Source: Pseudomonas sp. KU43P (GTDB lineage Bacteria > Pseudomonadota > Gammaproteobacteria > Pseudomonadales > Pseudomonadaceae). Taken from it: a DNA stretch of 64,000 bases. Of the stretch, positions 1 through 64,000 are shown one piece after another. The notes beneath the pieces were generated by a model that was given only the letters and a program-made list of their open reading frames with translations, searched no databases and had not been told where the DNA came from. The translations under genes and the position numbers were made by a program. The stretch's first letter is position 1. Each line of letters opens with the position of its first letter. The stretch lies in contig NZ_AP019365.1 in the NCBI RefSeq assembly GCF_033095865.1, positions 4,747,501-4,811,500 on the forward strand. Reading direction: 5' to 3'.

Positions 1-762
1 ATCGCCAATGATGACCTGGTTTTGCCGACCTTGCCGGAAGTAGCCCTGAGCATCCGCGAGGCCGCCGAGAACACGGAAATCAGCGTCGCTGCCCTGAGCA
101 AGGTGATCGGCCGCGACGCTGCCCTCTCGGCGCGCCTGATCAAGGTGGTCAACAGCCCGCTGCTACGCGCAGCGGTCGAGGTCACCGACCTGCATACCGC
201 GATCACTCGTCTGGGTATCAACTACAGCTGCAACCTGGCCATCGGCCTGGTGATCGAACAGATCTTCCATGCCCGGTCTTCGGCAGTCGAGCAGAAGCTT
301 CGCGATATCTGGGCCAACAGCCTCGAAGTTGCAGGCATCAGCTACGAATTGTGCCGGCGCTACACCCAACTCAAACCTGACCAGGCCACCCTGGGCGGGC
401 TGGTCCACCAGATTGGCGCGCTGCCGGTACTGATCTATGCCGAGGAGCATAACGAGCTGCTTTCCGACCCGGTCTGCCTGCACTATGTGATCGAGCAGAT
501 CCAGCCGGTGCTGGGGGACAAGATCCTCTCTTCCTGGGAATTTCCAGAGCAGCTGGTCAACCTGCCGAGCCAGGTGCAGGACCTGGATCGCAGCACCGAC
601 AAGGTCGATTACATCGACGTGGTTCAGATCGCCCGCTGCCTCAGCCAGCGCGGGCGCAGCCGGCCGCTGGCAGCCCTGCCGGCCTACCGGCACCTGGGGT
701 TGCCGTATGGCACCGAGCTCGAGATCGGCGAGCTGCTCGAAGCCCGCAGCATGTTGCGCTGA
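1..762 (+). CDS. HDOD domain signalling protein (5' end outside window)
   Basis: The reading frame is open from base 1, so the N-terminus lies upstream of the window. The visible 253 residues form a HDOD domain: the opening LPTLPEVAL segment, then DAALSARLIKVVNSPLL and the helix with AITRLGINYSCNLAIGLVIEQIF, which are typical of this HD-related all-helical fold. HDOD proteins lack an intact HD catalytic pair and are thought to act as regulatory or adaptor modules in signalling; the target here is unknown. The gene ends with TGA at 760-762. It converges on tctE, whose end is 38 bp away. The family call is firm; the function is not. Confidence 0.8.
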   Translation: MANDDLVLPTLPEVALSIREAAENTEISVAALSKVIGRDAALSARLIKVVNSPLLRAAVEVTDLHTAITRLGINYSCNLAIGLVIEQIFHARSSAVEQKLRDIWANSLEVAGISYELCRRYTQLKPDQATLGGLVHQIGALPVLIYAEEHNELLSDPVCLHYVIEQIQPVLGDKILSSWEFPEQLVNLPSQVQDLDRSTDKVDYIDVVQIARCLSQRGRSRPLAALPAYRHLGLPYGTELEIGELLEARSMLR

Positions 763-800
763 ACAGCGGTACCGGCCCTGTCGCCGGCATTGCCAACACA

Positions 801-2180
801 TCAATCGGCAATAAAGCTCACCCGCACCTTCAACCCACCCTTCTCACCATCATGCAGGCTGATCTGCGCCAGGTGCGCCCGGCAGATCTCGCCGACAATG
901 GCCAGCCCCAGGCCACTGCCCTGGGCACTGCGCCGGTAGAAGCGCTCGAACACCCGCTCGCGCTCGTCCTCGGGGATACCCGGCCCATCATCCTCCACCT
1001 CCAGCACAGCCGGCGCCAGCACCCGCAGGATCACATTGCCCCCCGACGGGGTATGCGCCAGGGCGTTATCCACCAGGTTGCTCAGCAACTCATTGAGCAA
1101 GGTCGGCTCCCCTTTGAGCCACACCGGCGCCTCGGCCTCCAACGCCAAAGCCACACCGCGGTTGTGGGCGAGCGGCGCCATGGCCATGCCCAGCTCACGC
1201 GCCAGCTGGCTCAAGTCGAGGCGCTGGGCCCCGCCTTCGGCAATCGCCCGGGCACCGTTCTCTACCCGCGCCAACGACAACAGCTGATTGGCCAGATGCG
1301 TCAGGCGATCGGTGCCCTGGGCTGCGGACTCCAGCGTCTGCCGCCATTCCTCGGGCTGCTGCGAACGCAAGCCCAGTTCGACCCGAGCCTTGAGCGCAGC
1401 CAACGGTGTACGTAACTCATGTGCAGCTTCGGCGATAAATTGCGCCTGGCGCTCGAACTGCCCGCGCAGACGTTCAGTAAAGTGGTTCAACGCTCGCACC
1501 AAGGGCCCCAACTCCCGTTGGACCTGCACCACCGGCAGCGCCCTCAGGTCGTCCGGCTGGCGCTCTTCCACCGCCGTTCGCAAGCGCTCCAGAGGCCGCA
1601 GCGCGGCACTCACCGCGAACCAGACCATCACCAGCGCACCGAGCGCCAGCATGCCCAGACGCAGCAGGGTGTCGGCCATCAGCCCACGCGCCATACGCAC
1701 CCGCGCCTCTTCAGTCTCGGCCACGCGAATTTCCGCCATGCCATTCATGTTCGGCTCGCTCACCGCCTTGAGCAGGCTGACCACGCGCACATCCTGGCCC
1801 AGATAGGTGGCGTTGTAGAAACGCGCCAGTGCTGGGTAGTCGTCGGTGCGCGGAGTGCCGGGCGGCGGTGGTGGCAACTTCTCGTAGCCCGAAATCAGCT
1901 TCTGGTTGATGTCCAGTACCTGGTAGTAGATGCGTCCGGCGCTGTCGTAGGCGAAAGTGTCCAGCGCCACGTAGGGCACATCCGCACTGAGGGTGCCGTC
2001 GCGCTGTGACAGGCCGGCGGCGATGGTCCTGGCCGAGGCCAGCAAGGTGCGGTCGTAGGCGGTGTCGGCAGCTTCGCGGCCGTTCCAGTAGGCACTCAGC
2101 CCGCTGGCCAGCATCAGTACCACCAGCAGCAGCGCCAGGTTGCCCAGCAGCCGCCCACGCAGGCTACCGTTGTCACGCAT
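801..2180 (-). CDS. tctE: Sensor histidine kinase TctE, tricarboxylate-responsive
   Basis: This is the membrane sensor kinase of the TctD/TctE two-component system, which in Pseudomonas and Salmonella controls tricarboxylate (citrate, cis-aconitate) uptake. The 459-residue protein has an N-terminal membrane segment (about residues 10-30), a periplasmic sensor domain, a second membrane segment rich in L/A/V, an H-box with AEAAHELRTPLAALK, and an ATPase domain with N and G boxes (LLSNLVDNALAHTPSGG, DDGPGIP, GSGLGLAIV). I chose the ATG at 2178-2180, which overlaps the tctD stop by 8 bp and implies translational coupling. A longer frame upstream has no supporting signal. It lies in the operon tctD-tctE, divergent from the porin and tctCBA genes it should regulate. 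Confidence 0.9.
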   Translation of the reverse strand: MRDNGSLRGRLLGNLALLLVVLMLASGLSAYWNGREAADTAYDRTLLASARTIAAGLSQRDGTLSADVPYVALDTFAYDSAGRIYYQVLDINQKLISGYEKLPPPPPGTPRTDDYPALARFYNATYLGQDVRVVSLLKAVSEPNMNGMAEIRVAETEEARVRMARGLMADTLLRLGMLALGALVMVWFAVSAALRPLERLRTAVEERQPDDLRALPVVQVQRELGPLVRALNHFTERLRGQFERQAQFIAEAAHELRTPLAALKARVELGLRSQQPEEWRQTLESAAQGTDRLTHLANQLLSLARVENGARAIAEGGAQRLDLSQLARELGMAMAPLAHNRGVALALEAEAPVWLKGEPTLLNELLSNLVDNALAHTPSGGNVILRVLAPAVLEVEDDGPGIPEDERERVFERFYRRSAQGSGLGLAIVGEICRAHLAQISLHDGEKGGLKVRVSFIAD

Positions 2181-2844
2181 CGCGATGCTCGAGCAGGTAA
2201 CCGAGGCCACGGAAAGTCACGATGGCCACTGGGTGGCCATCAAGCTTCTTGCGCAGCCGATGAATGTAGATTTCGATGGCATCGGGGCTGGCTTCCTCAT
2301 CCAGGCCGAACACCTGGGCGGCGAGCTGCTCCTTGCTCATGACCCGACCAGGCCGGGCGATCAGCGCTTCGAGCACGCTCTGCTCGCGGGAGGTCAGCGT
2401 CAGGTTGTCCTCTCCCAGGGTGAAGCGGCGGGTATCGAGGTCATACACCAACGGCCCGCAACGCTGCTGGCGCTCGCCACCGAGCACACTGCGCCGCAGC
2501 AGAGCCTTGACCCGCGCCTCCAGCTCGGTCAGCTCGAAGGGCTTGGCCAGGTAATCATCGGCACCAAGATTCAGACCGTGCACACGATCCTTCACGTCGC
2601 TGCGCGCGGTGAGCATCAGCACTGGCAGGGTCTTGCCACGGCTGCGCAGGCGCGCCAGCACCTCGAAGCCATCCATGCGCGGCAAACCCACGTCGAGCAC
2701 GGCAACGGCATATTCCTCGCTGGCCAAGGCCAGGTCCGCGGCCACGCCATCGTGCAATACATCCACGGTCAGGCCATGGCTTTTAAGGGCCATGGCCACG
2801 CTTTCAGCCAGTTGCAGGTGGTCTTCGACCAGCAGCACACGCAT
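2173..2844 (-). CDS. tctD: Response regulator TctD (OmpR/PhoB family)
   Basis: This 223-residue OmpR-type regulator has a receiver domain (acidic pair at E7-D8, phospho-acceptor Asp51 in VLDVGLPRMDG, conserved K in the AKPFEL segment) and a C-terminal winged helix (SPDAIEIYIHRLRKKLD, FRGLGYLLE). The start is preceded by an AGGGAGA ribosome binding site. Paired with the overlapping tctE, it is expected to activate the divergent porin-tctCBA operon when tricarboxylates are present. The same arrangement (tctDE facing opdH-tctCBA) is known from P. aeruginosa. The function is inferred from family and context; the DNA site it binds was not identified. Confidence 0.92.
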   Translation of the reverse strand: MRVLLVEDHLQLAESVAMALKSHGLTVDVLHDGVAADLALASEEYAVAVLDVGLPRMDGFEVLARLRSRGKTLPVLMLTARSDVKDRVHGLNLGADDYLAKPFELTELEARVKALLRRSVLGGERQQRCGPLVYDLDTRRFTLGEDNLTLTSREQSVLEALIARPGRVMSKEQLAAQVFGLDEEASPDAIEIYIHRLRKKLDGHPVAIVTFRGLGYLLEHRDA

Positions 2845-3043
2845 CGGATTCTCCCTGCTCGGGTGGGGCGGTGGCGCGGAGTGTACCGCTGTCGCCCGGC
2901 CTGTGAAGCCCCTTGTGACAAACCTTTCGTGCTGAAAGGTTAGCGAAAGGTTGATTGCCTAGCATCGCACCACGGTCGCTCTACGCGCCGAAAAAAGCAC
3001 CAGCAAGGTGCAACGAATAAGAACAATAAACGGAGCCATCCCG
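2845..3043. promoter_or_regulatory. Divergent tctD / opdH promoter region
   Basis: This 199-bp gap separates the start of tctD from the start of the OprD-family porin. It must hold both promoters and the TctD operator. A short direct repeat of AAAGGT (in GTGCTGAAAGGTTAGCGAAAG, about 2930-2952) is the only visible candidate for a binding site of an OmpR-type regulator. The assignment as operator is inference. Confidence 0.45.
3022..3029 (+). promoter_or_regulatory. Hfq/Crc catabolite-activity (CA) motif before opdH
   Basis: AACAATAA fits the AANAANAA motif that Hfq with Crc binds on Pseudomonas mRNAs to block translation during catabolite repression. It sits just upstream of the CGGAG ribosome binding site of the porin gene. 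Confidence 0.5.
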
Positions 3044-4333
3044 ATGCTGTCATTGCAGCCGCAGGCAATCACACCTGCCCGTTCCCTGTCCGCACGCCCC
3101 ACGGCCATCGCCAGTGCCCTTGCACTCGCCGGTGTCGCCCCGATGAGCCAGGCCGCCTTCTTCGAAGACAGCACGGCGACCTTCGAAACCCGCAACATGT
3201 ACTTCAACCGCGACTTTCGCGACGGCACCAGCGCGCAGCAATCCAAGCGCGACGAGTGGGCCCAGGGCTTCATGCTCAATTTCGAGTCCGGCTACACCGA
3301 AGGCCCAGTCGGCTTCGGCCTGGATGCACTGGGCATGCTGGGGATCAAGCTGGATTCCAGCCCCGACCGCACCGACACCGGCCTGCTGCCGACCCATGAC
3401 GACGGCAAGGCCGCCGACGAGTATTCAAAGCTCGGCCTGACCGGCAAGGTGAAAGTGTCCAAGACCGAACTAAAGATCGGCACCCTCATCCCTGAACTGC
3501 CGACCTTGCAGCCGAACGACGGGCGCATTCTGCCGCAAACCTTCGAAGGTGGCCTGCTCACCTCCCAGGAAATCAAGGGCCTGACCTTCACCGGCGGGCG
3601 CCTGGACAAGGCCAAGGACCGCAATGACACCAATTGGGAAGACCTGGCGCTCAACAACAAGAACGGGCGCTTCGGTGGCACCTTCACGGCCGACAACCTG
3701 GACCTGGCCGGCCTGGACTACAAGTTCACCGACCGCATCACCGGCAGCTACCACTTCGCCCAGCTCGACGACATCTACCGCCAGCACTTCATCGGCCTGC
3801 TCGCCACCCAGCCCTGGGGCCCGGGCACCTTCGGCGCCGACCTGCGCCTGGCACTGAGCGACGACGCCGGTTCGGCCAAGGCCGGGCGTATCGACAACAC
3901 CACCTTCAACGGCATGCTCAGCTACAGCCTGGGCGGGCACAAGGTCAGCGCCGCCTGGCAGCAGTTGTCCGGCGACAGCGCCTTCCCCTACATCGACGGC
4001 GCCGACCCCTACCTGGTCAACTTCGTCCAGATCAACGACTTCGCCGGCGCCGACGAACGCTCCTGGCAGGCGCGCTACGACTACAACTTCGCCGCCCTGG
4101 GCATCCCCGGCCTGACCTTCATGACCCGCTACATCAACGGTGACAACGTCAGCCGCGCCGCCGGTGGCGAGGGCAAGGAGTGGGAGCGCAACACCGAGTT
4201 CAAGTACGTGGTACAAAGCGGCCCGTTGAAAGACGTCGCCGTGCGCCTGCGCAACGCCACCTTCCGCTCCAACTTCGCCCGCGATGCCGACGAAGTGCGG
4301 CTGCTGGTGAGCTACAGCGTGGCCCTCTGGTAA
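3044..4333 (+). CDS. opdH: OprD-family outer-membrane porin, OpdH-like (tricarboxylate)
   Basis: This is an outer-membrane beta-barrel of the OprD/Occ family, 429 residues from the ATG at 3044, which follows a CGGAG ribosome binding site. A signal region runs to MSQAAFFEDS. The mature protein shows OprD hallmarks: GFGLDALGMLGIKLD, the LLPTHDDGKAADEYSKLG loop, LQPNDGRILPQTFEGGLLTS, ending in the aromatic C-terminal strand VSYSVALW. The position between tctDE and tctCBA matches P. aeruginosa opdH, a tricarboxylate-specific channel, so citrate, isocitrate or cis-aconitate are the likely substrates. The substrate is inferred from context, because OprD paralogues are hard to tell apart by sequence alone. 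Confidence 0.82.
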   Translation: MLSLQPQAITPARSLSARPTAIASALALAGVAPMSQAAFFEDSTATFETRNMYFNRDFRDGTSAQQSKRDEWAQGFMLNFESGYTEGPVGFGLDALGMLGIKLDSSPDRTDTGLLPTHDDGKAADEYSKLGLTGKVKVSKTELKIGTLIPELPTLQPNDGRILPQTFEGGLLTSQEIKGLTFTGGRLDKAKDRNDTNWEDLALNNKNGRFGGTFTADNLDLAGLDYKFTDRITGSYHFAQLDDIYRQHFIGLLATQPWGPGTFGADLRLALSDDAGSAKAGRIDNTTFNGMLSYSLGGHKVSAAWQQLSGDSAFPYIDGADPYLVNFVQINDFAGADERSWQARYDYNFAALGIPGLTFMTRYINGDNVSRAAGGEGKEWERNTEFKYVVQSGPLKDVAVRLRNATFRSNFARDADEVRLLVSYSVALW

Positions 4334-4352
4334 GCCAATAGCAGTACCCCAT

Positions 4353-4360
4353 AACAACAA
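4353..4360 (+). promoter_or_regulatory. Hfq/Crc CA motif before tctC
   Basis: AACAACAA (AANAANAA) lies a few bases upstream of the ACGGAGA ribosome binding site of tctC and predicts Hfq/Crc translational repression on preferred carbon sources. Confidence 0.5.
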
Positions 4361-4378
4361 TGCTCACGGAGATAGACG

Positions 4379-5359
4379 ATGACCTTTTCACTGCGCCGCC
4401 TCGTTCTGGCTACCGGTTGCCTGCTGTTGGCTGGCAATGCCCTGGCCGCCGAACCTAAACGTCCCGAATGCATCGCCCCGGCCTCGCCCGGCGGCGGTTT
4501 CGACCTGACCTGCAAGCTGGTGCAGAGCGCCCTGGTGCAGGAGAAGATCCTCAGCAAACCGATGCGCGTGACCTACATGCCAGGTGGCGTCGGCGCGGTG
4601 GCCTACAACGCCGTGGTGGCCCAGCGCCCGGCCGATGCCGGCACCCTGGTGGCCTGGTCCAGCGGCTCGCTGCTGAACCTGGCCCAGGGCAAATTCGGCC
4701 GCTTCGATGAAAACGCGGTGAAGTGGGTGGCTGCAGTCGGCACCAGCTACGGTGCCATTGCGGTGAAAAGCGATTCGCCCTACAAGACCCTCGACGACCT
4801 GGTCGCGGCTTTGAAGAAAGACCCCAGCAAGGTAGTGATTGGCTCCGGCGGCACCGTCGGCAGCCAGGACTGGATGCAGACCGCGCTGATCGCCAAGGCC
4901 GCCGGCATCAACCCGCGCGACCTGCGCTACGTGGCCCTGGAAGGCGGCGGCGAAATCGCCACCGCACTGCTGGGTGGGCACATCCAGGTGGGCTCCACCG
5001 ACATCTCCGACTCCATGCCGCATATCCAGAGCGGCAACATGCGCATCCTTGCGGTGTTCTCGGAAAACCGCCTGGACGAGCCGGAGATGAAGGACATCCC
5101 GACTGCCAAGGAACAGGGTTACGACATCGTCTGGCCGGTGGTGCGTGGTTTCTACCTTGGGCCGAAAGTGACCGACGAGGAATACGCCTGGTGGAAAGAC
5201 TCGTTCGACAAGATGCTGGCTTCCGAAGACTTCGCGAAGCTGCGTGACCAGCGCGAGCTGTTCCCGTTCGCCATGACCGGTGCAGAGCTGGACGGGTATG
5301 TGAAGAAGCAGGTGGCTGACTACAAGGCGCTGGCCAAGGAATTTGGCCTGATTCAGTAA
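4379..5359 (+). CDS. tctC: Tricarboxylate-binding periplasmic protein TctC
   Basis: This is the extracytoplasmic solute receptor of the TTT (tripartite tricarboxylate transporter) family, 326 residues. A Sec signal peptide with a hydrophobic core ends at ALA before AEPKRPEC. The Bug/TctC fold is recognisable from CIAPASPGGGFDLTC at the mature N-terminus, VTYMPGGVGAVAYN, and the SDSPYKTLDDLVAALKKDP and VIGSGGTVGSQD segments that form the carboxylate site. It lies 45 bp after the porin, with a good ribosome binding site (ACGGAGA), and upstream of tctB and tctA. It should deliver citrate-like ligands to TctBA in the inner membrane. Confidence 0.92.
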   Translation: MTFSLRRLVLATGCLLLAGNALAAEPKRPECIAPASPGGGFDLTCKLVQSALVQEKILSKPMRVTYMPGGVGAVAYNAVVAQRPADAGTLVAWSSGSLLNLAQGKFGRFDENAVKWVAAVGTSYGAIAVKSDSPYKTLDDLVAALKKDPSKVVIGSGGTVGSQDWMQTALIAKAAGINPRDLRYVALEGGGEIATALLGGHIQVGSTDISDSMPHIQSGNMRILAVFSENRLDEPEMKDIPTAKEQGYDIVWPVVRGFYLGPKVTDEEYAWWKDSFDKMLASEDFAKLRDQRELFPFAMTGAELDGYVKKQVADYKALAKEFGLIQ

Positions 5360-5375
5360 GCCTGGGTTGCCTGTA

Positions 5376-5458
5376 CTGGCCTCATCGCCGGCAAGCCGGC
5401 TCCCACAGTGAGAGCACCGCTGTACCTGTGGGAGCCGGCTTGCCGGCGATGAGGCCAG
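5376..5458. repeat. REP inverted pair inside the tct operon
   Basis: Two 32-nt arms (5376-5407 and 5427-5458) are perfect inverted copies of the P. putida-type REP whose core is GCCGGCAAGCCGGC. The pair sits between tctC and tctB and could stabilise the tctC message or attenuate the downstream genes, giving more receptor than membrane protein. Confidence 0.9.
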
Positions 5459-5491
5459 CAGCCACAACATGCCCCAACGAGGATTCCCCCA

Positions 5492-5950
5492 ATGATCCTG
5501 CAACGCCTCTTCGCCCTGGCTCTGCTGGCGGTGTGCGCCGCCCTGGCCGTGATGGCCTGGCCCTACCAGGCCGCGTTTTCCTATGAACCGGTGGGCCCGC
5601 GCGCCTACCCACTGCTGATGCTCGGCCTGATGGGCCTGGGCCTGCTGTACCTGGCCATCCGCCCGACACCGATCGTGCGCAAGGACGATGAGCCCGAACT
5701 GGACCGCGAAACCCTGACCAAGATCGGTATCTGCGTGGGCCTGCTGATCGTCTTCGCCAGCACCTTCGAGACCCTCGGGTTCATCCTCAGCGCCAGCCTG
5801 GTCGGCATCCCCATGGCCCGCCTGTACGGCGGCCGCTGGCTGCACAGCACCATCGTGGTGGTGGGCATGAGCCTGTTCCTCTACTGGCTGTTCGACCGCG
5901 TGATGGATGTGCCCCTGCCCCTTGGTTTGCTGAGCGTACTGGAGAACTGA
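5492..5950 (+). CDS. tctB: Tricarboxylate transporter small membrane subunit TctB
   Basis: This 152-residue integral membrane protein has four predicted helices: residues 6-25; about 36-54 with YPLLMLGLMGLGLLYLA; 73-100; and 105-140. The EPVGPRAYP motif is typical of TctB. It is the small subunit of the TTT transporter, of unclear mechanistic role, and always accompanies TctA. The start is ATG at 5492, after GAGGATTC. It ends 3 bp before tctA. Operon structure and topology make the assignment secure. Confidence 0.9.
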   Translation: MILQRLFALALLAVCAALAVMAWPYQAAFSYEPVGPRAYPLLMLGLMGLGLLYLAIRPTPIVRKDDEPELDRETLTKIGICVGLLIVFASTFETLGFILSASLVGIPMARLYGGRWLHSTIVVVGMSLFLYWLFDRVMDVPLPLGLLSVLEN

Positions 5951-5953
5951 CAC

Positions 5954-7468
5954 ATGGATACCTTGAGCTACCTGGGCCAGGGCTTCGGCGTCGCCCTGAG
6001 CCCGTACAACCTGGTCACCGCCCTCGCGGGCACTCTGATCGGCACCGTGGTCGGCCTGCTGCCGGGCCTGGGCCCGATCAACGGCGTGGCCCTGCTGATC
6101 CCGATCGCCTTCGCCTTGGGCCTGCCACCGGAATCGGCGCTCATCCTGCTGGCCGCGGTGTACCTGGGCTGTGAATATGGCGGGCGGATCAGCTCGATCC
6201 TGCTGAACATCCCGGGCGAAGCCTCGACGGTGATGACCACCCTCGACGGCTACCCGATGGCGCGTAATGGCCTCGCCGGCGTAGCTTTGTCGCTGTCGGC
6301 CTGGAGTTCGTTCATCGGAGCCCTCATCGCCACCTGCGGCATGGTGCTGTTCGCCCCGTTGCTGGCGAAATGGGCCATTGCCTTCGGCCCGGCGGAATAC
6401 TTCGTGCTGATGGTGTTCGCCATCGTCGCCCTCGGCGGCATGGCCGGCGACAAGCCGCTGAAGACCTTCATCGCCGCGCTGATCGGCCTGTTCCTGTCGG
6501 CGGTCGGTATCGATGCCAACAGCGGCGTATACCGCTTCACCGGTGACAGCGTGCACCTGGCCGATGGTATCCAGTTCGTGGTGCTGGTGCTGGGCCTGTT
6601 CTCCATCAGCGAAATCCTTCTGCTGCTGGAAAAGACCCACCATGGCCACCAGGCGGTCAAGGCCACCGGGCGCATGCTGTTCAACTTCAAGGAAGCCGCC
6701 TCGGTGTTCCTGGTCAACCTGCGCTGCGGCCTGCTCGGCTTCATCATGGGCGTGCTGCCAGGTGCCGGCGCTACCCTGGCCAGCGCCGTGGCCTACATGA
6801 CCGAGAAGCGTATCGCGGGCGAGAGCGGCAAGTTCGGCAAGGGCGACGCCCGCGGCCTGGCCGCCCCGGAAACCGCCATCGGCGCCTCCTGCTGCGGCGC
6901 CCTGGTACCGATGCTGACCCTGGGCGTACCAGGCTCGGGCACCACTGCGGTGATGATCGGCGCACTGACCCTGTACAACATCACCCCCGGCCCGCTGCTG
7001 TTCGAACAGCAGCCGGACATCGTCTGGGGCCTGATCGCCTCGCTGTTCATCGCCAACATCATGCTGGTGATCCTGAACATCCCGATGATTCGCATCTTCA
7101 CCCGCATCCTCGCCGTACCGAACTGGGCGCTGGTGCCGGTGATCGCGATCATCACCGCGATCGGCGTGTACGCCGTGCATGCCACCACCTTCGACCTGTT
7201 CCTGATGGTCGGCATCGGCATCATGGGCTACATCCTGCGCAAGCTGGACTTCCCGCTGTCGCCGATCCTGCTCGGTTTCATCCTCGGCGGGTTGATGGAG
7301 CAGAACCTGCGCCGCGCGCTGTCGATCTCCAACGGCGAACTGGGCATTCTCTGGTCCAGCCCGATCAGCATGGGCGTGTGGGTACTGGTCGTGTTCATGC
7401 TGGGCCTGCCACTGCTGCGTATCTGGCGTAAACGCAGCCAGCAGCGCCGGGCGCTGGCCGATGCCTGA
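5954..7468 (+). CDS. tctA: Tricarboxylate transporter large membrane subunit TctA
   Basis: This 504-residue inner-membrane permease of the TTT family has about 11-12 hydrophobic helices. The two family signatures are present: GTVVGLLPGLGPINGVALLIPIAF near the N-terminus and GVLPGAGATLASAVAY in the middle, an internal repeat, together with GCEYGGRISSILLNIPGE and TLGVPGSGTTAVMIGAL. It carries out sodium- or proton-coupled import of the tricarboxylate handed over by TctC. It begins 3 bp after tctB, and its end overlaps the next gene by 8 bp, so the three genes are co-translated. Confidence 0.95.
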   Translation: MDTLSYLGQGFGVALSPYNLVTALAGTLIGTVVGLLPGLGPINGVALLIPIAFALGLPPESALILLAAVYLGCEYGGRISSILLNIPGEASTVMTTLDGYPMARNGLAGVALSLSAWSSFIGALIATCGMVLFAPLLAKWAIAFGPAEYFVLMVFAIVALGGMAGDKPLKTFIAALIGLFLSAVGIDANSGVYRFTGDSVHLADGIQFVVLVLGLFSISEILLLLEKTHHGHQAVKATGRMLFNFKEAASVFLVNLRCGLLGFIMGVLPGAGATLASAVAYMTEKRIAGESGKFGKGDARGLAAPETAIGASCCGALVPMLTLGVPGSGTTAVMIGALTLYNITPGPLLFEQQPDIVWGLIASLFIANIMLVILNIPMIRIFTRILAVPNWALVPVIAIITAIGVYAVHATTFDLFLMVGIGIMGYILRKLDFPLSPILLGFILGGLMEQNLRRALSISNGELGILWSSPISMGVWVLVVFMLGLPLLRIWRKRSQQRRALADA

Positions 7469-8492
7469 TCGGTCTTTGCCGCTGTTCGTTGCAACCGGGC
7501 TGGTCGGCCTTGCGGGCGGGTATCTCGCCAGCAAGGTCGGCTGGCCTTTGCCGTGGATGGTCGGCTCGCTGCTGGCGATCATCCTGGTGCGCTGCCTGAC
7601 ACCCTGGCAGCTGTCGGAAATCCCCCATGGCCGCAAATGCGGCCAATGCATCATCGGCCTGGGGATCGGCCTGCACTTCACTCCGGCAGTGATCGAGCAG
7701 GTGGCCAGCCACTTCGTGCTGATCTTCTTTGCGGCACTGTTCACCACCGTGTCCAGCGTGGTCGGCGTGTGGCTGCTTCGCTGCACCGGTGAAGACCGGG
7801 CAACGGCGTTTTTCGCCAGTATGCCTGGCGGTTCGGGGGAAATGGTCAACCTGGGGGCACGCAACGGTGCGGTGCTCAGCCAGGTGGCGGCGGCGCAGAG
7901 CTTGCGTGTGCTGGCGGTGGTGCTGTGCGTGCCGGCGCTGTTCAAATTCCTGATCGGTGACGGCGTATCGCTGAATCACACCGGTACCGTCAACTGGGCC
8001 TGGCTCGGCTTGATCGTGCCACTGGGCGTGGCGATCGGTTTCATCTGGCAACGCTTGAAACAGCCTAACCCCTGGCTGTTCGGGCCCTTGCTGGTGGCGG
8101 CTGCGGTGAGCCTGGCGGGCAACCTGCAGATTGCCCTGCCCAACGGCGCCAGCCAGATCGGCCAATGGCTGATCGGCAGTGGCCTGGCCTGCCATTTCAA
8201 CCGCGCGTTCTTCCGCCGGGCGCCGTCGTTCCTGGGGCGTACGCTGGTGGCCACGGCACTGTGCATGCTGATTGCCGGCGGCGCGGCTTGGGGGTTGAGC
8301 GTGATGACAGGGCTGGATCTGCGTTCGCTGACCTTGGGCATGATGCCCGGGGGCATCGCCGAGATGAGCCTGACGGCGGAGACCTTGCAGTTTTCCGTGC
8401 CGTTGGTAACGGCGCTGCAGGTGATGAGGCTGTTGTTCGTGCTGTTTCTGGCGGAGCCGCTGTTCAGGGTATGGAATGCTGATCGGCAGTGA
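7461..8492 (+). CDS. AbrB-family (PF05145) membrane protein
   Basis: This 343-residue polytopic membrane protein belongs to the family misleadingly named AbrB / ammonia monooxygenase-like. Two homologous halves are visible, each with the duplicated motif: LPWMVGSLLAI near residue 30 and NPWLFGPLLVAA near residue 207. Each half ends in a glycine-rich segment (SMPGGSGEM, MMPGGIAEM). The ATG lies inside the end of tctA (8-bp overlap), so it is translationally coupled to the tricarboxylate transporter. The biochemical function of the family is unknown. The linkage suggests an accessory role in tricarboxylate transport, such as export or counter-ion flow, but that is inference. Confidence 0.85.
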   Translation: MPDRSLPLFVATGLVGLAGGYLASKVGWPLPWMVGSLLAIILVRCLTPWQLSEIPHGRKCGQCIIGLGIGLHFTPAVIEQVASHFVLIFFAALFTTVSSVVGVWLLRCTGEDRATAFFASMPGGSGEMVNLGARNGAVLSQVAAAQSLRVLAVVLCVPALFKFLIGDGVSLNHTGTVNWAWLGLIVPLGVAIGFIWQRLKQPNPWLFGPLLVAAAVSLAGNLQIALPNGASQIGQWLIGSGLACHFNRAFFRRAPSFLGRTLVATALCMLIAGGAAWGLSVMTGLDLRSLTLGMMPGGIAEMSLTAETLQFSVPLVTALQVMRLLFVLFLAEPLFRVWNADRQ

Positions 8493-8499
8493 TCGTGGC

Positions 8500-8546
8500 G
8501 CCTTCATCGCCGGCAAGCCGGCTCCCACACCAGACTTGTGGGAGCC
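8500..8546. repeat. REP element between convergent genes
   Basis: One complete REP arm with the GCCGGCAAGCCGGC core is followed by a shortened opposite arm (TGTGGGAGCC). It lies between the convergent AbrB-family gene and ung and probably serves as the transcription end for both. Confidence 0.8.
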
Positions 8547-8558
8547 ATCGGGCCACCG

Positions 8559-9251
8559 CTAGAGCGGCGGCAATGCCCAATTGATCGGCGCCAGCCCACG
8601 CTGTTCGAGGAAGCCATTGGCCCGGCTGAAATGTCCGCAGCCAAGGAATCCTCGATAGGCCGACAACGGCGACGGGTGCACCGACTTCAGCACCAGGTGC
8701 TTGGTGCCATCGATCAGCTTCTGCTTGCTCTGGGCATGCGCGCCCCACAGCAGGAACACCACGTTCGGGCACTGCTCGCTGACCACCTGGATAATCCGGT
8801 CGGTGAAGAACTCCCAGCCTTTCTTGGCATGCGAAGCGGCATTGGCTCGCTCGACGGTCATGGTCGTGTTGAGCAACAGCACGCCCTGCTCGGCCCAGCT
8901 CTGCAGGTAACCATGGCCGGCGATGGGGATGTTCAGGTCGCGTTGCAGCTCCTTGTAGATGTTCACCAGCGAGGGTGGCGTCGGCACCCCTGGCTGCACC
9001 GAGAAGCACAGGCCGTGGGCCTGGCCGGGGCCGTGATAGGGATCCTGGCCGAGGATCACCACTTTCACCTGCTCCAGCGGTGTGGAGTTGAGCGCATTGA
9101 AAATCATCGGCCCCGGTGGGTAGATCTCTTTGCCCGCCGCGTATTCCTGGCGCAGGAACTCCCGTAGCTGGTGCATGTAAGGCTGGTCGAACTCGGCGCG
9201 CAATGCAGCCTTCCAACCGGGTTCGAGTTTGATGCGATCGTCGTCAGTCAT
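8559..9251 (-). CDS. ung: Uracil-DNA glycosylase (family 1)
   Basis: This enzyme removes uracil from DNA as the first step of base-excision repair. The 230-residue protein starting at the ATG at 9249-9251 has the family-1 water-activating motif GQDPYHG (residues 68-74, catalytic Asp70), the uracil-binding segment [10 protein letters not shown], and the DNA-intercalation loop HPSPLS (192-197, catalytic His192). The length matches E. coli Ung (229). A much longer open frame extends upstream but lies antisense to the next gene and is not coding. It is transcribed alone and divergently from the crotonase-fold gene. Confidence 0.97.
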
Positions 9252-9377
9252 GGGGCCATCCGTAAACAATGGCGCGACACTAGGTAAGGCATTCGCCCTT
9301 GTCAATCGATCCGACCGACGACCGGCATGATCAGCCATGCAGGCCATACTAGGGTGATGACCTGTGCGAGGTAGTCC

Positions 9378-10484
9378 ATGTCCATTCAGTGCGAGGTACT
9401 CACCGGCGTCGATGGCGCCCGCATCGGCGTTGCCACCCTGGATGCGCCCAAGGCGCTCAACGCCCTCAACCTGCCGATGATCGAAGTGCTCGGCGAACAA
9501 CTGCATGAGTGGGCCCGCGACCCCGGTGTGGTCTGCGTGCTGCTGCGTGGCAACGGCGCCAAGGCATTCTGTGCCGGAGGCGACGTGCGGGCGCTGGCCC
9601 AGGCCTGCCGTGATCACCCCGGCAGCGTGCCACCGCTGGCCGCCACCTTCTTTGCCGCCGAGTATCGCCTCGACTACCTGTTGCACACCTACCCCAAGCC
9701 GCTGCTGTGCTGGGGCCACGGCCATGTGCTGGGTGGCGGCATGGGGCTGCTGCAGGGCGCCAACATCCGCATCGTCACGCCCAGCAGCCGGCTGGCGATG
9801 CCGGAGATCAGTATCGGCCTCTACCCCGACGTGGGTGCAAGTTGGTTCCTCGCCCGCCTGCCTGGCAAGCTGGGGCTGTTCCTGGGGCTGACAGGCGCAC
9901 CGCTCAATGCCCGCGATGCGCTCGACCTGGGCTTGGCGGATCGTTTTTTTGGCGAGCACCAGCAGGAGGAACTGATCGATGAATTGCTGCAACTGAACTG
10001 GCAGGAGCAGACCGAGCTGCAGCTCAACAGCCTGCTCAAGGCCGAGCAGCATCGCGCCAGCGAGGAGCTGCCCGAAGCACAATGGCTACCCCGCCGCCAG
10101 GTGATCGATGAACTGCTGGATGTCGCCGACCCCGCCGGTGCGTGGCATGCGCTGCAAGGCCTGAAGCACCACAGCGACCCACTGCTGGCCGAAGCAGGTA
10201 GACGCCTGCACGAAGGCTGCCCGCTGACCGCGCACCTGGTGTGGGAGCAGATTCGACGCGCCCGCCACATGTCATTGGTGCAGGTGTTCCAGATGGAATA
10301 CGGGATGAGCCTCAACTGCTGCCGTCATCCCGAATTCAGCGAAGGCGTGCGCGCCCGCTTGCTGGACAAGGACAACCAGCCCCGCTGGCACTGGCCGGAT
10401 GTGGCGCAAGTGCCGGCAGCGGTGGTGGAGGCGCATTTCGTGAAGGTGTGGGAAGGTCGCCATCCATTGGCAGATCTGGCCTGA
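9378..10484 (+). CDS. Crotonase-fold protein, 3-hydroxyisobutyryl-CoA hydrolase-like
   Basis: This is a 368-residue enoyl-CoA hydratase/isomerase superfamily protein. The oxyanion-hole segments are [16 protein letters not shown] (about residues 57-72) and [18 protein letters not shown]. The segment [18 protein letters not shown] keeps the Glu and Asp that act in 3-hydroxyisobutyryl-CoA hydrolases, and the long C-terminal helical region also matches that subgroup rather than short crotonases. A role in valine breakdown, or hydrolysis of another short 3-hydroxyacyl-CoA, is likely. No other valine genes adjoin it, so the true substrate is uncertain. It is monocistronic and ends just before a terminator-like hairpin. 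Confidence 0.82.
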
Positions 10485-10503
10485 GGGGCCGCACAGCGGC
10501 CCC
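10485..10503. terminator. Hairpin between convergent genes
   Basis: GGGGCCGC and GCGGCCCC form an 8-bp stem with a 3-nt loop directly after the crotonase-fold stop codon and before the convergent lipoprotein gene. There is no long U-tract, so termination strength is uncertain. Confidence 0.55.
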
Positions 10504-10511
10504 ACTCAACA

Positions 10512-10973
10512 TCAACGCTGCCAGTTGCGATCACCACCCCTGCCGCCATTTGGCTGGGAATCACGATTACCCCGACCATTGGAATGCCAGCGGTCATTCT
10601 GATAACGCTGGCTACCATTGCGGTAATCGTTGCGGTCACGATCCCGCCCATAGTCATAACGTTGGCGGTTGCCATAGTCATATCGCGGGTTGCCATGCCA
10701 CTGGTTCACGCCCGGCTGCGGGTGCGATCGATATTGAGGCACAGGCGCCGGATGGTAGTAACGCGGCGCTGGCGGGTAATAGCGCGGCGCTGGCTGGTAG
10801 TAATAACGTGGCTGCGGCGTTACATAATAACTGTCATAGCGGTAATACCCCGGCGACACATAGCGGTCGGTGGTGTAGTAATCCGAACGGTAATAGCTGC
10901 CTCCCTCGTAGTAGGGCACACAGGCGCAAGTCATCAAACCGAGCAAAGCGATCAACAACATTCGATAGGACAT
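10512..10973 (-). CDS. Tyr/Pro/Arg-rich predicted lipoprotein
   Basis: This is a 153-residue protein of unknown function. The start is the ATG at 10971-10973, preceded by an AGGAGG ribosome binding site 8 bases away. A short hydrophobic signal (MLLIALLGLMTCAC) ends in Cys residues that could be lipidated, although neither gives a perfect lipobox. The mature part is very low in complexity: about 26 tyrosines, first in YY pairs spaced by short polar runs, then three PRYY-type proline units, then a basic and Asn-rich tail (YDYGNRQRYDYGRDRD). Such composition suggests an extended, surface- or peptidoglycan-associated protein. It is transcribed alone. I recognise no enzyme domain. Confidence 0.75.
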   Translation of the reverse strand: MSYRMLLIALLGLMTCACVPYYEGGSYYRSDYYTTDRYVSPGYYRYDSYYVTPQPRYYYQPAPRYYPPAPRYYHPAPVPQYRSHPQPGVNQWHGNPRYDYGNRQRYDYGRDRDRNDYRNGSQRYQNDRWHSNGRGNRDSQPNGGRGGDRNWQR

Positions 10974-11184
10974 GGCGGCCTCCTGGACCGCAGGGGTGCC
11001 CGAACAGCGGCGCTGACGAGCGTCGACTGAAAAGCGTTCATCGACATTGAATAAGACCGTTGCGCCAAGGTGCAGTGCCATTTCTGCAACAATTAGTAAC
11101 AGGTCGGATAACCCTTAAAAACCTGCAGTCTTTTTTTGGCCATATCACTAGAATGAGCGCCTCGGCACACATCACGGGACGATC

Positions 11185-12675
11185 ATGCCTTCACGCTCTG
11201 CCCTGTTCTCACAGCGCTCGCTGATTCTCGCCCTGCTGATGCTGCTGGCCTGTGGCTTCCTCGCCACTTCGCTGCTCAGCTACTTCGCTTCGCGCAGCGC
11301 GATCCGCGACGGCATCATCAATACCGAACTGCCGCTGACCTCCGACACGGTGTATTCGGAAATCCAGAAGGACCTGATCCGCCCGGTGCTGATCGCCTCG
11401 ATGATGGCCCAGGACACCTTCCTGCGCGATTGGGTGCTGGCCGGCGAACAGGACACCCGGCGCATCACACGCTATCTGGGTGAGGTCATGGGCAAGCAGG
11501 CCACCTTCACCTCGTTTTTCGTCTCCGACCACACCCTCACCTACTACCAGGCCAAAGGCGTGCTCAAGCAGGTGGAGCCCGGCAGTTGGCGCGATGCCTG
11601 GTATTTCCGTTTGCGCGAGCTCAAGGCACCCTATGAAATCAACGTTGACCTCGACATGGCCAATCAAGACAGCCTGACCGTGTTCATCAACTACCGGGTG
11701 CTGGATTACCAGCACCGCTTCATCGGCGCCGCCGGGGTTGGCCTGAGCGTGGATGCGGTGGTCAAGCTGATCGACAACTACCAGCGACGCTACCAGCGCT
11801 CGGTATTTTTCACTGATGCCGACGGCAAGGTCCTGCTCACCGGTTCCGATGGCGGGCCGCACGGCATGCGAGTGGGGCAGAACCTGCAGGGCAACGTCGA
11901 ACTGGCCGATGTGCTGGAGCAGCACCCAGTGCCAGGCGAAGGCAGCCACGAATACCGTGACAGCGCCGGGCACAGCCACTTCCTCAATGTGCGCCAATTG
12001 CCCGAACTGGGCTGGTACCTGATGGTGGACAAACGCGAATCCGGCAGCCTCGATCGCATTCGCCATACGCTTTACCTGAACCTGGCGATCTGCACGATGA
12101 TCACCCTGGTGGTGTTATCCCTGCTGCATGCCATGCTCAGGCGCCACCAGGCCAGCACCGAGGCCCTGGCAACGCTCGACAGCCTCACCGGGCTGCCCAA
12201 CCGGCGCAGCTTCGACCTGCTGGCGGCGCAGGCACTGCAACAGGCCCAGCGCGAATGCTCGCCACTGGTGGCGCTGTTGATCGACCTGGACCATTTCAAA
12301 GCACTCAACGATACCCACGGCCACCTGGCAGGCGACGAAGTGCTGCGCCAATTCGCCACTGTGCTGCAGGGCAGCCTGCGCCAGTCGGATATACTGTGCC
12401 GCTGGGGTGGCGAGGAGTTCATCGTGCTGTTGCGCGAAACCCAAGGTCGGCAAGCTATCGACGTTGCGCAGAAGATCCGCCGACGCACCGAGCAACTGAC
12501 GTTCAGCTACGACGAAAAGCCGCTACGCCTGACCACCAGTATCGGCCTCAGCAGCCTGCAGCCGGGCGACAGCCTGCATGCCCTGCTCAGCCGTGCCGAC
12601 CACGCGCTTTATCGTGCCAAACAGGCCGGCCGCAACCGCGTCTGCAGCGAAACACCCGGAACCGACCATGAATGA
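11185..12675 (+). CDS. Membrane diguanylate cyclase (Cache sensor + GGDEF)
   Basis: This 496-residue inner-membrane enzyme is predicted to make cyclic di-GMP from two GTP. An N-terminal helix (residues 8-30) and a second helix (about 293-312) flank a periplasmic Cache-type sensor domain. The cytoplasmic GGDEF domain contains DSLTGLPNRRSF, LLIDLDHFKALNDTHGHLAGDE, and the active-site loop as GGEEF. An inhibitory I-site RQSD lies five residues before GGEEF, so product inhibition is likely. The stop overlaps the start of the next small gene by 8 bp. The ligand of the sensor domain is unknown. Confidence 0.92.
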   Translation: MPSRSALFSQRSLILALLMLLACGFLATSLLSYFASRSAIRDGIINTELPLTSDTVYSEIQKDLIRPVLIASMMAQDTFLRDWVLAGEQDTRRITRYLGEVMGKQATFTSFFVSDHTLTYYQAKGVLKQVEPGSWRDAWYFRLRELKAPYEINVDLDMANQDSLTVFINYRVLDYQHRFIGAAGVGLSVDAVVKLIDNYQRRYQRSVFFTDADGKVLLTGSDGGPHGMRVGQNLQGNVELADVLEQHPVPGEGSHEYRDSAGHSHFLNVRQLPELGWYLMVDKRESGSLDRIRHTLYLNLAICTMITLVVLSLLHAMLRRHQASTEALATLDSLTGLPNRRSFDLLAAQALQQAQRECSPLVALLIDLDHFKALNDTHGHLAGDEVLRQFATVLQGSLRQSDILCRWGGEEFIVLLRETQGRQAIDVAQKIRRRTEQLTFSYDEKPLRLTTSIGLSSLQPGDSLHALLSRADHALYRAKQAGRNRVCSETPGTDHE

Positions 12676-12916
12676 TCCCCAGCACTGTCCCGCCTGTGGC
12701 GCCCTCAACCAGTGCGCCCTGGCCGACCCTCGCAGCGCTACGCAAGCCTGCTGGTGCTATGCCGTGACCATCGACCCTGCCGTGCTCCAGGCCCTGCCTG
12801 CCGAACTGCGCGACAAGGCCTGCCTGTGCCCGCGCTGCGCGCAGGTGCTGGACCAACTGGCAGAAGAAGGCGAGCGTGCGACGAAGCCAGCCCCGATCAG
12901 TTCGGAAAACCGCTAG
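12668..12916 (+). CDS. Cysteine-rich CWC family small protein
   Basis: This 82-residue cytosolic protein starts inside the end of the diguanylate cyclase gene (8-bp overlap). It has the CPACGALNQC pair of cysteines, then ACWCY (the CWC motif), and a second CxxC pair (CLCPRCAQ), a pattern that fits the Cys_rich_CWC family and a bound zinc. The C-terminal 20 residues are charged and probably disordered. The function is unknown. Translational coupling suggests co-expression with the cyclase, though the pairing may only reflect compact gene packing before rsuA. Confidence 0.82.
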   Translation: MNDPQHCPACGALNQCALADPRSATQACWCYAVTIDPAVLQALPAELRDKACLCPRCAQVLDQLAEEGERATKPAPISSENR

Positions 12917-12951
12917 ACTGCGCGCCCAAGATCCGCACCTGCCTTGCCACC

Positions 12952-13644
12952 ATGCGCCTCGACCGTTTCCTCGCCAACCTGCCCTGCTACAACCGCCAGC
13001 AAGTGCGCCTGCTGCTGGTGCAGCGCCGCGTGCGGGTCGATGCCGAGGTGGTCACTGACCCGCAGGCCGAAGTACGCGAGTTCAGCCGTATCGAAGTGGA
13101 TGATCAGGTGCTCCAGGCGGGCCGCGCGGCGCGCTACCTGATGCTGCACAAACCCGCAGGGTGCGTGAGTGCCACCCAGGACCCGCAACACCCCACCGTG
13201 CTCGACCTGTTGCCCGACGAGCTGCGCGTCGGCCTGCACATCGCCGGGCGCCTGGACTACAACACTACCGGCCTGTTGATCCTGACCAACGACGGCCAAT
13301 GGTCGCGGCGCCTGACCCAGCCGACGACCAAGCTGCCCAAGCACTATCTGGTCGAGACCGAAGACGAAATCGGCGCGCACTACGTCGATAAGTTTCGCCA
13401 GGGTTTCTACTTCGCCTTCGAAGGCCTCACCACCCTGCCCGCCCAGCTCAATATCCTCGGGCCACGCCAGGCGCGGCTGGCGATCGTCGAGGGGCGTTAT
13501 CACCAGGTCAAGCGCATGTTCGGTCACTTCGACAACAAGGTGGTGGGCTTGCACCGGGAAAGCATGGGGGCGATCCAGCTGGATCCGGGGTTGGCGCCGG
13601 GGGCGTTCAGGGCGTTGACGCGTGATGAGATAGCCACCGTCTAG
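12952..13644 (+). CDS. rsuA: 16S rRNA pseudouridine(516) synthase RsuA
   Basis: This enzyme isomerises U516 in 16S rRNA. The 230-residue protein starts at the ATG at 12952. It has an N-terminal S4 RNA-binding domain (MRLDRFLANLPCYNRQQVRLLL) and a synthase domain with the catalytic signature AGRLDYNTTGLLILTND, in which Asp102 is the nucleophile, the same position as in E. coli RsuA. The C-terminal motif EGRYHQVKRMFGH is also typical. It lies 35 bp after the CWC gene, which suggests a loose operon with the cyclase. Confidence 0.93.
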   Translation: MRLDRFLANLPCYNRQQVRLLLVQRRVRVDAEVVTDPQAEVREFSRIEVDDQVLQAGRAARYLMLHKPAGCVSATQDPQHPTVLDLLPDELRVGLHIAGRLDYNTTGLLILTNDGQWSRRLTQPTTKLPKHYLVETEDEIGAHYVDKFRQGFYFAFEGLTTLPAQLNILGPRQARLAIVEGRYHQVKRMFGHFDNKVVGLHRESMGAIQLDPGLAPGAFRALTRDEIATV

Positions 13645-13991
13645 GGCCGGAGCAGTCAGCGCAAAGTCGTCATACGACCGCCCAGCAGCAAAAGTCACAT
13701 TTTTCCGCCAGCGGCACTTGCGAGAACCCCAACCCGCTGCTTGAATCCTAACTCGTCAGTCTGCACGTGACTCATTAGTCACACCCGCAGTCGAAGACAC
13801 CTTTTTGCCGGTTACCCGAGGCCTTGATGCCTGGGGGCACGGTGAATTGCCCGCCTAAAACAATACCGTCGACACGTGTACGAAGGATCGACACAGGGCC
13901 CCGGTTTTTTCTTCAGGCAAATGCCTACCTGTCATATAGAACGTGCACCCTAGGTGACGCGAATGCCCTTTTTGCGCCAGGAGTCGATGAC
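13645..13991 (+). promoter_or_regulatory. phaG upstream region with a palindrome
   Basis: This 347-bp gap precedes phaG. It holds a palindrome with arms GTGACT and AGTCAC and a 4-nt spacer (13767-13782) and an AGGAG ribosome binding site at 13979-13983. I see no convincing sigma-54 or sigma-70 promoter. In P. putida, phaG expression depends on carbon source and nitrogen limitation, so regulation in this gap is expected, but the responsible site cannot be named from sequence. Confidence 0.5.
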
Positions 13992-14879
13992 ATGAGGCCA
14001 GAAATCGCTGTACTTGATATCCAAGGTCAGTATCGGGTTTACACGGAGTTCCATCGCGCGGATGCAGCCGAGAAAACGATCATCCTGATCAACGGTTCGC
14101 TGGCCACCACGGCCTCGTTCGCCCAGACGGTGCGCAACCTGCACCCGCAATTCAACGTCGTGCTGTACGACCAGCCCTACTCGGGCAAGTCCAAGCCGCA
14201 CAACCGGCAGGAACGCATGATCAGCAAGGAGACCGAGGCCCACATCCTCCTCGAACTGATCGACCACTTCCAGGCCGATCACGTGATGTCGTTCTCCTGG
14301 GGCGGTGCCTGCACGCTGCTGGCGCTGGCGCACCAGCCGCGGCGGGTGAAGAAAGCGGTGGTCAGCTCGTTCTCGCCGGTGATCAACGAACCGATGCGCG
14401 ACTATCTCGACCGCGGCTGCCAGTATCTCGCCGCCTGTGATCGCTACCAGGTCGGCAACCTGGTCAACGACACCATCGGCAAGCACCTGCCCTCGCTGTT
14501 CAAGCGTTTCAACTATCGCCACGTGAGCGGCCTGGATAATCACGAGTATGCGCAGATGCACTACCACATCAATCAGGTGCTGGAACATGACCTGGAGCGA
14601 GCGCTCAGAGGTGCACGCAATATCGACATCCCGGTACTGTTCATCAACGGTGACCGTGACGAGTACACCACCGCTGAAGATGCCCGCCAGTTTGGCCGGC
14701 ATGTGGACAAGAGCCACTTCACGGTGATTCGTGATGCTGGCCACTTCCTCGACATGGAGAACAAGACGGCCTGCGAGGATACCCGCAGCGCCCTGCTCGG
14801 TTTCCTCAAACCGACCCTGCGCGAACCCCGCGCGCGTACCGCCTATGCCTCTGAAGGGCAGCATGCATGGGCCATCTGA
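13992..14879 (+). CDS. phaG: (R)-3-hydroxydecanoyl-ACP:CoA transacylase PhaG
   Basis: PhaG links fatty acid synthesis to medium-chain-length polyhydroxyalkanoate production by diverting 3-hydroxyacyl groups from ACP to CoA (or to free acid, depending on the interpretation). The 295-residue length matches P. putida PhaG. It is an alpha/beta-hydrolase-fold protein closely related to RhlA: the oxyanion strand ILINGSLATT, the nucleophile turn MSFSWGGA with Ser102, the acid in FINGDRDEY, and the His in RDAGHFLDM. The chosen ATG at 13992 has AGGAG 8 bases upstream. A longer open frame 5' of it has no such signal. It is monocistronic, followed by a tRNA. Confidence 0.95.
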   Translation: MRPEIAVLDIQGQYRVYTEFHRADAAEKTIILINGSLATTASFAQTVRNLHPQFNVVLYDQPYSGKSKPHNRQERMISKETEAHILLELIDHFQADHVMSFSWGGACTLLALAHQPRRVKKAVVSSFSPVINEPMRDYLDRGCQYLAACDRYQVGNLVNDTIGKHLPSLFKRFNYRHVSGLDNHEYAQMHYHINQVLEHDLERALRGARNIDIPVLFINGDRDEYTTAEDARQFGRHVDKSHFTVIRDAGHFLDMENKTACEDTRSALLGFLKPTLREPRARTAYASEGQHAWAI

Positions 14880-14987
14880 ATGCATCGGCGTCCTGTAGCC
14901 ACACCCGCAGGCTATGGGCGCCGACAGCTTTTTTATAACTCGGGCTTCTAATTCGATGAGGGTTCTGGTAAAAAGTCGAGCGCAGAC

Positions 14988-15061
14988 GCGGGTATAGTTT
15001 AATGGTAGAACAGTAGCTTCCCAAGCTTCCGACGAGGGTTCGATTCCCTCTACCCGCTCCA
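14988..15061 (+). tRNA. tRNA-Gly (anticodon CCC)
   Basis: A complete 74-nt tRNA with encoded CCA. The acceptor stem pairs GCGGGTA with TACCCGC, the T arm is GAGGG-TTCGATT-CCCTC, and the anticodon loop TTCCCAA carries CCC, which reads the GGG glycine codon. In the anticodon stem (GTAGC with GCTTC) positions 28 and 42 form a U-U mismatch. No integrase or duplicated 3' end is present nearby, so it does not look like a used attachment site. Confidence 0.95.
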
Positions 15062-15104
15062 CACCGCATTCCCCGCATGGCGTTTCAGCAACGTCATCGC
15101 TGTC

Positions 15105-15128
15105 AAAAGGAGCCTTGGCTCCTTTTTT
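15105..15128 (+). terminator. Rho-independent terminator after tRNA-Gly
   Basis: AAAAGGAGCC and GGCTCCTTTT form a 10-bp stem with a 2-nt loop and run into a T6 tract. It ends the tRNA transcript about 45 nt after the CCA end. Confidence 0.88.
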
Positions 15129-15215
15129 CGTTTCTGCCTTTCCTGCACTTGCCAGCAACCCGGCTTGTGGCGCATATGCTCTATGCATCCGCGAAACATC
15201 TCGAAAGGACTACGC

Positions 15216-16916
15216 ATGTTTCTGTCTCGCTGGCTTCCGGGCCTCGCCAACCTGCTGCACTACCGCCGCGAGTGGTTCCATGCCGACCTGCAGGCCGGCT
15301 TGTCGGTCGCTGCCATCCAGATCCCCATCGCCATCGCCTACGCACAGATCGTCGGCCTGCCGCCCCAGTACGGCCTGTATGCCTGCGTACTGCCGATGAT
15401 GATCTATGCCCTGGTGGGCAGCTCACGGCAACTGATGGTCGGCCCGGATGCCGCGACTTGCGCGATGATCGCCGGTGCCGTGGCACCGCTGGCCCTGGGC
15501 GACCCCCAGCGAACCGCCGAACTGGCGGTGATCGTCACCGTGCTGGTGGGGGTGATGCTGATTGCCGCCGGGTTGGCCCGTGCCGGCTTCATTGCCAGCT
15601 TCTTCTCACGGCCGATCCTGATCGGCTACCTCAACGGTATCGGCCTGAGCCTGATCGCCGGGCAGATGTCCAAGGTGGTGGGGTTCAAGATCGAGGGTGA
15701 CGGTTTCATCCTCAGCCTGATCAACTTCGTGCAGCGCCTGGTTGAAATTCACTGGCTGACCTTGGCCATCGGCGTGGCCGGGCTGGCCCTGCTGATCTGG
15801 CTGCCACGCCGCTACCCGCGACTGCCGGCGGCGTTGGTCACCGTCGCCGTCTTCACCGCGCTTGTGGGCCTGCTGGGCCTGGACCGCCTGGGTGTTGCCA
15901 TCCTCGGCCCGGTGCCGGCCGGTATCCCGCAACTGGCCTGGCCACAGAGCAATCTGGCAGAAACCAAGAGCCTGTTGCGTGACGCCCTGGGTATCGCCAC
16001 CGTCAGTTTCTGCAGCGCCATGCTCACGGCTCGCAGCTTCGCCGCCCGGCACGGTTATGCAATCAATGCCAACCATGAATTCGTCGCCCTCGGCGTGAGC
16101 AACCTGGCGGCGGGCATTTCCCAGGGGTTTGCCATCAGCGGCGCCGACTCGCGCACGGCGGTCAACGACATGGTCGGCGGCAAGAGCCAGCTTGTGGGCA
16201 TCATCGCCGCGCTGGTGATCGCCCTGATCCTGCTGTTCTTTACCGCACCCATGGCGTGGATCCCGCAGGCCGCGTTGGGAGCAGTACTGCTGATGGCCGG
16301 CTGGGGGCTGATCGATATCAAGTCACTGGGGCGCATCCGGCGCCTGAGTCGCTTCGAGTTCTGGCTGTGCCTGCTGACCACGGTTGGGGTACTCGGGCTG
16401 GGCGTGCTGCCGGGCATCATGGTGGCCGTGACCCTGGCGATCCTGCGCTTGCTCTACAGCATCTACCAACCCACCGACGCCGTGCTGGGCTGGCTGCCGG
16501 GCACCGAGGGCCAGGTAGACATCCGCAAGCACAAGGAAGCTCGCACCGTCCCAGGCCTGGTGGTGTATCGCTTCGACGACGCCATCCTGTTCTTCAACGC
16601 CGACTACTTCAAGATGCGCCTGCTCGAAGCCGTGCAAAGCCAGGCAGCCCCCAAGGCGGTGCTGTTCGATGCCGAGGCGGTGAGCAACATCGACGTCAGC
16701 GGCATCGCCGCGTTGCGCGAGGTACGCGACACCCTGGCGGCGCAAGGCGTGTACTTCGCCATCGCGCGCGCCCGCGGCACCTTCCTGCGCATGCTGGTGC
16801 GCTCCGGGATGGCACGGGAAATGGAGGAGAAACTGCTGTTCGGTTCGGTGCGGGCGGGGATCCGGGCGTATCGGGTGTGGCGTAACAGGAGTCGTAAAGG
16901 ACCTGAAGCGGAGTAA
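15216..16916 (+). CDS. SulP-family anion transporter with STAS domain
   Basis: This is a 566-residue inner-membrane transporter of the SulP (SLC26) family. The first 420 residues are strongly hydrophobic and contain the SulP signature (AGLSVAAIQIPIAIAYAQIVGLPPQYGLYACVLP) and SISGADSRTAVNDMVGGKSQ-type helix (AISGADSRTAVND). The C-terminal STAS domain (VVYRFDDAILFFNADYF, DAEAVSNIDVSGIAALREV) carries the conserved DVSG loop. Substrates of the family include sulfate, bicarbonate and C4-dicarboxylates; none can be assigned here. The start at 15216 has AAAGGA 7 bases upstream. It is not linked to a carbonic anhydrase gene, which weakens a bicarbonate role. Confidence 0.9.
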   Translation: MFLSRWLPGLANLLHYRREWFHADLQAGLSVAAIQIPIAIAYAQIVGLPPQYGLYACVLPMMIYALVGSSRQLMVGPDAATCAMIAGAVAPLALGDPQRTAELAVIVTVLVGVMLIAAGLARAGFIASFFSRPILIGYLNGIGLSLIAGQMSKVVGFKIEGDGFILSLINFVQRLVEIHWLTLAIGVAGLALLIWLPRRYPRLPAALVTVAVFTALVGLLGLDRLGVAILGPVPAGIPQLAWPQSNLAETKSLLRDALGIATVSFCSAMLTARSFAARHGYAINANHEFVALGVSNLAAGISQGFAISGADSRTAVNDMVGGKSQLVGIIAALVIALILLFFTAPMAWIPQAALGAVLLMAGWGLIDIKSLGRIRRLSRFEFWLCLLTTVGVLGLGVLPGIMVAVTLAILRLLYSIYQPTDAVLGWLPGTEGQVDIRKHKEARTVPGLVVYRFDDAILFFNADYFKMRLLEAVQSQAAPKAVLFDAEAVSNIDVSGIAALREVRDTLAAQGVYFAIARARGTFLRMLVRSGMAREMEEKLLFGSVRAGIRAYRVWRNRSRKGPEAE

Positions 16917-16992
16917 GGGCGACGGCAGCCGCGCGCAACTCGCTGACATGCTAAAGTCGCCCCCGTTTCCCGCCCCACCGAATGGACCGCAC

Positions 16993-18003
16993 ATGCCTGC
17001 ACTCGACGCCTACCTCGACACCTGGCCGGCTCTCGCCCAGCGCCATCCCTGCGACGCCTTGCTACTAGGCAATGGCGCCAGCCGTGCATTGTGGAAACCC
17101 TTCGGCTACTTCTCGCTGTACGAAGAGGCACAGCGGGCCGGACGCAAGAAAGGCCTGGCGATCAGCGACCAGGCCTTGTTCAAGTCACTGGGCACGGAGC
17201 TGTTCGAGCCGGTTCTGAGCACGCTCAACCATACCGTGCGCGCCAACGCGGCGCTGGCGATCAACTCCACCGCGCCATTGAACCGCTACTACTCGATCAA
17301 GGAAGGCTTGATCCACGCCATACGCACTGTGCATCTGCCCTGGTCGCTGATGCCCGCTGCTACGCTGGCGTCGATCAACCAGGCCCTGCGTGGTTACCGC
17401 AGCATCTACACCAGCAACTATGACCTGATCCTGCCCTGGGCCATGCAGCACGCTGCGCAAGGTTTCGCGCACCTGTTCGACGAGCAGGGTTTCTTCGACG
17501 TACGCCGCACCCGTACCGAGGGTACCCGGGTGATGCACCTGCACGGCGGACTGCACCTGCTCAAGCTGCCTGATGGCAGCACCCGCCAACGCAGCGCCGA
17601 CAGCGCCGAGCTGCTCGACGGGTTTGCCGTGAACATTCCGGGTGAAGTGCCTTTGTTCGTCAATGAAGACCGCAGCGAAGAAAAGCTGCGGGCGATCCGC
17701 AGTTCGGACTACCTGGGGTGGTGCCTGGGGCAATTGGCGCAGGAAAGCCAGGGTCTATGTCTGTTCGGGCAGCATCTGGACAAGAGTGATCAGCACCTGC
17801 TCGAGGCCATTCGCCAGGCACGGCCGGCGCATCTGTCGATTGCCATCCGGCCGTTGGGCGAAGCTTCGGTGCTCAATCAGAAACGGCATTTTGTTGAGCG
17901 ATTTGCTGATCTGAAGGCGACGGAGCTGCATTTCTTCGATGCAAGCTCCCATCCACTTGGGCAAGCAGAGCTGGCCGTCGAGGTGCCTCAGCGCCGTCGC
18001 TGA
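16993..18003 (+). CDS. DUF4917 family protein with SIR2-like start
   Basis: This 336-residue soluble protein resembles the DUF4917 family. Near the N-terminus, CDALLLGNGASRALW is a glycine-rich loop after a beta strand, like the nucleotide site of SIR2-fold proteins. Later segments include YRSIYTSNYDLILPWAM and RVMHLHGGLHLLKL (a His in an HGG context) and LCLFGQHLDKSDQHLLEAI, all in the order found in SIR2-type NAD-binding proteins. The ATG at 16993 is used; an in-frame ATG at 16948 would add 15 residues of low quality. The function is unknown. An NAD-dependent hydrolase or defence role is possible but is inference. Confidence 0.72.
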   Translation: MPALDAYLDTWPALAQRHPCDALLLGNGASRALWKPFGYFSLYEEAQRAGRKKGLAISDQALFKSLGTELFEPVLSTLNHTVRANAALAINSTAPLNRYYSIKEGLIHAIRTVHLPWSLMPAATLASINQALRGYRSIYTSNYDLILPWAMQHAAQGFAHLFDEQGFFDVRRTRTEGTRVMHLHGGLHLLKLPDGSTRQRSADSAELLDGFAVNIPGEVPLFVNEDRSEEKLRAIRSSDYLGWCLGQLAQESQGLCLFGQHLDKSDQHLLEAIRQARPAHLSIAIRPLGEASVLNQKRHFVERFADLKATELHFFDASSHPLGQAELAVEVPQRRR

Positions 18004-18185
18004 GGCACACGCTCAAAGGTCGAGAGCTGCCGAAAACACGTTCATGGGGCATTGGATACCTTGATACTCATCGGTACCCGCGCAAGATCCAGCATTTCCT
18101 ACCCGCTTCAGCCAGCCGCTCCAGAAGCGCGCCCAGATTTGCATCTTCGATCAACTAATCGCCAGCCTTCGATTCACTAGTGCCC

Positions 18186-19412
18186 TCAAGGATTACTCGG
18201 AATCAACCCATCCTCACGCAACAACGTCTCCAAGCAATGCTCCTGCACCCCATAAAACGCCTTGAGCTGCGCAATCTTCTCCAGCAACGCCCCAGGTGCC
18301 AGCGGCTGCTTGCGCTTCACCGCAAGAATCATCTTGTTCTTGTTGGTGTGCTCCAGCGAGATGAACTCAAACACCTTGGTCTCGTAGCCACAGGCTTCCA
18401 AATACAGGGCACGCAAGCTGTCGGTGAGCATTTCCGCTTGCTGCCCCAGGTGCAGGCCATATTGCAGCATCGGCTGCAGCAGCCCGGGGCTGTGGAGTTG
18501 AGGTCGGATCTGCTTGTGGCAGCACGGCGAGCACATGATGATCGCGGCATTGCAGCGGATGCCGGTGTGGATGGCGTAGTCGGTGGCGACGTCGCAGGCA
18601 TGCAGGGCGATCATAACCTCGATGGCCTCGGGAACCACGCTGCGCACGTCGCCGCACTGGAACTCCAGGCCCGGATGCTCCAGGCGCGCAGCTGCAGCAT
18701 TGCACAGGTCGACCATGTCCTGGCGCAGCTCGACCCCCGTCACCTGCGCCTCGCGGCCCAGGGTATTGCGCAGGTAGTCGTGCATGGCGAAAGTCAGGTA
18801 GCCCTTGCCCGAACCGAAGTCGGCCACCCGAAGCGCCTGGTGCGCCGGCACGGGAGCATTGGCCAAAGCGTGGTCGAAGACTTCGATGAACTTGTTGATC
18901 TGCTTCCACTTGCGCGACATCGACGGGATCAACGCCCCCTGCGCATCAGTCACGCCGAGGTCGCGCAGGAACGGCCGCGACAGCTCCAGGTAGCGCTTCT
19001 TCTCCCGATCATGAACGGCAGTGGCAGCACTCTCGCGTGGTGCCTGCGCACCATGGCGCTGAATCATCGGTTTGCCCTTCTTGCTGAAGGTCAGCTGCAC
19101 TTCGCCATCGGCGTCGAACAGGTGGGCATTGCGAAAGCTTTCCGGCAGCAGCTCGGCGACCAGCATCAGGGCCTGGTCCACGGGCAGGTTGCGGGTGATG
19201 TCACGGGTCTGGTGGCGATAGACCAGCGACAGGCTGGCCTGCCCTTTCACCAGCAAGGGTTTGCCGATGATGCGCTGCAAGGTCTGGTCGGCGCCGACAT
19301 GGCGCGCCAGCACCAGCTTGACCAGCGTATTACCGTGCAGGGCAGCGTTGAGCAGGTCGAGGAACTGGGCGCGCGCATCCGGCGCTGGGGAAGCGGAAGT
19401 ACTGGCGGACAT
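18186..19412 (-). CDS. SAM-dependent methyltransferase (Methyltransf_32-like)
   Basis: This 408-residue cytosolic protein has a C-terminal Rossmann methyltransferase: motif I VADFGSGKGYLTFAMHDYL, motif II GVELRQD, CGDVRSV, and IALHACDVATDYAI followed by the unusual CSPCCHKQI. That His-Ala-Cys-Asp plus Cys-Cys-His pattern is found in the Methyltransf_32 group (related to the GSTCD C-terminal domain and to tRNA methyltransferase TRM13-like proteins). The N-terminal 150 residues are a separate domain of unknown role. An RNA substrate is plausible but not shown. The gene stands alone, convergent with the DUF4917 gene. Confidence 0.82.
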   Translation of the reverse strand: MSASTSASPAPDARAQFLDLLNAALHGNTLVKLVLARHVGADQTLQRIIGKPLLVKGQASLSLVYRHQTRDITRNLPVDQALMLVAELLPESFRNAHLFDADGEVQLTFSKKGKPMIQRHGAQAPRESAATAVHDREKKRYLELSRPFLRDLGVTDAQGALIPSMSRKWKQINKFIEVFDHALANAPVPAHQALRVADFGSGKGYLTFAMHDYLRNTLGREAQVTGVELRQDMVDLCNAAAARLEHPGLEFQCGDVRSVVPEAIEVMIALHACDVATDYAIHTGIRCNAAIIMCSPCCHKQIRPQLHSPGLLQPMLQYGLHLGQQAEMLTDSLRALYLEACGYETKVFEFISLEHTNKNKMILAVKRKQPLAPGALLEKIAQLKAFYGVQEHCLETLLREDGLIPSNP

Positions 19413-19486
19413 GGAAAACAGGTGCCTCGGATAACAGGGGGCGCGTTACGCAGTGCCGGGCATTCTACACCCCTGCAGCCCCCGGT

Positions 19487-20104
19487 TCAGTCGAGAATCA
19501 CCAGACGGTTGGGCAGTTCATTACGCGCGTGGGTGCGCGGCACGTGCTGGCACAACAACTCGCCGCACGCCTCGATGCACTCGACAAAACCCTGCAAGGT
19601 CCGCCCTTGGCGCACCTGCTCGGCAAGGCGCGCAACGATCTCTGCCCGCGCCTGGGCATCGAAATGACGGTCGATGCCCTGGTCGACGATGATTTCCACA
19701 TGCCGCTCCGCCTCGGCGACGAAAATCATCACCCCGGTGGCTGCGGTCGTGCCCTGCAGGTTCTGTTCGCGAAACTGTTGCCGCGCCAGGCTCGAAGCGC
19801 GCCAACGGCGCAATGCGGCGGGGATCAGCCAAACAGCCAGGCGCGGGCTGCGCAGCAGCAGGCACAGGGCGATGAACAGCAGCACATTGGCCACCAGCAG
19901 CCCACGTACACCGGGCCAACCGAGCAGCCACTGCGCCAGCCCCGGGACCGCCAGTGCCAGCACTGCGGCCCAGAACAAAGGCAGATAGGCGTAGTCATCG
20001 GCACGCCGCGCCAGCACGGTCACCAGCTGGGCGTCGGTGCGCCGTTCGACGCGGGCGATGGCCTCGGCGACCTGGCGCTGTTCGTATTCATCAAGAGGGG
20101 TCAT
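19487..20104 (-). CDS. TPM domain membrane protein
   Basis: This 205-residue protein has a C-terminal TPM domain. Residues 1-35 (YEQRQVAEAIARVERRTDAQLVTVLARRADDY) form the first part of the alpha/beta fold. Two membrane segments follow (LPLFWAAVLALAVPGLAQWLL and LLVANVLLFIALCLLL), then TGVMIFVAEAERHVEIIVDQGI and RAEIVARLAEQVRQG. TPM proteins usually sit next to a lemA gene and a second TPM protein; here it is alone. The start is taken at the ATG at 20102-20104; an in-frame ATG at 20182 is possible but overlaps the bglX promoter region. The function is unknown. Confidence 0.75.
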   Translation of the reverse strand: MTPLDEYEQRQVAEAIARVERRTDAQLVTVLARRADDYAYLPLFWAAVLALAVPGLAQWLLGWPGVRGLLVANVLLFIALCLLLRSPRLAVWLIPAALRRWRASSLARQQFREQNLQGTTAATGVMIFVAEAERHVEIIVDQGIDRHFDAQARAEIVARLAEQVRQGRTLQGFVECIEACGELLCQHVPRTHARNELPNRLVILD

Positions 20105-20285
20105 GCCTTCGGTCTCGTCAGCCTTCTTATAGTTGTTGTCCCGGCATTCGGGTGTTCCTCTGCGGGGGGCATATTCAGGCATAATCCGCCGCTGGAGTTG
20201 ATAAATCGTACAACAACAGCCGCCTGAAAACTTCGGCCGCGCGCGTATCTTCGTGGATACGGCACAGGCCTCGACAACGGAATTC

Positions 20286-22577
20286 ATGATGAAACTGTCT
20301 ATGCTGGGCCTGGCCATGGGCCTTGCCAGTCAGGCGGCCCTCGCCGCCCCCACCGCCCCGCCCCTGCAGGACAAGCAGGCATTCATCGAACACTTGATCA
20401 GCCAGATGACCGAAGCCGAAAAGATCGGCCAACTGCGCCTGATCAGCATCAGCCCGGAAATGCCACGCGACAAGATCCGCGAAGAAATCGCCGCCGGCCG
20501 TATCGGCGGCACCTTCAACTCGCGTACCGCCCCTGAAAACCGTCCGATGCAAGACGCTGCCATGCGCAGCCGGCTCAAAATCCCGATGTTCTTCGCCTAC
20601 GACACCATCCACGGCGAACGCACGATTTTCCCAATCGGCCTGGGCCTGGCTTCCAGCTGGGACATGGACGCCATCGCCAAGGTCGGCCGAACTTCTGCCA
20701 TCGAGGCATCCGCCGACGCCCTGGACATGACCTTCGCACCGATGGTCGACATCGCCCGCGACCCCCGCTGGGGCCGCACCAGCGAGGGCTTCGGTGAAGA
20801 CACCTACCTCACCTCGAAGATCGGCCAGGTGATGGTCCGCTCCTTCCAGGGCAGCAGCCCGGCCAATTCCGACAGCATCATGGCCATCGTCAAGCACTTC
20901 GCCCTGTACGGCGCGGTGGAGGGCGGGCGCGACTACAACACGGTCGATATGAGCCTGCCGAAGATGTACAACGACTACCTGCCGCCCTACCGCGCCGCGC
21001 TCGACGCAGGTGCCGGCGGCGTGATGGTGGCGCTGAACTCGATCAACGGCGTGCCGGCCACCTCCAACACCTGGCTGATGAACGACCTGCTGCGCAAGGA
21101 GTGGGGCTTCAAGGGCGTGACCATCAGCGACCACGGTGCCATCCAAGAACTGATCCGCCATGGCGTCGCCCGTGATGGCCGTGAGGCGGCCAAGCTGGCG
21201 ATCAAGGCCGGCATCGACATGAGCATGAACGATACCCTGTACGGCCAGGAACTGCCCGGGCTGCTGAAGTCCGGCGAAGTGACCCAGCGCGAACTGGATC
21301 AGGCCGTACGTGAAGTGCTTGGCGCCAAGTACGACATGGGCCTGTTCAAGGATCCCTACGTGCGGATCGGCAAAGCCGAAACCGACCTGAAGGACTACTA
21401 CAGCGACGACCGCCTGCACCGCGAAACCGCTCGCGACGTGGCCCGTCGCAGCCTGGTGCTGCTGGAAAACAACAAGCAGACCCTGCCACTGAAAAAAGCC
21501 GGCACCATCGCCCTGGTCGGCCCACTGGCCGATGCGCCGATCGACATGATGGGCAGCTGGGCCGGCGACGGCAAACCGATGCACTCGGTGACCGTGCGCG
21601 AAGGCCTGCGCCGCGCCGTCGAGGGCAAGGCGAAGCTGGTGTATGCCAAAGGCTCCAACGTCACTGGCGACAAGGCGATCCTCGACTACCTGAACTACCT
21701 CAACTTCGACGCCCCGGAAATCGTCGACGACCCACGCCCGGCCGCCGTGCTGATCGACGAGGCAGTCAAAGCCGCCCAGCAGTCCGATGTGGTGGTGGCG
21801 GTGGTTGGTGAGTCCCGCGGCATGTCCCACGAATCGTCGAGCCGCACCACGCTGGAGATTCCGGCCAGTCAGCGCGAACTGATCAAGGCCCTGAAAGCCA
21901 CCGGCAAGCCGCTGGTGTTGGTGTTGATGAACGGCCGTCCGCTGTCGATCGGCTGGGAACGCGAGCAAGCCGACGCCATCCTCGAAACCTGGTTCTCCGG
22001 CACCGAAGGCGGCAACGCCATCGCCGACGTGCTGTTCGGCGACTACAACCCGTCGGCCAAGCTGGCCATCACCTTCCCACGCTCTGTCGGGCAGATCCCG
22101 ATGCACTACAACCATACGCGCATCGGCCGCCCCTACACGCCGGGCAAGCCGGGCAACTACACCTCGCAGTATTTCGAAGAGCCCAATGGCCCGCTGTATC
22201 CGTTCGGTTACGGCTTGAGCTACAGCACCTTCGAGCTGTCCGGGCTGAGCCTGTCGAACAACACGCTCAAGCAGGGTGACAGCCTGCAAGCCAAGGTAAC
22301 GGTGAAAAACACCGGCAAGGTCGACGGCGAAACCGTGGTGCAGCTGTACCTGCAGGATGTGTCGGCATCCATGAGCCGCCCGGTCAAAGAACTGAAGAAC
22401 TTCCAGAAGCTGATGCTCAAGGCCGGTGAGTCGCGGACCTTGACCTTCCGCATTAGCGAAGATGACCTGAAGTTCTACAATGGCCGACTGCAGCACGTGG
22501 CCGAGCCTGGTGAGTTCAATGTCCAGGTCGGGTTGGATTCCGAGGCCGTGCAGCAACAGAGTTTCGAACTGTTGTAG
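20286..22577 (+). CDS. bglX: Periplasmic beta-glucosidase, glycoside hydrolase family 3
   Basis: This exported 763-residue GH3 enzyme hydrolyses beta-linked glucosides in the periplasm. A signal peptide (MMKLSMLGLAMGLASQAALA) precedes the N-terminal TIM barrel, with IAIVKHFALYG and the nucleophile segment GVTISDHGAIQEL (Asp of SDH). The alpha/beta sandwich domain follows (SLVLLENNKQTLPLKKAGTIALVGPLAD, SSRTTLEIPASQRELI), then a C-terminal fibronectin III-like domain (VTVKNTGKVDGETVVQLYLQDV). Length and domain order match E. coli BglX (765). The start is one of two adjacent ATGs (20286 or 20289). It is monocistronic, followed by a REP. Confidence 0.93.
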   Translation: MMKLSMLGLAMGLASQAALAAPTAPPLQDKQAFIEHLISQMTEAEKIGQLRLISISPEMPRDKIREEIAAGRIGGTFNSRTAPENRPMQDAAMRSRLKIPMFFAYDTIHGERTIFPIGLGLASSWDMDAIAKVGRTSAIEASADALDMTFAPMVDIARDPRWGRTSEGFGEDTYLTSKIGQVMVRSFQGSSPANSDSIMAIVKHFALYGAVEGGRDYNTVDMSLPKMYNDYLPPYRAALDAGAGGVMVALNSINGVPATSNTWLMNDLLRKEWGFKGVTISDHGAIQELIRHGVARDGREAAKLAIKAGIDMSMNDTLYGQELPGLLKSGEVTQRELDQAVREVLGAKYDMGLFKDPYVRIGKAETDLKDYYSDDRLHRETARDVARRSLVLLENNKQTLPLKKAGTIALVGPLADAPIDMMGSWAGDGKPMHSVTVREGLRRAVEGKAKLVYAKGSNVTGDKAILDYLNYLNFDAPEIVDDPRPAAVLIDEAVKAAQQSDVVVAVVGESRGMSHESSSRTTLEIPASQRELIKALKATGKPLVLVLMNGRPLSIGWEREQADAILETWFSGTEGGNAIADVLFGDYNPSAKLAITFPRSVGQIPMHYNHTRIGRPYTPGKPGNYTSQYFEEPNGPLYPFGYGLSYSTFELSGLSLSNNTLKQGDSLQAKVTVKNTGKVDGETVVQLYLQDVSASMSRPVKELKNFQKLMLKAGESRTLTFRISEDDLKFYNGRLQHVAEPGEFNVQVGLDSEAVQQQSFELL

Positions 22578-22603
22578 GAGCGGGTTTACCCGCGATAAGG
22601 GGC
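22573..22603. repeat. REP element downstream of bglX
   Basis: A single REP of the second type in this window (core GCGGGTTTACCCGC, flank TGTAGGA) starts within the bglX stop region and lies before dctB. Confidence 0.75.
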
Positions 22604-22639
22604 CAGCATGGCCCCTCCCTGACCATCCGGACCAGTCCC

Positions 22640-24397
22640 ATGCCCTTCACCGTTCGCGCCCTGCGTCTGGGGCTGATCACCCTGCTGATCCTGGCCGGTA
22701 CCGCGCTCAGCGCCGGCTGGGCCATGCACCAGGCCAAGCGCCAGGCCATGGAAGACGATGCTCGCCGAGCCAGCCAGCAATTGGGGCTGTATGCCAATTC
22801 GCTGCACACCCTGATCGACCGCTACCGTGCACTGCCCGCAGTGCTGGCGCTGGACCCGGAGCTGATCGAAGCCTTGCGCGGCCCGGTCGGCGAACCGATA
22901 CAGGACGCCCTCAACCGCAAGCTCGAACGCATCAACGGCGCCGCCAACTCCTCGACCCTCGAATTGCTCGACCGCACCGGGCTGGCAGTGGCCGCCAGCA
23001 ACTGGCGCCTGCCGACCTCCTACGTGGGCTCCAACTACGGCTTTCGCCCTTACTTCAAGCAAACCCGCAGCCAGGGCAGTGGCCGCTTCTATGCAGTCGG
23101 GGTGACCAGTGGCGTACCGGGTTACTTTCTCGCCAGCGCGGTCAACGACGAGCATGGGCGCTTCCTCGGCGCCATGGTGGTGAAACTCGAATTCCCCGAG
23201 CTCGAACGCGAGTGGCGTCAGGGCAGCGATATCCTGCTGGTCAGCGACGCACGCGGCATCACCTTCATCGCCAACCAGGACGGTTGGCGCTATCGCGAAC
23301 TGCAACCGCTCAGTGGCGCCGACCGTGCCGAACTGGCTGAAACCCGTCAGTACGACAAGCAACCGCTGGTGCCGCTGCAGCACCAGGTACTGACCCGGTT
23401 CGCCAATAACAGCCAGCTCAGCCGCGTACAAGGCCCCGACGGGCCCGCCGAATACCTGTGGGAAAGCCTGCCGCTGGCGGGTGAAGGCTGGACCCTGCAC
23501 CTGCTGCGTAAACCGCAGGTGGCCGCAGATGGCCGCAACGCCGCGCTGGGCGCCGCCGCCGTCTGGCTGAGCCTGGTGTTCGCTGGGCTGTTCGTCAGCC
23601 AGCGCTGGCGCCTGGCCCGCCTGCGCCAGCGCAGCCGTGATGAACTCAAGCGTCAGGTCGAGGAGCGTACCCGCGAGCTGCGCACCGCTCAGGAGGGCCT
23701 GGTGCAGTCGGCCAAGCTGGCCGCCCTCGGGCAGATGTCGGCGGCCATGGCCCACGAGATCAACCAGCCCCTGACCACCCAGCGCATGCAACTGGAAACC
23801 CTGCGCCTGCTGCTCGACCATGGCCGCCATGAAGAAGCGCGCAAGGCCCTGGAACCCCTGGAGCAGATGCTCACGCGCATGGCCGCGCTGACCGGCCACC
23901 TGAAGACCTTCGCCCGCAACAGCCCAGGCGGCTTGCGCGAGCGCCTGGACCTGGCCAACGTGGTCGATCAGGCTTTGCAATTGCTCGACACCCGCATCCG
24001 TGCCGAAGAGGTCGAAGTGGCGTTGTACCTGGCGCGCCCAGCCTGGGTGCGGGGCGATGCAATCCGCCTGGAGCAAGTGCTGATCAACCTGCTGCGCAAT
24101 GCCCTCGACGCCATGGCCGACAAACGCTACAAGCGCCTGGAAATCCGCATCGAGCCCGACAATACGCAATGGCGCCTGAGCGTGCTCGACTCGGGCGGCG
24201 GTATCGCCGACGCCGACCTGGCCAAGGTCTTCGACCCATTCTTCACCACCAAACCGGTCGGCGAAGGGCTCGGCCTGGGCCTGGCCATTTCCTATGGCAT
24301 CATCATCGAGGCTGGCGGCCAGCTACAGGCCGAGAACCTGCCCGGTGGCGCCCGCCTGAGCCTTACCCTGCCCCGCGACCTGGAGCCTGTATGTTGA
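22640..24397 (+). CDS. dctB: C4-dicarboxylate sensor kinase DctB
   Basis: This 585-residue membrane histidine kinase pairs with the sigma-54 activator encoded next to it. Membrane segments lie at residues 10-30 and about 298-318 and flank a periplasmic double PDC/Cache domain ([52 protein letters not shown]), the dicarboxylate-binding fold of DctB. A coiled coil leads to the H-box [13 protein letters not shown], then [32 protein letters not shown] and GLGLGLAIS. Its stop overlaps the dctD start (ATGTTGA). From context, ligands could be succinate-type acids or 2-oxoglutarate. Confidence 0.9.
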
Positions 24398-25725
24398 ATT
24401 CGGTGATCGTCGTCGATGATGAGGCGAGCATCCGCAGCGCCGTCGAACAGTGGCTGAGCCTGTCCGGCTTCAGCGTGCAACTGTACGCCCGCGCCGAGGA
24501 GTGCCTGACACACCTGCCGCGGCACTATCCGGGCGTGATCATCAGCGATGTACGCATGCCAGGCATGGGTGGCCTGCAGTTGCTCGAGCGCCTGCAGGCC
24601 GATGACCCGGACCTGCCAGTAATCCTGCTGACCGGCCATGGCGACGTGCCGATGGCTGTGGAAGCCATGCGCAACGGCGCCTACGACTTCCTGGAAAAAC
24701 CCTTCACCCCGCAACACCTGCTGGGCAGCCTGCGCCGGGCACTGGAGAAACGCCAGCTCGTGCTGGAGAACCGCCGCCTGCATGAACAGGCCGACCTCAA
24801 GTCGCGCCTTGAAACCACCCTGCTGGGCATGTCTCAGGGCCTGCAACAGTTACGCCGACAGGTACTGGATCTGGCCAACCTGCCGGTCAATGTGCTGATC
24901 CGGGGCGAAACCGGCAGCGGCAAGGAGCGGGTAGCCCGCTGTCTGCACGATTTCGGCCCGCGGGCCGACAAGCCTTTCGTCGCGCTCAACTGTGCCGCGA
25001 TCCCCGAGTCGCTGTTCGAGGCCGAGCTGTTCGGTCACGAGAGCGGTGCGTTCACCGGCGCACAAGGCAAGCGCATCGGCAAGCTGGAATACGCCAACGG
25101 TGGCACGGTGTTTCTTGACGAAATCGAAAGCATGCCGCTGGCCCAGCAGGCCAAGTTGCTGCGGGTGATCCAGGAGCAGAAGCTGGAACGGCTGGGGGCC
25201 AACCAGAGTATCAGCGTCGACCTGCGGATCATCGCCGCGACCAAACCCGACCTGCTCGAAGAGGCTCGCGCCGGGCGTTTTCGCGAAGACCTGGCATATC
25301 GCCTCAACGTGGCGGAACTGCGCTTGGCGCCATTGCGCGAACGGCGGGAGGACATTCCGTTGCTGTTCGAGCATTTCGCCCGGGCCGCGGCGCAAAAGCT
25401 GGGTCGCAGCGCCCCGCCCCTGGCGGCCACGCAACTGACCCAGTTGCTGTCGCACGACTGGCCGGGCAACGTGAGAGAGCTGGCCAATGCGGCGGAGCGG
25501 CATGCATTGGGCCTGGGCTCGCCCAACCTTGAAGACGCGCCTGCCGGCCAGTCATTGGCCGAGCAGATGGAGGCATTCGAGGCACAATGCCTGCGGGCGG
25601 CGTTGCGCATGCACAAGGGCGAGATCAAGGGCGTGATGGAAGCCCTGCAGTTGCCAAGGCGGACGTTGAACGAAAAGATGCAGCGCCATGGATTGGTGCG
25701 GGAGGACTTTGTTCTCCGCGAATAA
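24391..25725 (+). CDS. dctD: Sigma-54-dependent response regulator DctD
   Basis: This 444-residue enhancer-binding protein has a receiver domain (phospho-acceptor Asp53 in ISDVRMPGMGG), an AAA+ domain with Walker A GETGSGKE, the sigma-54 contact loop GAFTGA, and Walker B VFLDEIES, and a C-terminal Fis-type helix-turn-helix (GEIKGVMEALQLPRRTLNEKM). It should bind an upstream activating sequence and open sigma-54 promoters when phosphorylated by DctB. A well-formed sigma-54 promoter precedes the carrier gene 230 bp downstream, which is the obvious target. Its own start overlaps the end of dctB by 7 bp. Confidence 0.93.
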   Translation: MLNSVIVVDDEASIRSAVEQWLSLSGFSVQLYARAEECLTHLPRHYPGVIISDVRMPGMGGLQLLERLQADDPDLPVILLTGHGDVPMAVEAMRNGAYDFLEKPFTPQHLLGSLRRALEKRQLVLENRRLHEQADLKSRLETTLLGMSQGLQQLRRQVLDLANLPVNVLIRGETGSGKERVARCLHDFGPRADKPFVALNCAAIPESLFEAELFGHESGAFTGAQGKRIGKLEYANGGTVFLDEIESMPLAQQAKLLRVIQEQKLERLGANQSISVDLRIIAATKPDLLEEARAGRFREDLAYRLNVAELRLAPLRERREDIPLLFEHFARAAAQKLGRSAPPLAATQLTQLLSHDWPGNVRELANAAERHALGLGSPNLEDAPAGQSLAEQMEAFEAQCLRAALRMHKGEIKGVMEALQLPRRTLNEKMQRHGLVREDFVLRE

Positions 25726-25801
25726 GCGGAAATCCGCCTATCAGGTAGGACTGATAAGCAAGAATCCGCTCATGCACCGCTATTTGTCAGGCTGCGGTGC
25801 A
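25726..25801. promoter_or_regulatory. Inverted repeats, candidate DctD enhancer sites
   Basis: Just after dctD there are two clean dyads: GCGGA-AA-TCCGC at 25726-25737, and TGCACCGC / GCGGTGCA (13-nt spacer) at 25773-25801. Both are 80-160 bp upstream of the sigma-54 promoter, the usual distance for enhancer sites of a protein like DctD. Which of them is bound is unknown. Confidence 0.5.
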
Positions 25802-25882
25802 GCCCATTGCGGCAAGGCTGTTCCTACAGAGGGCGCGTGATCCCTGGGCTCATGCCCTCGAATGGATCGCTGCGCACTCATT

Positions 25883-25898
25883 TGGCACACCTCGTGCA
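25883..25898 (+). promoter_or_regulatory. Sigma-54 promoter of the dicarboxylate carrier
   Basis: TGGCACACCTCGTGCA has GG at 25884-25885 and GC at 25896-25897, separated by exactly 10 bases, and matches the -24/-12 consensus TGGCAC-N5-TTGCW closely. Transcription would start near 25909, about 50 nt before the carrier's ATG. Confidence 0.88.
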
Positions 25899-25933
25899 AA
25901 ACCCTTCTCAAGCTGCGCCCAGGCGCGCTCCAC

Positions 25934-25941
25934 AAAAACAA
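25934..25941 (+). promoter_or_regulatory. Hfq/Crc CA motif before the carrier gene
   Basis: AAAAACAA (AANAANAA) lies directly upstream of the GAGAAGG ribosome binding site of the MFS carrier, inside the leader made from the sigma-54 promoter. Confidence 0.5.
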
Positions 25942-25957
25942 CGAGAAGGTATCCCTG

Positions 25958-27277
25958 ATGGATAACGCCACCTCCCTGCCAGCCGGGGCGGCCATCGCGC
26001 CCGCCGCAGAAAAATCTACCGCCAGCCGCCTCAAGTCGATTTTCAGTGGTTCGATCGGCAACATGGTCGAATGGTACGACTGGTACGTCTACGCCGCATT
26101 CTCGCTGTACTTCGCCAAGGCCTTCTTCCCGGCCGGCGACTCCACCGCACAATTGCTCAACACCGCCGCGATCTTCGCCGTGGGCTTCCTCATGCGCCCG
26201 ATCGGTGGCTGGCTGATGGGCCTGTACGCCGACCGCAAGGGCCGCAAGGCCGCGCTGATGGCCTCGGTACTGCTGATGTGCGCAGGCTCGCTGGTCATCG
26301 CCCTGACCCCGGGCTATGAAACCATCGGCGTCGCCGCTCCCGTACTGCTGGTCATCGCCCGCCTGATGCAAGGCCTGTCGGTGGGTGGCGAATACGGCAC
26401 CTCGGCCACCTACCTCAGCGAAATGGCCAGCAAGGATCGCCGTGGCTTCTTCTCCAGCTTCCAGTACGTGACCCTGATTTCCGGCCAGCTCATCGCCCTG
26501 GCGGTGCTGATCGTGCTGCAGCAGACCCTGACCACCGAGCAGCTGTATGCCTGGGGCTGGCGTGTACCTTTCGTGATCGGCGCACTGTGCGCGGTGGTTG
26601 CCCTGTACCTGCGCCGCGGCATGGAAGAAACCGCCTCGTTCACCAAGAAGGAAAAGGCCAAGGAAAGCCTGATGCGCACCCTGATGCGCCACCCCAAGGA
26701 GCTGATGACCGTAGTTGGCCTGACGATGGGCGGCACCCTGGCCTTCTACACCTACACCACCTACATGCAGAAGTACCTGGTCAATACCGTGGGCATGAGC
26801 ATCAGCGATTCGACCACCATCTCGGCGGCCACGCTGTTCCTGTTCATGTGCCTGCAGCCGATCATCGGCGGCCTGTCGGACAAGATCGGCCGACGCCCGA
26901 TCCTGATCGCCTTCGGCGTACTCGGGACTTTGTTCACCGTACCGATCCTCAGCACCCTGCACACCATCCAGACCTGGTGGGGCGCGTTCTTCCTGATCAT
27001 GGCCGCGCTGATCATCGTCAGCGGCTACACCTCGATCAACGCAGTGGTGAAGGCCGAGCTGTTCCCTACCGAGATCCGCGCCCTGGGCGTCGGCCTGCCG
27101 TATGCGCTGACCGTCTCGATCTTCGGCGGCACTGCCGAATATGTGGCCCTGTGGTTCAAGAGCGCGGGCATGGAAAGCGGTTTCTACTGGTACGTGACGG
27201 CGTGCATCGCCTGCTCGCTGCTGGTGTACGCAACCATGAAGGACACCAAGCAGCATTCGCGGATTACCACTGACTGA
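25958..27277 (+). CDS. MFS metabolite:H+ symporter, 2-oxoglutarate permease (KgtP) type
   Basis: This 439-residue 12-helix carrier of the metabolite:H+ symporter branch of MFS has SGSIGNMVEWYDWYVYA in helix 1, RPIGGWLMGLYADRKGRK in the loop 2-3 signature, and [18 protein letters not shown] in helix 4. It resembles KgtP/PcaT-type permeases for 2-oxoglutarate and related acids, and the pcaT product in this window is a paralogue. The gene follows dctBD and has a sigma-54 promoter, so it is the probable DctD target. The substrate (2-oxoglutarate versus C4 acids) cannot be fixed from sequence. A GAGAAGG ribosome binding site supports the ATG at 25958. Confidence 0.88.
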   Translation: MDNATSLPAGAAIAPAAEKSTASRLKSIFSGSIGNMVEWYDWYVYAAFSLYFAKAFFPAGDSTAQLLNTAAIFAVGFLMRPIGGWLMGLYADRKGRKAALMASVLLMCAGSLVIALTPGYETIGVAAPVLLVIARLMQGLSVGGEYGTSATYLSEMASKDRRGFFSSFQYVTLISGQLIALAVLIVLQQTLTTEQLYAWGWRVPFVIGALCAVVALYLRRGMEETASFTKKEKAKESLMRTLMRHPKELMTVVGLTMGGTLAFYTYTTYMQKYLVNTVGMSISDSTTISAATLFLFMCLQPIIGGLSDKIGRRPILIAFGVLGTLFTVPILSTLHTIQTWWGAFFLIMAALIIVSGYTSINAVVKAELFPTEIRALGVGLPYALTVSIFGGTAEYVALWFKSAGMESGFYWYVTACIACSLLVYATMKDTKQHSRITTD

Positions 27278-27296
27278 CAGTAATTTCGCAGTTTGG

Positions 27297-27333
27297 AAAA
27301 GGGGCATCCAATTAAAATGGACGCCCCTTTTTT
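27297..27333 (+). terminator. Rho-independent terminator after the carrier gene
   Basis: The stem pairs AAAAGGGGC-ATCCA with TGGA-C-GCCCCTTTT, followed by T6. It closes the sigma-54 transcript before the Fic gene. Confidence 0.9.
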
Positions 27334-27351
27334 ATGCTTGTCGCTCTCGCG

Positions 27352-27380
27352 TGAGCCGAATAACCATTCTATTCGGCTCA
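27352..27380. promoter_or_regulatory. Perfect 11-bp inverted repeat upstream of the Fic gene
   Basis: TGAGCCGAATA (27352-27362) and TATTCGGCTCA (27370-27380) are exact inverse copies with a 7-nt spacer. The repeat ends 20 bp before the GTG start and 10 bp before its ribosome binding site. A protein-binding operator is likely. The Fic protein itself ends in a winged-helix domain and could be the ligand (autoregulation), which is inference. Confidence 0.65.
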
Positions 27381-27400
27381 TGAAACAACTGGAGGCGATC

Positions 27401-28541
27401 GTGAACCTTCCTTACTGGATCTGGCAGCAACCCGAATGGCCCCATTTCCACTGGCAAAACGACCAACTCGGGGGCTTGCTTCGCAATTGCGTGGAGGCAC
27501 AAGGGCGCCTGCTTGGCAGGATGGGCGCGTTCGATGAGCTCAGCGAGTGTGAGAACATGCTCGACACTTTGCTGCAGAACATCATCACCTCATCCGCGAT
27601 TGAAGGTGAACAACTAAATGCCAGCTCTGTACGTTCCTCTCTGGCACGACGATTGGGCATGCACGAGCAAGGCCCTACCAGTGCCCCGCAGCGAAGGGCT
27701 CGCGGAGCTGATGTTGGATGCAACGCAAGGCTATGGGCAACCACTGACATTGCAGCGCCTGTTCACCTGGCGTCAATGGTTGTTTCCAGAGCACAGCGAT
27801 CTGCTGGCGAAACCGATTCTGGTTGGGCAACTGCGCGATCAAGCCCCGATGCAGGTTATTTCTGGCCGCCTAGACCAACCAACCGTACATTCCCAGGCGC
27901 CACCCCGTGCCGGACTAGAAGGTCAACTCGACAGCTTTCTCGAATGGTTTGCAGACAGCCAGTATGCAGCAGACCTCGACCCACTGCTGCGGGCAGGCAT
28001 CGCCCACTTCTGGTTCGTCACATTGCACCCGTTCGACGATGGCAATGGTCGCCTGACACGTGCTTTGACTGACCTCGCGCTCGCCCAAGGTGAACGCCAG
28101 GCCATTCGTTTCTACGCCATGTCCGCGAGCATTCTCGAAGACCGAGCAGGTGATTATCGGATTCTAGAAAGCAGCCAAAAGGCCGATCTGGACATCACCC
28201 AATGGCTGACCTGGTTCCTCGAAACGCTGCTACGCAGCCTCGAACAGGCACTGCTGCGTATCGACCGGGTACTGGTCAAAGCCAGGTTCTGGAATGCCCA
28301 CCGGGCGGATGGGCTTTTACCCGAACAGATCAGGGTACTCAACCAGCTACTAGATGGTGACCCTCGTGGTTTCGAGGACGGCATAAATGCAACGCAATAT
28401 CAGGCAGTGGCCAAGGTATCCAAGGCCACCGCAACCCGTCACCTGACAGACCTCTTGGACAAGGGCTGCCTAGTTCGGCTACCCGGTGGCGGGCGCAGTA
28501 CGCGCTACCAGGTCAACGCTCAGGACATCTCCAACGCCTGA
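27401..28541 (+). pseudogene. Fic/DOC AMP-transferase gene with a one-base frameshift
   Basis: The N-terminal part reads in one frame from the GTG at 27401 (ribosome binding site GGAGG, 6-nt spacing) and the rest in the next frame to the TGA at 28541. Dropping one C from the CCC at 27673-27675 joins MHEQG to LPVPRSEGLAEL and restores a protein of about 379 residues. Domains: N-terminal DUF4172 (WIWQQPEWPHFHW), inhibitory-helix motif SAIEGE, catalytic Fic loop HPFDDGNGRLTR with all key residues, and a C-terminal winged helix (VSKATATRHLTDLLDKGCL). The normal role is AMP transfer to target proteins. It may be a young pseudogene, a sequencing error, or a phase-variable site. Confidence 0.82.
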
Positions 28542-29272
28542 CGCGGCTCACGGCGCTGGTACCAGCTTGCCATCAGCACCAGCACCAGCAGCACCCCACC
28601 CAGTACGGCGGAAGAGCCGATGGTGCCGAAATCCAGGCCGCCTTTCTCGTGCGGCTTGGTCAGGACGTCGCCGAGGGTTGCACCGAACGGGCGGGTCAGC
28701 ACGAAGGCCACCCAGAACAGCACCACGCCGGAGATCCGTGTCCAGTAACGAGCCACTACCACCAGTGCGATGGCGCTGCCGATCAGCAGGGCGCCACCGG
28801 CAAAGCCCAGGCCCGAATCATCGGCCAGGTAGTCGCCCAGCGCCGTACCCAGGGTGTTGGAGAACAGGATCGCCACCCAGTAGAACAGCTCACCCGTGCG
28901 CGTCTTGATGCGGGTGACGTCCAGCGGGTTGCCGCTCAGGCGCCAGACCAGGAAGGTCAGTAAGAGGATGCCAATGAGGATGGCCGAACCCGCTGCATAA
29001 CCCAGGCCCAGGGTGCGGTCCATGAAGTCGGACATGGTGGTGCCGGCGGTGCTCGTGGAGAGGATCACCAGCCAGTAGAGCATCGGGTGGTAGCGGCGCG
29101 AGTAGAGCTGGCCGAGCAAGGTCAGCAGGAACACGCTGATCAGCAGCATCGAGCTGACGGCATAGCCAACGTTCAGGGTCATCGACAGCAGGTCGCCGGC
29201 CGTCTCGCCCAGGGTGGTTGCGCAGATCTTCATGACCCAGAAGGCCAGGGTGATTTGCGGGAGTTTGTTCAT
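28520..29272 (-). CDS. DUF347 repeat membrane protein (COG4705-like)
   Basis: This 250-residue inner-membrane protein is built of four DUF347 repeats, each two helices with a polar G-T/E-x-x-x-D motif: GETAGDLLSMTLNVGY, GTTMSDFMDRTLGLGY, GTALGDYLADDSGLGF and GATLGDVLTKPHEKGG. The regularly spaced acidic residues inside membrane helices suggest transport of a cation, but no function is established that I know of. The ATG at 29272 has GGAG 9 bases upstream. The 3' end overlaps the convergent Fic gene by 22 bp. Confidence 0.85.
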   Translation of the reverse strand: MNKLPQITLAFWVMKICATTLGETAGDLLSMTLNVGYAVSSMLLISVFLLTLLGQLYSRRYHPMLYWLVILSTSTAGTTMSDFMDRTLGLGYAAGSAILIGILLLTFLVWRLSGNPLDVTRIKTRTGELFYWVAILFSNTLGTALGDYLADDSGLGFAGGALLIGSAIALVVVARYWTRISGVVLFWVAFVLTRPFGATLGDVLTKPHEKGGLDFGTIGSSAVLGGVLLVLVLMASWYQRREPRQALEMS

Positions 29273-29622
29273 TGTTTGCCGCTCCGGGAAAAGGTGCGGC
29301 GATGGTGATGAGCGGTACCTGAAAAATCGGTTGGCGGTTTATGAAAAAAGCGTTGATCCCTTCAAACACTAGGCATTTGCCCCCTTAACCCCCGATTAAT
29401 ACCAGCACTGCATCCTGTAGGTGCTGACCAGGCCAATCGCTCGCCGAAACAGGAACACTGCGTTTGCAAGGCAAAGCTGTATGCGGAGTCACGATCGACA
29501 CGCCTCAACACATCAACTAATTAGATTTTTTAGCGTCATTTTTTGCGCTTTTTTATCAAATTAATCGGCGTAGCATTGAATCCATAGAAACAAACAACCT
29601 CGAACCCAACGGAGCAACGACC
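29273..29622. promoter_or_regulatory. AT-rich divergent gap with phased T-tracts
   Basis: This 350-bp gap between the DUF347 gene and the repeat-protein gene is unusually AT-rich at its right end. T6 tracts lie at 29526-29531, 29539-29544 and 29549-29554, spaced about one helical turn, which predicts bent DNA and possible binding by an H-NS-like silencer (MvaT/TurA family in Pseudomonas). No clear -35/-10 pair is visible. The left half shows nothing I can name. Confidence 0.45.
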
Positions 29623-29949
29623 ATGAAAAACAAACTGATCCTTACCTTGGCCCTCTCGGTTTTCGCCACTGGCGCTTTCGCTGAAGATGGCTTCGACCGC
29701 ACCAATGCCCATAGCTTCGCAGCAGCCCAGAGCCAGGCTGCCACCTACGCCGAAGACGGTTTCGACCGCACCGGTGCACAACGCTTCGCCGAAGACGGCT
29801 TCGACCACACTGGCGCACAACGCTTCGCCGAAGACGGCTTCGACCACACTGGCGCACAACGCTTCGCCGAAGACGGCTTCGACCGCACTGGCGCACAACG
29901 CTTCGCCGAAGACGGCTTCGACCGCACCAACGCCCACCGCATCAGCTGA
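29623..29949 (+). CDS. Exported tandem-repeat protein (13-residue repeats)
   Basis: This 108-residue secreted protein has a 20-residue signal peptide ending AFA before EDGFD, so signal peptidase I cleavage is predicted. The mature 88 residues consist of six units beginning EDGFD at residues 21, 44, 57, 70, 83 and 96. From residue 44 the period is exactly 13 (EDGFDRTGAQRFA), with R/H changes in the sixth position and a divergent last unit (EDGFDRTNAHRIS). The ribosome binding site GGAG is 8 bases before the ATG. Similar EDGFDRTG-type repeat proteins occur, to my memory, as hypothetical proteins in other Pseudomonas. The function is unknown. Confidence 0.85.
   Translation: MKNKLILTLALSVFATGAFAEDGFDRTNAHSFAAAQSQAATYAEDGFDRTGAQRFAEDGFDHTGAQRFAEDGFDHTGAQRFAEDGFDRTGAQRFAEDGFDRTNAHRIS
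29752..29946 (+). repeat. Five 39-bp tandem repeats
   Basis: Five consecutive 39-bp units encode the 13-residue repeats of the exported protein. The middle copies are almost identical at the DNA level, so copy number is likely to vary among strains by slipped-strand mispairing. Confidence 0.92.
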
Positions 29950-29967
29950 TCCCTGATGCGTGCAACC

Positions 29968-29987
29968 AGCCCGGCCTCGGCCGGGCT
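29968..29987 (+). terminator. Hairpin after the repeat-protein gene
   Basis: AGCCCGGCC and GGCCGGGCT form a 9-bp GC-rich stem with a 2-nt loop 18 bp after the stop. The following U-tract is poor, so it may terminate weakly or stabilise the 3' end. Confidence 0.6.
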
Positions 29988-30065
29988 TGATCATTTCCAG
30001 GCGGGCACAAGCTTGGCACACTAGGCGCCTCGTCCCCTCTGGAGGTAGGGCCACAAGCCCGACAG

Positions 30066-30671
30066 ATGTACTACTACGAACCCGCCAAAGGCCACGGCCT
30101 GCCCCACGACCCGTTCAATGCCATCGTCGGCCCACGCCCGATCGGCTGGATCTCCTCCCAGGACCGCGAAGGCCGCCTGAACCTCGCGCCCTACAGTTTC
30201 TTCAACGCCTTCAACTACATTCCGCCGATCATCGGTTTCTGCAGTGTCGGTCGCAAAGACAGCCTGAACAACATCGAGCAGACCGGCGAGTTCGTCTGGA
30301 ACCTGGCCACCCGCCCCTTGGCCGAAGCCATGAACCAGAGCTGCGCAGCCGTACCGGCGCAAGTGAATGAATTCGAATTGAGCGGATTGACGGCAACGCC
30401 GTCGAGCCTGGTGAGCGTGCCGCGCGTGGGCGAAACCCCGGTGGCATTCGAATGCAAGGTGAGCCAGATCGTTCAGCTCAAGCGGGCCGACCAGGCGCTG
30501 GTGCCGAGCTGGCTGATCCTCGGTGAGGTGGTAGCGGTGCACATTGCCGAGCACCTGCTCAAGGACGGTATCTACGACACCGCGGCCGCCGAGCCGATCC
30601 TGCGAGGCGGTGGCCCGGCGGACTACTTCGAACTGGGCAACCTGTTCAAGATGAGCAGGCCGCAGGTGTGA
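30066..30671 (+). CDS. Flavin reductase-like FMN-binding protein
   Basis: This 201-residue cytosolic protein has the flavin reductase-like (split-barrel FMN-binding) fold: PFNAIVGPRPIGWISSQDREGRLNLAPYSFFNAFNYIPP is the diagnostic N-terminal region, and NIEQTGEFVWNLATRPL the second. These proteins bind FMN and reduce it or act as partners of monooxygenases. No partner gene is adjacent. It starts at the ATG at 30066; a GGAGG lies 20 bases upstream, too far to be a normal ribosome binding site. It is convergent with a small conserved gene. Confidence 0.85.
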   Translation: MYYYEPAKGHGLPHDPFNAIVGPRPIGWISSQDREGRLNLAPYSFFNAFNYIPPIIGFCSVGRKDSLNNIEQTGEFVWNLATRPLAEAMNQSCAAVPAQVNEFELSGLTATPSSLVSVPRVGETPVAFECKVSQIVQLKRADQALVPSWLILGEVVAVHIAEHLLKDGIYDTAAAEPILRGGGPADYFELGNLFKMSRPQV

Positions 30672-30905
30672 TCACCAGATCAGCTCGCCTTCCTCGCCAA
30701 CGTCCTTGAGGCGTTCCAGCTCGGCGCAGGCGGCGTCGTCGGCCGCCATGGCGCTTTTGAATACCTGGCCCTCGAGCACTTTATGAAAGCGCGGCGCACC
30801 GCCCATGCCCAGGGCCTTGACCGCGATGGCGGCGTTATAACCGCCGCCTTCCACCGGGACCATCGCCGAAACCGCTTCGAAATGCGGGAACTCTTTACGT
30901 GCCAT
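30672..30905 (-). CDS. Small hypothetical protein, 77 residues
   Basis: This short cytosolic protein begins MARKEFPHFEAVSAMVPVEGGGYNAAIAVKA. It contains a beta-rich start, then a charged helical segment (SAMAADDAACAELERLKDV) and ends GEEGELIW. I recognise no domain. Good codon use and the tight convergent fit with the flavin reductase gene (no gap) support it as real. A longer open frame upstream overlaps the next gene and was not used. The ribosome binding site is weak. Confidence 0.65.
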   Translation of the reverse strand: MARKEFPHFEAVSAMVPVEGGGYNAAIAVKALGMGGAPRFHKVLEGQVFKSAMAADDAACAELERLKDVGEEGELIW

Positions 30906-30961
30906 GTCGCTATCCGCGTCGTTGATCGAGGGGCGGCATTCTACTCCGTGCGGCTGGTCAT

Positions 30962-31255
30962 TCAATCGAAGGTATGCAGGTCCAGGCTGCTGACGACCTG
31001 GGCCTGGACCAGCTCGCCAAACACCTCCAGGGTTGGCGAGGCGAAATAGCCGCTCATCGCCTGCTGGTCGCACCAGCTACCGCTCAGCAGCCACAGGTCG
31101 GCGTCGGATTGCGAGCGCTGCACGCTGAAACTCAGGCAGCCTGGGGTACGCAGCGAAGGTTCGAGCAGGTCTCGCAGGCGCGCGCCGAGCTCCGCCGAAC
31201 GGCCGCTGCTGGCGCGGATGAAAGCCAAGTGAGTGACCGGTTGTCGTAGGGTCAT
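30962..31255 (-). CDS. Antibiotic biosynthesis monooxygenase (ABM) domain protein
   Basis: This 97-residue protein has the ferredoxin-like ABM fold: THLAFIRASSGRSAELGARLRDLLEPSLRTPGCLSFSVQRS, then DLWLLSGSWCDQQAMSGYFASP and a C-terminal strand. Members act as small cofactor-free monooxygenases or dimeric quinone or stress-related proteins. The ATG at 31253-31255 is supported by AAGGAGA. It is divergent from an AraC-family regulator across a gap that contains a long palindrome, and is probably controlled by that regulator. Confidence 0.82.
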   Translation of the reverse strand: MTLRQPVTHLAFIRASSGRSAELGARLRDLLEPSLRTPGCLSFSVQRSQSDADLWLLSGSWCDQQAMSGYFASPTLEVFGELVQAQVVSSLDLHTFD

Positions 31256-31338
31256 TGCACGATCTCCTTGAAGCACGCGGACAATTGAAACAGGCTGCCA
31301 AGGTTAGGGGCTCACCCGCGCGGCGCGTTAGGCTATTA

Positions 31339-31394
31339 CTGCACGTGGATTGCCTGATTCTGCCGCGCGGCAGGATCAGGCAATCCACGTGCAG
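31339..31394. repeat. 56-bp near-perfect palindrome in the ABM-AraC gap
   Basis: Two 28-bp arms meet without a spacer (31339-31366 and 31367-31394) and differ at one base, which would be a G-U pair in RNA. It lies 84 bp from the ABM start and 63 bp from the AraC-family start. Such long spacer-free palindromes are unstable in bacteria and hence rare. It could be a regulator site, a bidirectional terminator, or the relic of an insertion. Confidence 0.92.
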
Positions 31395-31457
31395 CTTTCG
31401 ACTAGCGCCCACCATTGCCCAAACCTATGCTGCGTCGGTCAGCAGAGGAAAGCCATC

Positions 31458-32378
31458 ATGACCACCGCCCCGTCCATCGACCCGACCCTGGAAGTACAAC
31501 GTCAGGAACTGGCCGAGCTGATCCGCCGGCATGCCGGCGAGCCCCATGGCCCGGCCTCGGCCATCGACGACCTGTACCTGGTGCGCTATACCGAGAACGT
31601 CCGCTCGGTGCCGACCCTCGCCCAACCGGCCCTGTGCATCCTTGCCCAGGGCAGCAAGAGCCTGTTTCTTGGCGACGAACAGTACGCCTATGACCCGTTG
31701 CATTACATGGTGGTCTCGGTGACCTTGCCGTTGAGCGGCGTGAAGCTCGACGCCAGCCCTGAACACCCCAGCCTGGGCCTGCGCATGGACCTGGACCCGG
31801 CCGAGATCAGCCAGTTGATTACCGAAAGCGGCCCGATGCTGGTGCCCAACCTGCCCTCCGGCCGTGGCTTGTACGTGGAACGGACCGATCCGCAGCTGCT
31901 CGACGCACTGCTACGCCTGATCCGTCTACTGGATACGCCGCGAGACATTGCCATGCTGGCGCCGCTGATCCGCCGGGAAATCCTCTACCGCCTGCTGCGT
32001 GGGCCGCAGGGGTATCGCCTGTATGAAATTGCCCTGGCCAACAGCCAGACGCACCGGGTGTGCCAGGCCATCACCTGGCTCAACCAGAACTTCCAGCAAC
32101 CGCTGCGCATCGAAGACCTGGCCCGGGTTGTCAATCTCAGCACCTCGACCTTGCACCATCGATTCAAGGCCGTGACGTCGATGAGCCCCTTGCAGTACCA
32201 GAAGCAGTTGCGCCTGCAGGAGGCGCGACGGCTGATGCTCAATGACGGGCTGGAAGCAGCGGTGGCGGGCTATCGGGTGGGGTATGAAAGCCCGTCGCAG
32301 TTCAGCCGGGAGTACAGCCGGCTGTATGGGGCACCGCCAATTCGGGATGTGGCGCGGTTACGGGCCAGTGCAGGGTGA
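31458..32378 (+). CDS. AraC-family transcriptional regulator
   Basis: This 306-residue regulator has an N-terminal cupin-like AraC_N domain (PALCILAQGSKSLFLGDEQYAYDPLHYMVVSVTLPLSG) and a C-terminal double helix-turn-helix (PLRIEDLARVVNLSTSTLHHRFKAVTSMSPLQYQKQLRL, AGYRVGYESPSQFSREYSRLYGAPP). This group often controls adjacent alcohol or quinone oxidoreductase genes; here the divergent ABM gene is the nearest candidate. The ATG at 31458 follows AGAGGA. The inducer is unknown. Confidence 0.88.
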   Translation: MTTAPSIDPTLEVQRQELAELIRRHAGEPHGPASAIDDLYLVRYTENVRSVPTLAQPALCILAQGSKSLFLGDEQYAYDPLHYMVVSVTLPLSGVKLDASPEHPSLGLRMDLDPAEISQLITESGPMLVPNLPSGRGLYVERTDPQLLDALLRLIRLLDTPRDIAMLAPLIRREILYRLLRGPQGYRLYEIALANSQTHRVCQAITWLNQNFQQPLRIEDLARVVNLSTSTLHHRFKAVTSMSPLQYQKQLRLQEARRLMLNDGLEAAVAGYRVGYESPSQFSREYSRLYGAPPIRDVARLRASAG

Positions 32379-32455
32379 TTGGCTGGCTGGCCCGTAGCAG
32401 CGCTTATGGGAGCGGGGATCCAGTTGCAGCGGCGACCAAGGCTAATGCCTGATCG

Positions 32456-34093
32456 TCAGCCTGCTACTGCCGCCTGCCACTGATTCTGGTCAACCTCGAT
32501 CAAGGTCGGCCCCTTGCGCTCCACAGCCCGCCCCAGGGCAGCCTGCAGTTGCTGCACATCGCCAACCTGCTCCGCCTCGGCCCCCAAGGCCCGCGCCACG
32601 CCAATGAAGTCCGGAGTATGGATATCCACACCAACGGGCTCGATGGCACGGTTGACCATGTACTTCTTGATTTCTTCATACCCTTGGTTATTCCACAACA
32701 GCACGATCAGCGGAACCTGCGCCTCCACCGCGCTGGCCAGTTCCGGCAGGGTGAACTGCAGGCCGCCATCGCCGATCAGGCAAATGGCCGGCGCACGCTC
32801 GGCCAGGCGCTCGGCGCTGCCCAGCCAAGCCCCCATCGCCGCAGGCAACGCGTAGCCTAAGGTGCCGTAGCCGGTCGAGGCGTTGAACCAGCGCCGCGGT
32901 TGGTCCATGTCCAGCGTCAGGTTGCCGGTGTAGACCGGCTGGGTCGAATCCCCCACCAGAATGGCATTCGGCAGACGCTCGAGGATGCTGGTCAAGAGGC
33001 GAGTCTGGCTCAAGGTCGGCTGATCCCAGCTCGCCGCCAGCGATTCACGCAGCTGCCGAGCCCGCGCCGCACCCCAGTGACCATCACGGACCGGGGCCGG
33101 CAAATCGTGCAGGGCATCCAGCAATGCTTGCGCGGCCAGTTCGGCATCGGCAACAAGGGCCAGCTCCGGCAGGTAGTTGCGTACGGTCTGGTCCGGGTCG
33201 ATGTCGATCCGCAACAGGGCGCCAGGGATCTCGAAACCGCCCTTGAAGGTCACGTCATAATCGGTTTCGGCAAGCTCGGTGCCGATTGCCAGCACCACGT
33301 CCGCTTCCGCCACCAGCGCCCGCGTGGCGACCAGCGACTGGGTCGAACCGATCTGCAGCGGGTGGTTTGCCGGGAGCAGGCCCTTGGCATTGATGGTCAG
33401 TGCCACCGGCGCCTGAAGGTGCTCGGCCAGACGTGCCAGCGGCGCCCCTGCGGCCAATGCACCGCCACCGGCCAGAATCAGCGGCTTGCGTGCTTTGGCC
33501 AAGCGTTCGGCCATGTGCGCCACGGCCTGTGGTGCAGCGCCAGCACGGCTGCTGCGCACCGGGCGGCCCGGCAGCAAGTGATCAGCAGGCTCGACCAGCA
33601 CATCCAGCGGGATCTCGATATGCACCGGGCGTGGGCGCGCACCGTCGAACACGGCAAAGGCACGGGCCAATACCTGAGGCAAGTCGTCGGCGCTCATCAA
33701 CGTCTGCGAGAAAGCCGCCACGCCTGCCACCAGGGCCCCCTGGTTGGGCAACTCGTGCAGCTTGCCACGGCCACCGCCCAACTGATCACGCGACTGCACG
33801 CTGGAAATCACCAGCATCGGGATCGAGTCGGCATAGGCCTGGCCCATGGCAGTGGTGATGTTGGTCATGCCCGGGCCGGTGATGATGAAGCACACGCCGG
33901 GTTTGCCACGGGTACGCGCGTAGCCATCAGCCATGAATCCCGCACCTTGCTCGTGGCGCGGGGTGATGTGGCGAATGGACGAAGCCGCCAGGCCTCGGTA
34001 CAGCTCCACGGTATGTACGCCGGGAATGCCGAAGACATGGTCCACACCATAGCCTTCAAGGAGTTTGACCAATACTTCGCCGCAGGTTGCCAT
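32456..34093 (-). CDS. TPP-dependent decarboxylase, AruI / acetolactate synthase-like
   Basis: This 545-residue thiamine diphosphate enzyme has the three usual domains: an N-terminal Pyr domain with the catalytic Glu in PRHEQGAGFMADGYAR, a central FAD-like domain, and a C-terminal PP domain with the TPP motif GDGGLQFTLPELASAV ending at LLWNN. It resembles P. aeruginosa AruI (5-guanidino-2-oxopentanoate decarboxylase of the arginine transaminase route), often mis-annotated as acetolactate synthase. No aruH aminotransferase is nearby, so the 2-oxo acid substrate remains open. The start is the ATG at 34091-34093. It is divergent from a LysR gene that probably regulates it. Confidence 0.78.
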   Translation of the reverse strand: MATCGEVLVKLLEGYGVDHVFGIPGVHTVELYRGLAASSIRHITPRHEQGAGFMADGYARTRGKPGVCFIITGPGMTNITTAMGQAYADSIPMLVISSVQSRDQLGGGRGKLHELPNQGALVAGVAAFSQTLMSADDLPQVLARAFAVFDGARPRPVHIEIPLDVLVEPADHLLPGRPVRSSRAGAAPQAVAHMAERLAKARKPLILAGGGALAAGAPLARLAEHLQAPVALTINAKGLLPANHPLQIGSTQSLVATRALVAEADVVLAIGTELAETDYDVTFKGGFEIPGALLRIDIDPDQTVRNYLPELALVADAELAAQALLDALHDLPAPVRDGHWGAARARQLRESLAASWDQPTLSQTRLLTSILERLPNAILVGDSTQPVYTGNLTLDMDQPRRWFNASTGYGTLGYALPAAMGAWLGSAERLAERAPAICLIGDGGLQFTLPELASAVEAQVPLIVLLWNNQGYEEIKKYMVNRAIEPVGVDIHTPDFIGVARALGAEAEQVGDVQQLQAALGRAVERKGPTLIEVDQNQWQAAVAG

Positions 34094-34208
34094 GGGTATC
34101 ACCTTGCATCTTGTTGGATATCTGACGCCCATTGGACCTAACGCGCTGCTATCGCCACAATCCAAAAAAACACATACTAGCCATGTCCTGTACTCATGGC
34201 TTGCCGCG

Positions 34209-35084
34209 ATGAAACGACTTCCTCCCCTCCCCGCCCTGCACACGTTTCTGGTTACTGCACAGCACTGCAATTTCACCCGCGCCGCCCAGCAATTGCATAT
34301 CACCCAGGGTGCGGTCAGCCGGCAGATCGCCGGGCTCGAAGAACACCTGGGTTACGCCCTGTTCCAGCGCCAGGCCCGTGGGCTAAGCCTGACGCGCGAG
34401 GGGCAGGACTGGCTGCCACGCGTACAACAGGTGTTTGCGCTCATCGAACAAGGGGTGCGCGAGGTGGGTGGGCGCAGCGCCACGTTGCAGCTCAAGGCAC
34501 CGACCTGTGTGATGCGCTGGCTGCTGCCACGCCTGATGGAATGGCAGGCGCAGCGGCCGGACGTGCCGGTGGAGCTGACCACCACGGTGCAGCATGGCGT
34601 GGATTTTCGCCGCGAAGGGTTCGATGCAGCGGTGGTCTATGGCGAAGCGCCGAACCATGGGCTGCATGTGCGCAAGCTGTTCGATGAGCAGCTCACCCCA
34701 GTGTGTGCACCATCGCTGCTGGCGGGGCCTGCGCCGCTGGTGGCGATCGACGACCTGAAGCGCCATATGTTGCTGCACCCCTCGCGAGATGAGCACGACT
34801 GGCGCCTATGGTTACAGGCCGCTAGCGCAACCCTGGATGGCCAAGGGCCCAGGCAGCATTTCGAAACCCTGGACATGGCGATGGCGATGGCCTCCCAGGG
34901 GACTGGAGTAGCTATTGGCGACTGGGCGTTGATTGGCGACGACTTGAGAAATGGCAGGTTGTGCATGCCGTTTGGGCTCAAGGTGCTGACGGGCAAGGCC
35001 TACTATCTAGCCTACCAGGCCAGGAATGTGCCGGCTGGGTTGGTCGAGTTGATGGACTGGCTGCAGAGCCGGGCGGAACAGTGA
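34209..35084 (+). CDS. LysR-family regulator, GcvA-like
   Basis: This 291-residue LysR-type regulator has an N-terminal winged helix (ALHTFLVTAQHCNFTRAAQQLHITQGAVSRQIAGLEEHLG) and a C-terminal effector domain with the GcvA-like pattern FRREGFDAAVVYGEAP. It lies divergent to the TPP decarboxylase across 115 bp, the normal layout for a LysR regulator and its target. I see no clear T-N11-A dyad in that gap. A REP pair lies just after the stop. Confidence 0.88.
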   Translation: MKRLPPLPALHTFLVTAQHCNFTRAAQQLHITQGAVSRQIAGLEEHLGYALFQRQARGLSLTREGQDWLPRVQQVFALIEQGVREVGGRSATLQLKAPTCVMRWLLPRLMEWQAQRPDVPVELTTTVQHGVDFRREGFDAAVVYGEAPNHGLHVRKLFDEQLTPVCAPSLLAGPAPLVAIDDLKRHMLLHPSRDEHDWRLWLQAASATLDGQGPRQHFETLDMAMAMASQGTGVAIGDWALIGDDLRNGRLCMPFGLKVLTGKAYYLAYQARNVPAGLVELMDWLQSRAEQ

Positions 35085-35090
35085 AGGCCT

Positions 35091-35156
35091 CTCGCGGATA
35101 AATCCGCTCCTACAGGTTCGGTGCAGGCCTTGTAGGAGCGGATTTATCCGCGAAAG
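35091..35156. repeat. REP inverted pair
   Basis: Arms at 35091-35114 and 35131-35156 (core GCGGATAAATCCGC, flank CTCCTACA) are inverse copies around a 16-nt loop. It separates the convergent LysR gene and the NAD(P)-binding protein gene. Confidence 0.88.
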
Positions 35157-35163
35157 CGACAAC

Positions 35164-35778
35164 TCAATACCCGACGGTAAACCGCTGCCGCGAATGCGCC
35201 GGTTTCTCCAGCTCATCGATCATCGCAATCGCATAGTCTGCGAAGCTGATCCAGCTCTTGCCGTCGGCCCCGATCAGCAAATGATCCTTGCCCAAGGTGT
35301 AATGCCCTGTGCGCTCCCCTTCGACAAACTCCGCCGACGGCGACAGGAAGGTCCAGTCCAGGTTCTGTTCCTGACGCAACTGCTCGAGAAAAAGCACCCC
35401 GGCACTGGCTTCGGCCTTGTACGCCTCCGGAAAGTCCGGGCTGTCGATGACCCGATGCCCTGAAGGCAACAGCAGGCTTCCCGCACCGCCCACTACCAGC
35501 AGCCGCTTGACCCCGGCGCGCTTGACCGGTTCGATGATCGCGTGCGGCGTAATGGTGGCGAAATGCGCCGCGCTCAGCACCGCATCCACTCCCGCTACCG
35601 CCTTCTGCAGCGCCGCGCTGTCGGTGACATCCAGTGCCTGAACCTCGACGCCTTCACGTCCCGACAGCCGTGAAGGGTTGCGAGCAATGGCCAGTACGCT
35701 GTGCCCGCGACGCAAAGCCTCTTCCAGCAACTGGCTGCCGGCACGGCCGGTAGCTCCGATGATTGCAATCTTGCTCAT
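35164..35778 (-). CDS. NAD(P)-binding Rossmann protein (atypical SDR)
   Basis: This 204-residue atypical short-chain dehydrogenase-like protein starts with a dinucleotide-binding loop IAIIGATGRAGSQLLEEALRRGH and ALDVTDSAALQKAVAGVDAVLSA, like NmrA and YwnB-type proteins. The classical YxxxK pair is absent, so it may sense redox or reduce a small substrate such as flavin or quinone. The ATG at 35778 has GGAG 8 bases upstream. It lies 28 bp after the metallo-beta-lactamase-fold gene on the same strand, so they are probably co-transcribed. Confidence 0.8.
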   Translation of the reverse strand: MSKIAIIGATGRAGSQLLEEALRRGHSVLAIARNPSRLSGREGVEVQALDVTDSAALQKAVAGVDAVLSAAHFATITPHAIIEPVKRAGVKRLLVVGGAGSLLLPSGHRVIDSPDFPEAYKAEASAGVLFLEQLRQEQNLDWTFLSPSAEFVEGERTGHYTLGKDHLLIGADGKSWISFADYAIAMIDELEKPAHSRQRFTVGY

Positions 35779-35806
35779 GGGAAACACTCCAATCAGGTGA
35801 ACGGAA

Positions 35807-36682
35807 TTACCACTTCATCTCGCCCTTGGCGACCTTGGCGCTCAGCTCCAGCGAGCTTTCATCGGCCAGGCCGGGGTAACGCTTGTTCATTGCCGCAATC
35901 AAGGCGCCGGCATCTTTCGCCTTGGCGGTTTCACGATCGAAGTCGCGAATGTAGTTCGCGGTGAAGCGCACCGCCTCCAGCGAACGACTGCTCTGGCCCA
36001 TGTAATGGCCGGGTATCACCGTGCGCGGTGCCAGCTTTTCGATCTGCGCCAGCGTGCCGAGCCAGTCGGCATGGGACTTGGGGGACTGGGTGTCGGCCAT
36101 CCATACATGGATGTTCTCTGCCACGACGACACCACCGACCACGGCCTTGATCGACGGAATCCACACGAAACTGCGCTCAGGCTGCGGACCGTCCAGGCCG
36201 ATCACTTCCAAGGCCTGGCCTTCCAGCATCAGCCGGTCGCCATCGAGCACCTGCGGTACCCTCAGCCGCGCAGGTTTGTCGGCGCCCATCTGCGGGCCCC
36301 AGTAGGCAAGCTTGGCGTCCATGGTCTGGCGAATATGCGCCACCGTGGCTGCCGAGGCGAGCACCTTGGCATCAGGGAAGGCCTGGGTCAGGGTGTCGAG
36401 GCCAAAGTAGTAATCCGGGTCGCCATGGCTGATGTAGATGGTCGTCAGCTGCTTGCCGCTGGCACGCAGGCGCTGTACCAGCTGTTCAGCCTGGGCCTTG
36501 CCGAACTGGGCATCGACCAGGATGGCGTCCCTTTCCCCTGCAACGATCACCGAGCTGACCGGAAAGATCGCTTCATGCCCGGGATTGTAGACCTCAAGGT
36601 ACAGTGGCTCGGCAGCCATCACCGGACCGGACAGACAAACACAGGCAAGCAACCAACCGCGCAAGGGTGTGAAAACAGACAT
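35807..36682 (-). CDS. Exported metallo-beta-lactamase-fold protein with altered metal site
   Basis: This 291-residue periplasmic protein has a signal peptide (LRGWLLACVCLSGPVMA before AEP). The MBL fold is shown by ILVDAQFGKAQAEQLVQRLR, YISHGDPDYYFGL and VIPGHYMG. The canonical HxHxDH is changed to HGDPDY, so the second and last histidines are replaced, which alters or removes one zinc site. The function is unknown; hydrolase, detoxification or binding roles are possible. It is divergent from a LysR gene with a clean T-N11-A dyad between them, and is followed by the NAD(P)-binding gene. Confidence 0.82.
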   Translation of the reverse strand: MSVFTPLRGWLLACVCLSGPVMAAEPLYLEVYNPGHEAIFPVSSVIVAGERDAILVDAQFGKAQAEQLVQRLRASGKQLTTIYISHGDPDYYFGLDTLTQAFPDAKVLASAATVAHIRQTMDAKLAYWGPQMGADKPARLRVPQVLDGDRLMLEGQALEVIGLDGPQPERSFVWIPSIKAVVGGVVVAENIHVWMADTQSPKSHADWLGTLAQIEKLAPRTVIPGHYMGQSSRSLEAVRFTANYIRDFDRETAKAKDAGALIAAMNKRYPGLADESSLELSAKVAKGEMKW

Positions 36683-36751
36683 CGCTAACATCCGCATGTA
36701 AATGAATGGTTCACAGCTTAGTTGCCCGATCCATGACAAAAAATGCGATGC

Positions 36752-36772
36752 TCAGACATAGTTTGTTTCTGA
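36752..36772. promoter_or_regulatory. LysR-type T-N11-A operator
   Basis: TCAGA and TCTGA are separated by 11 bases, a textbook LysR dyad, located between the MBL-fold gene (starts 36682) and the divergent LysR gene (starts 36786). It predicts autoregulation and control of the MBL gene. Confidence 0.7.
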
Positions 36773-36785
36773 AATCGGGCAAATC

Positions 36786-37685
36786 ATGGACCGTCTCAAC
36801 GCCATGCGCGTCTTCGTCACCGTCGTCGACCTGGGCAGCCAGTCGGCAGCGGCGGATCACCTGCAACTATCGCGGCCAGTGGTATCACGCTATCTGGCGG
36901 AACTGGAGGATTGGGTCGGCGCACGGTTGATGCAGCGCACCACGCGCAAGCTGAGCCTGACTGCCGCTGGCCAGCAGACCCTGCCCCGCTGCCGGCAACT
37001 GCTGGAGCTTGCCGGCGACCTGCAAGCCGCCGTGCGCCAACCGGACGACGCCCCTCGTGGCGAATTGCGCATCAGTGTCAGCACCTCGTTCGGCCAAGCA
37101 CAGCTGGTGGACGCGGTGGCCGAGTACGTGCGGCGCTACCCCGGCGTGAAGGTTGAACTGCAGATGCTCGACCGTACGGTGAACTTGGTGGACGAGCGGA
37201 TCGACCTGGCGATACGCACCAGCAATGATCTGGACCCCAACCTCATCGCCCGGCGCCTGACCGTGTGCCGTTCGGTGGTGTGTGCGTCACCGGCCTACCT
37301 GCGCGAACACGGCACGCCGCAGCGGGTCGAGCAACTGAGCCGGCATAATTGCCTGACCCACGCCTACTTCGGCCACAGCCTCTGGCACTTCGAAGTGGAT
37401 GGGCAACAAATCGCGGTGCCGGTGGACGGCAACATCAGCGCCAACGAAGCGATGACATTACAAAAGGCGGCGCTGGCTGGCGCGGGGATCGCCATGCTGC
37501 CGACCTACCAGGCCGCCACCGCCTTGCACAGCGGCGAACTGGTGCGCCTGGTGCCCGAGGCGCGGCCACGGGAGCTGAATTTGAATGCGGTGTACACGTC
37601 TCGCAAGCACATGCCGGCAACCTTGCGCAGCATGCTGGACTTTCTGGCGCAGCGGTTCACCGACGAGCCGGAGTGGGACCGCTAG
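36786..37685 (+). CDS. LysR-family regulator
   Basis: This 299-residue protein has a classical N-terminal winged helix (MDRLNAMRVFVTVVDLGSQSAAADHLQLSRPVVSRYLAELEDWVGARL) and a CrgA-like effector domain (RGELRISVSTSFGQAQLVDAVAEYVRRYPGVKVEL, DLAIRTSNDLDPNLIARRL). It begins 104 bp from the divergent MBL-fold gene, with an LysR dyad in between, so it most likely controls that gene and the NAD(P)-binding gene. The effector is unknown. Confidence 0.9.
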   Translation: MDRLNAMRVFVTVVDLGSQSAAADHLQLSRPVVSRYLAELEDWVGARLMQRTTRKLSLTAAGQQTLPRCRQLLELAGDLQAAVRQPDDAPRGELRISVSTSFGQAQLVDAVAEYVRRYPGVKVELQMLDRTVNLVDERIDLAIRTSNDLDPNLIARRLTVCRSVVCASPAYLREHGTPQRVEQLSRHNCLTHAYFGHSLWHFEVDGQQIAVPVDGNISANEAMTLQKAALAGAGIAMLPTYQAATALHSGELVRLVPEARPRELNLNAVYTSRKHMPATLRSMLDFLAQRFTDEPEWDR

Positions 37686-37690
37686 CCTTT

Positions 37691-37718
37691 GGCGCCGTTC
37701 ACCTGGCAGAACGGCGCC
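37691..37718. terminator. Hairpin between convergent genes
   Basis: GGCGCCGTTC and GAACGGCGCC form a perfect 10-bp stem with an 8-nt loop just after the LysR stop and before the convergent oxaloacetate-decarboxylase-family gene. There is no U-tract on either side. Confidence 0.65.
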
Positions 37719-37725
37719 GAGCCTG

Positions 37726-38595
37726 TCATTCCTCGACGCTCATGTACTCCTTGGCCCAGCGGATGTAGTCCTCAGGCTGGGTGTAGGTGTGCGAGAGCTC
37801 GGTGGCGCTGAGGTTCTCGGACTTGTTCTGCTGGCCACGCTGCAGGCGCAGGCAGTCGTAGGTGGCCTTGATCGCGGCGAAATACGCGGCGTGGCCGTCG
37901 ACCACGATACGTACGCCCAGGCGCGCCAGGCGCTCGTCGTCGCGCAGGTTGGGGTTGGCGTAGGTCACCAGCATCAGCGGCACGGTCAGGTGCTCTGCGA
38001 TCTGCTCCAGTTGCTCGAAGTCTTTCACTCCGACCATGCAGATACCGTCGGCGCCGGCCTTCTGATAGCTCTGGGTACGCACGATGATTTCTTCGGTGCT
38101 GAGCACCCCGGCATTGGTACGGGCGATGATCGACAGCGAGGAATCGACCCGTGCCTCCAGCGCTGCGCGGATCTTGCCGACACCCTCCTCGACCGGGATC
38201 AGGTCGGTGGACTTGCGCCCGAACTGGGCCGGCAGCAGGGTATCTTCGATGGTCAGCGCCGCCACGCCGGCTCGCTCCAGCTCGATGACCGTGCGCATCA
38301 CGTTGAGCGCATTGCCGTAACCGTGGTCGGCATCGGCAAGCACAGGCAATTGAGCCACACGGCCGATACGGGTGGCCTGCTCGACGAATTCACTGAGGGT
38401 GATCAGGGCGAAGTCTGGCGCTGCCAGCACCTGCAACGAAGCGACCGAACCGCCCAGAATGCCGACTTCGAAGCCCAGGTCAGCGGCGATGCGTGCCGAC
38501 ATCGGATCGAACACCGAGGCCGTGTGATAGCAGGAACCTGAAGCGAGCAACTCGCGGAAGGCAAAACGCAGATCTTGATGGGAAGCCTTGGGCAT
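37726..38595 (-). CDS. Oxaloacetate decarboxylase / isocitrate lyase-PEP mutase family
   Basis: This 289-residue TIM-barrel enzyme of the PEP mutase/isocitrate lyase superfamily contains [44 protein letters not shown], with the metal-binding Asp residues and the family loop, and [16 protein letters not shown]. It matches the P. aeruginosa PA4872 type, which decarboxylates oxaloacetate to pyruvate, rather than true isocitrate lyases, because the KKCGH motif is absent. The ATG at 38595 follows GGAG. It sits alone with an unusually long, structured upstream region. Confidence 0.85.
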
Positions 38596-38625
38596 GATCA
38601 CTCCGCTAAAAAGGTGAAAATAGAA

Positions 38626-38673
38626 CGGTTGCTACCGACCCCTGAATCGGGTCTACCTGACCTGTTCCAACCG
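38626..38673 (-). ncRNA. Candidate leader RNA structure I
   Basis: CGGTTG (38626-38631) pairs with CAACCG (38668-38673), and inside it GACCC (38637-38641) pairs with GGGTC (38649-38653). It lies 30 bp upstream of the oxaloacetate-decarboxylase-family start, in the expected leader of that gene. A riboswitch or attenuator is possible; no known class was recognised. Confidence 0.4.
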
Positions 38674-38705
38674 TCGCCATCTGGGCGGTCATGCTCGACA
38701 TGCAG

Positions 38706-38798
38706 GCAGAGGAATAAAAGGTGTGGGAGACAGCGACACGAAAACCGGCGGCTATTTATTGCACCATGCTGGTGCGAGCCCCGGTTTTCAGCCTCTGC
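38706..38798 (-). ncRNA. Candidate leader RNA structure II (nested stems)
   Basis: Nested complementary pairs: outer GCAGAGG (38706-38712) with CCTCTGC (38792-38798); middle GAAAACCGG (38740-38748) with CCGGTTTTC (38781-38789), extended by GGCT with AGCC; inner GCACC with GGTGC (38761-38775). The chance of such nesting is low. It could be part of the leader of the oxaloacetate-decarboxylase-family gene or an independent small RNA on either strand. Confidence 0.45.
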
Positions 38799-38914
38799 GG
38801 TAAAGCCACGATATCACGCGGCCATGCAGCACTGGATGAATGCGCCAATGCCGATCTTGCATAGGGGATGCAGATAGTACATAGGGAGCTACCTAAGTCG
38901 GGTTACAATTCAAC

Positions 38915-38947
38915 GGCCCCTTCGCGGGGCAAGCCCTCCAAGGGGCC
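38915..38947 (+). promoter_or_regulatory. Hairpin in the leader of the DHA2 exporter
   Basis: GGCCCCTT and AAGGGGCC (8 bp) enclose a 17-nt loop about 40 nt before the GTG start, downstream of a TACAAT-type -10. It may act as an attenuator or simply structure the leader. Confidence 0.45.
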
Positions 38948-38984
38948 ACTACAGGCACCCAACAGCCGATGACAAGGTAATCCC

Positions 38985-40436
38985 GTGACCGCCGCCCTGC
39001 CCCCCACCGTCCTGCGCAATGTGCTCACCGCGTTGATGCTGGCCATCTTCCTCGGCGCCCTCGACCAGACCATCGTTGCCGTCTCCCTGCCCGCCATTTC
39101 AGCCCAGTTCAACGACGTCGGCCTGCTGGCCTGGGTCATCTCCGGCTACATGGTTGCGATGACCGTGGCCGTGCCCATCTACGGCAAGCTCGGCGACCTG
39201 TATGGCCGGCGGCGCATGATCCTCACCGGCATCAGCCTGTTCACCCTGGCCTCGATCGCCTGTGCGCTGGCCCAGGACATGCAGCAACTGGTACTTGCGC
39301 GGGTACTGCAAGGCATTGGTGCGGGCGGCATGGTTTCGGTGAGCCAGGCAATCATCGGCGACTTCGTGCCCCCGCGCGAGCGTGGCCGCTACCAGGGTTA
39401 TTTCAGCAGCATGTACGCCGTGGCCAGCGTGGCCGGGCCGGTGCTCGGCGGCTGGCTGACGGAGTACCTGTCGTGGCGCTGGGTATTTTGGATCAACCTG
39501 CCCCTGGGGCTGGTTGCCTTGTATGCCATTCGCCGAGCGCTGGCCGGCATGCCGGTGCAACGCCGCGAAGCGCGGGTGGACTATCTGGGCGCCCTGCTGC
39601 TGATCCTCGGCCTGGGCAGCCTGCTGCTGGGCATCACCCTGGTCGGCCAAGGCCATGCCTGGACCGCATTGCCTGTGCTGGCCCTGTTCGGCTGTGCCGG
39701 CCTTGGCCTGGTACTCTTCATCAGCCATGAGCGGCGCTGCCAGGAACCTTTGCTGCCACTCAACCTGTTTGGCAACCGGGTCGCCGTGCTGTGCTGGGGC
39801 GTGATCTTCTTCGCCAGCTTCCAGTCGATCTCGCTGACCATGCTGATGCCCCTGCGCTACCAGGGAATTACCGGTGCCGGCGCCGACAGCGCAGCACTGC
39901 ACCTGCTACCTCTGGCCATCGGGCTGCCCATCGGCGCCTTCACCGGTGGGCGCATGACCAGCTTCACCGGGCGCTTCAAACCGCAGATTCTGGCTGGCGC
40001 GATTTTGATGCCGATCGCCATCTTCGCCATGGCCATCACCCCACCGCAGTCGGCGCTGCTAAGCGGCGTGTTCATGCTGTTGGTCGGAATTGCCTGTGGC
40101 TTGCAGTTCCCTACTTCGCTGGTAGGCACCCAGAGCGCGGTCGACATCAAAGATATCGGCGTGGCCACCAGCACCACCAACCTGTTCCGTTCGCTGGGCG
40201 GTGCCATGGGCGTGGCCTGCATGTCCAGCCTGTTGCTGGCACTGCTGCATCAGGGTGGGCTTGAAGTGCTGGGTAACCCGTTGCTGGGGAGTTTGCAGGC
40301 GGGCGCGCCCGAACCTGCGATGCAGGTGCGGCTGCTGGACACCTTCCGCCACCTGCTGATGGGTAGCGCCGTGGCGTCCTTGCTTGGGCTGGTCGCCGCG
40401 GCGGCTTTGCCTGATAAGCAACTGCGAGGACGCTGA
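38985..40436 (+). CDS. DHA2 (EmrB/QacA) family MFS drug exporter
   Basis: This 483-residue inner-membrane protein has about 14 helices. Helix 1 has GALDQTIVAVSLPAISAQF (the DHA2 motif D1), the loop 2-3 motif is GKLGDLYGRRRM, and motif C in helix 5 is VASVAGPVLGGWLTEYLSWRWVFWINLPLG. It is predicted to export toxic compounds by proton antiport. The start codon is GTG at 38985, preceded by AAGG. It is convergent with ttgR, across a hairpin. No dedicated regulator is adjacent. Confidence 0.9.
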   Translation: MTAALPPTVLRNVLTALMLAIFLGALDQTIVAVSLPAISAQFNDVGLLAWVISGYMVAMTVAVPIYGKLGDLYGRRRMILTGISLFTLASIACALAQDMQQLVLARVLQGIGAGGMVSVSQAIIGDFVPPRERGRYQGYFSSMYAVASVAGPVLGGWLTEYLSWRWVFWINLPLGLVALYAIRRALAGMPVQRREARVDYLGALLLILGLGSLLLGITLVGQGHAWTALPVLALFGCAGLGLVLFISHERRCQEPLLPLNLFGNRVAVLCWGVIFFASFQSISLTMLMPLRYQGITGAGADSAALHLLPLAIGLPIGAFTGGRMTSFTGRFKPQILAGAILMPIAIFAMAITPPQSALLSGVFMLLVGIACGLQFPTSLVGTQSAVDIKDIGVATSTTNLFRSLGGAMGVACMSSLLLALLHQGGLEVLGNPLLGSLQAGAPEPAMQVRLLDTFRHLLMGSAVASLLGLVAAAALPDKQLRGR

Positions 40437-40471
40437 GTGTTTAATTCCCCCTTAATGAACAAGGGAAACAC
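40437..40471. terminator. Bidirectional terminator-like hairpin
   Basis: GTGTTT pairs with AAACAC and, within it, CCCTT pairs with AAGGG, between the convergent exporter gene and ttgR. Confidence 0.6.
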
Positions 40472-40495
40472 TTCCTCACAATCCTTAACAAAGTG

Positions 40496-41128
40496 TCATT
40501 TGCGCAGGGCGGGGCTCAAGCGCAGCATATCCAGCCCGGTGTCGACCCATTTTTCGGCATCGCGCAGCAGCTCGAAGCTGTCCGGTAGCAGCAACCAGCG
40601 CCCGATCAAGCCATCGACATAGGCAAACAGGGCCACCGCCGCGCGCTCTACATCCAGCCCGGCGGGTAACTGCTCACGGCGCACGGCATTGGCCAAGGCC
40701 AGCGTAATGCCCTCGTGGCAATCCAGCACCGCGCCCTGGCGCTGCTGGCGAATTTCACACATGTCATCGGTGAACTCGCACTTGTGATGCAGGATTTCAT
40801 TGATACGCCGGGTTCGGGCGTCGAGCACCAGCTCGTTGAACACTTGCAGCAGCAGCTTGCGCATGCAGCCAAGCGGGTCCAGTTCGTCCTCGCTTTCGCT
40901 TGCACGCGCCAGGTGGTCATGGGTTTCGTGCAGGCTGTCGAGCAACGCCTGCACCAGCTCGGCCTTGTTGTTGAAATGCCAATAGATAGCACCTCGGGTA
41001 ACCCCCGCCAGTTCGGCGATGTCGGCCAGTGTGGTACGCGCAACCCCGCGCTTGTAGAAGGCCTTTTCCGCCGCCTCGATGATTTGGGCGCGGGTTTCCT
41101 GGGCTTCTTCTTTGGTTCGACGGACCAT
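40496..41128 (-). CDS. ttgR: TetR-family repressor TtgR
   Basis: TtgR represses the divergent ttgABC operon and is released by antibiotics and plant phenolics. The 210-residue protein begins with a TetR helix-turn-helix ([40 protein letters not shown]) and has the multidrug-binding helical domain; it differs from the TtgR of P. putida DOT-T1E at only some positions, as I recall that sequence. It is divergent from ttgA across 257 bp, which contains the operator. Confidence 0.96.
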
Positions 41129-41259
41129 GGCAGTACAACCTCATCAGGGCCCGCATGCACTTCGCCTGCGGGGAATCCGCCGGGTGTACCTCTGCAGGGT
41201 ACCTACCGGATGGGCTAATCGAGGGCCGGGGTAGTCATCAGCTACCACCCGAGCGCTAT

Positions 41260-41281
41260 TTACAAACAACCGTGAATGTAA
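41260..41281. promoter_or_regulatory. TtgR operator / ttgA promoter
   Basis: TTACA (41260-41264) and TGTAA (41277-41281) form the imperfect dyad of the TtgR operator (consensus TTACA-N12-TGTAA) upstream of ttgA. The AT-rich block to 41310 (GTATATTC, AGCTATTTATCC) covers the two overlapping promoters. Confidence 0.82.
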
Positions 41282-41385
41282 GTATATTCGTTAGTAAGCT
41301 ATTTATCCACCGGATAGATTTTTTTCTGACAAGACTCTTCCATTACTCTTGAGCGTCTCCCTGCTCTAGCGACCCGAGGATCCTC

Positions 41386-42540
41386 ATGCAATTCAAGCCA
41401 GCCGTTACCGCTCTGGTTTCCGCCGTCGCCCTGGCAACCCTGCTAAGTGGCTGTAAGAAAGAAGAAGCCGCGCCTGCAGCGCAAGCTCCTCTGGTCGGCG
41501 TCGTTACCTTGCAACCGCAAGCCTTCACCCTGACGTCCGAGCTGCCGGGTCGCACCAGCGCCTTCCGGGTCGCCGAAGTGCGTCCGCAGGTCAATGGCAT
41601 CATTCTCAAGCGCCTGTTCAAGGAAGGCAGCGACGTCAAGGAAGGGCAGCAGCTCTACCAGATCGACTCTGCGGTGTACGAGGCCACCCTGGCCAACGCC
41701 CAGGCCAACCTGCAGGCGACCCGCTCGCTGGCCGAGCGCTACAAGCAGCTGATCGACGAGCAAGCCGTTTCCAAGCAGGAGTACGACGACGCCAATGCCA
41801 AACGATTGCAGGCCGAGGCTTCGCTCAAGAGCGCCCAGATCGACCTGCGTTACACCAAGGTGCTGGCGCCGATCAGTGGTCGCATCGGCCGCTCCTCGTT
41901 CACCGAAGGTGCACTGGTGAGCAACGGCCAGGCCAACGCCATGGCCACCATCCAGCAGCTCGACCCGATCTACGTCGACGTCACCCAGTCCACCGCCGAG
42001 CTGCTCAAGCTGCGCCGTGACCTGGAGAGCGGCCAGCTGCAGAAGGCCGGCGACAACGCCGCCTCGGTACAGCTGGTGCTGGAAGACGGCAGCCTGTTCA
42101 AACAGGAAGGCCGCCTGGAGTTCTCGGAAGTCGCGGTCGACGAGACCACCGGCTCCGTCACCCTGCGCGCGATCTTCCCCAACCCCGAGCACACCTTGCT
42201 GCCCGGCATGTTCGTGCATGCGCGGCTCAAGGCCGGGGTCAACAGCAACGCCATCCTGGCCCCGCAGCAGGGTGTGACCCGTGACCTCAAGGGTGCCCCT
42301 ACCGCGCTGGTGGTCAACCAGGAGAACAAGGTCGAGCTGCGCCAGCTCAAGGCCAGCCGTACCCTGGGCAGCGACTGGCTGATCGAGGAAGGCCTCAACC
42401 CGGGCGACCGCCTGATCACCGAAGGCCTGCAATACGTGCGCCCTGGCGTCGAGGTCAAGGTAAGCGATGCCACCAACGTCAAGAAGCCGGGCAGCCCTGA
42501 TCAGGCCAACGCGGCCAAAGCAGACGCCAAAGCGGAGTAA
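41386..42540 (+). CDS. ttgA: RND efflux periplasmic adaptor TtgA
   Basis: This 384-residue membrane-fusion lipoprotein of the TtgABC pump (MexA homologue) has a signal with lipobox LLSGC and Cys24 as the lipidated residue. A barrel-sandwich lipoyl segment (VRPQVNGIILKRLFKEGSDVKEGQQLYQID), an alpha-helical hairpin (ANAQANLQATRSLAERYKQL... QAVSKQEYDDANAKRLQAEASL) and a beta-barrel follow. It links the inner-membrane pump TtgB to the outer-membrane channel TtgC. It is the first gene of ttgABC, 3 bp before ttgB. Confidence 0.96.
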   Translation: MQFKPAVTALVSAVALATLLSGCKKEEAAPAAQAPLVGVVTLQPQAFTLTSELPGRTSAFRVAEVRPQVNGIILKRLFKEGSDVKEGQQLYQIDSAVYEATLANAQANLQATRSLAERYKQLIDEQAVSKQEYDDANAKRLQAEASLKSAQIDLRYTKVLAPISGRIGRSSFTEGALVSNGQANAMATIQQLDPIYVDVTQSTAELLKLRRDLESGQLQKAGDNAASVQLVLEDGSLFKQEGRLEFSEVAVDETTGSVTLRAIFPNPEHTLLPGMFVHARLKAGVNSNAILAPQQGVTRDLKGAPTALVVNQENKVELRQLKASRTLGSDWLIEEGLNPGDRLITEGLQYVRPGVEVKVSDATNVKKPGSPDQANAAKADAKAE

Positions 42541-42543
42541 ACC

Positions 42544-45500
42544 ATGTCGAAGTTCTTTATCGATCGCCCGATCTTCGCCTGGGTGATCGCCTTGGTGATC
42601 ATGCTGGTCGGCGCCTTGTCGATCCTGAAGCTGCCGATCAACCAGTACCCGAGCATCGCGCCGCCGGCCATCGCCATCGCCGTGACCTACCCGGGCGCCT
42701 CGGCGCAGACCGTGCAGGACACCGTGGTACAGGTGATCGAACAGCAGCTCAACGGTATCGACAACCTGCGTTATGTCTCCTCGGAGTCCAACTCCGACGG
42801 CAGCATGACCATTACCGCGACCTTCGAGCAGGGCACCAACGCTGACACTGCGCAGGTTCAGGTGCAGAACAAGCTGAACCTGGCCACCCCGCTTCTGCCA
42901 CAGGAAGTGCAGCAGCAAGGTATCCGTGTCACCAAGGCAGTGAAGAACTTCCTGCTGGTGATCGGCCTGGTGTCCGAAGACGGCAGCATGACCAAGGACG
43001 ACCTGGCCAACTACATCGTCTCCAACATGCAGGACCCGATCTCGCGTACGGCCGGTGTCGGTGACTTCCAGGTATTCGGTGCCCAGTACGCCATGCGTAT
43101 CTGGCTGGATCCGGCCAAGCTGAACAAGTTCCAGCTGACCCCGGTGGACGTCAAGACTGCGGTCGCCGCGCAGAACGTGCAGGTGTCCTCCGGCCAGCTC
43201 GGCGGCCTGCCTGCCCTGCCCGGCACCCAGCTCAACGCCACCATCATCGGCAAGACCCGCCTGCAGACCGCCGAGCAGTTCGAGAAGATCCTGCTCAAGG
43301 TCAACAAGGATGGCTCGCAGGTGCGCCTGGGTGATGTCGCCCAGGTCGGCCTGGGTGGCGAGAACTACGCCGTCAGCGCCCAGTTCAACGGCAAGCCAGC
43401 CTCGGGCCTTGCGGTAAAACTGGCCACCGGCGCCAACGCCCTGGACACCGCCAAGGCCCTGCGCAAGACCGTCTCCGACCTGGAGCCGTTCTTCCCGCCT
43501 GGGGTGAAAGCAGTATTCCCGTATGACACCACGCCAGTGGTCACCGAATCGATCAGCGGGGTAATCCACACCCTGATCGAGGCCGTGGTCCTGGTGTTCC
43601 TGGTGATGTACCTGTTCCTGCAGAACTTCCGCGCCACCATCATCACCACCATGACCGTACCGGTGGTATTGCTGGGTACCTTCGGCATCCTTGCCGCGGC
43701 CGGCTTCAGCATCAACACCCTGACCATGTTCGCCATGGTCCTGGCCATCGGCTTGCTGGTGGACGATGCCATCGTCGTGGTGGAGAACGTCGAGCGGGTC
43801 ATGTCCGAGGAAGGCTTGCCGCCGAAGGAGGCGACCAAGCGTTCCATGGAACAGATCCAGGGCGCCCTGGTGGGTATCGCTCTGGTGCTGTCGGCGGTAC
43901 TGCTGCCAATGGCCTTCTTCGGGGGCTCCACCGGTGTGATCTACCGGCAGTTCTCCATCACCATCGTCTCGGCCATGGGCCTGTCGGTGCTGGTGGCCTT
44001 GATCTTCACCCCGGCGCTGTGCGCCACCATGCTCAAGCCGCTGAAGAAGGGCGAGCACCATGTGGCCAAGGGTGGGTTCTTCGGCTGGTTCAACCGCAAC
44101 TTCGACCGCAGCGTAAACGGCTACGAGCGCAGTGTCGGCGGTATCCTGCGCAACAAGGTGCCGTTCCTGCTGGCCTACGCGCTGATCGTGGTCGGCATGA
44201 TCTGGCTGTTCGCGCGCATCCCTACCGCGTTCCTGCCCGAGGAAGACCAGGGCGTACTGTTCGCCCAGGTACAAACTCCGGCCGGTTCCAGTGCCGAGCG
44301 CACGCAGGTGGTGGTCGACCAGATGCGCGAGTACCTGCTCAAGGAAGAAGCCGATACCGTTGCCTCGGTGTTCACCGTCAACGGCTTCAACTTCGCCGGC
44401 CGTGGCCAGAGCTCGGGTATGGCGTTCATCATGCTCAAGCCCTGGGATGAGCGTTCCAAGGACAACAGCGTGTTCGCCCTGGCCCAGCGTGCCCAGCAGC
44501 ACTTCTTCACCTTCCGCGACGCGATGGTGTTCGCCTTCGCCCCGCCTGCGGTACTCGAACTGGGTAACGCCACCGGCTTCGACGTGTTCCTTCAGGACCG
44601 TGGCGGTGTCGGCCATGCCAAGCTCATGGAAGCGCGCAACCAGTTCCTGGCCAAGGCTGCCCAGAGCAAGGTACTCAGTGCCGTGCGCCCGAACGGCCTG
44701 AACGATGAGCCGCAGTACCAGCTGACCATCGATGACGAGCGTGCCAGCGCCCTGGGCGTGACCATCGCCGACATCAACAACACCCTGTCGATCGCCCTCG
44801 GTGCCAGCTACGTCAACGACTTCATCGATCGCGGTCGGGTCAAGAAGGTGTACATCCAGGGCGAAGCGAACGCGCGGATGAGCCCGGAAGACCTGCAGAA
44901 GTGGTACGTGCGCAACGGTGCGGGCGAGATGGTGCCGTTCTCCTCCTTCGCCAAGGGCGAGTGGAGCTACGGATCGCCCAAGCTGTCCCGCTACAACGGC
45001 GTCGAGGCGATGGAGATTCTCGGTGCACCGGCTCCTGGCTACAGTACCGGTGAAGCCATGGCCGAAGTCGAGCGTATCGCGGGCGAACTGCCTGACGGCA
45101 TCGGCTTCTCCTGGACCGGCATGTCCTACGAGGAAAAACTCTCCGGCTCGCAGATGCCGGCACTGTTCGCCCTCTCGGTCCTGTTCGTGTTCCTCTGCCT
45201 GGCAGCCCTGTACGAAAGCTGGTCGATTCCGATCGCCGTCGTGCTGGTGGTGCCACTGGGTATCATCGGTGCACTGATCGCCACCAGCCTGCGCGGGTTG
45301 TCCAACGACGTGTACTTCCTGGTCGGCCTGTTGACCACCATCGGCCTGGCGGCGAAGAACGCCATCCTGATCGTGGAATTCGCCAAGGAACTGCATGAGC
45401 AAGGTCGCAGCCTGTACGACGCGGCGATCGAAGCATGCCGCATGCGTCTGCGCCCGATCATCATGACCTCGCTGGCATTCATCCTCGGCGTGGTACCGTT

Positions 45501-45699
45501 GACCATCGCCAGCGGCGCCGGCGCCGGCAGCCAGCACGCCATTGGTACGGGTGTGATCGGCGGCATGATCAGTGCGACCATCCTGGCAATCTTCTGGGTA
45601 CCGCTATTCTTCGTCGCAGTGTCGTCGCTGTTCGGCAGCAAAGAGCCGGAAGAAAAAGACGCCACCCCTGAAACTCCACGTTATGAGGCTGGGCAATGA
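42544..45699 (+). CDS. ttgB: RND efflux inner-membrane pump TtgB
   Basis: This 1051-residue proton-driven multidrug transporter of the HAE1 family (MexB/AcrB homologue) is predicted to extrude antibiotics, solvents and phenolics. It begins with the typical [23 protein letters not shown]. Helix 4 carries the proton-relay Asp-Asp in [21 protein letters not shown], and helix 10 the Lys in [17 protein letters not shown]. Two large periplasmic loops follow helices 1 and 7. Its stop overlaps the ttgC start (ATGA). Confidence 0.97.
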
Positions 45700-47150
45700 C
45701 CAAGTCTTTGTTGTCCCTGGCAGTCACCGCTTTCATTCTTGGCGGCTGCTCGCTGATACCCGATTACCAGACCCCGGAGTCCCCGGTGGCTGCGCAGTGG
45801 CCGCAAGGCCCTGCGTACTCGCCGACCCAGTCGGCCGACGTGGCCGCCGCCGAACAGGGCTGGCGCCAGTTCTTCCACGACCCGGCACTGCAGCAGTTGA
45901 TCCAGACCTCGCTGGTCAACAACCGCGACCTGCGCGTGGCAGCGTTGAACATCGACGCCTACCGCGCCCAGTACCGCATTCAGCGCGCCGACCTGTTCCC
46001 GGCGGTTTCCGCCAACGGCAGCGGCAGCCGCCAGCGGGTTCCGGCGAACATGTCGCAGACCGGCGAATCGGGCATCACCAGCCAGTACTCGGCCACCCTG
46101 GGCGTCAGCGCCTATGAACTGGACCTGTTCGGCCGTGTGCGCAGCCTTACCGAGCAGGCCCTGGAAACCTACCTGTCCAGCGAGCAGGCGCGTCGCTCCA
46201 CGCAGATCGCCCTTGTGGCCAGCGTGGCCAACGCCTACTACACCTGGCAGGCCGACCAGGCGCTGTTCAAGCTGACCGAAGACACGCTCAAAACGTACGA
46301 GGAAAGCTACAACCTGACCCGCCGCAGCAATGAGGTGGGTGTGGCTTCGGCGCTCGATGTCAGCCAGGCGCGTACCGCCGTGGAAGGCGCACGCGTCAAG
46401 TACTCGCAATACCAGCGCCTGGTCGCCCAGGACGCCAACAGCCTGGCGGTGCTGATCGGCACCGGCATTCCTGCCAACCTGGCCAAGCCGCTGGAGCTCA
46501 ATGCCGACCAGCTGGCCGAAGTACCGGCCGGCCTGCCGTCGGACATTCTTCAGCGTCGCCCGGACATCCAGGAAGCCGAGCACCTGCTCAAGGCCGCCAA
46601 CGCCAATATCGGTGCAGCTCGCGCAGCGTTCTTCCCGAGCATCAGCCTAACTGCCAACGCTGGCAGCCTCAGCCCCGACATGGGCCACCTGTTCGCGGGC
46701 GGGCAAGGTACCTGGTTGTTCCAGCCGCAGATCAACCTGCCGATCTTCAACGCCGGCAGCCTGAAGGCCAGCCTGGATTACTCGAAGATCCAGAAGGACA
46801 TCAACGTCGCCAAATACGAAAAGACCATCCAGACGGCCTTCCAGGAAGTCTCCGATGGCCTGGCGGCGCGCAAGACCTTCGAAGAGCAGTTGCAGGCGCA
46901 GCGCGACCTGGTGCAGGCGAACCAGGACTACTACCGCCTGGCAGAGCGTCGCTACCGCATCGGTATCGACAGCAACCTGACCTTCCTGGACGCCCAACGC
47001 AACCTGTTCAGTGCCCAGCAGTCGCTGATCACCGACCGTCTCTCGCAGCTGACCAGCGAGGTCAACCTGTACAAGGCGCTCGGCGGTGGCTGGTACGAAC
47101 AGACCGGGCAGGCCAATCAGCAGGCTTCGGTGGATACACCGAAGAGCTGA
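45696..47150 (+). CDS. ttgC: RND efflux outer-membrane channel TtgC
   Basis: This 484-residue outer-membrane factor (OprM/TolC type) completes the TtgABC pump. A signal peptide with lipobox ILGGC is followed by the typical start [13 protein letters not shown]. The repeated OEP domains show [28 protein letters not shown] and [29 protein letters not shown]. It overlaps ttgB by 4 bp and ends before a strong terminator. Confidence 0.96.
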
Positions 47151-47170
47151 TCGGACTTGCAGGCAACATC

Positions 47171-47196
47171 AAGCCCACCCTTGCGGTGGGCTTTTT
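47171..47196 (+). terminator. Rho-independent terminator of ttgABC
   Basis: AAGCCCACC and GGTGGGCTT form a 9-bp stem with a 5-nt loop, and the right arm runs into a T5 tract, 20 bp after the ttgC stop. Confidence 0.93.
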
Positions 47197-47240
47197 GTTT
47201 GCCCACAGCTACCCACAGTACTTGAAGGCTGTGAAGTACC

Positions 47241-47272
47241 TGTGGGAGCCGGCTTGCCGGCGATGAGGCCAG
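47241..47272. repeat. Single REP element
   Basis: One REP arm with core GCCGGCTTGCCGGC, flanked by TGTGGGA and GATGAGGCCAG, lies downstream of the ttgABC terminator. Confidence 0.8.
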
Positions 47273-47327
47273 TGAAGTCACCACAGGGAAACCGCTCCCC
47301 TCCACAATTAACCAACTGGAACATTCC

Positions 47328-47342
47328 GTTCGATTATCGCCC
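47328..47342 (+). promoter_or_regulatory. PcaR-like box upstream of the OprD porin
   Basis: GTTCGATTATCGCCC matches the box before pcaR (GTTCGATAATCGCAC) at 13 of 15 positions. It lies 150 bp upstream of the porin start, which suggests that the porin is a member of the PcaR regulon. Confidence 0.65.
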
Positions 47343-47470
47343 TGTTCCGTTTGCGGCGAATTGCCTCACCCCCGCCCCACCCCGCACCATCCTTCACGCA
47401 ACGTTGCACCTGGTTCATCAAACAGCCCCGCCCCTGCAGGCCGCACCCTGCAGCGCACCGGCTCGCCAAT

Positions 47471-47478
47471 AAAAACAA
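47471..47478 (+). promoter_or_regulatory. Hfq/Crc CA motif before the OprD porin
   Basis: AAAAACAA (AANAANAA) sits beside the AAGAGA ribosome binding site of the porin gene. Confidence 0.5.
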
Positions 47479-47492
47479 GAGATCCACCACCG

Positions 47493-48746
47493 ATGAGCAC
47501 TTTGCAACCCTCACGCCAGCTGCTGCCCGGCTTGTTGGCCATGTCCTGCGCCCTTCCCGTGTTCGCCGCCGAAGGCGGTTTCATGGAGGACGCCAAGGCC
47601 AGCCTCAACCTGCGCAACTTCTACATCAATCGCAATTTCGTCGACCCGGCCCACCCCCAGGCCAAGGGTGAAGAATGGACCCAGAGTTTCATCCTCGATG
47701 CACGCTCCGGCTTCACCCAGGGTACCGTCGGCTTCGGTGTCGACGTGCTGGGCCTGTACTCGATCAAGCTCGATGGTGGCAAAGGCACCACCAATACCCA
47801 CCTGCTCCCGGTTCATGACGATGGCCGCCCTGCCGACGACTTCGGCCGCCTCGGTGTGGCCTTGAAGGCCAAGCTCTCCGAGACCGAACTGAAGGTTGGC
47901 GAATGGATGCCGGTGCTGCCGATCCTGCGCTCCGACGACGGCCGTTCGCTGCCCCAGACCTTTCGCGGCGGCCAGCTCACCTCCAGGGAAATAGATGGCT
48001 TGACCCTGTACGCCGGCCAGTTCCGCGGCAACAGCCCGCGCAACGACGCCAGCATGGAAGACATGTCGCTCAACGGACGCGCGGCCTTCACCTCCGACCG
48101 TTTCAACTTCGGCGGCGGTGAGTACACCTTCAACGACAAGCGCACCCTGATCGGCCTGTGGGATGCCCAGCTCAAGGATATCTACCGCCAGCAGTACCTC
48201 AACCTGATGCATAGCCAGCCACTGGGCGAATGGACCCTGGGCGCCAACCTGGGTTACTTCATCGGCAAGGAGGACGGCGCCGAACGCGCCGGGCAGCTGG
48301 ACAACCGCACGGCTTCGGCAATGCTGTCGGCACGCTACAAGGGCAACACCTTCTATGTCGGCTTGCAGAAGGTCAGCGGCGACGACGCCTGGTTGCGGGT
48401 CAACGGCACCAGCGGTGGCACCCTGGCCAACGACAGCTACAACTCAAGCTTCGACAACGCCAAGGAGCGTTCCTGGCAGGTGCGCCATGATTTCAACTTC
48501 GTGAGTGTCGGCATTCCTGGGCTGACACTGATGAACCGCTACATCAAGGGCGGCAACGTGACCGCCGGTGGTGTTGATGATGGCAAGGAATGGGCACGCG
48601 AGACCGAGCTGGCCTACGTAGTGCAGTCGGGGTCGCTGAAGGATCTGTCGATAAAATGGCGCAACTCGACCATGCGACGGGATTTCAGCACCAATTCGTT
48701 CGATGAGAACCGGTTGATTGTGAGCTATCCGTTGAATCTGCTTTGA
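47493..48746 (+). CDS. OprD-family porin, BenF/PcaP-like
   Basis: This 417-residue outer-membrane beta-barrel of the OprD/Occ family starts at the ATG at 47493. The signal peptide ends VFAAEGGF. Family features include GFGVDVLGLYSIKLDGG, LLPVHDDGRPADDFGRLG, LRSDDGRSLPQTFRGGQLTS and a C-terminal LIVSYPLNLL. A PcaR-like box in its promoter region and its place near pcaC suggest that it is PcaP-type, admitting protocatechuate or related aromatic acids. It is about 40-50% like the OpdH-type porin at 3 kb by eye, so it is a paralogue. The substrate is inferred. Confidence 0.83.
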   Translation: MSTLQPSRQLLPGLLAMSCALPVFAAEGGFMEDAKASLNLRNFYINRNFVDPAHPQAKGEEWTQSFILDARSGFTQGTVGFGVDVLGLYSIKLDGGKGTTNTHLLPVHDDGRPADDFGRLGVALKAKLSETELKVGEWMPVLPILRSDDGRSLPQTFRGGQLTSREIDGLTLYAGQFRGNSPRNDASMEDMSLNGRAAFTSDRFNFGGGEYTFNDKRTLIGLWDAQLKDIYRQQYLNLMHSQPLGEWTLGANLGYFIGKEDGAERAGQLDNRTASAMLSARYKGNTFYVGLQKVSGDDAWLRVNGTSGGTLANDSYNSSFDNAKERSWQVRHDFNFVSVGIPGLTLMNRYIKGGNVTAGGVDDGKEWARETELAYVVQSGSLKDLSIKWRNSTMRRDFSTNSFDENRLIVSYPLNLL

Positions 48747-48754
48747 AGTTGCGG

Positions 48755-48810
48755 GCCTCTCGCGGATGCATCCGCTTTCCTGTAGGAGCGAATTCACCCG
48801 CGATAAGGCC
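48755..48810. repeat. REP inverted pair after the porin
   Basis: Two degenerate arms (core GCGGATGCATCCGC, and TAGGAGCGAATTCACCCGCG) lie in inverse orientation just after the porin stop. Confidence 0.72.
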
Positions 48811-48917
48811 TCAACCTTCAAATAACCAAAACGAATAAATTCACAATGAAACCTTCGTTGACGACATATGAGGTAACCGTTTAAATCGGCCTCTATTACC
48901 CGCCGCAGAGCCTCGAC

Positions 48918-49841
48918 ATGGACCTTCGCCAACTGCGCTATTTCATCGCTCTAACCGAATACCGCAGTTTCGTCCGCGCCGCCGAAGCCATGGGCATCAC
49001 CCAACCCGCATTCAGCCGCGCCATTCAGGGCCTCGAACACGGTTTCGGCTGCCCGCTGGTTGACCGGGCCAGCAAGGCCCTGCCCCCTACACCCGAAGGC
49101 CTGGTAGTGCTGCAACACGCCCGCCGGCTGGTGCAGGGCGCCGCGCAACTGAGCAATGATGTGCTGCAGATGACCAAGCTCGACGCTGGCGAGCTGCATT
49201 TTGGCAGCGGCCCGGCACTGGCCGTACGTTTAGTGCCGCAAGCCCTGCAGCAGTTCATTGCGCACCACCCTGGCATCCGTACCTCGCTACGGGTCGACAA
49301 CGGCGAGCGTCTTGGGCAGGCCCTTCGCCGCGAACAGATCGAGTTTTTCGTCGACGACATCCGCCCCTTCGAAGCCGATCCCAACTTCAATACCGAGCCC
49401 CTCAGCCCACGCCCTGGCCTGTTCTTCTGCCGCCCCGGCCACCCATTGCTCGCCAAGGACAGCCTGTCGACCAACGACCTATTCAGCTACCCCCTGGCCA
49501 GCGCTCTGCTCACCCCGGGCGTGCGCAAGCGCCTGGCCAACCTGAGCGGGCGCAGCGACTTCACCCCACACCTGCAGACCGAACACCTGGCGGTGCTGCG
49601 CAGTGTGGTGCAGGCCAGCGATGCCATCGGCACCGCCAGCGAGGAAGCGGTGGCCGATGACCTGGCCGCAGGAAACCTGATACGCCTGCACTGGCGCAAC
49701 CTGCCGCCGGGGCTGGAGGTGCTGAGTGTGCGCTGCGGAGTGATCAGCCGTAGCGGCTATCGCCTGTCGCCTGCGGCGCGGGCGATGATCGAGACCTTGG
49801 TGGGGCTGGATATGCCCGCGCGAACTGCTGCCATTCGCTGA
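48918..49841 (+). CDS. LysR-family regulator
   Basis: This 307-residue LysR-type regulator has a winged-helix N-terminus (MDLRQLRYFIALTEYRSFVRAAEAMGITQPAFSRAIQGLEHGFG) and an effector domain (ELHFGSGPALAVRLVPQALQQF, FFCRPGHPLLAKDSLST). It resembles regulators of aromatic-acid use, but no divergent target adjoins it, and the genes on both sides run the same way. The function cannot be assigned. It lies between the porin and the Mpo1-like gene and is not conserved in position in the classical pca cluster. Confidence 0.85.
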   Translation: MDLRQLRYFIALTEYRSFVRAAEAMGITQPAFSRAIQGLEHGFGCPLVDRASKALPPTPEGLVVLQHARRLVQGAAQLSNDVLQMTKLDAGELHFGSGPALAVRLVPQALQQFIAHHPGIRTSLRVDNGERLGQALRREQIEFFVDDIRPFEADPNFNTEPLSPRPGLFFCRPGHPLLAKDSLSTNDLFSYPLASALLTPGVRKRLANLSGRSDFTPHLQTEHLAVLRSVVQASDAIGTASEEAVADDLAAGNLIRLHWRNLPPGLEVLSVRCGVISRSGYRLSPAARAMIETLVGLDMPARTAAIR

Positions 49842-49911
49842 GCTGATGATGGTTCGGCCGCCGACTATTCTCAGCAATAGTGGGTCATTGGCCAACCAAG
49901 CAGGAACAACA

Positions 49912-50436
49912 ATGAAAAACCTCGTCGAACACCTGAGCCAGTACGCCGCCTATCATCGCGACCCGCGCAACATAGCCACCCACTTCGTCGGCATTCCACT
50001 GATCGTGGTGGCGGTAACCATCCTGCTGTCGCGCCCCGGCTGGGATGTAGCGGGTGTTTGGCTATCGCCCGCGCTGCTGGCCGCAGCGGCTTCGGTGTGG
50101 TTCTACCTGCGCCTGGACCTGCGCTTCGGGCTGGTCATGGGCCTGGCGCTGGGCTTGTGCCTGTGGGTGGGCCAGGCATTGGCGGTGCAAAGCACGGCGC
50201 TGTGGCTCAGTACCGGGGTGGGCGCATTCGTGGTGGGCTGGATCATCCAGTTCGTCGGGCACTATTACGAGGGTCGCAAGCCGGCGTTCGTCGACGATGT
50301 GAGCGGGCTGATCATCGGGCCGTTGTTCGTGGTGGCGGAAGCGGGCTTCATGCTGGGGCTGTGCCCGGAATTGAAACGGGCTGTGGAGGCCAATGCCGGG
50401 CCGGTGGGCGTGCGGCAGAAAAAGGCAGCCCTGTAG
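49912..50436 (+). CDS. Mpo1-like / DUF962 membrane protein
   Basis: This 174-residue inner-membrane protein has the DUF962 pattern: YAAYHRDPRNIATHFVGIPLIVVAV near the N-terminus and IIQFVGHYYEGRKPAF in the second half, giving the conserved histidines that bind iron. Four hydrophobic segments are visible. The yeast member Mpo1 is an Fe-dependent dioxygenase that acts in alpha-oxidation of 2-hydroxy fatty acids; the bacterial function is unproven. The ATG at 49912 has AGGA upstream. It is followed by a REP pair. Confidence 0.88.
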   Translation: MKNLVEHLSQYAAYHRDPRNIATHFVGIPLIVVAVTILLSRPGWDVAGVWLSPALLAAAASVWFYLRLDLRFGLVMGLALGLCLWVGQALAVQSTALWLSTGVGAFVVGWIIQFVGHYYEGRKPAFVDDVSGLIIGPLFVVAEAGFMLGLCPELKRAVEANAGPVGVRQKKAAL

Positions 50437-50444
50437 GGCATTCA

Positions 50445-50548
50445 CTGGCCCAATCGCCGGCAAGCCGCCGGCTCCCACAGCGATCGCCACAACTCTTAGA
50501 AACTGTGGGGCACCTGTGGGAGCCGGCTTGCCGGCGATAAGGCCAGTG
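50445..50548. repeat. REP inverted pair
   Basis: A left arm (core GCCGGCAAGCCGCCGGC, with an extra repeat unit GCC) and a right arm with the core GCCGGCTTGCCGGC enclose a 35-nt spacer. It lies between the convergent Mpo1-like gene and pcaC. Confidence 0.88.
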
Positions 50549-50554
50549 CAAGCA

Positions 50555-50950
50555 TCACGACTGGCGCGACTCCACACCCAACTCATCCCACACCGTCTCC
50601 GCCAGGTGGAAAGTGGCATTGGCCGCTGGAATCCCGCAGTAGATCGCGCTCTGCATCAGCACTTCCTTGATCTCGTCACGGGTCACGCCGTTGTTGGCCG
50701 CCGCACGAAGGTGCAGCTTGAGTTCTTCGTTGCGATTCATGCCGATCAGCATGGCGATCGTGATCAGGCTGCGGGTGTGCCGCGGCAGCCCCGGGCGGGT
50801 CCAGATATCACCCCAGGCATGGCGGGTGATCATCTCCTGGAACTCGCCATTGAAGTCATTGAGTTTTTCCAGGCTGCGGTCCACATGGGCATCGCCCAGC
50901 ACCGCGCGGCGTACCTGCATGCCGGCGTCGTAACGCTGTTTCTCGTCCAT
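50555..50950 (-). CDS. pcaC: 4-Carboxymuconolactone decarboxylase PcaC
   Basis: PcaC decarboxylates gamma-carboxymuconolactone to beta-ketoadipate enol-lactone in protocatechuate breakdown. The 131-residue protein shows the CMD fold: MDEKQRYDAGMQVRRAVLGDAHVDRS, then TRPGLPRHTRSLITIAML and the helix with HLRAAANNGVTRDEIKEVLMQSAIYCG. The ATG at 50950 follows GAGGAA. It is the last gene of the pcaT-B-D-C run, 10 bp after pcaD, and ends near a REP. Confidence 0.95.
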   Translation of the reverse strand: MDEKQRYDAGMQVRRAVLGDAHVDRSLEKLNDFNGEFQEMITRHAWGDIWTRPGLPRHTRSLITIAMLIGMNRNEELKLHLRAAANNGVTRDEIKEVLMQSAIYCGIPAANATFHLAETVWDELGVESRQS

Positions 50951-50960
50951 CACGGATTCC

Positions 50961-51752
50961 TCAACGGGCCAGCAGGAAGTCGAGCACGCGACGGCTGAAC
51001 GCCTCGCCGATCTCGACGTTGGACAAGTGCGCCGCCGGGAACTCGGCGTAACTGGCACCGACGATGTTGGCCTGCATGAAGCGCCCATGCTCCGGTGTGG
51101 TCACCACGTCCTCGGTGCCGGCAACAATCAACGTAGGCACCTGGATACGGCCCAGTTGCTCACGGTAATCGGCATCGCGCACCGCAGCGCAATTGCCGGC
51201 ATAGCCCTGCGGGGAGGTCTGCGCCAGCATCTGGCAGATGCGCTGCGCCTGCTCGGGTTGGGCCTGGGCAAACCCAGGAGTGAACCAGCGGGCGATGGAG
51301 GCATCGCGCAGGTCGGCCATGGCTTGCTGGCCGCCCTTGAGCACCGTGTCGATACGCGTGTTCCATACCTCATCGTTGGCGATCTTCGCAGCGGTGTTGC
51401 ACAGGGTCAGGCTGTGCAGGCGCTGGCCAGCATTGATCCCCAGCCACTGGCCGATCAGGCCGCCCATGGACAGGCCGACGAAGTGCGCATTGGAGATATC
51501 CAGCGCGTCCAGCAGGGCAAGCACATCGCGCCCAAGCTGTTCGATGCTGTAAGGGCCCTCGGTCACCAGCGACGCGCCGTGGCCTCGGGTGTCGTAGCGC
51601 AGCACGCGCAAGTGCTCGCTCCACAGCGGGATCTGGCTGTCCCACATGCCCAGGTCGGTGCCGAGCGAGTTGGACAGCACCAGCACCGGGGCATCTTCCG
51701 GGCCATCGAATCGATAGTTCAGTACGCCATCGGCCAGTTGCAAATGCGCCAC
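50961..51752 (-). CDS. pcaD: 3-Oxoadipate enol-lactonase PcaD
   Basis: PcaD hydrolyses beta-ketoadipate enol-lactone to beta-ketoadipate. The 263-residue alpha/beta hydrolase has the nucleophile elbow VGLSMGGLIG (Ser95), LVLSNSLGTDLGMW (oxyanion strand), an acid in IVAGTEDVVT and the catalytic His in FPAAHLSN. The start codon is GTG at 51752, with AAGGAGA 7 bases upstream. It follows pcaB by 11 bp. In some bacteria PcaC and PcaD are fused as PcaL; here they are separate. Confidence 0.95.
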   Translation of the reverse strand: MAHLQLADGVLNYRFDGPEDAPVLVLSNSLGTDLGMWDSQIPLWSEHLRVLRYDTRGHGASLVTEGPYSIEQLGRDVLALLDALDISNAHFVGLSMGGLIGQWLGINAGQRLHSLTLCNTAAKIANDEVWNTRIDTVLKGGQQAMADLRDASIARWFTPGFAQAQPEQAQRICQMLAQTSPQGYAGNCAAVRDADYREQLGRIQVPTLIVAGTEDVVTTPEHGRFMQANIVGASYAEFPAAHLSNVEIGEAFSRRVLDFLLAR

Positions 51753-51763
51753 AGCGGTCTCCT

Positions 51764-53116
51764 TCAGGCAGTGAAACGTTGATGTTCGGCCACCGCCCGC
51801 GCCACCCAGACGCGGGCCTGACCAAGGTAATGGGCAGGGTCGAGCAGGCGGTCGAGTTCTTCAGCCGACAGTTCGGCGCTGACTTGCGGCTCGTCTCCCA
51901 GCACGGCGCGCAGGTGGCGCTGCTCGGCGACGGCGCGCTGGCAGCATTGCTCCAGCAGATGGTGGGCGCGGTCACGGCCCAGGCGCTGAGCGAGGACGAT
52001 GCTCACCGCCTCGGCCAGGACCAGGCCTTGGGTCAGGTCGAGGTTGCGGCGCATCCGTTCGGCGTCTACCTCCATGCCTTCGGCGATTACTTGGGCCTGG
52101 CGCAGGGCACCGGATACCAGGCAGCAGATATCGGGCAACGTCTCCCACTCGGCATGCCACAGACCCAGGCTGCGTTCGTGCTCCTGGGGCATGGCAGCAA
52201 ACAGCGTCGAGAGCAGGCCAGGCACGCGGGTGGCGGCGCCGATCAGCACCGCCGCCCCAACCGGGTTACGTTTGTGCGGCATGGTCGACGACCCGCCCTT
52301 GCCCGGTGCCGAAGGCTCGAATACCTCGCCCGCTTCGGTCTGCATCAGCAGGCTGATATCGCGGCCGAACTTGCCCAGGCTGCCGGCGATCAAGCCCAGC
52401 ACCGAGGCGAACTCCACCAGTCGATCACGTTGGGTATGCCACGGCTGTTCCGGCAAGTTCAGCTTGAGGTGTTCGGCCAAAGCCTCGGCGACCGGCATCG
52501 CTTTGCTGCCCAGGGCCGCGAGGCTGCCGGAAGCGCCACCGAACTGCAGCACCAGCAAGCGCGGGCGCAGCTCCTGCAGCCGTTGGCGGTGGCGCGTCAG
52601 GGCACCGAGCACACCCGCCAGCTTCATGCCCAGGGTCACTGGCGTGGCATGCTGCAGCCAAGTACGGCCGACCAGGGGCGTGTCGGCATGTTGCAAGGCT
52701 TGGTGCACCAGGGTGTCTGACAACTTGGCGAGGTCAGCTTCGATCAGTTCGAGCGCCGCACGCAACTGCAGGACCAGCCCCGTATCCATCGCATCCTGGC
52801 TGGTAGCGCCAAGGTGCACGTAGCGCTCGGCCTCCGGCACGCCACTGGCAATCACTTTGCCCAACGCCTTGACCAGTGGAATGGCCGAGTTGCCCGCCGT
52901 GGCGATGGCATCGGCCAGCGCCCGGATGTCATAGCGTTCGGCCTGGCAGGCCGCTTCGATGGCCGCTACCGCACTGTGCGGCACCAGCCCGGCAGCAGCT
53001 TCGGCGCGGGCCAAGGCCGCCTCGAAGTCGAGCATGCCCTGCAGGCGGCCACGGTCGGAAAACACCTCGCGCATGGCCGGGGCGGTGAAGTAGGCGTCGA
53101 ACAATTGGTTGCTCAT
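51764..53116 (-). CDS. pcaB: 3-Carboxy-cis,cis-muconate cycloisomerase PcaB
   Basis: PcaB lactonises 3-carboxy-cis,cis-muconate to gamma-carboxymuconolactone. The 450-residue protein belongs to the fumarase/aspartase superfamily: YVHLGATSQDAMDTGLVLQLR and the signature GSSTMPHKRNPVGAAV are present, and the C-terminal helices follow. The ATG at 53116 has AAGGA upstream. It lies 9 bp after pcaT. The first enzyme of the pathway (pcaGH) is not in the window and must be encoded elsewhere. Confidence 0.95.
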   Translation of the reverse strand: MSNQLFDAYFTAPAMREVFSDRGRLQGMLDFEAALARAEAAAGLVPHSAVAAIEAACQAERYDIRALADAIATAGNSAIPLVKALGKVIASGVPEAERYVHLGATSQDAMDTGLVLQLRAALELIEADLAKLSDTLVHQALQHADTPLVGRTWLQHATPVTLGMKLAGVLGALTRHRQRLQELRPRLLVLQFGGASGSLAALGSKAMPVAEALAEHLKLNLPEQPWHTQRDRLVEFASVLGLIAGSLGKFGRDISLLMQTEAGEVFEPSAPGKGGSSTMPHKRNPVGAAVLIGAATRVPGLLSTLFAAMPQEHERSLGLWHAEWETLPDICCLVSGALRQAQVIAEGMEVDAERMRRNLDLTQGLVLAEAVSIVLAQRLGRDRAHHLLEQCCQRAVAEQRHLRAVLGDEPQVSAELSAEELDRLLDPAHYLGQARVWVARAVAEHQRFTA

Positions 53117-53125
53117 GCAGCGTCC

Positions 53126-54415
53126 TTAGTCGTCATGGTGCAGGTACGCCGCTTGTTTCGGCAGCCGCAGGCTGAACAGGAAAGCAATCGCCATCATGGC
53201 AGTCACGTACCAGTAAAAGGTGTTCTCCATGCCCATGGTTTTCAAGCCCAGGGCCACGTACTCGGCCGAGCCGCCGAACAACGCGTTGGCCACTGCATAG
53301 GCAAGACCCACCCCCAGTGCGCGCACCTGCGGCGGGAACATCTCGGCCTTCACCAGGCCACTGATCGAGGTGTAGAAACTGACGATACACAGAGCCAGGG
53401 TCACCAGCACGAAGGCCATGAACGGGCTGCTCACGGTTTTGAGCGCCATCAGCAAAGGCACGGTGAAGATCGTACCCAGGGCGCCGAACAACAGCATCGA
53501 ATTACGCCGGCCGATGCGATCGGAGAGCATGCCGAAGAACGGCTGCAGCACCATGAACAGGAACAGTGCGCCGGTCATCACGAAGCTGGCGTTCTTCGCG
53601 GTCATCCCGGCCGTGTTGACCAGATACTTCTGCATGTAGGTGGTGAAGGTGTAGAAGATCAGCGAGCCGCCTGCGGTGTAGCCAAGCACGGTGATGAAGG
53701 CTGCGGCATGATTGCGGAACAGGCCCTTGATCGAGCCAGCGTCCTTGTCCTTGCGGGTTTCGGCGCTGCTGGTCTCGTGCAACGAGCGGCGCAGCATCAG
53801 CGAGATCAGTGCGGCGATGGCACCGACCACGAATGGAATCCGCCAGCCCCAGGCACGCAGTTCGTCCTCGCTGAGCAGTTGCTGCAGGATCACCACCACC
53901 AGTACAGCCAGCAACTGGCCGCCAATCAGGGTGACGTACTGGAATGACGCGAAGAAGCCGCGCTGGCCACGCAAGGCCACCTCACTCATGTAGGTCGCGG
54001 TAGTGCCGTATTCGCCACCCACCGACAGGCCCTGGATCAATCGGGCCAGCAACAGCAGCGCCGGCGCCCAGGTGCCAATGCTGGCGTAGGTCGGCAGGCA
54101 GGCGATCATCAGCGAGCCGAAGCACATCATCAGCACCGAGATCATCAGCGAATTCTTGCGCCCATGGCGGTCAGCCAGGCGGCCGAAGATCCAGCCGCCG
54201 ATGGGGCGCATCAGAAAGCCTGCGGCGAACACCCCGGCGGTATTGAGCAACTGCACAGTGGGGTCGTCGGAGGGGAAGAAGGCCGGCGCGAAGTAGATGG
54301 CGCAGAAGGCATAGACGTAGAAGTCGAACCATTCCACCAAGTTGCCTGATGAGGCACCGACGATGGCGAAGATGCGCTTACTGCGTTCTTCGCCGGTGTA
54401 ATAGGCTGAGGTCAT
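53126..54415 (-). CDS. pcaT: MFS dicarboxylate carrier PcaT
   Basis: PcaT is a metabolite:H+ symporter proposed to move beta-ketoadipate or related dicarboxylates across the inner membrane. The 429-residue protein has [16 protein letters not shown] in helix 1, [36 protein letters not shown] and [20 protein letters not shown]; it is a paralogue of the carrier at 26 kb. The ATG at 54415 follows AGGAG 11 bases away. It heads pcaT-B-D-C and is preceded by a palindrome and a REP, so it probably has its own promoter. Confidence 0.9.
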
Positions 54416-54438
54416 GACGGTTTTACTCCTGGAGGGTT

Positions 54439-54462
54439 CTAGGTAAGTCTAGACATACCTAG
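54439..54462. promoter_or_regulatory. 24-bp palindrome upstream of pcaT
   Basis: CTAGGTA and TACCTAG flank the central palindrome GTCTAGAC; the whole has 12-bp arms with one mismatch. It lies 24 bp before the pcaT start. CTAG is rare in Pseudomonas DNA and occurs three times here. A regulator site for pcaTBDC is likely; the repressor is unknown. Confidence 0.65.
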
Positions 54463-54511
54463 TAACACACTCGTTCCGCTAGCGGGCTGGCAATTGGCCT
54501 GGTGTCGTAGC

Positions 54512-54611
54512 TACCGGCCCTATCGCCGGCAAGCCGGCACCCACGGGTACAGCGCTGTGCTGTGGCCAGCGTATACCTGTGGGAACCGGCTTGCCGGCGA
54601 TAGGGCCGGTA
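54512..54611. repeat. REP inverted pair between pcaF and pcaT
   Basis: Arms beginning TACCGGCCCTATCGCCGGCA and their inverse copy enclose a 35-nt loop, right after the pcaF stop. It separates the pcaF and pcaT transcripts or attenuates readthrough. Confidence 0.9.
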
Positions 54612-54615
54612 AATA

Positions 54616-55818
54616 TCAAACCCGCTCGATGGCCAGCGCCAACCCTTGGCCAACACCCACACACATGGTCGCCAGGCCTTTACGGCCACCACTCTTCTCA
54701 AGCTGGTGCAGCGCTGTCAGCACCAGGCGCGCACCGCTCATGCCCAGCGGATGCCCCAGGGCAATCGCGCCGCCATTGGGGTTCACCTGCGGCGCATCAT
54801 CGGCCACACCCAGCTCGCGCAGCACTGCCAGGCCCTGGCTGGCGAACGCTTCGTTGAGCTCGATCACATCGAAATCGCTCACCGCCACACCCAGACGCTC
54901 GGTCAGCTTGCGCACCGCAGGCACCGGGCCAATGCCCATTACCCGTGGCGCCACACCTGCGCTGGCCATGCCCAGGACCCGGGCACGCGGGGTCAGGCCA
55001 TGCTTCTTGACGGCCGCTGCCGAAGCCAGGATCAGCGCCGCAGCACCGTCGTTGACGCCCGAGGCATTGCCGGCCGTGACGGTCTTGTCTGGCCCATTGA
55101 CCGGCTTGAGCCTGGTCAGCGCTTCCAGGGTGGTTTCCGGCCGCAGGTGCTCGTCGCGCTCGACCACGGTTTCGCCCTTCTTGTGGGCAATGCGTACCGG
55201 CACGATCTCTTCGGCGAAGAAGCCAGCAGCCTGGGCCGCAGCGGCCTTCTGCTGGCTGCGCAGGGCAAAGGCATCCTGATCGGCACGAGAAATCTGGTAA
55301 TCATCGGCCACGTTGTCGGCGGTTTCCGGCATTGCGTCCACGCCATACTGGCTTTTCATCAGCGGGTTGATGAAGCGCCAGCCGATGGTGGTGTCCTCCA
55401 GCTTCATGTTGCGCGAGTAGCCACTCTCGGCCTTGCCCATGACGAACGGGGCACGCGACATGGACTCCACGCCACCGGCAATGGCCAGTTCCATTTCGCC
55501 GCTGGCGATGGCACGGAAAGCGGTGCCAACGGCATCCATGCCCGAAGCGCACAGGCGGTTGAGAGTCACCCCCGGGACGCTGTCCGGCAAGCCCGCCAGC
55601 AGCAGCGCCATGCGCGCCACGTTGCGGTTGTCTTCACCCGCCTGGTTGGCACAGCCGAAGAACACTTCATCGAGCTGGTCCCATTGCACCGACGGGTTGC
55701 GCTCGATCAGCGCTTTCAGCGGCACCGCCGCCAGGTCATCGGCACGTACACCGGCCAAAGCGCCGCCGAAGCGGCCGATCGGGGTACGAATGGCGTCACA
55801 GATGAATACGTCGCGCAT
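54616..55818 (-). CDS. pcaF: Beta-ketoadipyl-CoA thiolase PcaF
   Basis: PcaF cleaves beta-ketoadipyl-CoA to succinyl-CoA and acetyl-CoA. The 400-residue thiolase has the acylated Cys90 in [15 protein letters not shown], the His motif [14 protein letters not shown] and the second catalytic Cys in [12 protein letters not shown]. The ATG at 55816-55818 is preceded by AGGAG. The CoA-transferase genes pcaIJ are not in the window. Its start overlaps the stop of a small upstream open frame (TGATG). Confidence 0.95.
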
Positions 55819-55964
55819 CAAGCTTCTCCTGCTGCCTGGCGATGGGCCAAGACGGTACGGGTTTCGAGCTCGCGCAGGGCGCCGAGCTCGATTTCGGTTG
55901 TTTCACTGATGGTCTGCACGCTGCGGGTAAAGGATGCCGCGTTGCGTTCAGAGTAAGGAGCCAA
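55818..55964 (-). CDS. Possible 48-codon leader ORF coupled to pcaF
   Basis: A short frame from a TTG at 55964 (AAGG 7 bases upstream) to a TGA at 55818-55820 ends in a one-base overlap with the pcaF ATG (TGATG). The predicted peptide is [12 protein letters not shown] followed by a charged, helix-like stretch ([18 protein letters not shown]). It could be a leader peptide that couples translation to pcaF or the remnant of a lost gene. No homologue is recognised. Confidence 0.4.
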
Positions 55965-55978
55965 GCGGGTGCCTTACA

Positions 55979-56012
55979 ATCCGATAATCGAGTATAAGTG
56001 CGGTTATCGAAC
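55979..56012 (-). promoter_or_regulatory. pcaF promoter with PcaR boxes
   Basis: The box GTTCGATAACCGCAC (minus strand, 55998-56012) matches the pcaR-proximal box at 14 of 15 positions and is followed by a TATACT -10 element (55991-55996). A second, weaker box overlaps CGATAATCG at 55982-55990. The arrangement predicts PcaR activation of pcaF with a start near 55984. Confidence 0.78.
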
Positions 56013-56080
56013 AATTTGTTACCCTGCTATCCATCCTTGAAGGCGGTTGGAGCCCCCGCTCAGGTGAGCTCCAACTTCGA

Positions 56081-57424
56081 TCAGGTGGCGTCTGCGTGAC
56101 TTACCAACCCCTTCACGATCACCCCTACCGTTGCCAGCGCGGCCGGCACCAGCAAGGCGGTCAGCACCTGCTCGAAGTTCCAACCCAGGCCCAGCAATGT
56201 CGCACCGCTCCATGCACCCAGAATCGCGCCAAACCGGCCGATCCCCAACATCCAGGACACGCCGGTGGCACGCCCTTGCGTGGGATAGAAGCGCGCAGCC
56301 AGCGACGGCATCGCCGATTGGGCGCCGTTCACACACATCCCGGCAATGAGCACCAAGGTAGCCAGCACGGTAATGTTGCCCAGGCTCTGCCCTACCGCGT
56401 AGGCGAACACGCCCGCCAGCAGGTAGAACACACCAATGACCTTGTGCGGGTTGAAGCGGTCCATCGCCCAGCCCACCGCCACTGCACTGAGCACGCCACC
56501 GAACTGGAACAGCGCGCCGATGAACGCAGCTTGCTCCATACTCGCGCCACTGTCGCGCATCAGGGTCGGCAGCCAGCTGGTCAGCAGGTACACGATCACC
56601 AGGCCCATGAAGTAAGTCAGCCACAGCAGCAGCGTACCCAGGCCGTAAGTACCGGAAAAGATCACCGCGAACACGTTGCGCGCCGCCACCGCCTTCTGCT
56701 CGGGCACGCTGAAGCTGGCCGCCTGGGCCACCACGGCAGGGGCGATCGGGGCGAGGGTCTTGCGCACCTTGTCGGTTCCGCGGTTGCGCACCACCAAAAA
56801 GCGCGCCGACTCCGGCAACCAGACCAACAGCACCACGGCCAGCACCAGCGGCAGCACACCGCCGACGACCAGTAAGCTGTGCCAGCCGTAAGCGGGGATC
56901 ATCTTGGCTGAAATGAAGCCACCGCCGGCCATGCCCAGGTTGAAACCGCAGAACATGCTGGTGACCAGCAGCGATTTGAGCCGCTCGGGGGTGTACTCGG
57001 AGAGCAACGTGGTGGCATTGGGCATACCGGCGCCCAGGCCCAGGCCGGTCAAAAAGCGCAGCACCAGCAGCTGGTCGACGTTGCTGGCATAGGCTGAAGC
57101 CAGGCTGAAACCACCGAACACCAACACTGCCGCCACCAGCACGCCCTTGCGGCCGAATCGGTCAGCCAGCGGCCCCGAGCCCAGGGCACCGAACACCATA
57201 CCGATCAGCGCGGCGCTCATCACCGGGCCGAGGCTGGCACGGTCGATGCCCCACTCCTGTGACAATGCAGGCGCGATGAAGCCCATTGCGGCGGTGTCCA
57301 GGCCGTCGAGAAAGACGATAAGGAAACAGAGAATCACCACGCGCCATTGATAGCGCGACAGCGGTTGTTCATTAATGAAAGACTGAACGTCGAGGCAATT
57401 CCCGACAGCGTGGGGTTTGTTCAT
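56081..57424 (-). CDS. pcaK: 4-Hydroxybenzoate / protocatechuate transporter PcaK
   Basis: PcaK imports 4-hydroxybenzoate and protocatechuate and contributes to chemotaxis towards them. The 447-residue MFS carrier of the aromatic acid:H+ symporter family has the essential DGLDTAAMGFIAPAL motif in helix 1, GPLADRFGRKGVLV and GLGLGAGMPNATTLLSEYTP. The ATG at 57424 directly overlaps an Hfq/Crc motif. It lies 345 bp after pcaR, and its upstream gap contains a PcaR-like box. Confidence 0.94.
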   Translation of the reverse strand: MNKPHAVGNCLDVQSFINEQPLSRYQWRVVILCFLIVFLDGLDTAAMGFIAPALSQEWGIDRASLGPVMSAALIGMVFGALGSGPLADRFGRKGVLVAAVLVFGGFSLASAYASNVDQLLVLRFLTGLGLGAGMPNATTLLSEYTPERLKSLLVTSMFCGFNLGMAGGGFISAKMIPAYGWHSLLVVGGVLPLVLAVVLLVWLPESARFLVVRNRGTDKVRKTLAPIAPAVVAQAASFSVPEQKAVAARNVFAVIFSGTYGLGTLLLWLTYFMGLVIVYLLTSWLPTLMRDSGASMEQAAFIGALFQFGGVLSAVAVGWAMDRFNPHKVIGVFYLLAGVFAYAVGQSLGNITVLATLVLIAGMCVNGAQSAMPSLAARFYPTQGRATGVSWMLGIGRFGAILGAWSGATLLGLGWNFEQVLTALLVPAALATVGVIVKGLVSHADAT

Positions 57425-57431
57425 TGTTGTT
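57424..57431 (-). promoter_or_regulatory. Hfq/Crc CA motif overlapping the pcaK start
   Basis: AACAACAA on the minus strand ends at the A of the pcaK ATG. Its position between the ribosome binding site and start predicts strong translational repression by Hfq/Crc. Confidence 0.55.
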
Positions 57432-57668
57432 ATCCAGAAGTTGGGCACGGGCGGACCACTGCAGCGATGCAGGATCAAGTACGGGCAAGTGCGAGCTTTT
57501 GTCAGCCTGGAAACAACAGCACTGCGAGCGGGTGCGGCCGCAGCAGCGAATGGACAGTGATCATGAAGGTGCGCCTCTTATGTTTTTCTTGTTCGGTCGG
57601 CAAAGCCGACCGCTGCGAGAGACATTAATCAGCGAACGGAAGGGGTGCAATTCACCAGGAACGACACT

Positions 57669-57683
57669 GTGCGTTTATCGCAC
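57669..57683 (-). promoter_or_regulatory. PcaR-like box of pcaK
   Basis: GTGCGATAAACGCAC (minus strand) resembles the PcaR box and is itself a 5-bp dyad (GTGCG/CGCAC). It lies 245 bp upstream of the pcaK start. Confidence 0.62.
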
Positions 57684-57724
57684 AAGAAACGGCGGGTGTG
57701 TTCGAAATCGGTCGGGGCCGCTTT

Positions 57725-57759
57725 GCGTCCGATCGCCGGCTTGCCGGCGATTGGACCGC
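57725..57759. repeat. Single REP hairpin after pcaR
   Basis: A compact REP (core ATCGCCGGCTTGCCGGCGAT) 11 bp after the pcaR stop probably serves as its transcript end. Confidence 0.75.
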
Positions 57760-57769
57760 ATGCAGCCTG

Positions 57770-58645
57770 TCAACCAAACAACTGATGGCAAAGATCACGG
57801 CTGGCCGCCAGCAGGATCGGCAGGAACCTCTGCTCCAGCTCACTGCGGCTCACCCGCCCGACATGGGTACTGACATTCAGCGCCGCCAGAACCTGGCCTG
57901 AAGCATCATAGATCGGCACCGCGATCGACCTCAGCCCCTGCTCCAGCTCCTGATCGACCACGCACCACCCCTGCGCCCGCACCTGCTGGATGCAGGCGAA
58001 CAACGACTCAGGGTCATGCACGGTACGGCTGGTACGCGCCTTGAGGTCGGCACGATCGAGGTATTCGCGCAGGCTGGTGTCGTCCATCGCCGCCAGCAGA
58101 ATGCGGCCCATCGAGGTGCAATAGGCCGGCAATCGCCCACCCACCGAGAGGTCGACCGAGATCAACCGTTCGACCGTGGCCGATCGAGCTATATAAAGGA
58201 TGTCATCACCCTCGAGGGTGGCCATGTTGGCCGCCTCGTGCAACTGGTCGCTGATGCGATCGAGGTATGGCTGGGCCGACACCGCCAGCGGCGTCGACGA
58301 AAGGTAGGCATGCCCCAGGGTCAACACTTTGGGCAGCAACGAATAGGTACGGCCATCGGTGGTGGCGTAGCCGAGCTTGATCAGCGTGTGCAGGCAGCGG
58401 CGCACGGCGGCCCGGGGGATCTCGGTACGGTGGCTGATCTGGGCGATCGTCAGGTGGCGCTTGCGCTCCTGAAACGCCTGGATCACCGCAAGCCCACGGG
58501 CCAGGGAGGTCATGAAATCCGGGTCGCCGGTAAACGCCTGGATACGCTTGGCCGGTGAGGCCACGATCGGCGGTGCGAGGGCCGGCGAATTCGGGCGAGC
58601 CGCGTCGGGATTGTCGGATTCGTTGGCCTGGGTTTGGTCGCTCAT
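57770..58645 (-). CDS. pcaR: IclR-family regulator PcaR
   Basis: PcaR activates the pca genes (pcaIJ, pcaBDC, pcaK, pcaF) in response to beta-ketoadipate. The 291-residue protein has a long N-terminal tail, a winged helix (FMTSLARGLAVIQAFQERKRHLTIAQISHRTEIPRAAVRRCL) and an IclR effector domain (LSVGGRLPAYCTSMGRILLAAMDD, VVDQELEQGLRSIAVPIYD). The ATG at 58645 is preceded by GAGGTGAGCG. Two boxes matching its own target lie 30-60 bp upstream, so it is probably autoregulated. Confidence 0.95.
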   Translation of the reverse strand: MSDQTQANESDNPDAARPNSPALAPPIVASPAKRIQAFTGDPDFMTSLARGLAVIQAFQERKRHLTIAQISHRTEIPRAAVRRCLHTLIKLGYATTDGRTYSLLPKVLTLGHAYLSSTPLAVSAQPYLDRISDQLHEAANMATLEGDDILYIARSATVERLISVDLSVGGRLPAYCTSMGRILLAAMDDTSLREYLDRADLKARTSRTVHDPESLFACIQQVRAQGWCVVDQELEQGLRSIAVPIYDASGQVLAALNVSTHVGRVSRSELEQRFLPILLAASRDLCHQLFG

Positions 58646-58672
58646 CGCTCACCTCAAAAAAATCGCTAGCTC

Positions 58673-58706
58673 GTGCGATTATCGAACGAACGGCCGATAA
58701 TCGCAA
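58673..58706. promoter_or_regulatory. Two inverted PcaR boxes
   Basis: The minus-strand box GTTCGATAATCGCAC (58673-58687) faces pcaR. The plus-strand box GGCCGATAATCGCAA (58692-58706) faces the small RNA candidate. They share the CGATAATCG core and lie 4 bp apart, so PcaR could control both directions. Confidence 0.78.
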
Positions 58707-58737
58707 TTGACCGCCGACAAATTTACTTATACCTTTC

Positions 58738-58829
58738 CCCTGCCACCTTGTGGCTTCTTTGGAGAGACTGGTCAGGTACCCACCGTAGAAGTCCCAGGCA
58801 GCGGCCTCGCCTAGTGCGAGGCCGTTTTT
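58738..58829 (+). ncRNA. Candidate small RNA divergent from pcaR
   Basis: About 90 nt with no credible reading frame end in a strong terminator. A TTGACC (58707-58712) and TATACC (58728-58733), 15 bp apart, form a possible promoter that directly abuts a PcaR box. Inside, GCCAC-CTT-GTGGC (58742-58754) is a hairpin, CTTCT (58754-58758) can pair with AGAAG (58787-58791), and a GGAGAGA stretch lies in the loop. It is not a known family that I can recognise. Its position suggests expression tied to PcaR. Confidence 0.5.
58802..58829 (+). terminator. Strong rho-independent terminator
   Basis: CGGCCTCGC and GCGAGGCCG form a perfect 9-bp stem with a 5-nt loop followed by T5 on the plus strand. No protein-coding gene on that strand ends here, so it must end a non-coding transcript. 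Confidence 0.93.
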
Positions 58830-58942
58830 CATTTCCCCCTGCCTTTTACAAAAACAGCGCTGAACTTCAATGCCGCTGCCCGCTCAAAGTTTGCACAGAT
58901 CGACAACTTGCAACAGTCGATGTCAACCGTCGGTAAATAACC

Positions 58943-58971
58943 CTGTTTGACATGTTTCCGATTGCTATAAT
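58943..58971 (+). promoter_or_regulatory. Extended -10 promoter of the 66-residue protein gene
   Basis: TGCTATAAT (TATAAT at 58966-58971) is a consensus extended -10. A -35-like CTGTTT is 17 bp upstream (58943-58948), and a TTGACA is also present but too close (13 bp). The leader to the GTG at 59102 would be about 125 nt. Confidence 0.7.
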
Positions 58972-59101
58972 CGATTCTGCTGGCGCGGATCGATACACCG
59001 GCACTGCGAGCACTCCTGCCACCGGCCATCCAGCACACCCAGTGCATGGGCAACTTGCACCTGCATACAACACCGGCATTTACAAGCATTCAGGTATTAC
59101 T

Positions 59102-59302
59102 GTGACGAAAGATGAACTGCGCGCGGAACTCGAGCGCCAGGCTGAACGTTACAAGGAAGTTTACGGTGGCGAAGTCACCACTTACGCCGCTCAACCCGAA
59201 CCCGAACGCAAACCTTGGCGCAAACGTGCCACCGTTCAGGATCAGGCGTTCAGCCAGGAATTGGAAAAGATGGAAAAGGAACTGCGCAGCGAAGAACCCT
59301 GA
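59102..59302 (+). CDS. Small conserved-looking hypothetical protein, 66 residues
   Basis: A GTG start at 59102 with CAGG 7 bases upstream opens a 66-residue, highly charged, mostly helical protein ([37 protein letters not shown]). It has no signal or membrane segment. It has its own consensus promoter, which supports expression. I recognise no domain; coiled-coil dimerisation is plausible. It lies between the pca cluster and pit. Confidence 0.68.
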
Positions 59303-59611
59303 GCTGCCCAGCGCCATCGCGTCGTGGGCCTACGCCCTCGGCGCGGCCGATCTTTACCGATTGGCCGTCGATGAAATGGAATTACACAAATTTCATACAA
59401 CCGTTTGAACGGTGAATTGCCCTTGCCGTTTTCGTAAAATTGGCGAAATTCATCTGATTTTGCGATTTTTAGCGGAACTTTTTCCGTTTCAGCAGGTCTT
59501 TTCGAGCCTTGAGATGCACCTCACAACGCTGCCGCTGGTCAGCAGTGGGTGCATCGATTGCCAAGGTTTTCTGGCATAATCCCGCCCCCCTATGACCGCC
59601 AGACAACCTTC
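59303..59611 (+). promoter_or_regulatory. pit upstream region
   Basis: This 309-bp gap holds a small dyad (ACCGT-TTGA-ACGGT, 59400-59413), an AT-rich block around 59440-59480 and an extended -10 (TGGCATAAT, 59572-59580) 32 bp before the pit start. No Pho box (paired CTGTCAT) is visible, which fits a constitutive low-affinity transporter. Confidence 0.5.
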
Positions 59612-61084
59612 ATGATCGATTTATTCAGCGGACTGGATGCCTGGGTATTGGTGAGCCTGCTGCTCGCCTTGACCTTCGTGCTCGCCTTCGAGTTCATCAA
59701 TGGCTTTCATGACACCGCCAATGCGGTAGCTACCGTCATCTATACCAAAGCCATGCCACCACACCTGGCCGTATTCTTCTCAGGGGTGTTCAACTTCCTC
59801 GGCGTTCTGCTCGGCGGTGTCGGGGTGGCCTATGCCATCGTTCACCTACTGCCGGTCGAACTGCTGATCAACGTGAACACCGGCCACGGCCTGGCCATGG
59901 TCTTCTCGTTGCTGGCCGCGGCCATCACCTGGAACCTGGGCACCTGGTACTTCGGCATCCCCGCCTCCAGCTCGCACACTCTGATCGGTTCGATCCTCGG
60001 TGTGGGCCTGGCCAACGCCCTGATCAACGACATCCCGCTGGGCGATGGCGTCAACTGGCAGAAGGCGATCGACATCGCCATGTCGCTGGTGGTCTCGCCC
60101 ATGGCCGGCTTCGCTGTCGCCGCCCTGGTGCTGATCGGCCTGAAATGGTGGCGCCCGCTGTCGAAGATGCACAAGACCCCGGAGCAGCGTCGCAAGCTCG
60201 ACGACAAGAAGCACCCTCCGTTCTGGAACCGCCTGGTACTGGTGATTTCGGCCATGGGCGTGAGCTTCGTGCACGGTTCCAACGATGGCCAGAAAGGCAT
60301 CGGCCTGATCATGCTGGTGCTGATCGGTATCGTGCCGGCCAAGTTCGTCCTCGACCTGAACAGCACCACCTACCAGATCGAGCGCACCCGTGACGCCACC
60401 ACCCATCTGAGCCAGTTCTACCAGCGCAACGCCGCCACCCTGGGCGAGTTCCTGGCACTGGGCAAGGCTCAGCCGAGCGACCTGCCGGAGCAGTTCAGTT
60501 GCAACCCGCAGCAGACCGAGCCGACCATCGCCGCACTGCAGTCTTCGCTGCAAGGCGTGACCGACTACCGTGCCCTGGACGCCGACAAGCGCGTGGAAGT
60601 ACGCCGCTACCTGCTGTGCCTGGATGACACAGCGAAGAAGGTCGGCAAGCTGCCGGGCCTGGAAGCCCGTGAAAAGGCAGACCTGGAGAAGCTGCGCAAG
60701 GATCTTACCGCCACCACCGAATACGCCCCGTTCTGGGTAATCGTGGCCGTTGCCCTGGCCTTGGGCCTGGGCACCATGGTTGGCTGGAAGCGTGTTGTGC
60801 TGACCGTTGGCGAGAAGATCGGCAAGCAGGGCATGACCTATGCCCAGGGCATGTCGGCGCAGATCACTGCGGCCTGTGCTATCGGCATGGCCAACGTATT
60901 TGCCCTGCCAGTGTCGACCACCCACGTGTTGTCGTCCGGTGTAGCCGGTACCATGGTCGCGAACAAGAGCGGCCTGCAAGGCGGTACGGTGAAAACCATC
61001 CTGCTGGCCTGGGTGTTGACCCTGCCAGCCTCCATGGGCCTGGCGGCCGGCCTGTTCTGGCTGGCGTCCAAGGCGATTAGCTGA
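59612..61084 (+). CDS. pit: Inorganic phosphate transporter Pit
   Basis: This 490-residue low-affinity phosphate transporter of the PiT family imports metal-phosphate with protons. The duplicated PiT signature is present: EFINGFHDTANAVATVIYTKAM near the N-terminus and GVSFVHGSNDGQKGIGLI in the middle, plus PASSSHTLIGSILG and PVSTTHVLSSGVAG. A large hydrophilic loop (residues 260-385) is typical of the PitA subgroup. It starts at the ATG at 59612 and ends 20 bp before a terminator. Confidence 0.95.
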   Translation: MIDLFSGLDAWVLVSLLLALTFVLAFEFINGFHDTANAVATVIYTKAMPPHLAVFFSGVFNFLGVLLGGVGVAYAIVHLLPVELLINVNTGHGLAMVFSLLAAAITWNLGTWYFGIPASSSHTLIGSILGVGLANALINDIPLGDGVNWQKAIDIAMSLVVSPMAGFAVAALVLIGLKWWRPLSKMHKTPEQRRKLDDKKHPPFWNRLVLVISAMGVSFVHGSNDGQKGIGLIMLVLIGIVPAKFVLDLNSTTYQIERTRDATTHLSQFYQRNAATLGEFLALGKAQPSDLPEQFSCNPQQTEPTIAALQSSLQGVTDYRALDADKRVEVRRYLLCLDDTAKKVGKLPGLEAREKADLEKLRKDLTATTEYAPFWVIVAVALALGLGTMVGWKRVVLTVGEKIGKQGMTYAQGMSAQITAACAIGMANVFALPVSTTHVLSSGVAGTMVANKSGLQGGTVKTILLAWVLTLPASMGLAAGLFWLASKAIS

Positions 61085-61101
61085 GCGATACCGCTGTTAT
61101 G

Positions 61102-61128
61102 AAAAAGGCGCCTTCGAGGCGCCTTTTT
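61102..61128 (+). terminator. Rho-independent terminator of pit
   Basis: AAAAAGGCGCC and GGCGCCTTTTT form an 11-bp stem with a 5-nt loop; the flanking A and T runs make it function in both directions, but the pit side is closest. Confidence 0.95.
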
Positions 61129-61139
61129 CGTGGGTCTTG

Positions 61140-61239
61140 ACCGGCCTCATCGCCGGCAAGCCGGCTCCCACAGGTGAGGCGCTGCACTTGAGGTCAGTGC
61201 TGTACCTGTGGAAGCCGGCTTGCCGGCGACAGGGCCGGT
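61140..61239. repeat. REP inverted pair after pit
   Basis: Inverse REP arms with the core GCCGGCAAGCCGGC and ACCGGCC ends enclose a loop of about 35 nt between the pit terminator and the convergent HerA-like gene. Confidence 0.9.
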
Positions 61240-61247
61240 ACAAGCAA

Positions 61248-62723
61248 CTACCGCTTCTTGCCCCCCAACAAAGACCCCATCAACCCCCTCACCAACTGCC
61301 GCCCCAGCTGGTTCGCCGCCTGGCGCACCGCCGACTTGATCGCCTGACCTGCCGCACTCTGCAGGAAGTCCCCGGCCTTGTCGGCCAGGCTCGCTTCGTC
61401 GGCCTTCGGCACCGGCGCCGGCGCTACCGGCTCGCCCTTGCGCTGGGTCAGCATTTCATAGGCTGACTCCCGATCGACCGGCTTGTCGTAGCGCCCAAGC
61501 AGCGGCGAAGCGGCAATCAATGCAGCCCGTTCGGCGCCGCTCAGAGGCCCGATGCGCGATTGCGGCGGCGCGATCAGCACACGCTGCACCATCGCAGGCG
61601 TGCCCTTGTCTTCCAGGGTGCCGACCAGGGCCTCGCCGATGCCCAACTCCGTAAGCACTGCCAGGCTGTCGAAAGCCGGGTTCGGGCGAAAGCCATCGGC
61701 CACCGCGCGCAGCGACTTCTGCTCCTTGGCGGTAAATGCACGCAAACCATGCTGGATGCGCAAACCCAGTTGCGCCAGCACGGTATCAGGCAAGTCGCCC
61801 GGCGACTGGGTGACGAAATACACACCCACGCCTTTGGAACGGATCAGCCGTACTACTTGCTCCAGCCGGTCCTGCAACGCCTTGGGAGTACCGTTGAACA
61901 GCAAGTGCGCCTCGTCAAAGAACAGCGCCAGGACCGGTTTGTCGGCATCGCCTCGCTCAGGTAATTGCTCAAACAGTTCGGCCAGCAACCACAGCAGGAA
62001 GGTGGCGTAGACCTTGGGCGCGTCATGCACCAGACGGCTGGCGTCGAGCAGATGAATACGCCCCCGCCCATCGCCGTCGGGCCTCAGCAGGTCTTCGAGC
62101 TGCAGGGCCGGCTCGCCGAACAGCGCCTCGGCCCCCTGCTGCTCCAACGTAGCCAGACGCCGCAACAGTGCCTGAGTCGAGCCACTGGTCATCAAGGCGC
62201 TATCGTCACCCAACAGCTGCGGGTTGTCCTTCAGGTGCGCGAGCAGCGCCTTGAGGTCCTTGAGGTCGAGCAGCAACAGCCCATCACGGTCAGCCACCTT
62301 GAACGCCGCATACAGCGCCGCCTGCTGGCTGTCGGTCAGCTCGAGCAGGTTGCCAAGCAACAACGGGCCCATTTCACTGAGCGTGGTACGCAGCGGGTGG
62401 CCCGATTGCCCGGCAATGTCCCACAAGGTCACCGGGTAGGCTCGCGGCTGATGACCAAGCCAAGGCATCCCGGCGATCCGCTCGGCCACCTTGCCCTGCG
62501 GCGCACCCGCTGCACCGAGGCCGCAGAGGTCACCTTTGACATCGGCCGCGAACACCGCCACGCCAGCATCACTGAACACTTCCGCCAGGTGCTGCAAGGT
62601 CACGGTCTTGCCGGTACCGGTGGCGCCCGCCACCAACCCATGGCGATTGGCCAGGCGCATGGCTTGCTTGACCGGCTGGCCATCCGTGCCAGCGCCTATG
62701 ACTATGGTCGAAGAATCCGGCAT
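61248..62723 (-). CDS. HerA-like ATPase, DUF853 family
   Basis: This 491-residue cytosolic P-loop ATPase of the DUF853 / HerA-FtsK superfamily (E. coli YjgR homologue) has Walker A GATGTGKT, Walker B LALFFDEAHLLFN and the arginine-rich C-terminal helix. The DNA-pumping relatives of the family suggest a nucleic acid-related role, but this group is uncharacterised. The ATG at 62721-62723 follows GAGG; the longer open frame upstream runs through the mcp promoter and was not used. It is divergent from the chemoreceptor gene. Confidence 0.9.
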   Translation of the reverse strand: MPDSSTIVIGAGTDGQPVKQAMRLANRHGLVAGATGTGKTVTLQHLAEVFSDAGVAVFAADVKGDLCGLGAAGAPQGKVAERIAGMPWLGHQPRAYPVTLWDIAGQSGHPLRTTLSEMGPLLLGNLLELTDSQQAALYAAFKVADRDGLLLLDLKDLKALLAHLKDNPQLLGDDSALMTSGSTQALLRRLATLEQQGAEALFGEPALQLEDLLRPDGDGRGRIHLLDASRLVHDAPKVYATFLLWLLAELFEQLPERGDADKPVLALFFDEAHLLFNGTPKALQDRLEQVVRLIRSKGVGVYFVTQSPGDLPDTVLAQLGLRIQHGLRAFTAKEQKSLRAVADGFRPNPAFDSLAVLTELGIGEALVGTLEDKGTPAMVQRVLIAPPQSRIGPLSGAERAALIAASPLLGRYDKPVDRESAYEMLTQRKGEPVAPAPVPKADEASLADKAGDFLQSAAGQAIKSAVRQAANQLGRQLVRGLMGSLLGGKKR

Positions 62724-62739
62724 CTTTTTGATCCTCTTC

Positions 62740-62767
62740 TCAAGCTTTACCGCGTAGTGGCCGATAC
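62740..62767 (+). promoter_or_regulatory. Sigma-28 (FliA) promoter of the chemoreceptor
   Basis: TCAAG (62740-62744) and GCCGATAC (62760-62767) are 15 bp apart and match the FliA consensus TCAAG-N15-GCCGATAA at 12 of 13 defined positions. It lies about 120 bp before the chemoreceptor start and predicts co-regulation with the flagellar late genes. Confidence 0.85.
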
Positions 62768-62888
62768 CTCGGGGTGATATTCGCCATTGAAGACAGGAAC
62801 AACCCAAAGGACTTCCGGGATGTTGCACTGTTTTACTGCTGTATCCGTGCGAACGCCCGATAAAAACCTTAGCGGAACCGATTACGCC

Positions 62889-64000
62889 ATGAACAAAAGC
62901 CTTCGTTTCAGCCACAAAATTCTTTTGGCGGCATCACTGATCGTGATACTCGCCTTCAGCCTGTTCACCCTCTACAACGATTACCTCCAGCGTAATGCGA
63001 TCCGTGAAAATCTGGAGAATTATCTGGCTGAAATGGGCGAGTCCACTTCGACCAACATCCGCAACCTGTTCGAAGGCCGCATCAAGCTGGTCGAGAACCT
63101 GGCGCAGAACATTGCCCAGCAACCCGAGAATGCCGAAACGCTGATGGGCCAGAATGCCCTGATCTCGAGTTTCCTGACTGTCTATCTGGGCAAGGTGGAC
63201 GGCGGTTTCAGCGTGCGCCCCGACTCGAAGATGCCTGATGGCTACGACCCGCGCACCCGCCCCTGGTACAAGGACGGCATGAACGCTCAGGGCGTGACGC
63301 TTACCGAACCCTACATGGACATGACCACCAACAAGATGGTCATCGGCATCCTCAGCAAAGTGTCCTCCAGTGTCGGCGTGGTGGGTGGTGACCTGGCCCT
63401 CGACGGCCTGGTGCAGATCATCAACTCGCTGAACTTCGGCGGCATGGGCTACGCGTTCCTGGTCAACGACCAGGGCAAGATCCTGGTTCACCCGGACCAG
63501 CAGATGGTCATGAAGTCGCTGGCAGATCTGTTCCCGCAGCACACGCCGAAATTGTCCGGCGAGCTGACCGAAGTGCAAGCGGACGGACAGACCCGTCTGC
63601 TGACCTTCACCCCGATCAAAGGCCTGCCTTCGGCCAACTGGTACATCGGCCTGTCGGTGGACAAGGACAAGGCCTTCGCCATGCTCAGCACCTTCCGCAC
63701 CTCGGCGGTGATCGCCACGGTGGTGGCGGTGGTGATCATCATCGGCCTGCTGGGCCTGCTGATCCGCGTGCTGATGCAACCGCTGCTGACCATGACCCGC
63801 GCCATGGAAGACATCGCCGAAGGCGAAGGCGACCTGACCAAGCGCCTGAGCATCCACAACCACGACGAATTCGGCATTCTCGGCACTGCTTTCAACCGCT
63901 TCGTCGAACGTATCCACAGCTCGATCCGTGAAGTGTCTTCGGCCACCGAGCAGGTCAACGAAGTCGCACTGCGGGTGATCAGCGCCTCCAACTCGTCGAT
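62889..64000 (+). CDS. mcpG: Methyl-accepting chemotaxis receptor, McpG-like (3' end outside window)
   Basis: The window ends inside this gene; 370 residues are visible. A first membrane helix (about residues 12-30) and a second (around 278-300) flank a dCache ligand domain. The segment YDPRTRPWYKDGMNAQGVTLTEPYMD carries the Arg, Trp-Tyr and Asp found in amine- and amino acid-binding dCache domains. A HAMP domain follows (LLTMTRAMEDIAEGEGDLTKRL), then the start of the signalling domain. Sequence and position next to the DUF853 and pit genes fit KT2440 McpG, a GABA receptor; this rests on memory. Confidence 0.88.
   Translation, partial: MNKSLRFSHKILLAASLIVILAFSLFTLYNDYLQRNAIRENLENYLAEMGESTSTNIRNLFEGRIKLVENLAQNIAQQPENAETLMGQNALISSFLTVYLGKVDGGFSVRPDSKMPDGYDPRTRPWYKDGMNAQGVTLTEPYMDMTTNKMVIGILSKVSSSVGVVGGDLALDGLVQIINSLNFGGMGYAFLVNDQGKILVHPDQQMVMKSLADLFPQHTPKLSGELTEVQADGQTRLLTFTPIKGLPSANWYIGLSVDKDKAFAMLSTFRTSAVIATVVAVVIIIGLLGLLIRVLMQPLLTMTRAMEDIAEGEGDLTKRLSIHNHDEFGILGTAFNRFVERIHSSIREVSSATEQVNEVALRVISASNSS

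Follow-up and report, generated by a model that had tools for sequence, protein, structure and literature searches.

Does the DNA divergent from pcaR encode a regulatory RNA and, if so, which message would that RNA act on? This question arises from a window of 64,000 nucleotides (the whole stretch of Pseudomonas sp. KU43P DNA analysed here), where an original prediction had placed a candidate small RNA beside the gene for a regulator of the β-ketoadipate pathway, which we take to be pcaR from synteny and from P. putida annotation. The prediction combined a -35/-10-like pair, roughly 90 nt of structured sequence without a credible reading frame, and a terminator, and each of these elements was recovered (Table 1). 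Taken together, the sequence evidence strongly supports the interpretation of the plus strand at 58737-58830, divergent from pcaR, as a conserved small-RNA gene. The likely transcript, about 90 nt long, runs from near 58740 to near 58829. The end of the span first claimed (58673..58829) therefore holds, and its start does not, as position 58673 lies in the operator.

Table 1. Coordinates of features at the pcaR-small RNA locus, numbered from the first nucleotide of the window
Feature	Positions	Strand	Evidence
pcaR, IclR-family regulator of the β-ketoadipate pathway	57770..58645	-	Open reading frame; pcaR match in 130/130 fetched operator loci
PcaR-like box 1, GTTCGATAATCGCAC on minus strand	58673..58687	-	0 mismatches to GTTCGATAATCGCA; centre at about -60 from the predicted RNA start
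PcaR-like box 2, GGCCGATAATCGCAA	58692..58706	+	2 mismatches; centre at about -41 from the predicted RNA start
Predicted -35 element TTGACC	58707..58712	+	In 118/120 loci with the RNA and 1/10 operator-match loci without the RNA loop
Predicted -10 element TATACC	58728..58733	+	Operator-locus alignment; 15-nt spacer in most loci
Small RNA gene (strongly supported)	58737..58830	+	Covariance model R1 match, 92.7 bits, E 5.8e-18, this sequence being one of the model's 48 members; alignment A1; z -2.83
5' arm of pairing-loop hairpin	58752..58759	+	Helix 1: 7 pairs, 5 changed on both sides, 96.0% of cells paired
Conserved pairing loop ACTGGTCAGGTACCCAC	58767..58783	+	Perfectly complementary to GTGGGTACCTGACCAGT, which is in this genome's sdhC leader
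3' arm of pairing-loop hairpin	58787..58793	+	Covariation analysis (helix 1)
Intrinsic terminator, GGCCTCGC-loop-GCGAGGCC plus T tail	58800..58829	+	Terminator scan (58800-58826); helix 2: 10 pairs, 7 changed on both sides, 98.1% of cells paired

The putative promoter elements are conserved with the RNA and are followed by an intrinsic terminator, which points to an independent transcription unit. The spacer before TATACCT is 15 nt in 97 of the 120 RNA-bearing loci and 16 nt in another 14; a sigma-70 scan returned no TTGACC-TATACC entry because it demands a spacer of 16-18 nt and the spacer here is 15 nt. The stretch 58736-58830 has a predicted folding energy of -39.4 kcal/mol (z -2.83), matched by 2 of 200 shuffled sequences. 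An alignment for covariation in the stems, which had been suggested as a check, was made from 48 non-redundant sequences (A1), and both helices, those of the loop hairpin and of the terminator, covary. Both sides had changed in 12 of the 17 helix pairs, and 97.3% of cells were paired, compared to 92.6% after shuffling and at most 55.5% when the helices were slid. The terminator scan is weak by itself (4 terminator-like sites in 57500-60000, compared to 2.1 expected), and thus covariation carries the terminator assignment. By eye, the T tail in A1 is mostly 4-5 nt long and at most about 7 nt, a length that would be poor for Hfq. Likewise by eye, insertions and deletions of 1-2 nt run throughout A1, and no stable reading frame was found in it.

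Sequence from the boxes through the terminator is conserved in more than 100 genomes of the genus. The query 58646-58860 was matched in 284 of 398 genus genomes, where many of the matches cover the boxes only. We fetched 130 operator loci (30 plus 100) from the top of this list of 284 together with some box-only matches; the RNA loop core is present in 120, and the other 10 are operator matches without the loop. Besides pcaR, the fetched loci contain a small downstream gene (125 loci) and pit (121 loci), with some flanks being short; the corresponding counts among the RNA-bearing loci are 118/120 and 116/120. In these RNA-bearing loci the small gene lies between about 345 and 933 nt from the pcaR start, while the RNA block keeps a fixed position; these distances and the small-gene identities are rough, since the query was mis-framed at its start. 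The small gene, which is hypothetical and lies at 59103-59302 of the window between the RNA and pit, is itself conserved.

The covariance model matched 161 of the 398 genus genomes at E ≤0.1. Scores of at least 49.7 bits were obtained in 121 genomes, a number that includes the 48 model sequences, which match by construction; these were followed by G185 (40.1 bits), G266 (34.5 bits), and the rest at 30.9 bits or less. The strong matches are loci beside pcaR in 120 of the 121 genomes, and the remaining copy (G212) is on a contig fragment. The RNA copies of G185 and G266 also adjoin pcaR. At 29.5 bits, G242 has a hairpin and terminator beside pcaR (L378:1190-1330) with the loop CGCTCAGGAGCCCATC and without TTGACC, and this element is perhaps a decaying copy of the RNA. 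The weak matches in G553, G439, and G491 were rejected as RNA copies, as none contains the loop motif. An order-wide search (145 genomes, our own aside) returned two clear matches in genomes of the same family (44.8 and 35.3 bits) and eight others at 28.9 bits or less, and a plasmid search gave no match. Among the loci collected on either side, L131, L182, L228, and L237 come from contigs titled Pantoea sp. Ap-967 or Cy-639 that bear Pseudomonas-type sdhC or pcaR loci, and these labels look wrong.

No target had been proposed for the RNA, and the sequence now shows one. The loop ACTGGTCAGGTACCCAC, which is almost invariant across RNA-bearing loci, is perfectly complementary in its own genome to positions -62 to -46 (relative to the start codon) in the leader of sdhC, the first gene of the succinate dehydrogenase operon (sdhCDAB). 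The GTGGGTACCTGACCAGT site lies outside the window, around G000:C1:1932329-1932341. Exact copies of CTGGTCAGGTACC occur only twice in this genome, in the RNA and in the sdhC leader; allowing one mismatch gave 11 matches, compared to 13 for the reversed control, which leaves no further long target apparent. When named genomes were scanned for exact copies of the loop core, at least 119 stretches were returned, of which 45 are by pcaR and 74 elsewhere among the matches listed. Of these 74 listed matches, 71 lie between gltA and sdhC, where the core is on the gltA strand, and the remaining 3 are single stretches in Marinimicrobia, Kribbella, and Bacteroidetes contigs. An sdhC promoter-like site, TTGTCA-17-TATACT, precedes the complement, and this hexamer pair is found in 99 of 100 sdhC leaders; a gltA promoter-like site, TTGACA-16-TATAGT, stands on the opposite strand beyond the loop core. 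This arrangement implies that GTGGGTACCTGACCAGT should be transcribed as part of the sdhC leader; from the strand and the promoter positions, the second copy of the core is read as the sdhC leader, and the alternatives of another RNA or a gltA leader were rejected. The leader is about 118 nt long in this genome (L250:1443-1560) and contains a 5' hairpin-like stretch as well as, around the ribosome-binding site, a small GCCC/GGGC hairpin whose arms are present in 100 of 100 leaders. An Rfam search of five sdhC-side loci found no family at the pairing-site element.

The presence of the RNA and of the full site go together. We paired 100 sdhC leaders, chosen to cover both kinds of genome and not at random, with RNA status and found that the 17-nt site is retained in 61 of 62 RNA-bearing genomes compared to 6 of 38 RNA-less genomes. 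In the single exception (G138), the site reads GATGGG and the RNA CATC, which is one exchanged pair, with three mismatches beside the core. RNA-less sites that lack the full complement read ATGGG (9), GTGGTT (7), GTGAGT (5), AGGGG (4), GTGCTT (4), or otherwise (3). Moreover, the longest perfect complement between the DNA upstream of pcaR and the sdhC site of the same genome measures 15-20 nt in 60 of the 61 RNA-bearing genomes compared, where the predicted fold would expose the loop for pairing, and 10 nt in G138; in operator loci without the RNA it is 6-8 nt (10 of 10). Two genomes outside the set of 100, G185 and G266, combine ATGGG-type sites with weak RNA copies, which implies that some of the 38 RNA-less genomes may hide diverged copies. 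Of the 38 RNA-less genomes, 35 retain the downstream (3') part of the site, TACCTGACCAGT, so something besides the RNA conserves it; PrrF or leader structure may be the explanation. Overall, the sequence evidence strongly supports pairing between the loop and the sdhC leader.

The shorter string ACTGGTCAGGTANNCA occurs in 361 of 398 genomes, with a reversed control near zero in each. Most RNA-bearing genomes have two copies and most others one. We considered whether genomes with altered sdhC sites carry a compensating second copy of the loop, and rejected this idea, as most of these genomes have one ACTGGTCAGGTANNCA copy among the matches listed. Three genomes without a strong RNA match (G090, G053, and G213) have extra ACTGGTCAGGTANNCA copies, which could be relocated loops.

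Matched changes on both sides of the duplex were found in a second genus (g3). A search of 119 genomes of the family returned 12 g3 genomes at 35.3-44.8 bits, in addition to our own genome and G553 (30.9 bits). In all 12, the RNA carries ACTTGTCAGGTACCCC (loop ACTTGTCAGGTACCC) and the sdhC site reads GGGTACCTGACAAGT, such that CTGG/CCAG has changed to CTTG/CAAG on both partners together. Two named Azotobacter sdhC leaders read CTGG, which speaks against Azotobacter as the identity of g3. The g3 RNA adjoins pcaT in 11 of 12 genomes, with PcaT 74-76% identical to that of the window (53126-54415); in G600, the pcaT match is weaker (54%) and farther from the RNA. Thus, the link to β-ketoadipate genes survives relocation. 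Predicted duplex energies for one cognate pair of each genus are -39.7 and -38.6 kcal/mol, compared to -27.8 and -30.0 kcal/mol after the partners are swapped, so that a swap between genera costs about 9-12 kcal/mol for these pairs. In 75 genomes with 20 distinct loop/site pairs, cognate partners pair at 16.8 of 18 positions compared to 16.0 after shuffling, and 0 of 5000 shuffles were as high, although the genomes are related by descent and the shuffles therefore overstate the independence of the matched changes. The g3 change may be one event; by eye, there are about three separate matched positions, and independent events are few. The g3 loop has one mismatch inside the 18 positions, several mismatches in or beside the core occur in G138, G185, and G266, and pairing is weaker in the most diverged copies.

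We conclude that the RNA is very probably a trans-acting, base-pairing small RNA of the pca regulon that would control sdhCDAB through the sdhC leader. The arrangement of the locus, with the hairpin and then the terminator on the same strand as the small gene and pit, could also be read as a cis-acting attenuator or riboswitch for these downstream genes, with no free RNA involved. We regard this reading as highly improbable. The gap from pcaR to the small gene varies while the RNA block is fixed, no structure that competes with the terminator appears in the consensus fold, and the RNA of the second genus stands elsewhere, beside pcaT, so that a fixed linkage to a regulated downstream gene was not found; nor would an attenuator account for a loop perfectly complementary to sdhC. 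Similarly, a nearly invariant, aptamer-like loop core, in which GGTACC is self-complementary, might be a binding motif for a protein or ligand, and its complementarity to sdhC might be incidental. Matched substitutions that preserve pairing, and the loss of the full site in most RNA-less genomes, are unexpected under such a motif, which leaves it very little probability.

Control by PcaR is a separate matter. The two PcaR-like boxes are inverted and 4 bp apart, as originally described (Table 1), and we take the box motif GTTCGATAATCGCA to be the PcaR motif. The window contains 15 matches to this motif with at most 3 mismatches, compared to 2.9 expected from shuffling. Other PcaR-like boxes (1-3 mismatches) lie upstream of pcaF (55999-56012, minus strand), upstream of pcaK (57669-57683), and at 47328-47342, directly before a porin-like open reading frame at 47361. 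The pair stands at the predicted RNA promoter, and the same boxes also serve pcaR. Of the 10 operator loci in which the RNA loop is absent, 8 keep the boxes; hence, conservation of the boxes proves nothing about the RNA.

This retention is what would be expected if the RNA were real and outside PcaR control, with the boxes belonging to pcaR alone, an arrangement that we consider rather unlikely. Against it, the box centres at about -41 and -60 fit activation, and from these positions PcaR might activate the RNA and at the same time repress pcaR. In addition, where the g3 RNA adjoins pcaT, a PcaR-like box stands upstream; this box, GTTCGAATATCGGAC, is exact in 9 of 12 loci and agrees with the PcaR box at 12 of 15 positions by our own count. 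These two observations make PcaR control of the RNA plausible. In P. putida, most pca genes are under PcaR control. PMC2907835 cites a study titled for activation and repression by PcaR through the -35 and -10 elements.

Our working model is that a dedicated promoter next to the pcaR operator would drive an RNA of about 90 nt, and that the hairpin of this RNA would present a loop of 17-18 nt that zips onto the sdhCDAB leader, 46-62 nt upstream of the sdhC start. Pairing would adjust the synthesis of succinate dehydrogenase to flux through the β-ketoadipate pathway, which yields succinate and acetyl-CoA as its net products. We lean towards the fuller version, in which an RNA, switched by PcaR at the promoter of pcaR in one clade and of pcaT in another, would sense β-ketoadipate and retune the TCA cycle at succinate dehydrogenase. 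Given these products, either sign of regulation would make sense: more Sdh could be needed on aromatics, with the RNA activating, or a repressor RNA could be shut off by PcaR to release a brake.

Repression is the sign that we favour by a little, through a duplex that would cover the leader just upstream of a CAACAAC stretch and of the hairpin that holds the ribosome-binding site. Candidate steps after pairing are a standby block at the A/C-rich stretch, recruitment of a nuclease, or protection against Rho and RNase E. Predicted folds with and without the site covered were compared in 80 of 110 leaders, the other 30 being ones that simple motifs did not anchor. In RNA-bearing leaders, predicted access to the ribosome-binding site was unchanged in 45 of 59, increased in 12, and decreased in 2; in RNA-less leaders, it was slightly increased in 16 of 21. 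The step that follows pairing is thus not visible in the predicted fold, and unmasking of the ribosome-binding site is unsupported as a mechanism in most RNA-bearing leaders. The lack of clear unmasking also speaks against activation, as does the fact that the sdhC-targeting small RNAs Spot 42, RyhB, and PrrF are repressors. Still, an RNA that pairs with sdhC and activates it is a possibility of some substance, if a doubtful one. A need for more Sdh follows logically from the net products of the pathway, the pairing site is distant from the ribosome-binding site, on its 5' side, and the duplex could displace PrrF or keep Rho or RNase E off the leader with its roughly 118 nt, so that Sdh would rise as aromatics supply succinate. 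In this connection, one PrrF copy (L360) holds CUGAAAGCCCCU, which looks complementary by eye to the sdhC ribosome-binding region AGGGGCUCUUCAG.

If the favoured reading of an sdhC-pairing RNA switched by PcaR is correct, the pca regulon would have an RNA arm, with a small RNA and its target co-evolving across two genera, and the TCA cycle would be retuned when aromatic carbon enters as succinate and acetyl-CoA. The breakdown of aromatics would then be linked to central metabolism through the sdhC message, and the RNA would offer a simple engineering handle for aromatic-using Pseudomonas strains. Much work has gone into both the pca pathway and succinate dehydrogenase, partly for lignin conversion, and no RNA that joins them was found among Rfam models or in the titles and abstracts of the literature searched. 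A conserved small RNA with one long, perfect site and natural compensatory changes provides a clean, testable case of a peripheral catabolic regulon adjusting the TCA cycle.

As had been suggested at the outset, the RNA region was searched against Rfam, and no family matches it. In the whole window, Rfam 15 gave nothing above the gathering score except a tRNA at 14988-15058, and in 58630-59110 it gave one weak match (E 3.2) outside the RNA and on the opposite strand. The loop and site strings are absent from the 5.39 million open-access papers searched as text. Judged by titles and the beginnings of abstracts, the papers listed on pcaR small RNAs, KT2440 small RNAs, Pseudomonas sdhC small RNAs, and pcaT small RNAs show no such RNA; the transcript may be listed in a supplementary small-RNA catalogue without a function. 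One candidate, a novel KT2440 small RNA, was rejected: it maps to another locus (PP_5401/PP_5402, Pit174), and the apparent mentions of pcaR refer to plasmid pCAR1 (PMC7324555).

Several known systems resemble the pca-linked RNA in part. The sucA-II leader motif (RF01758) is likewise a structured leader element of the sdh-suc region, and was present in four of five loci searched; however, it belongs to another family and acts in cis from the opposite side of the sdh genes, more than 3 kb away in L131. In enteric bacteria, the small RNAs Spot 42 and RyhB tune sdhCDAB by carbon or iron supply. They involve other regulators and other sites, and no such Rfam family matched the window. RNAs of the GcvB or IstR type pair at a position far 5' of the ribosome-binding site, close to an A/C-rich stretch, a mechanism that for the pca-linked RNA is only suggested by position. 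PrrF1 and PrrF2 (RF00444) are iron-responsive, trans-acting small RNAs of Pseudomonas that repress sdhC. Our genome has two PrrF copies, both outside the window, and no PrrF match was found within it. The pca-linked RNA differs from PrrF in sequence, locus, and presumed signal, and its proposed pairing site is 46-62 nt 5' of the start codon. The possible pairing of PrrF CUGAAAGCCCCU with AGGGGCUCUUCAG would then be a second small-RNA site on the same sdhC leader.
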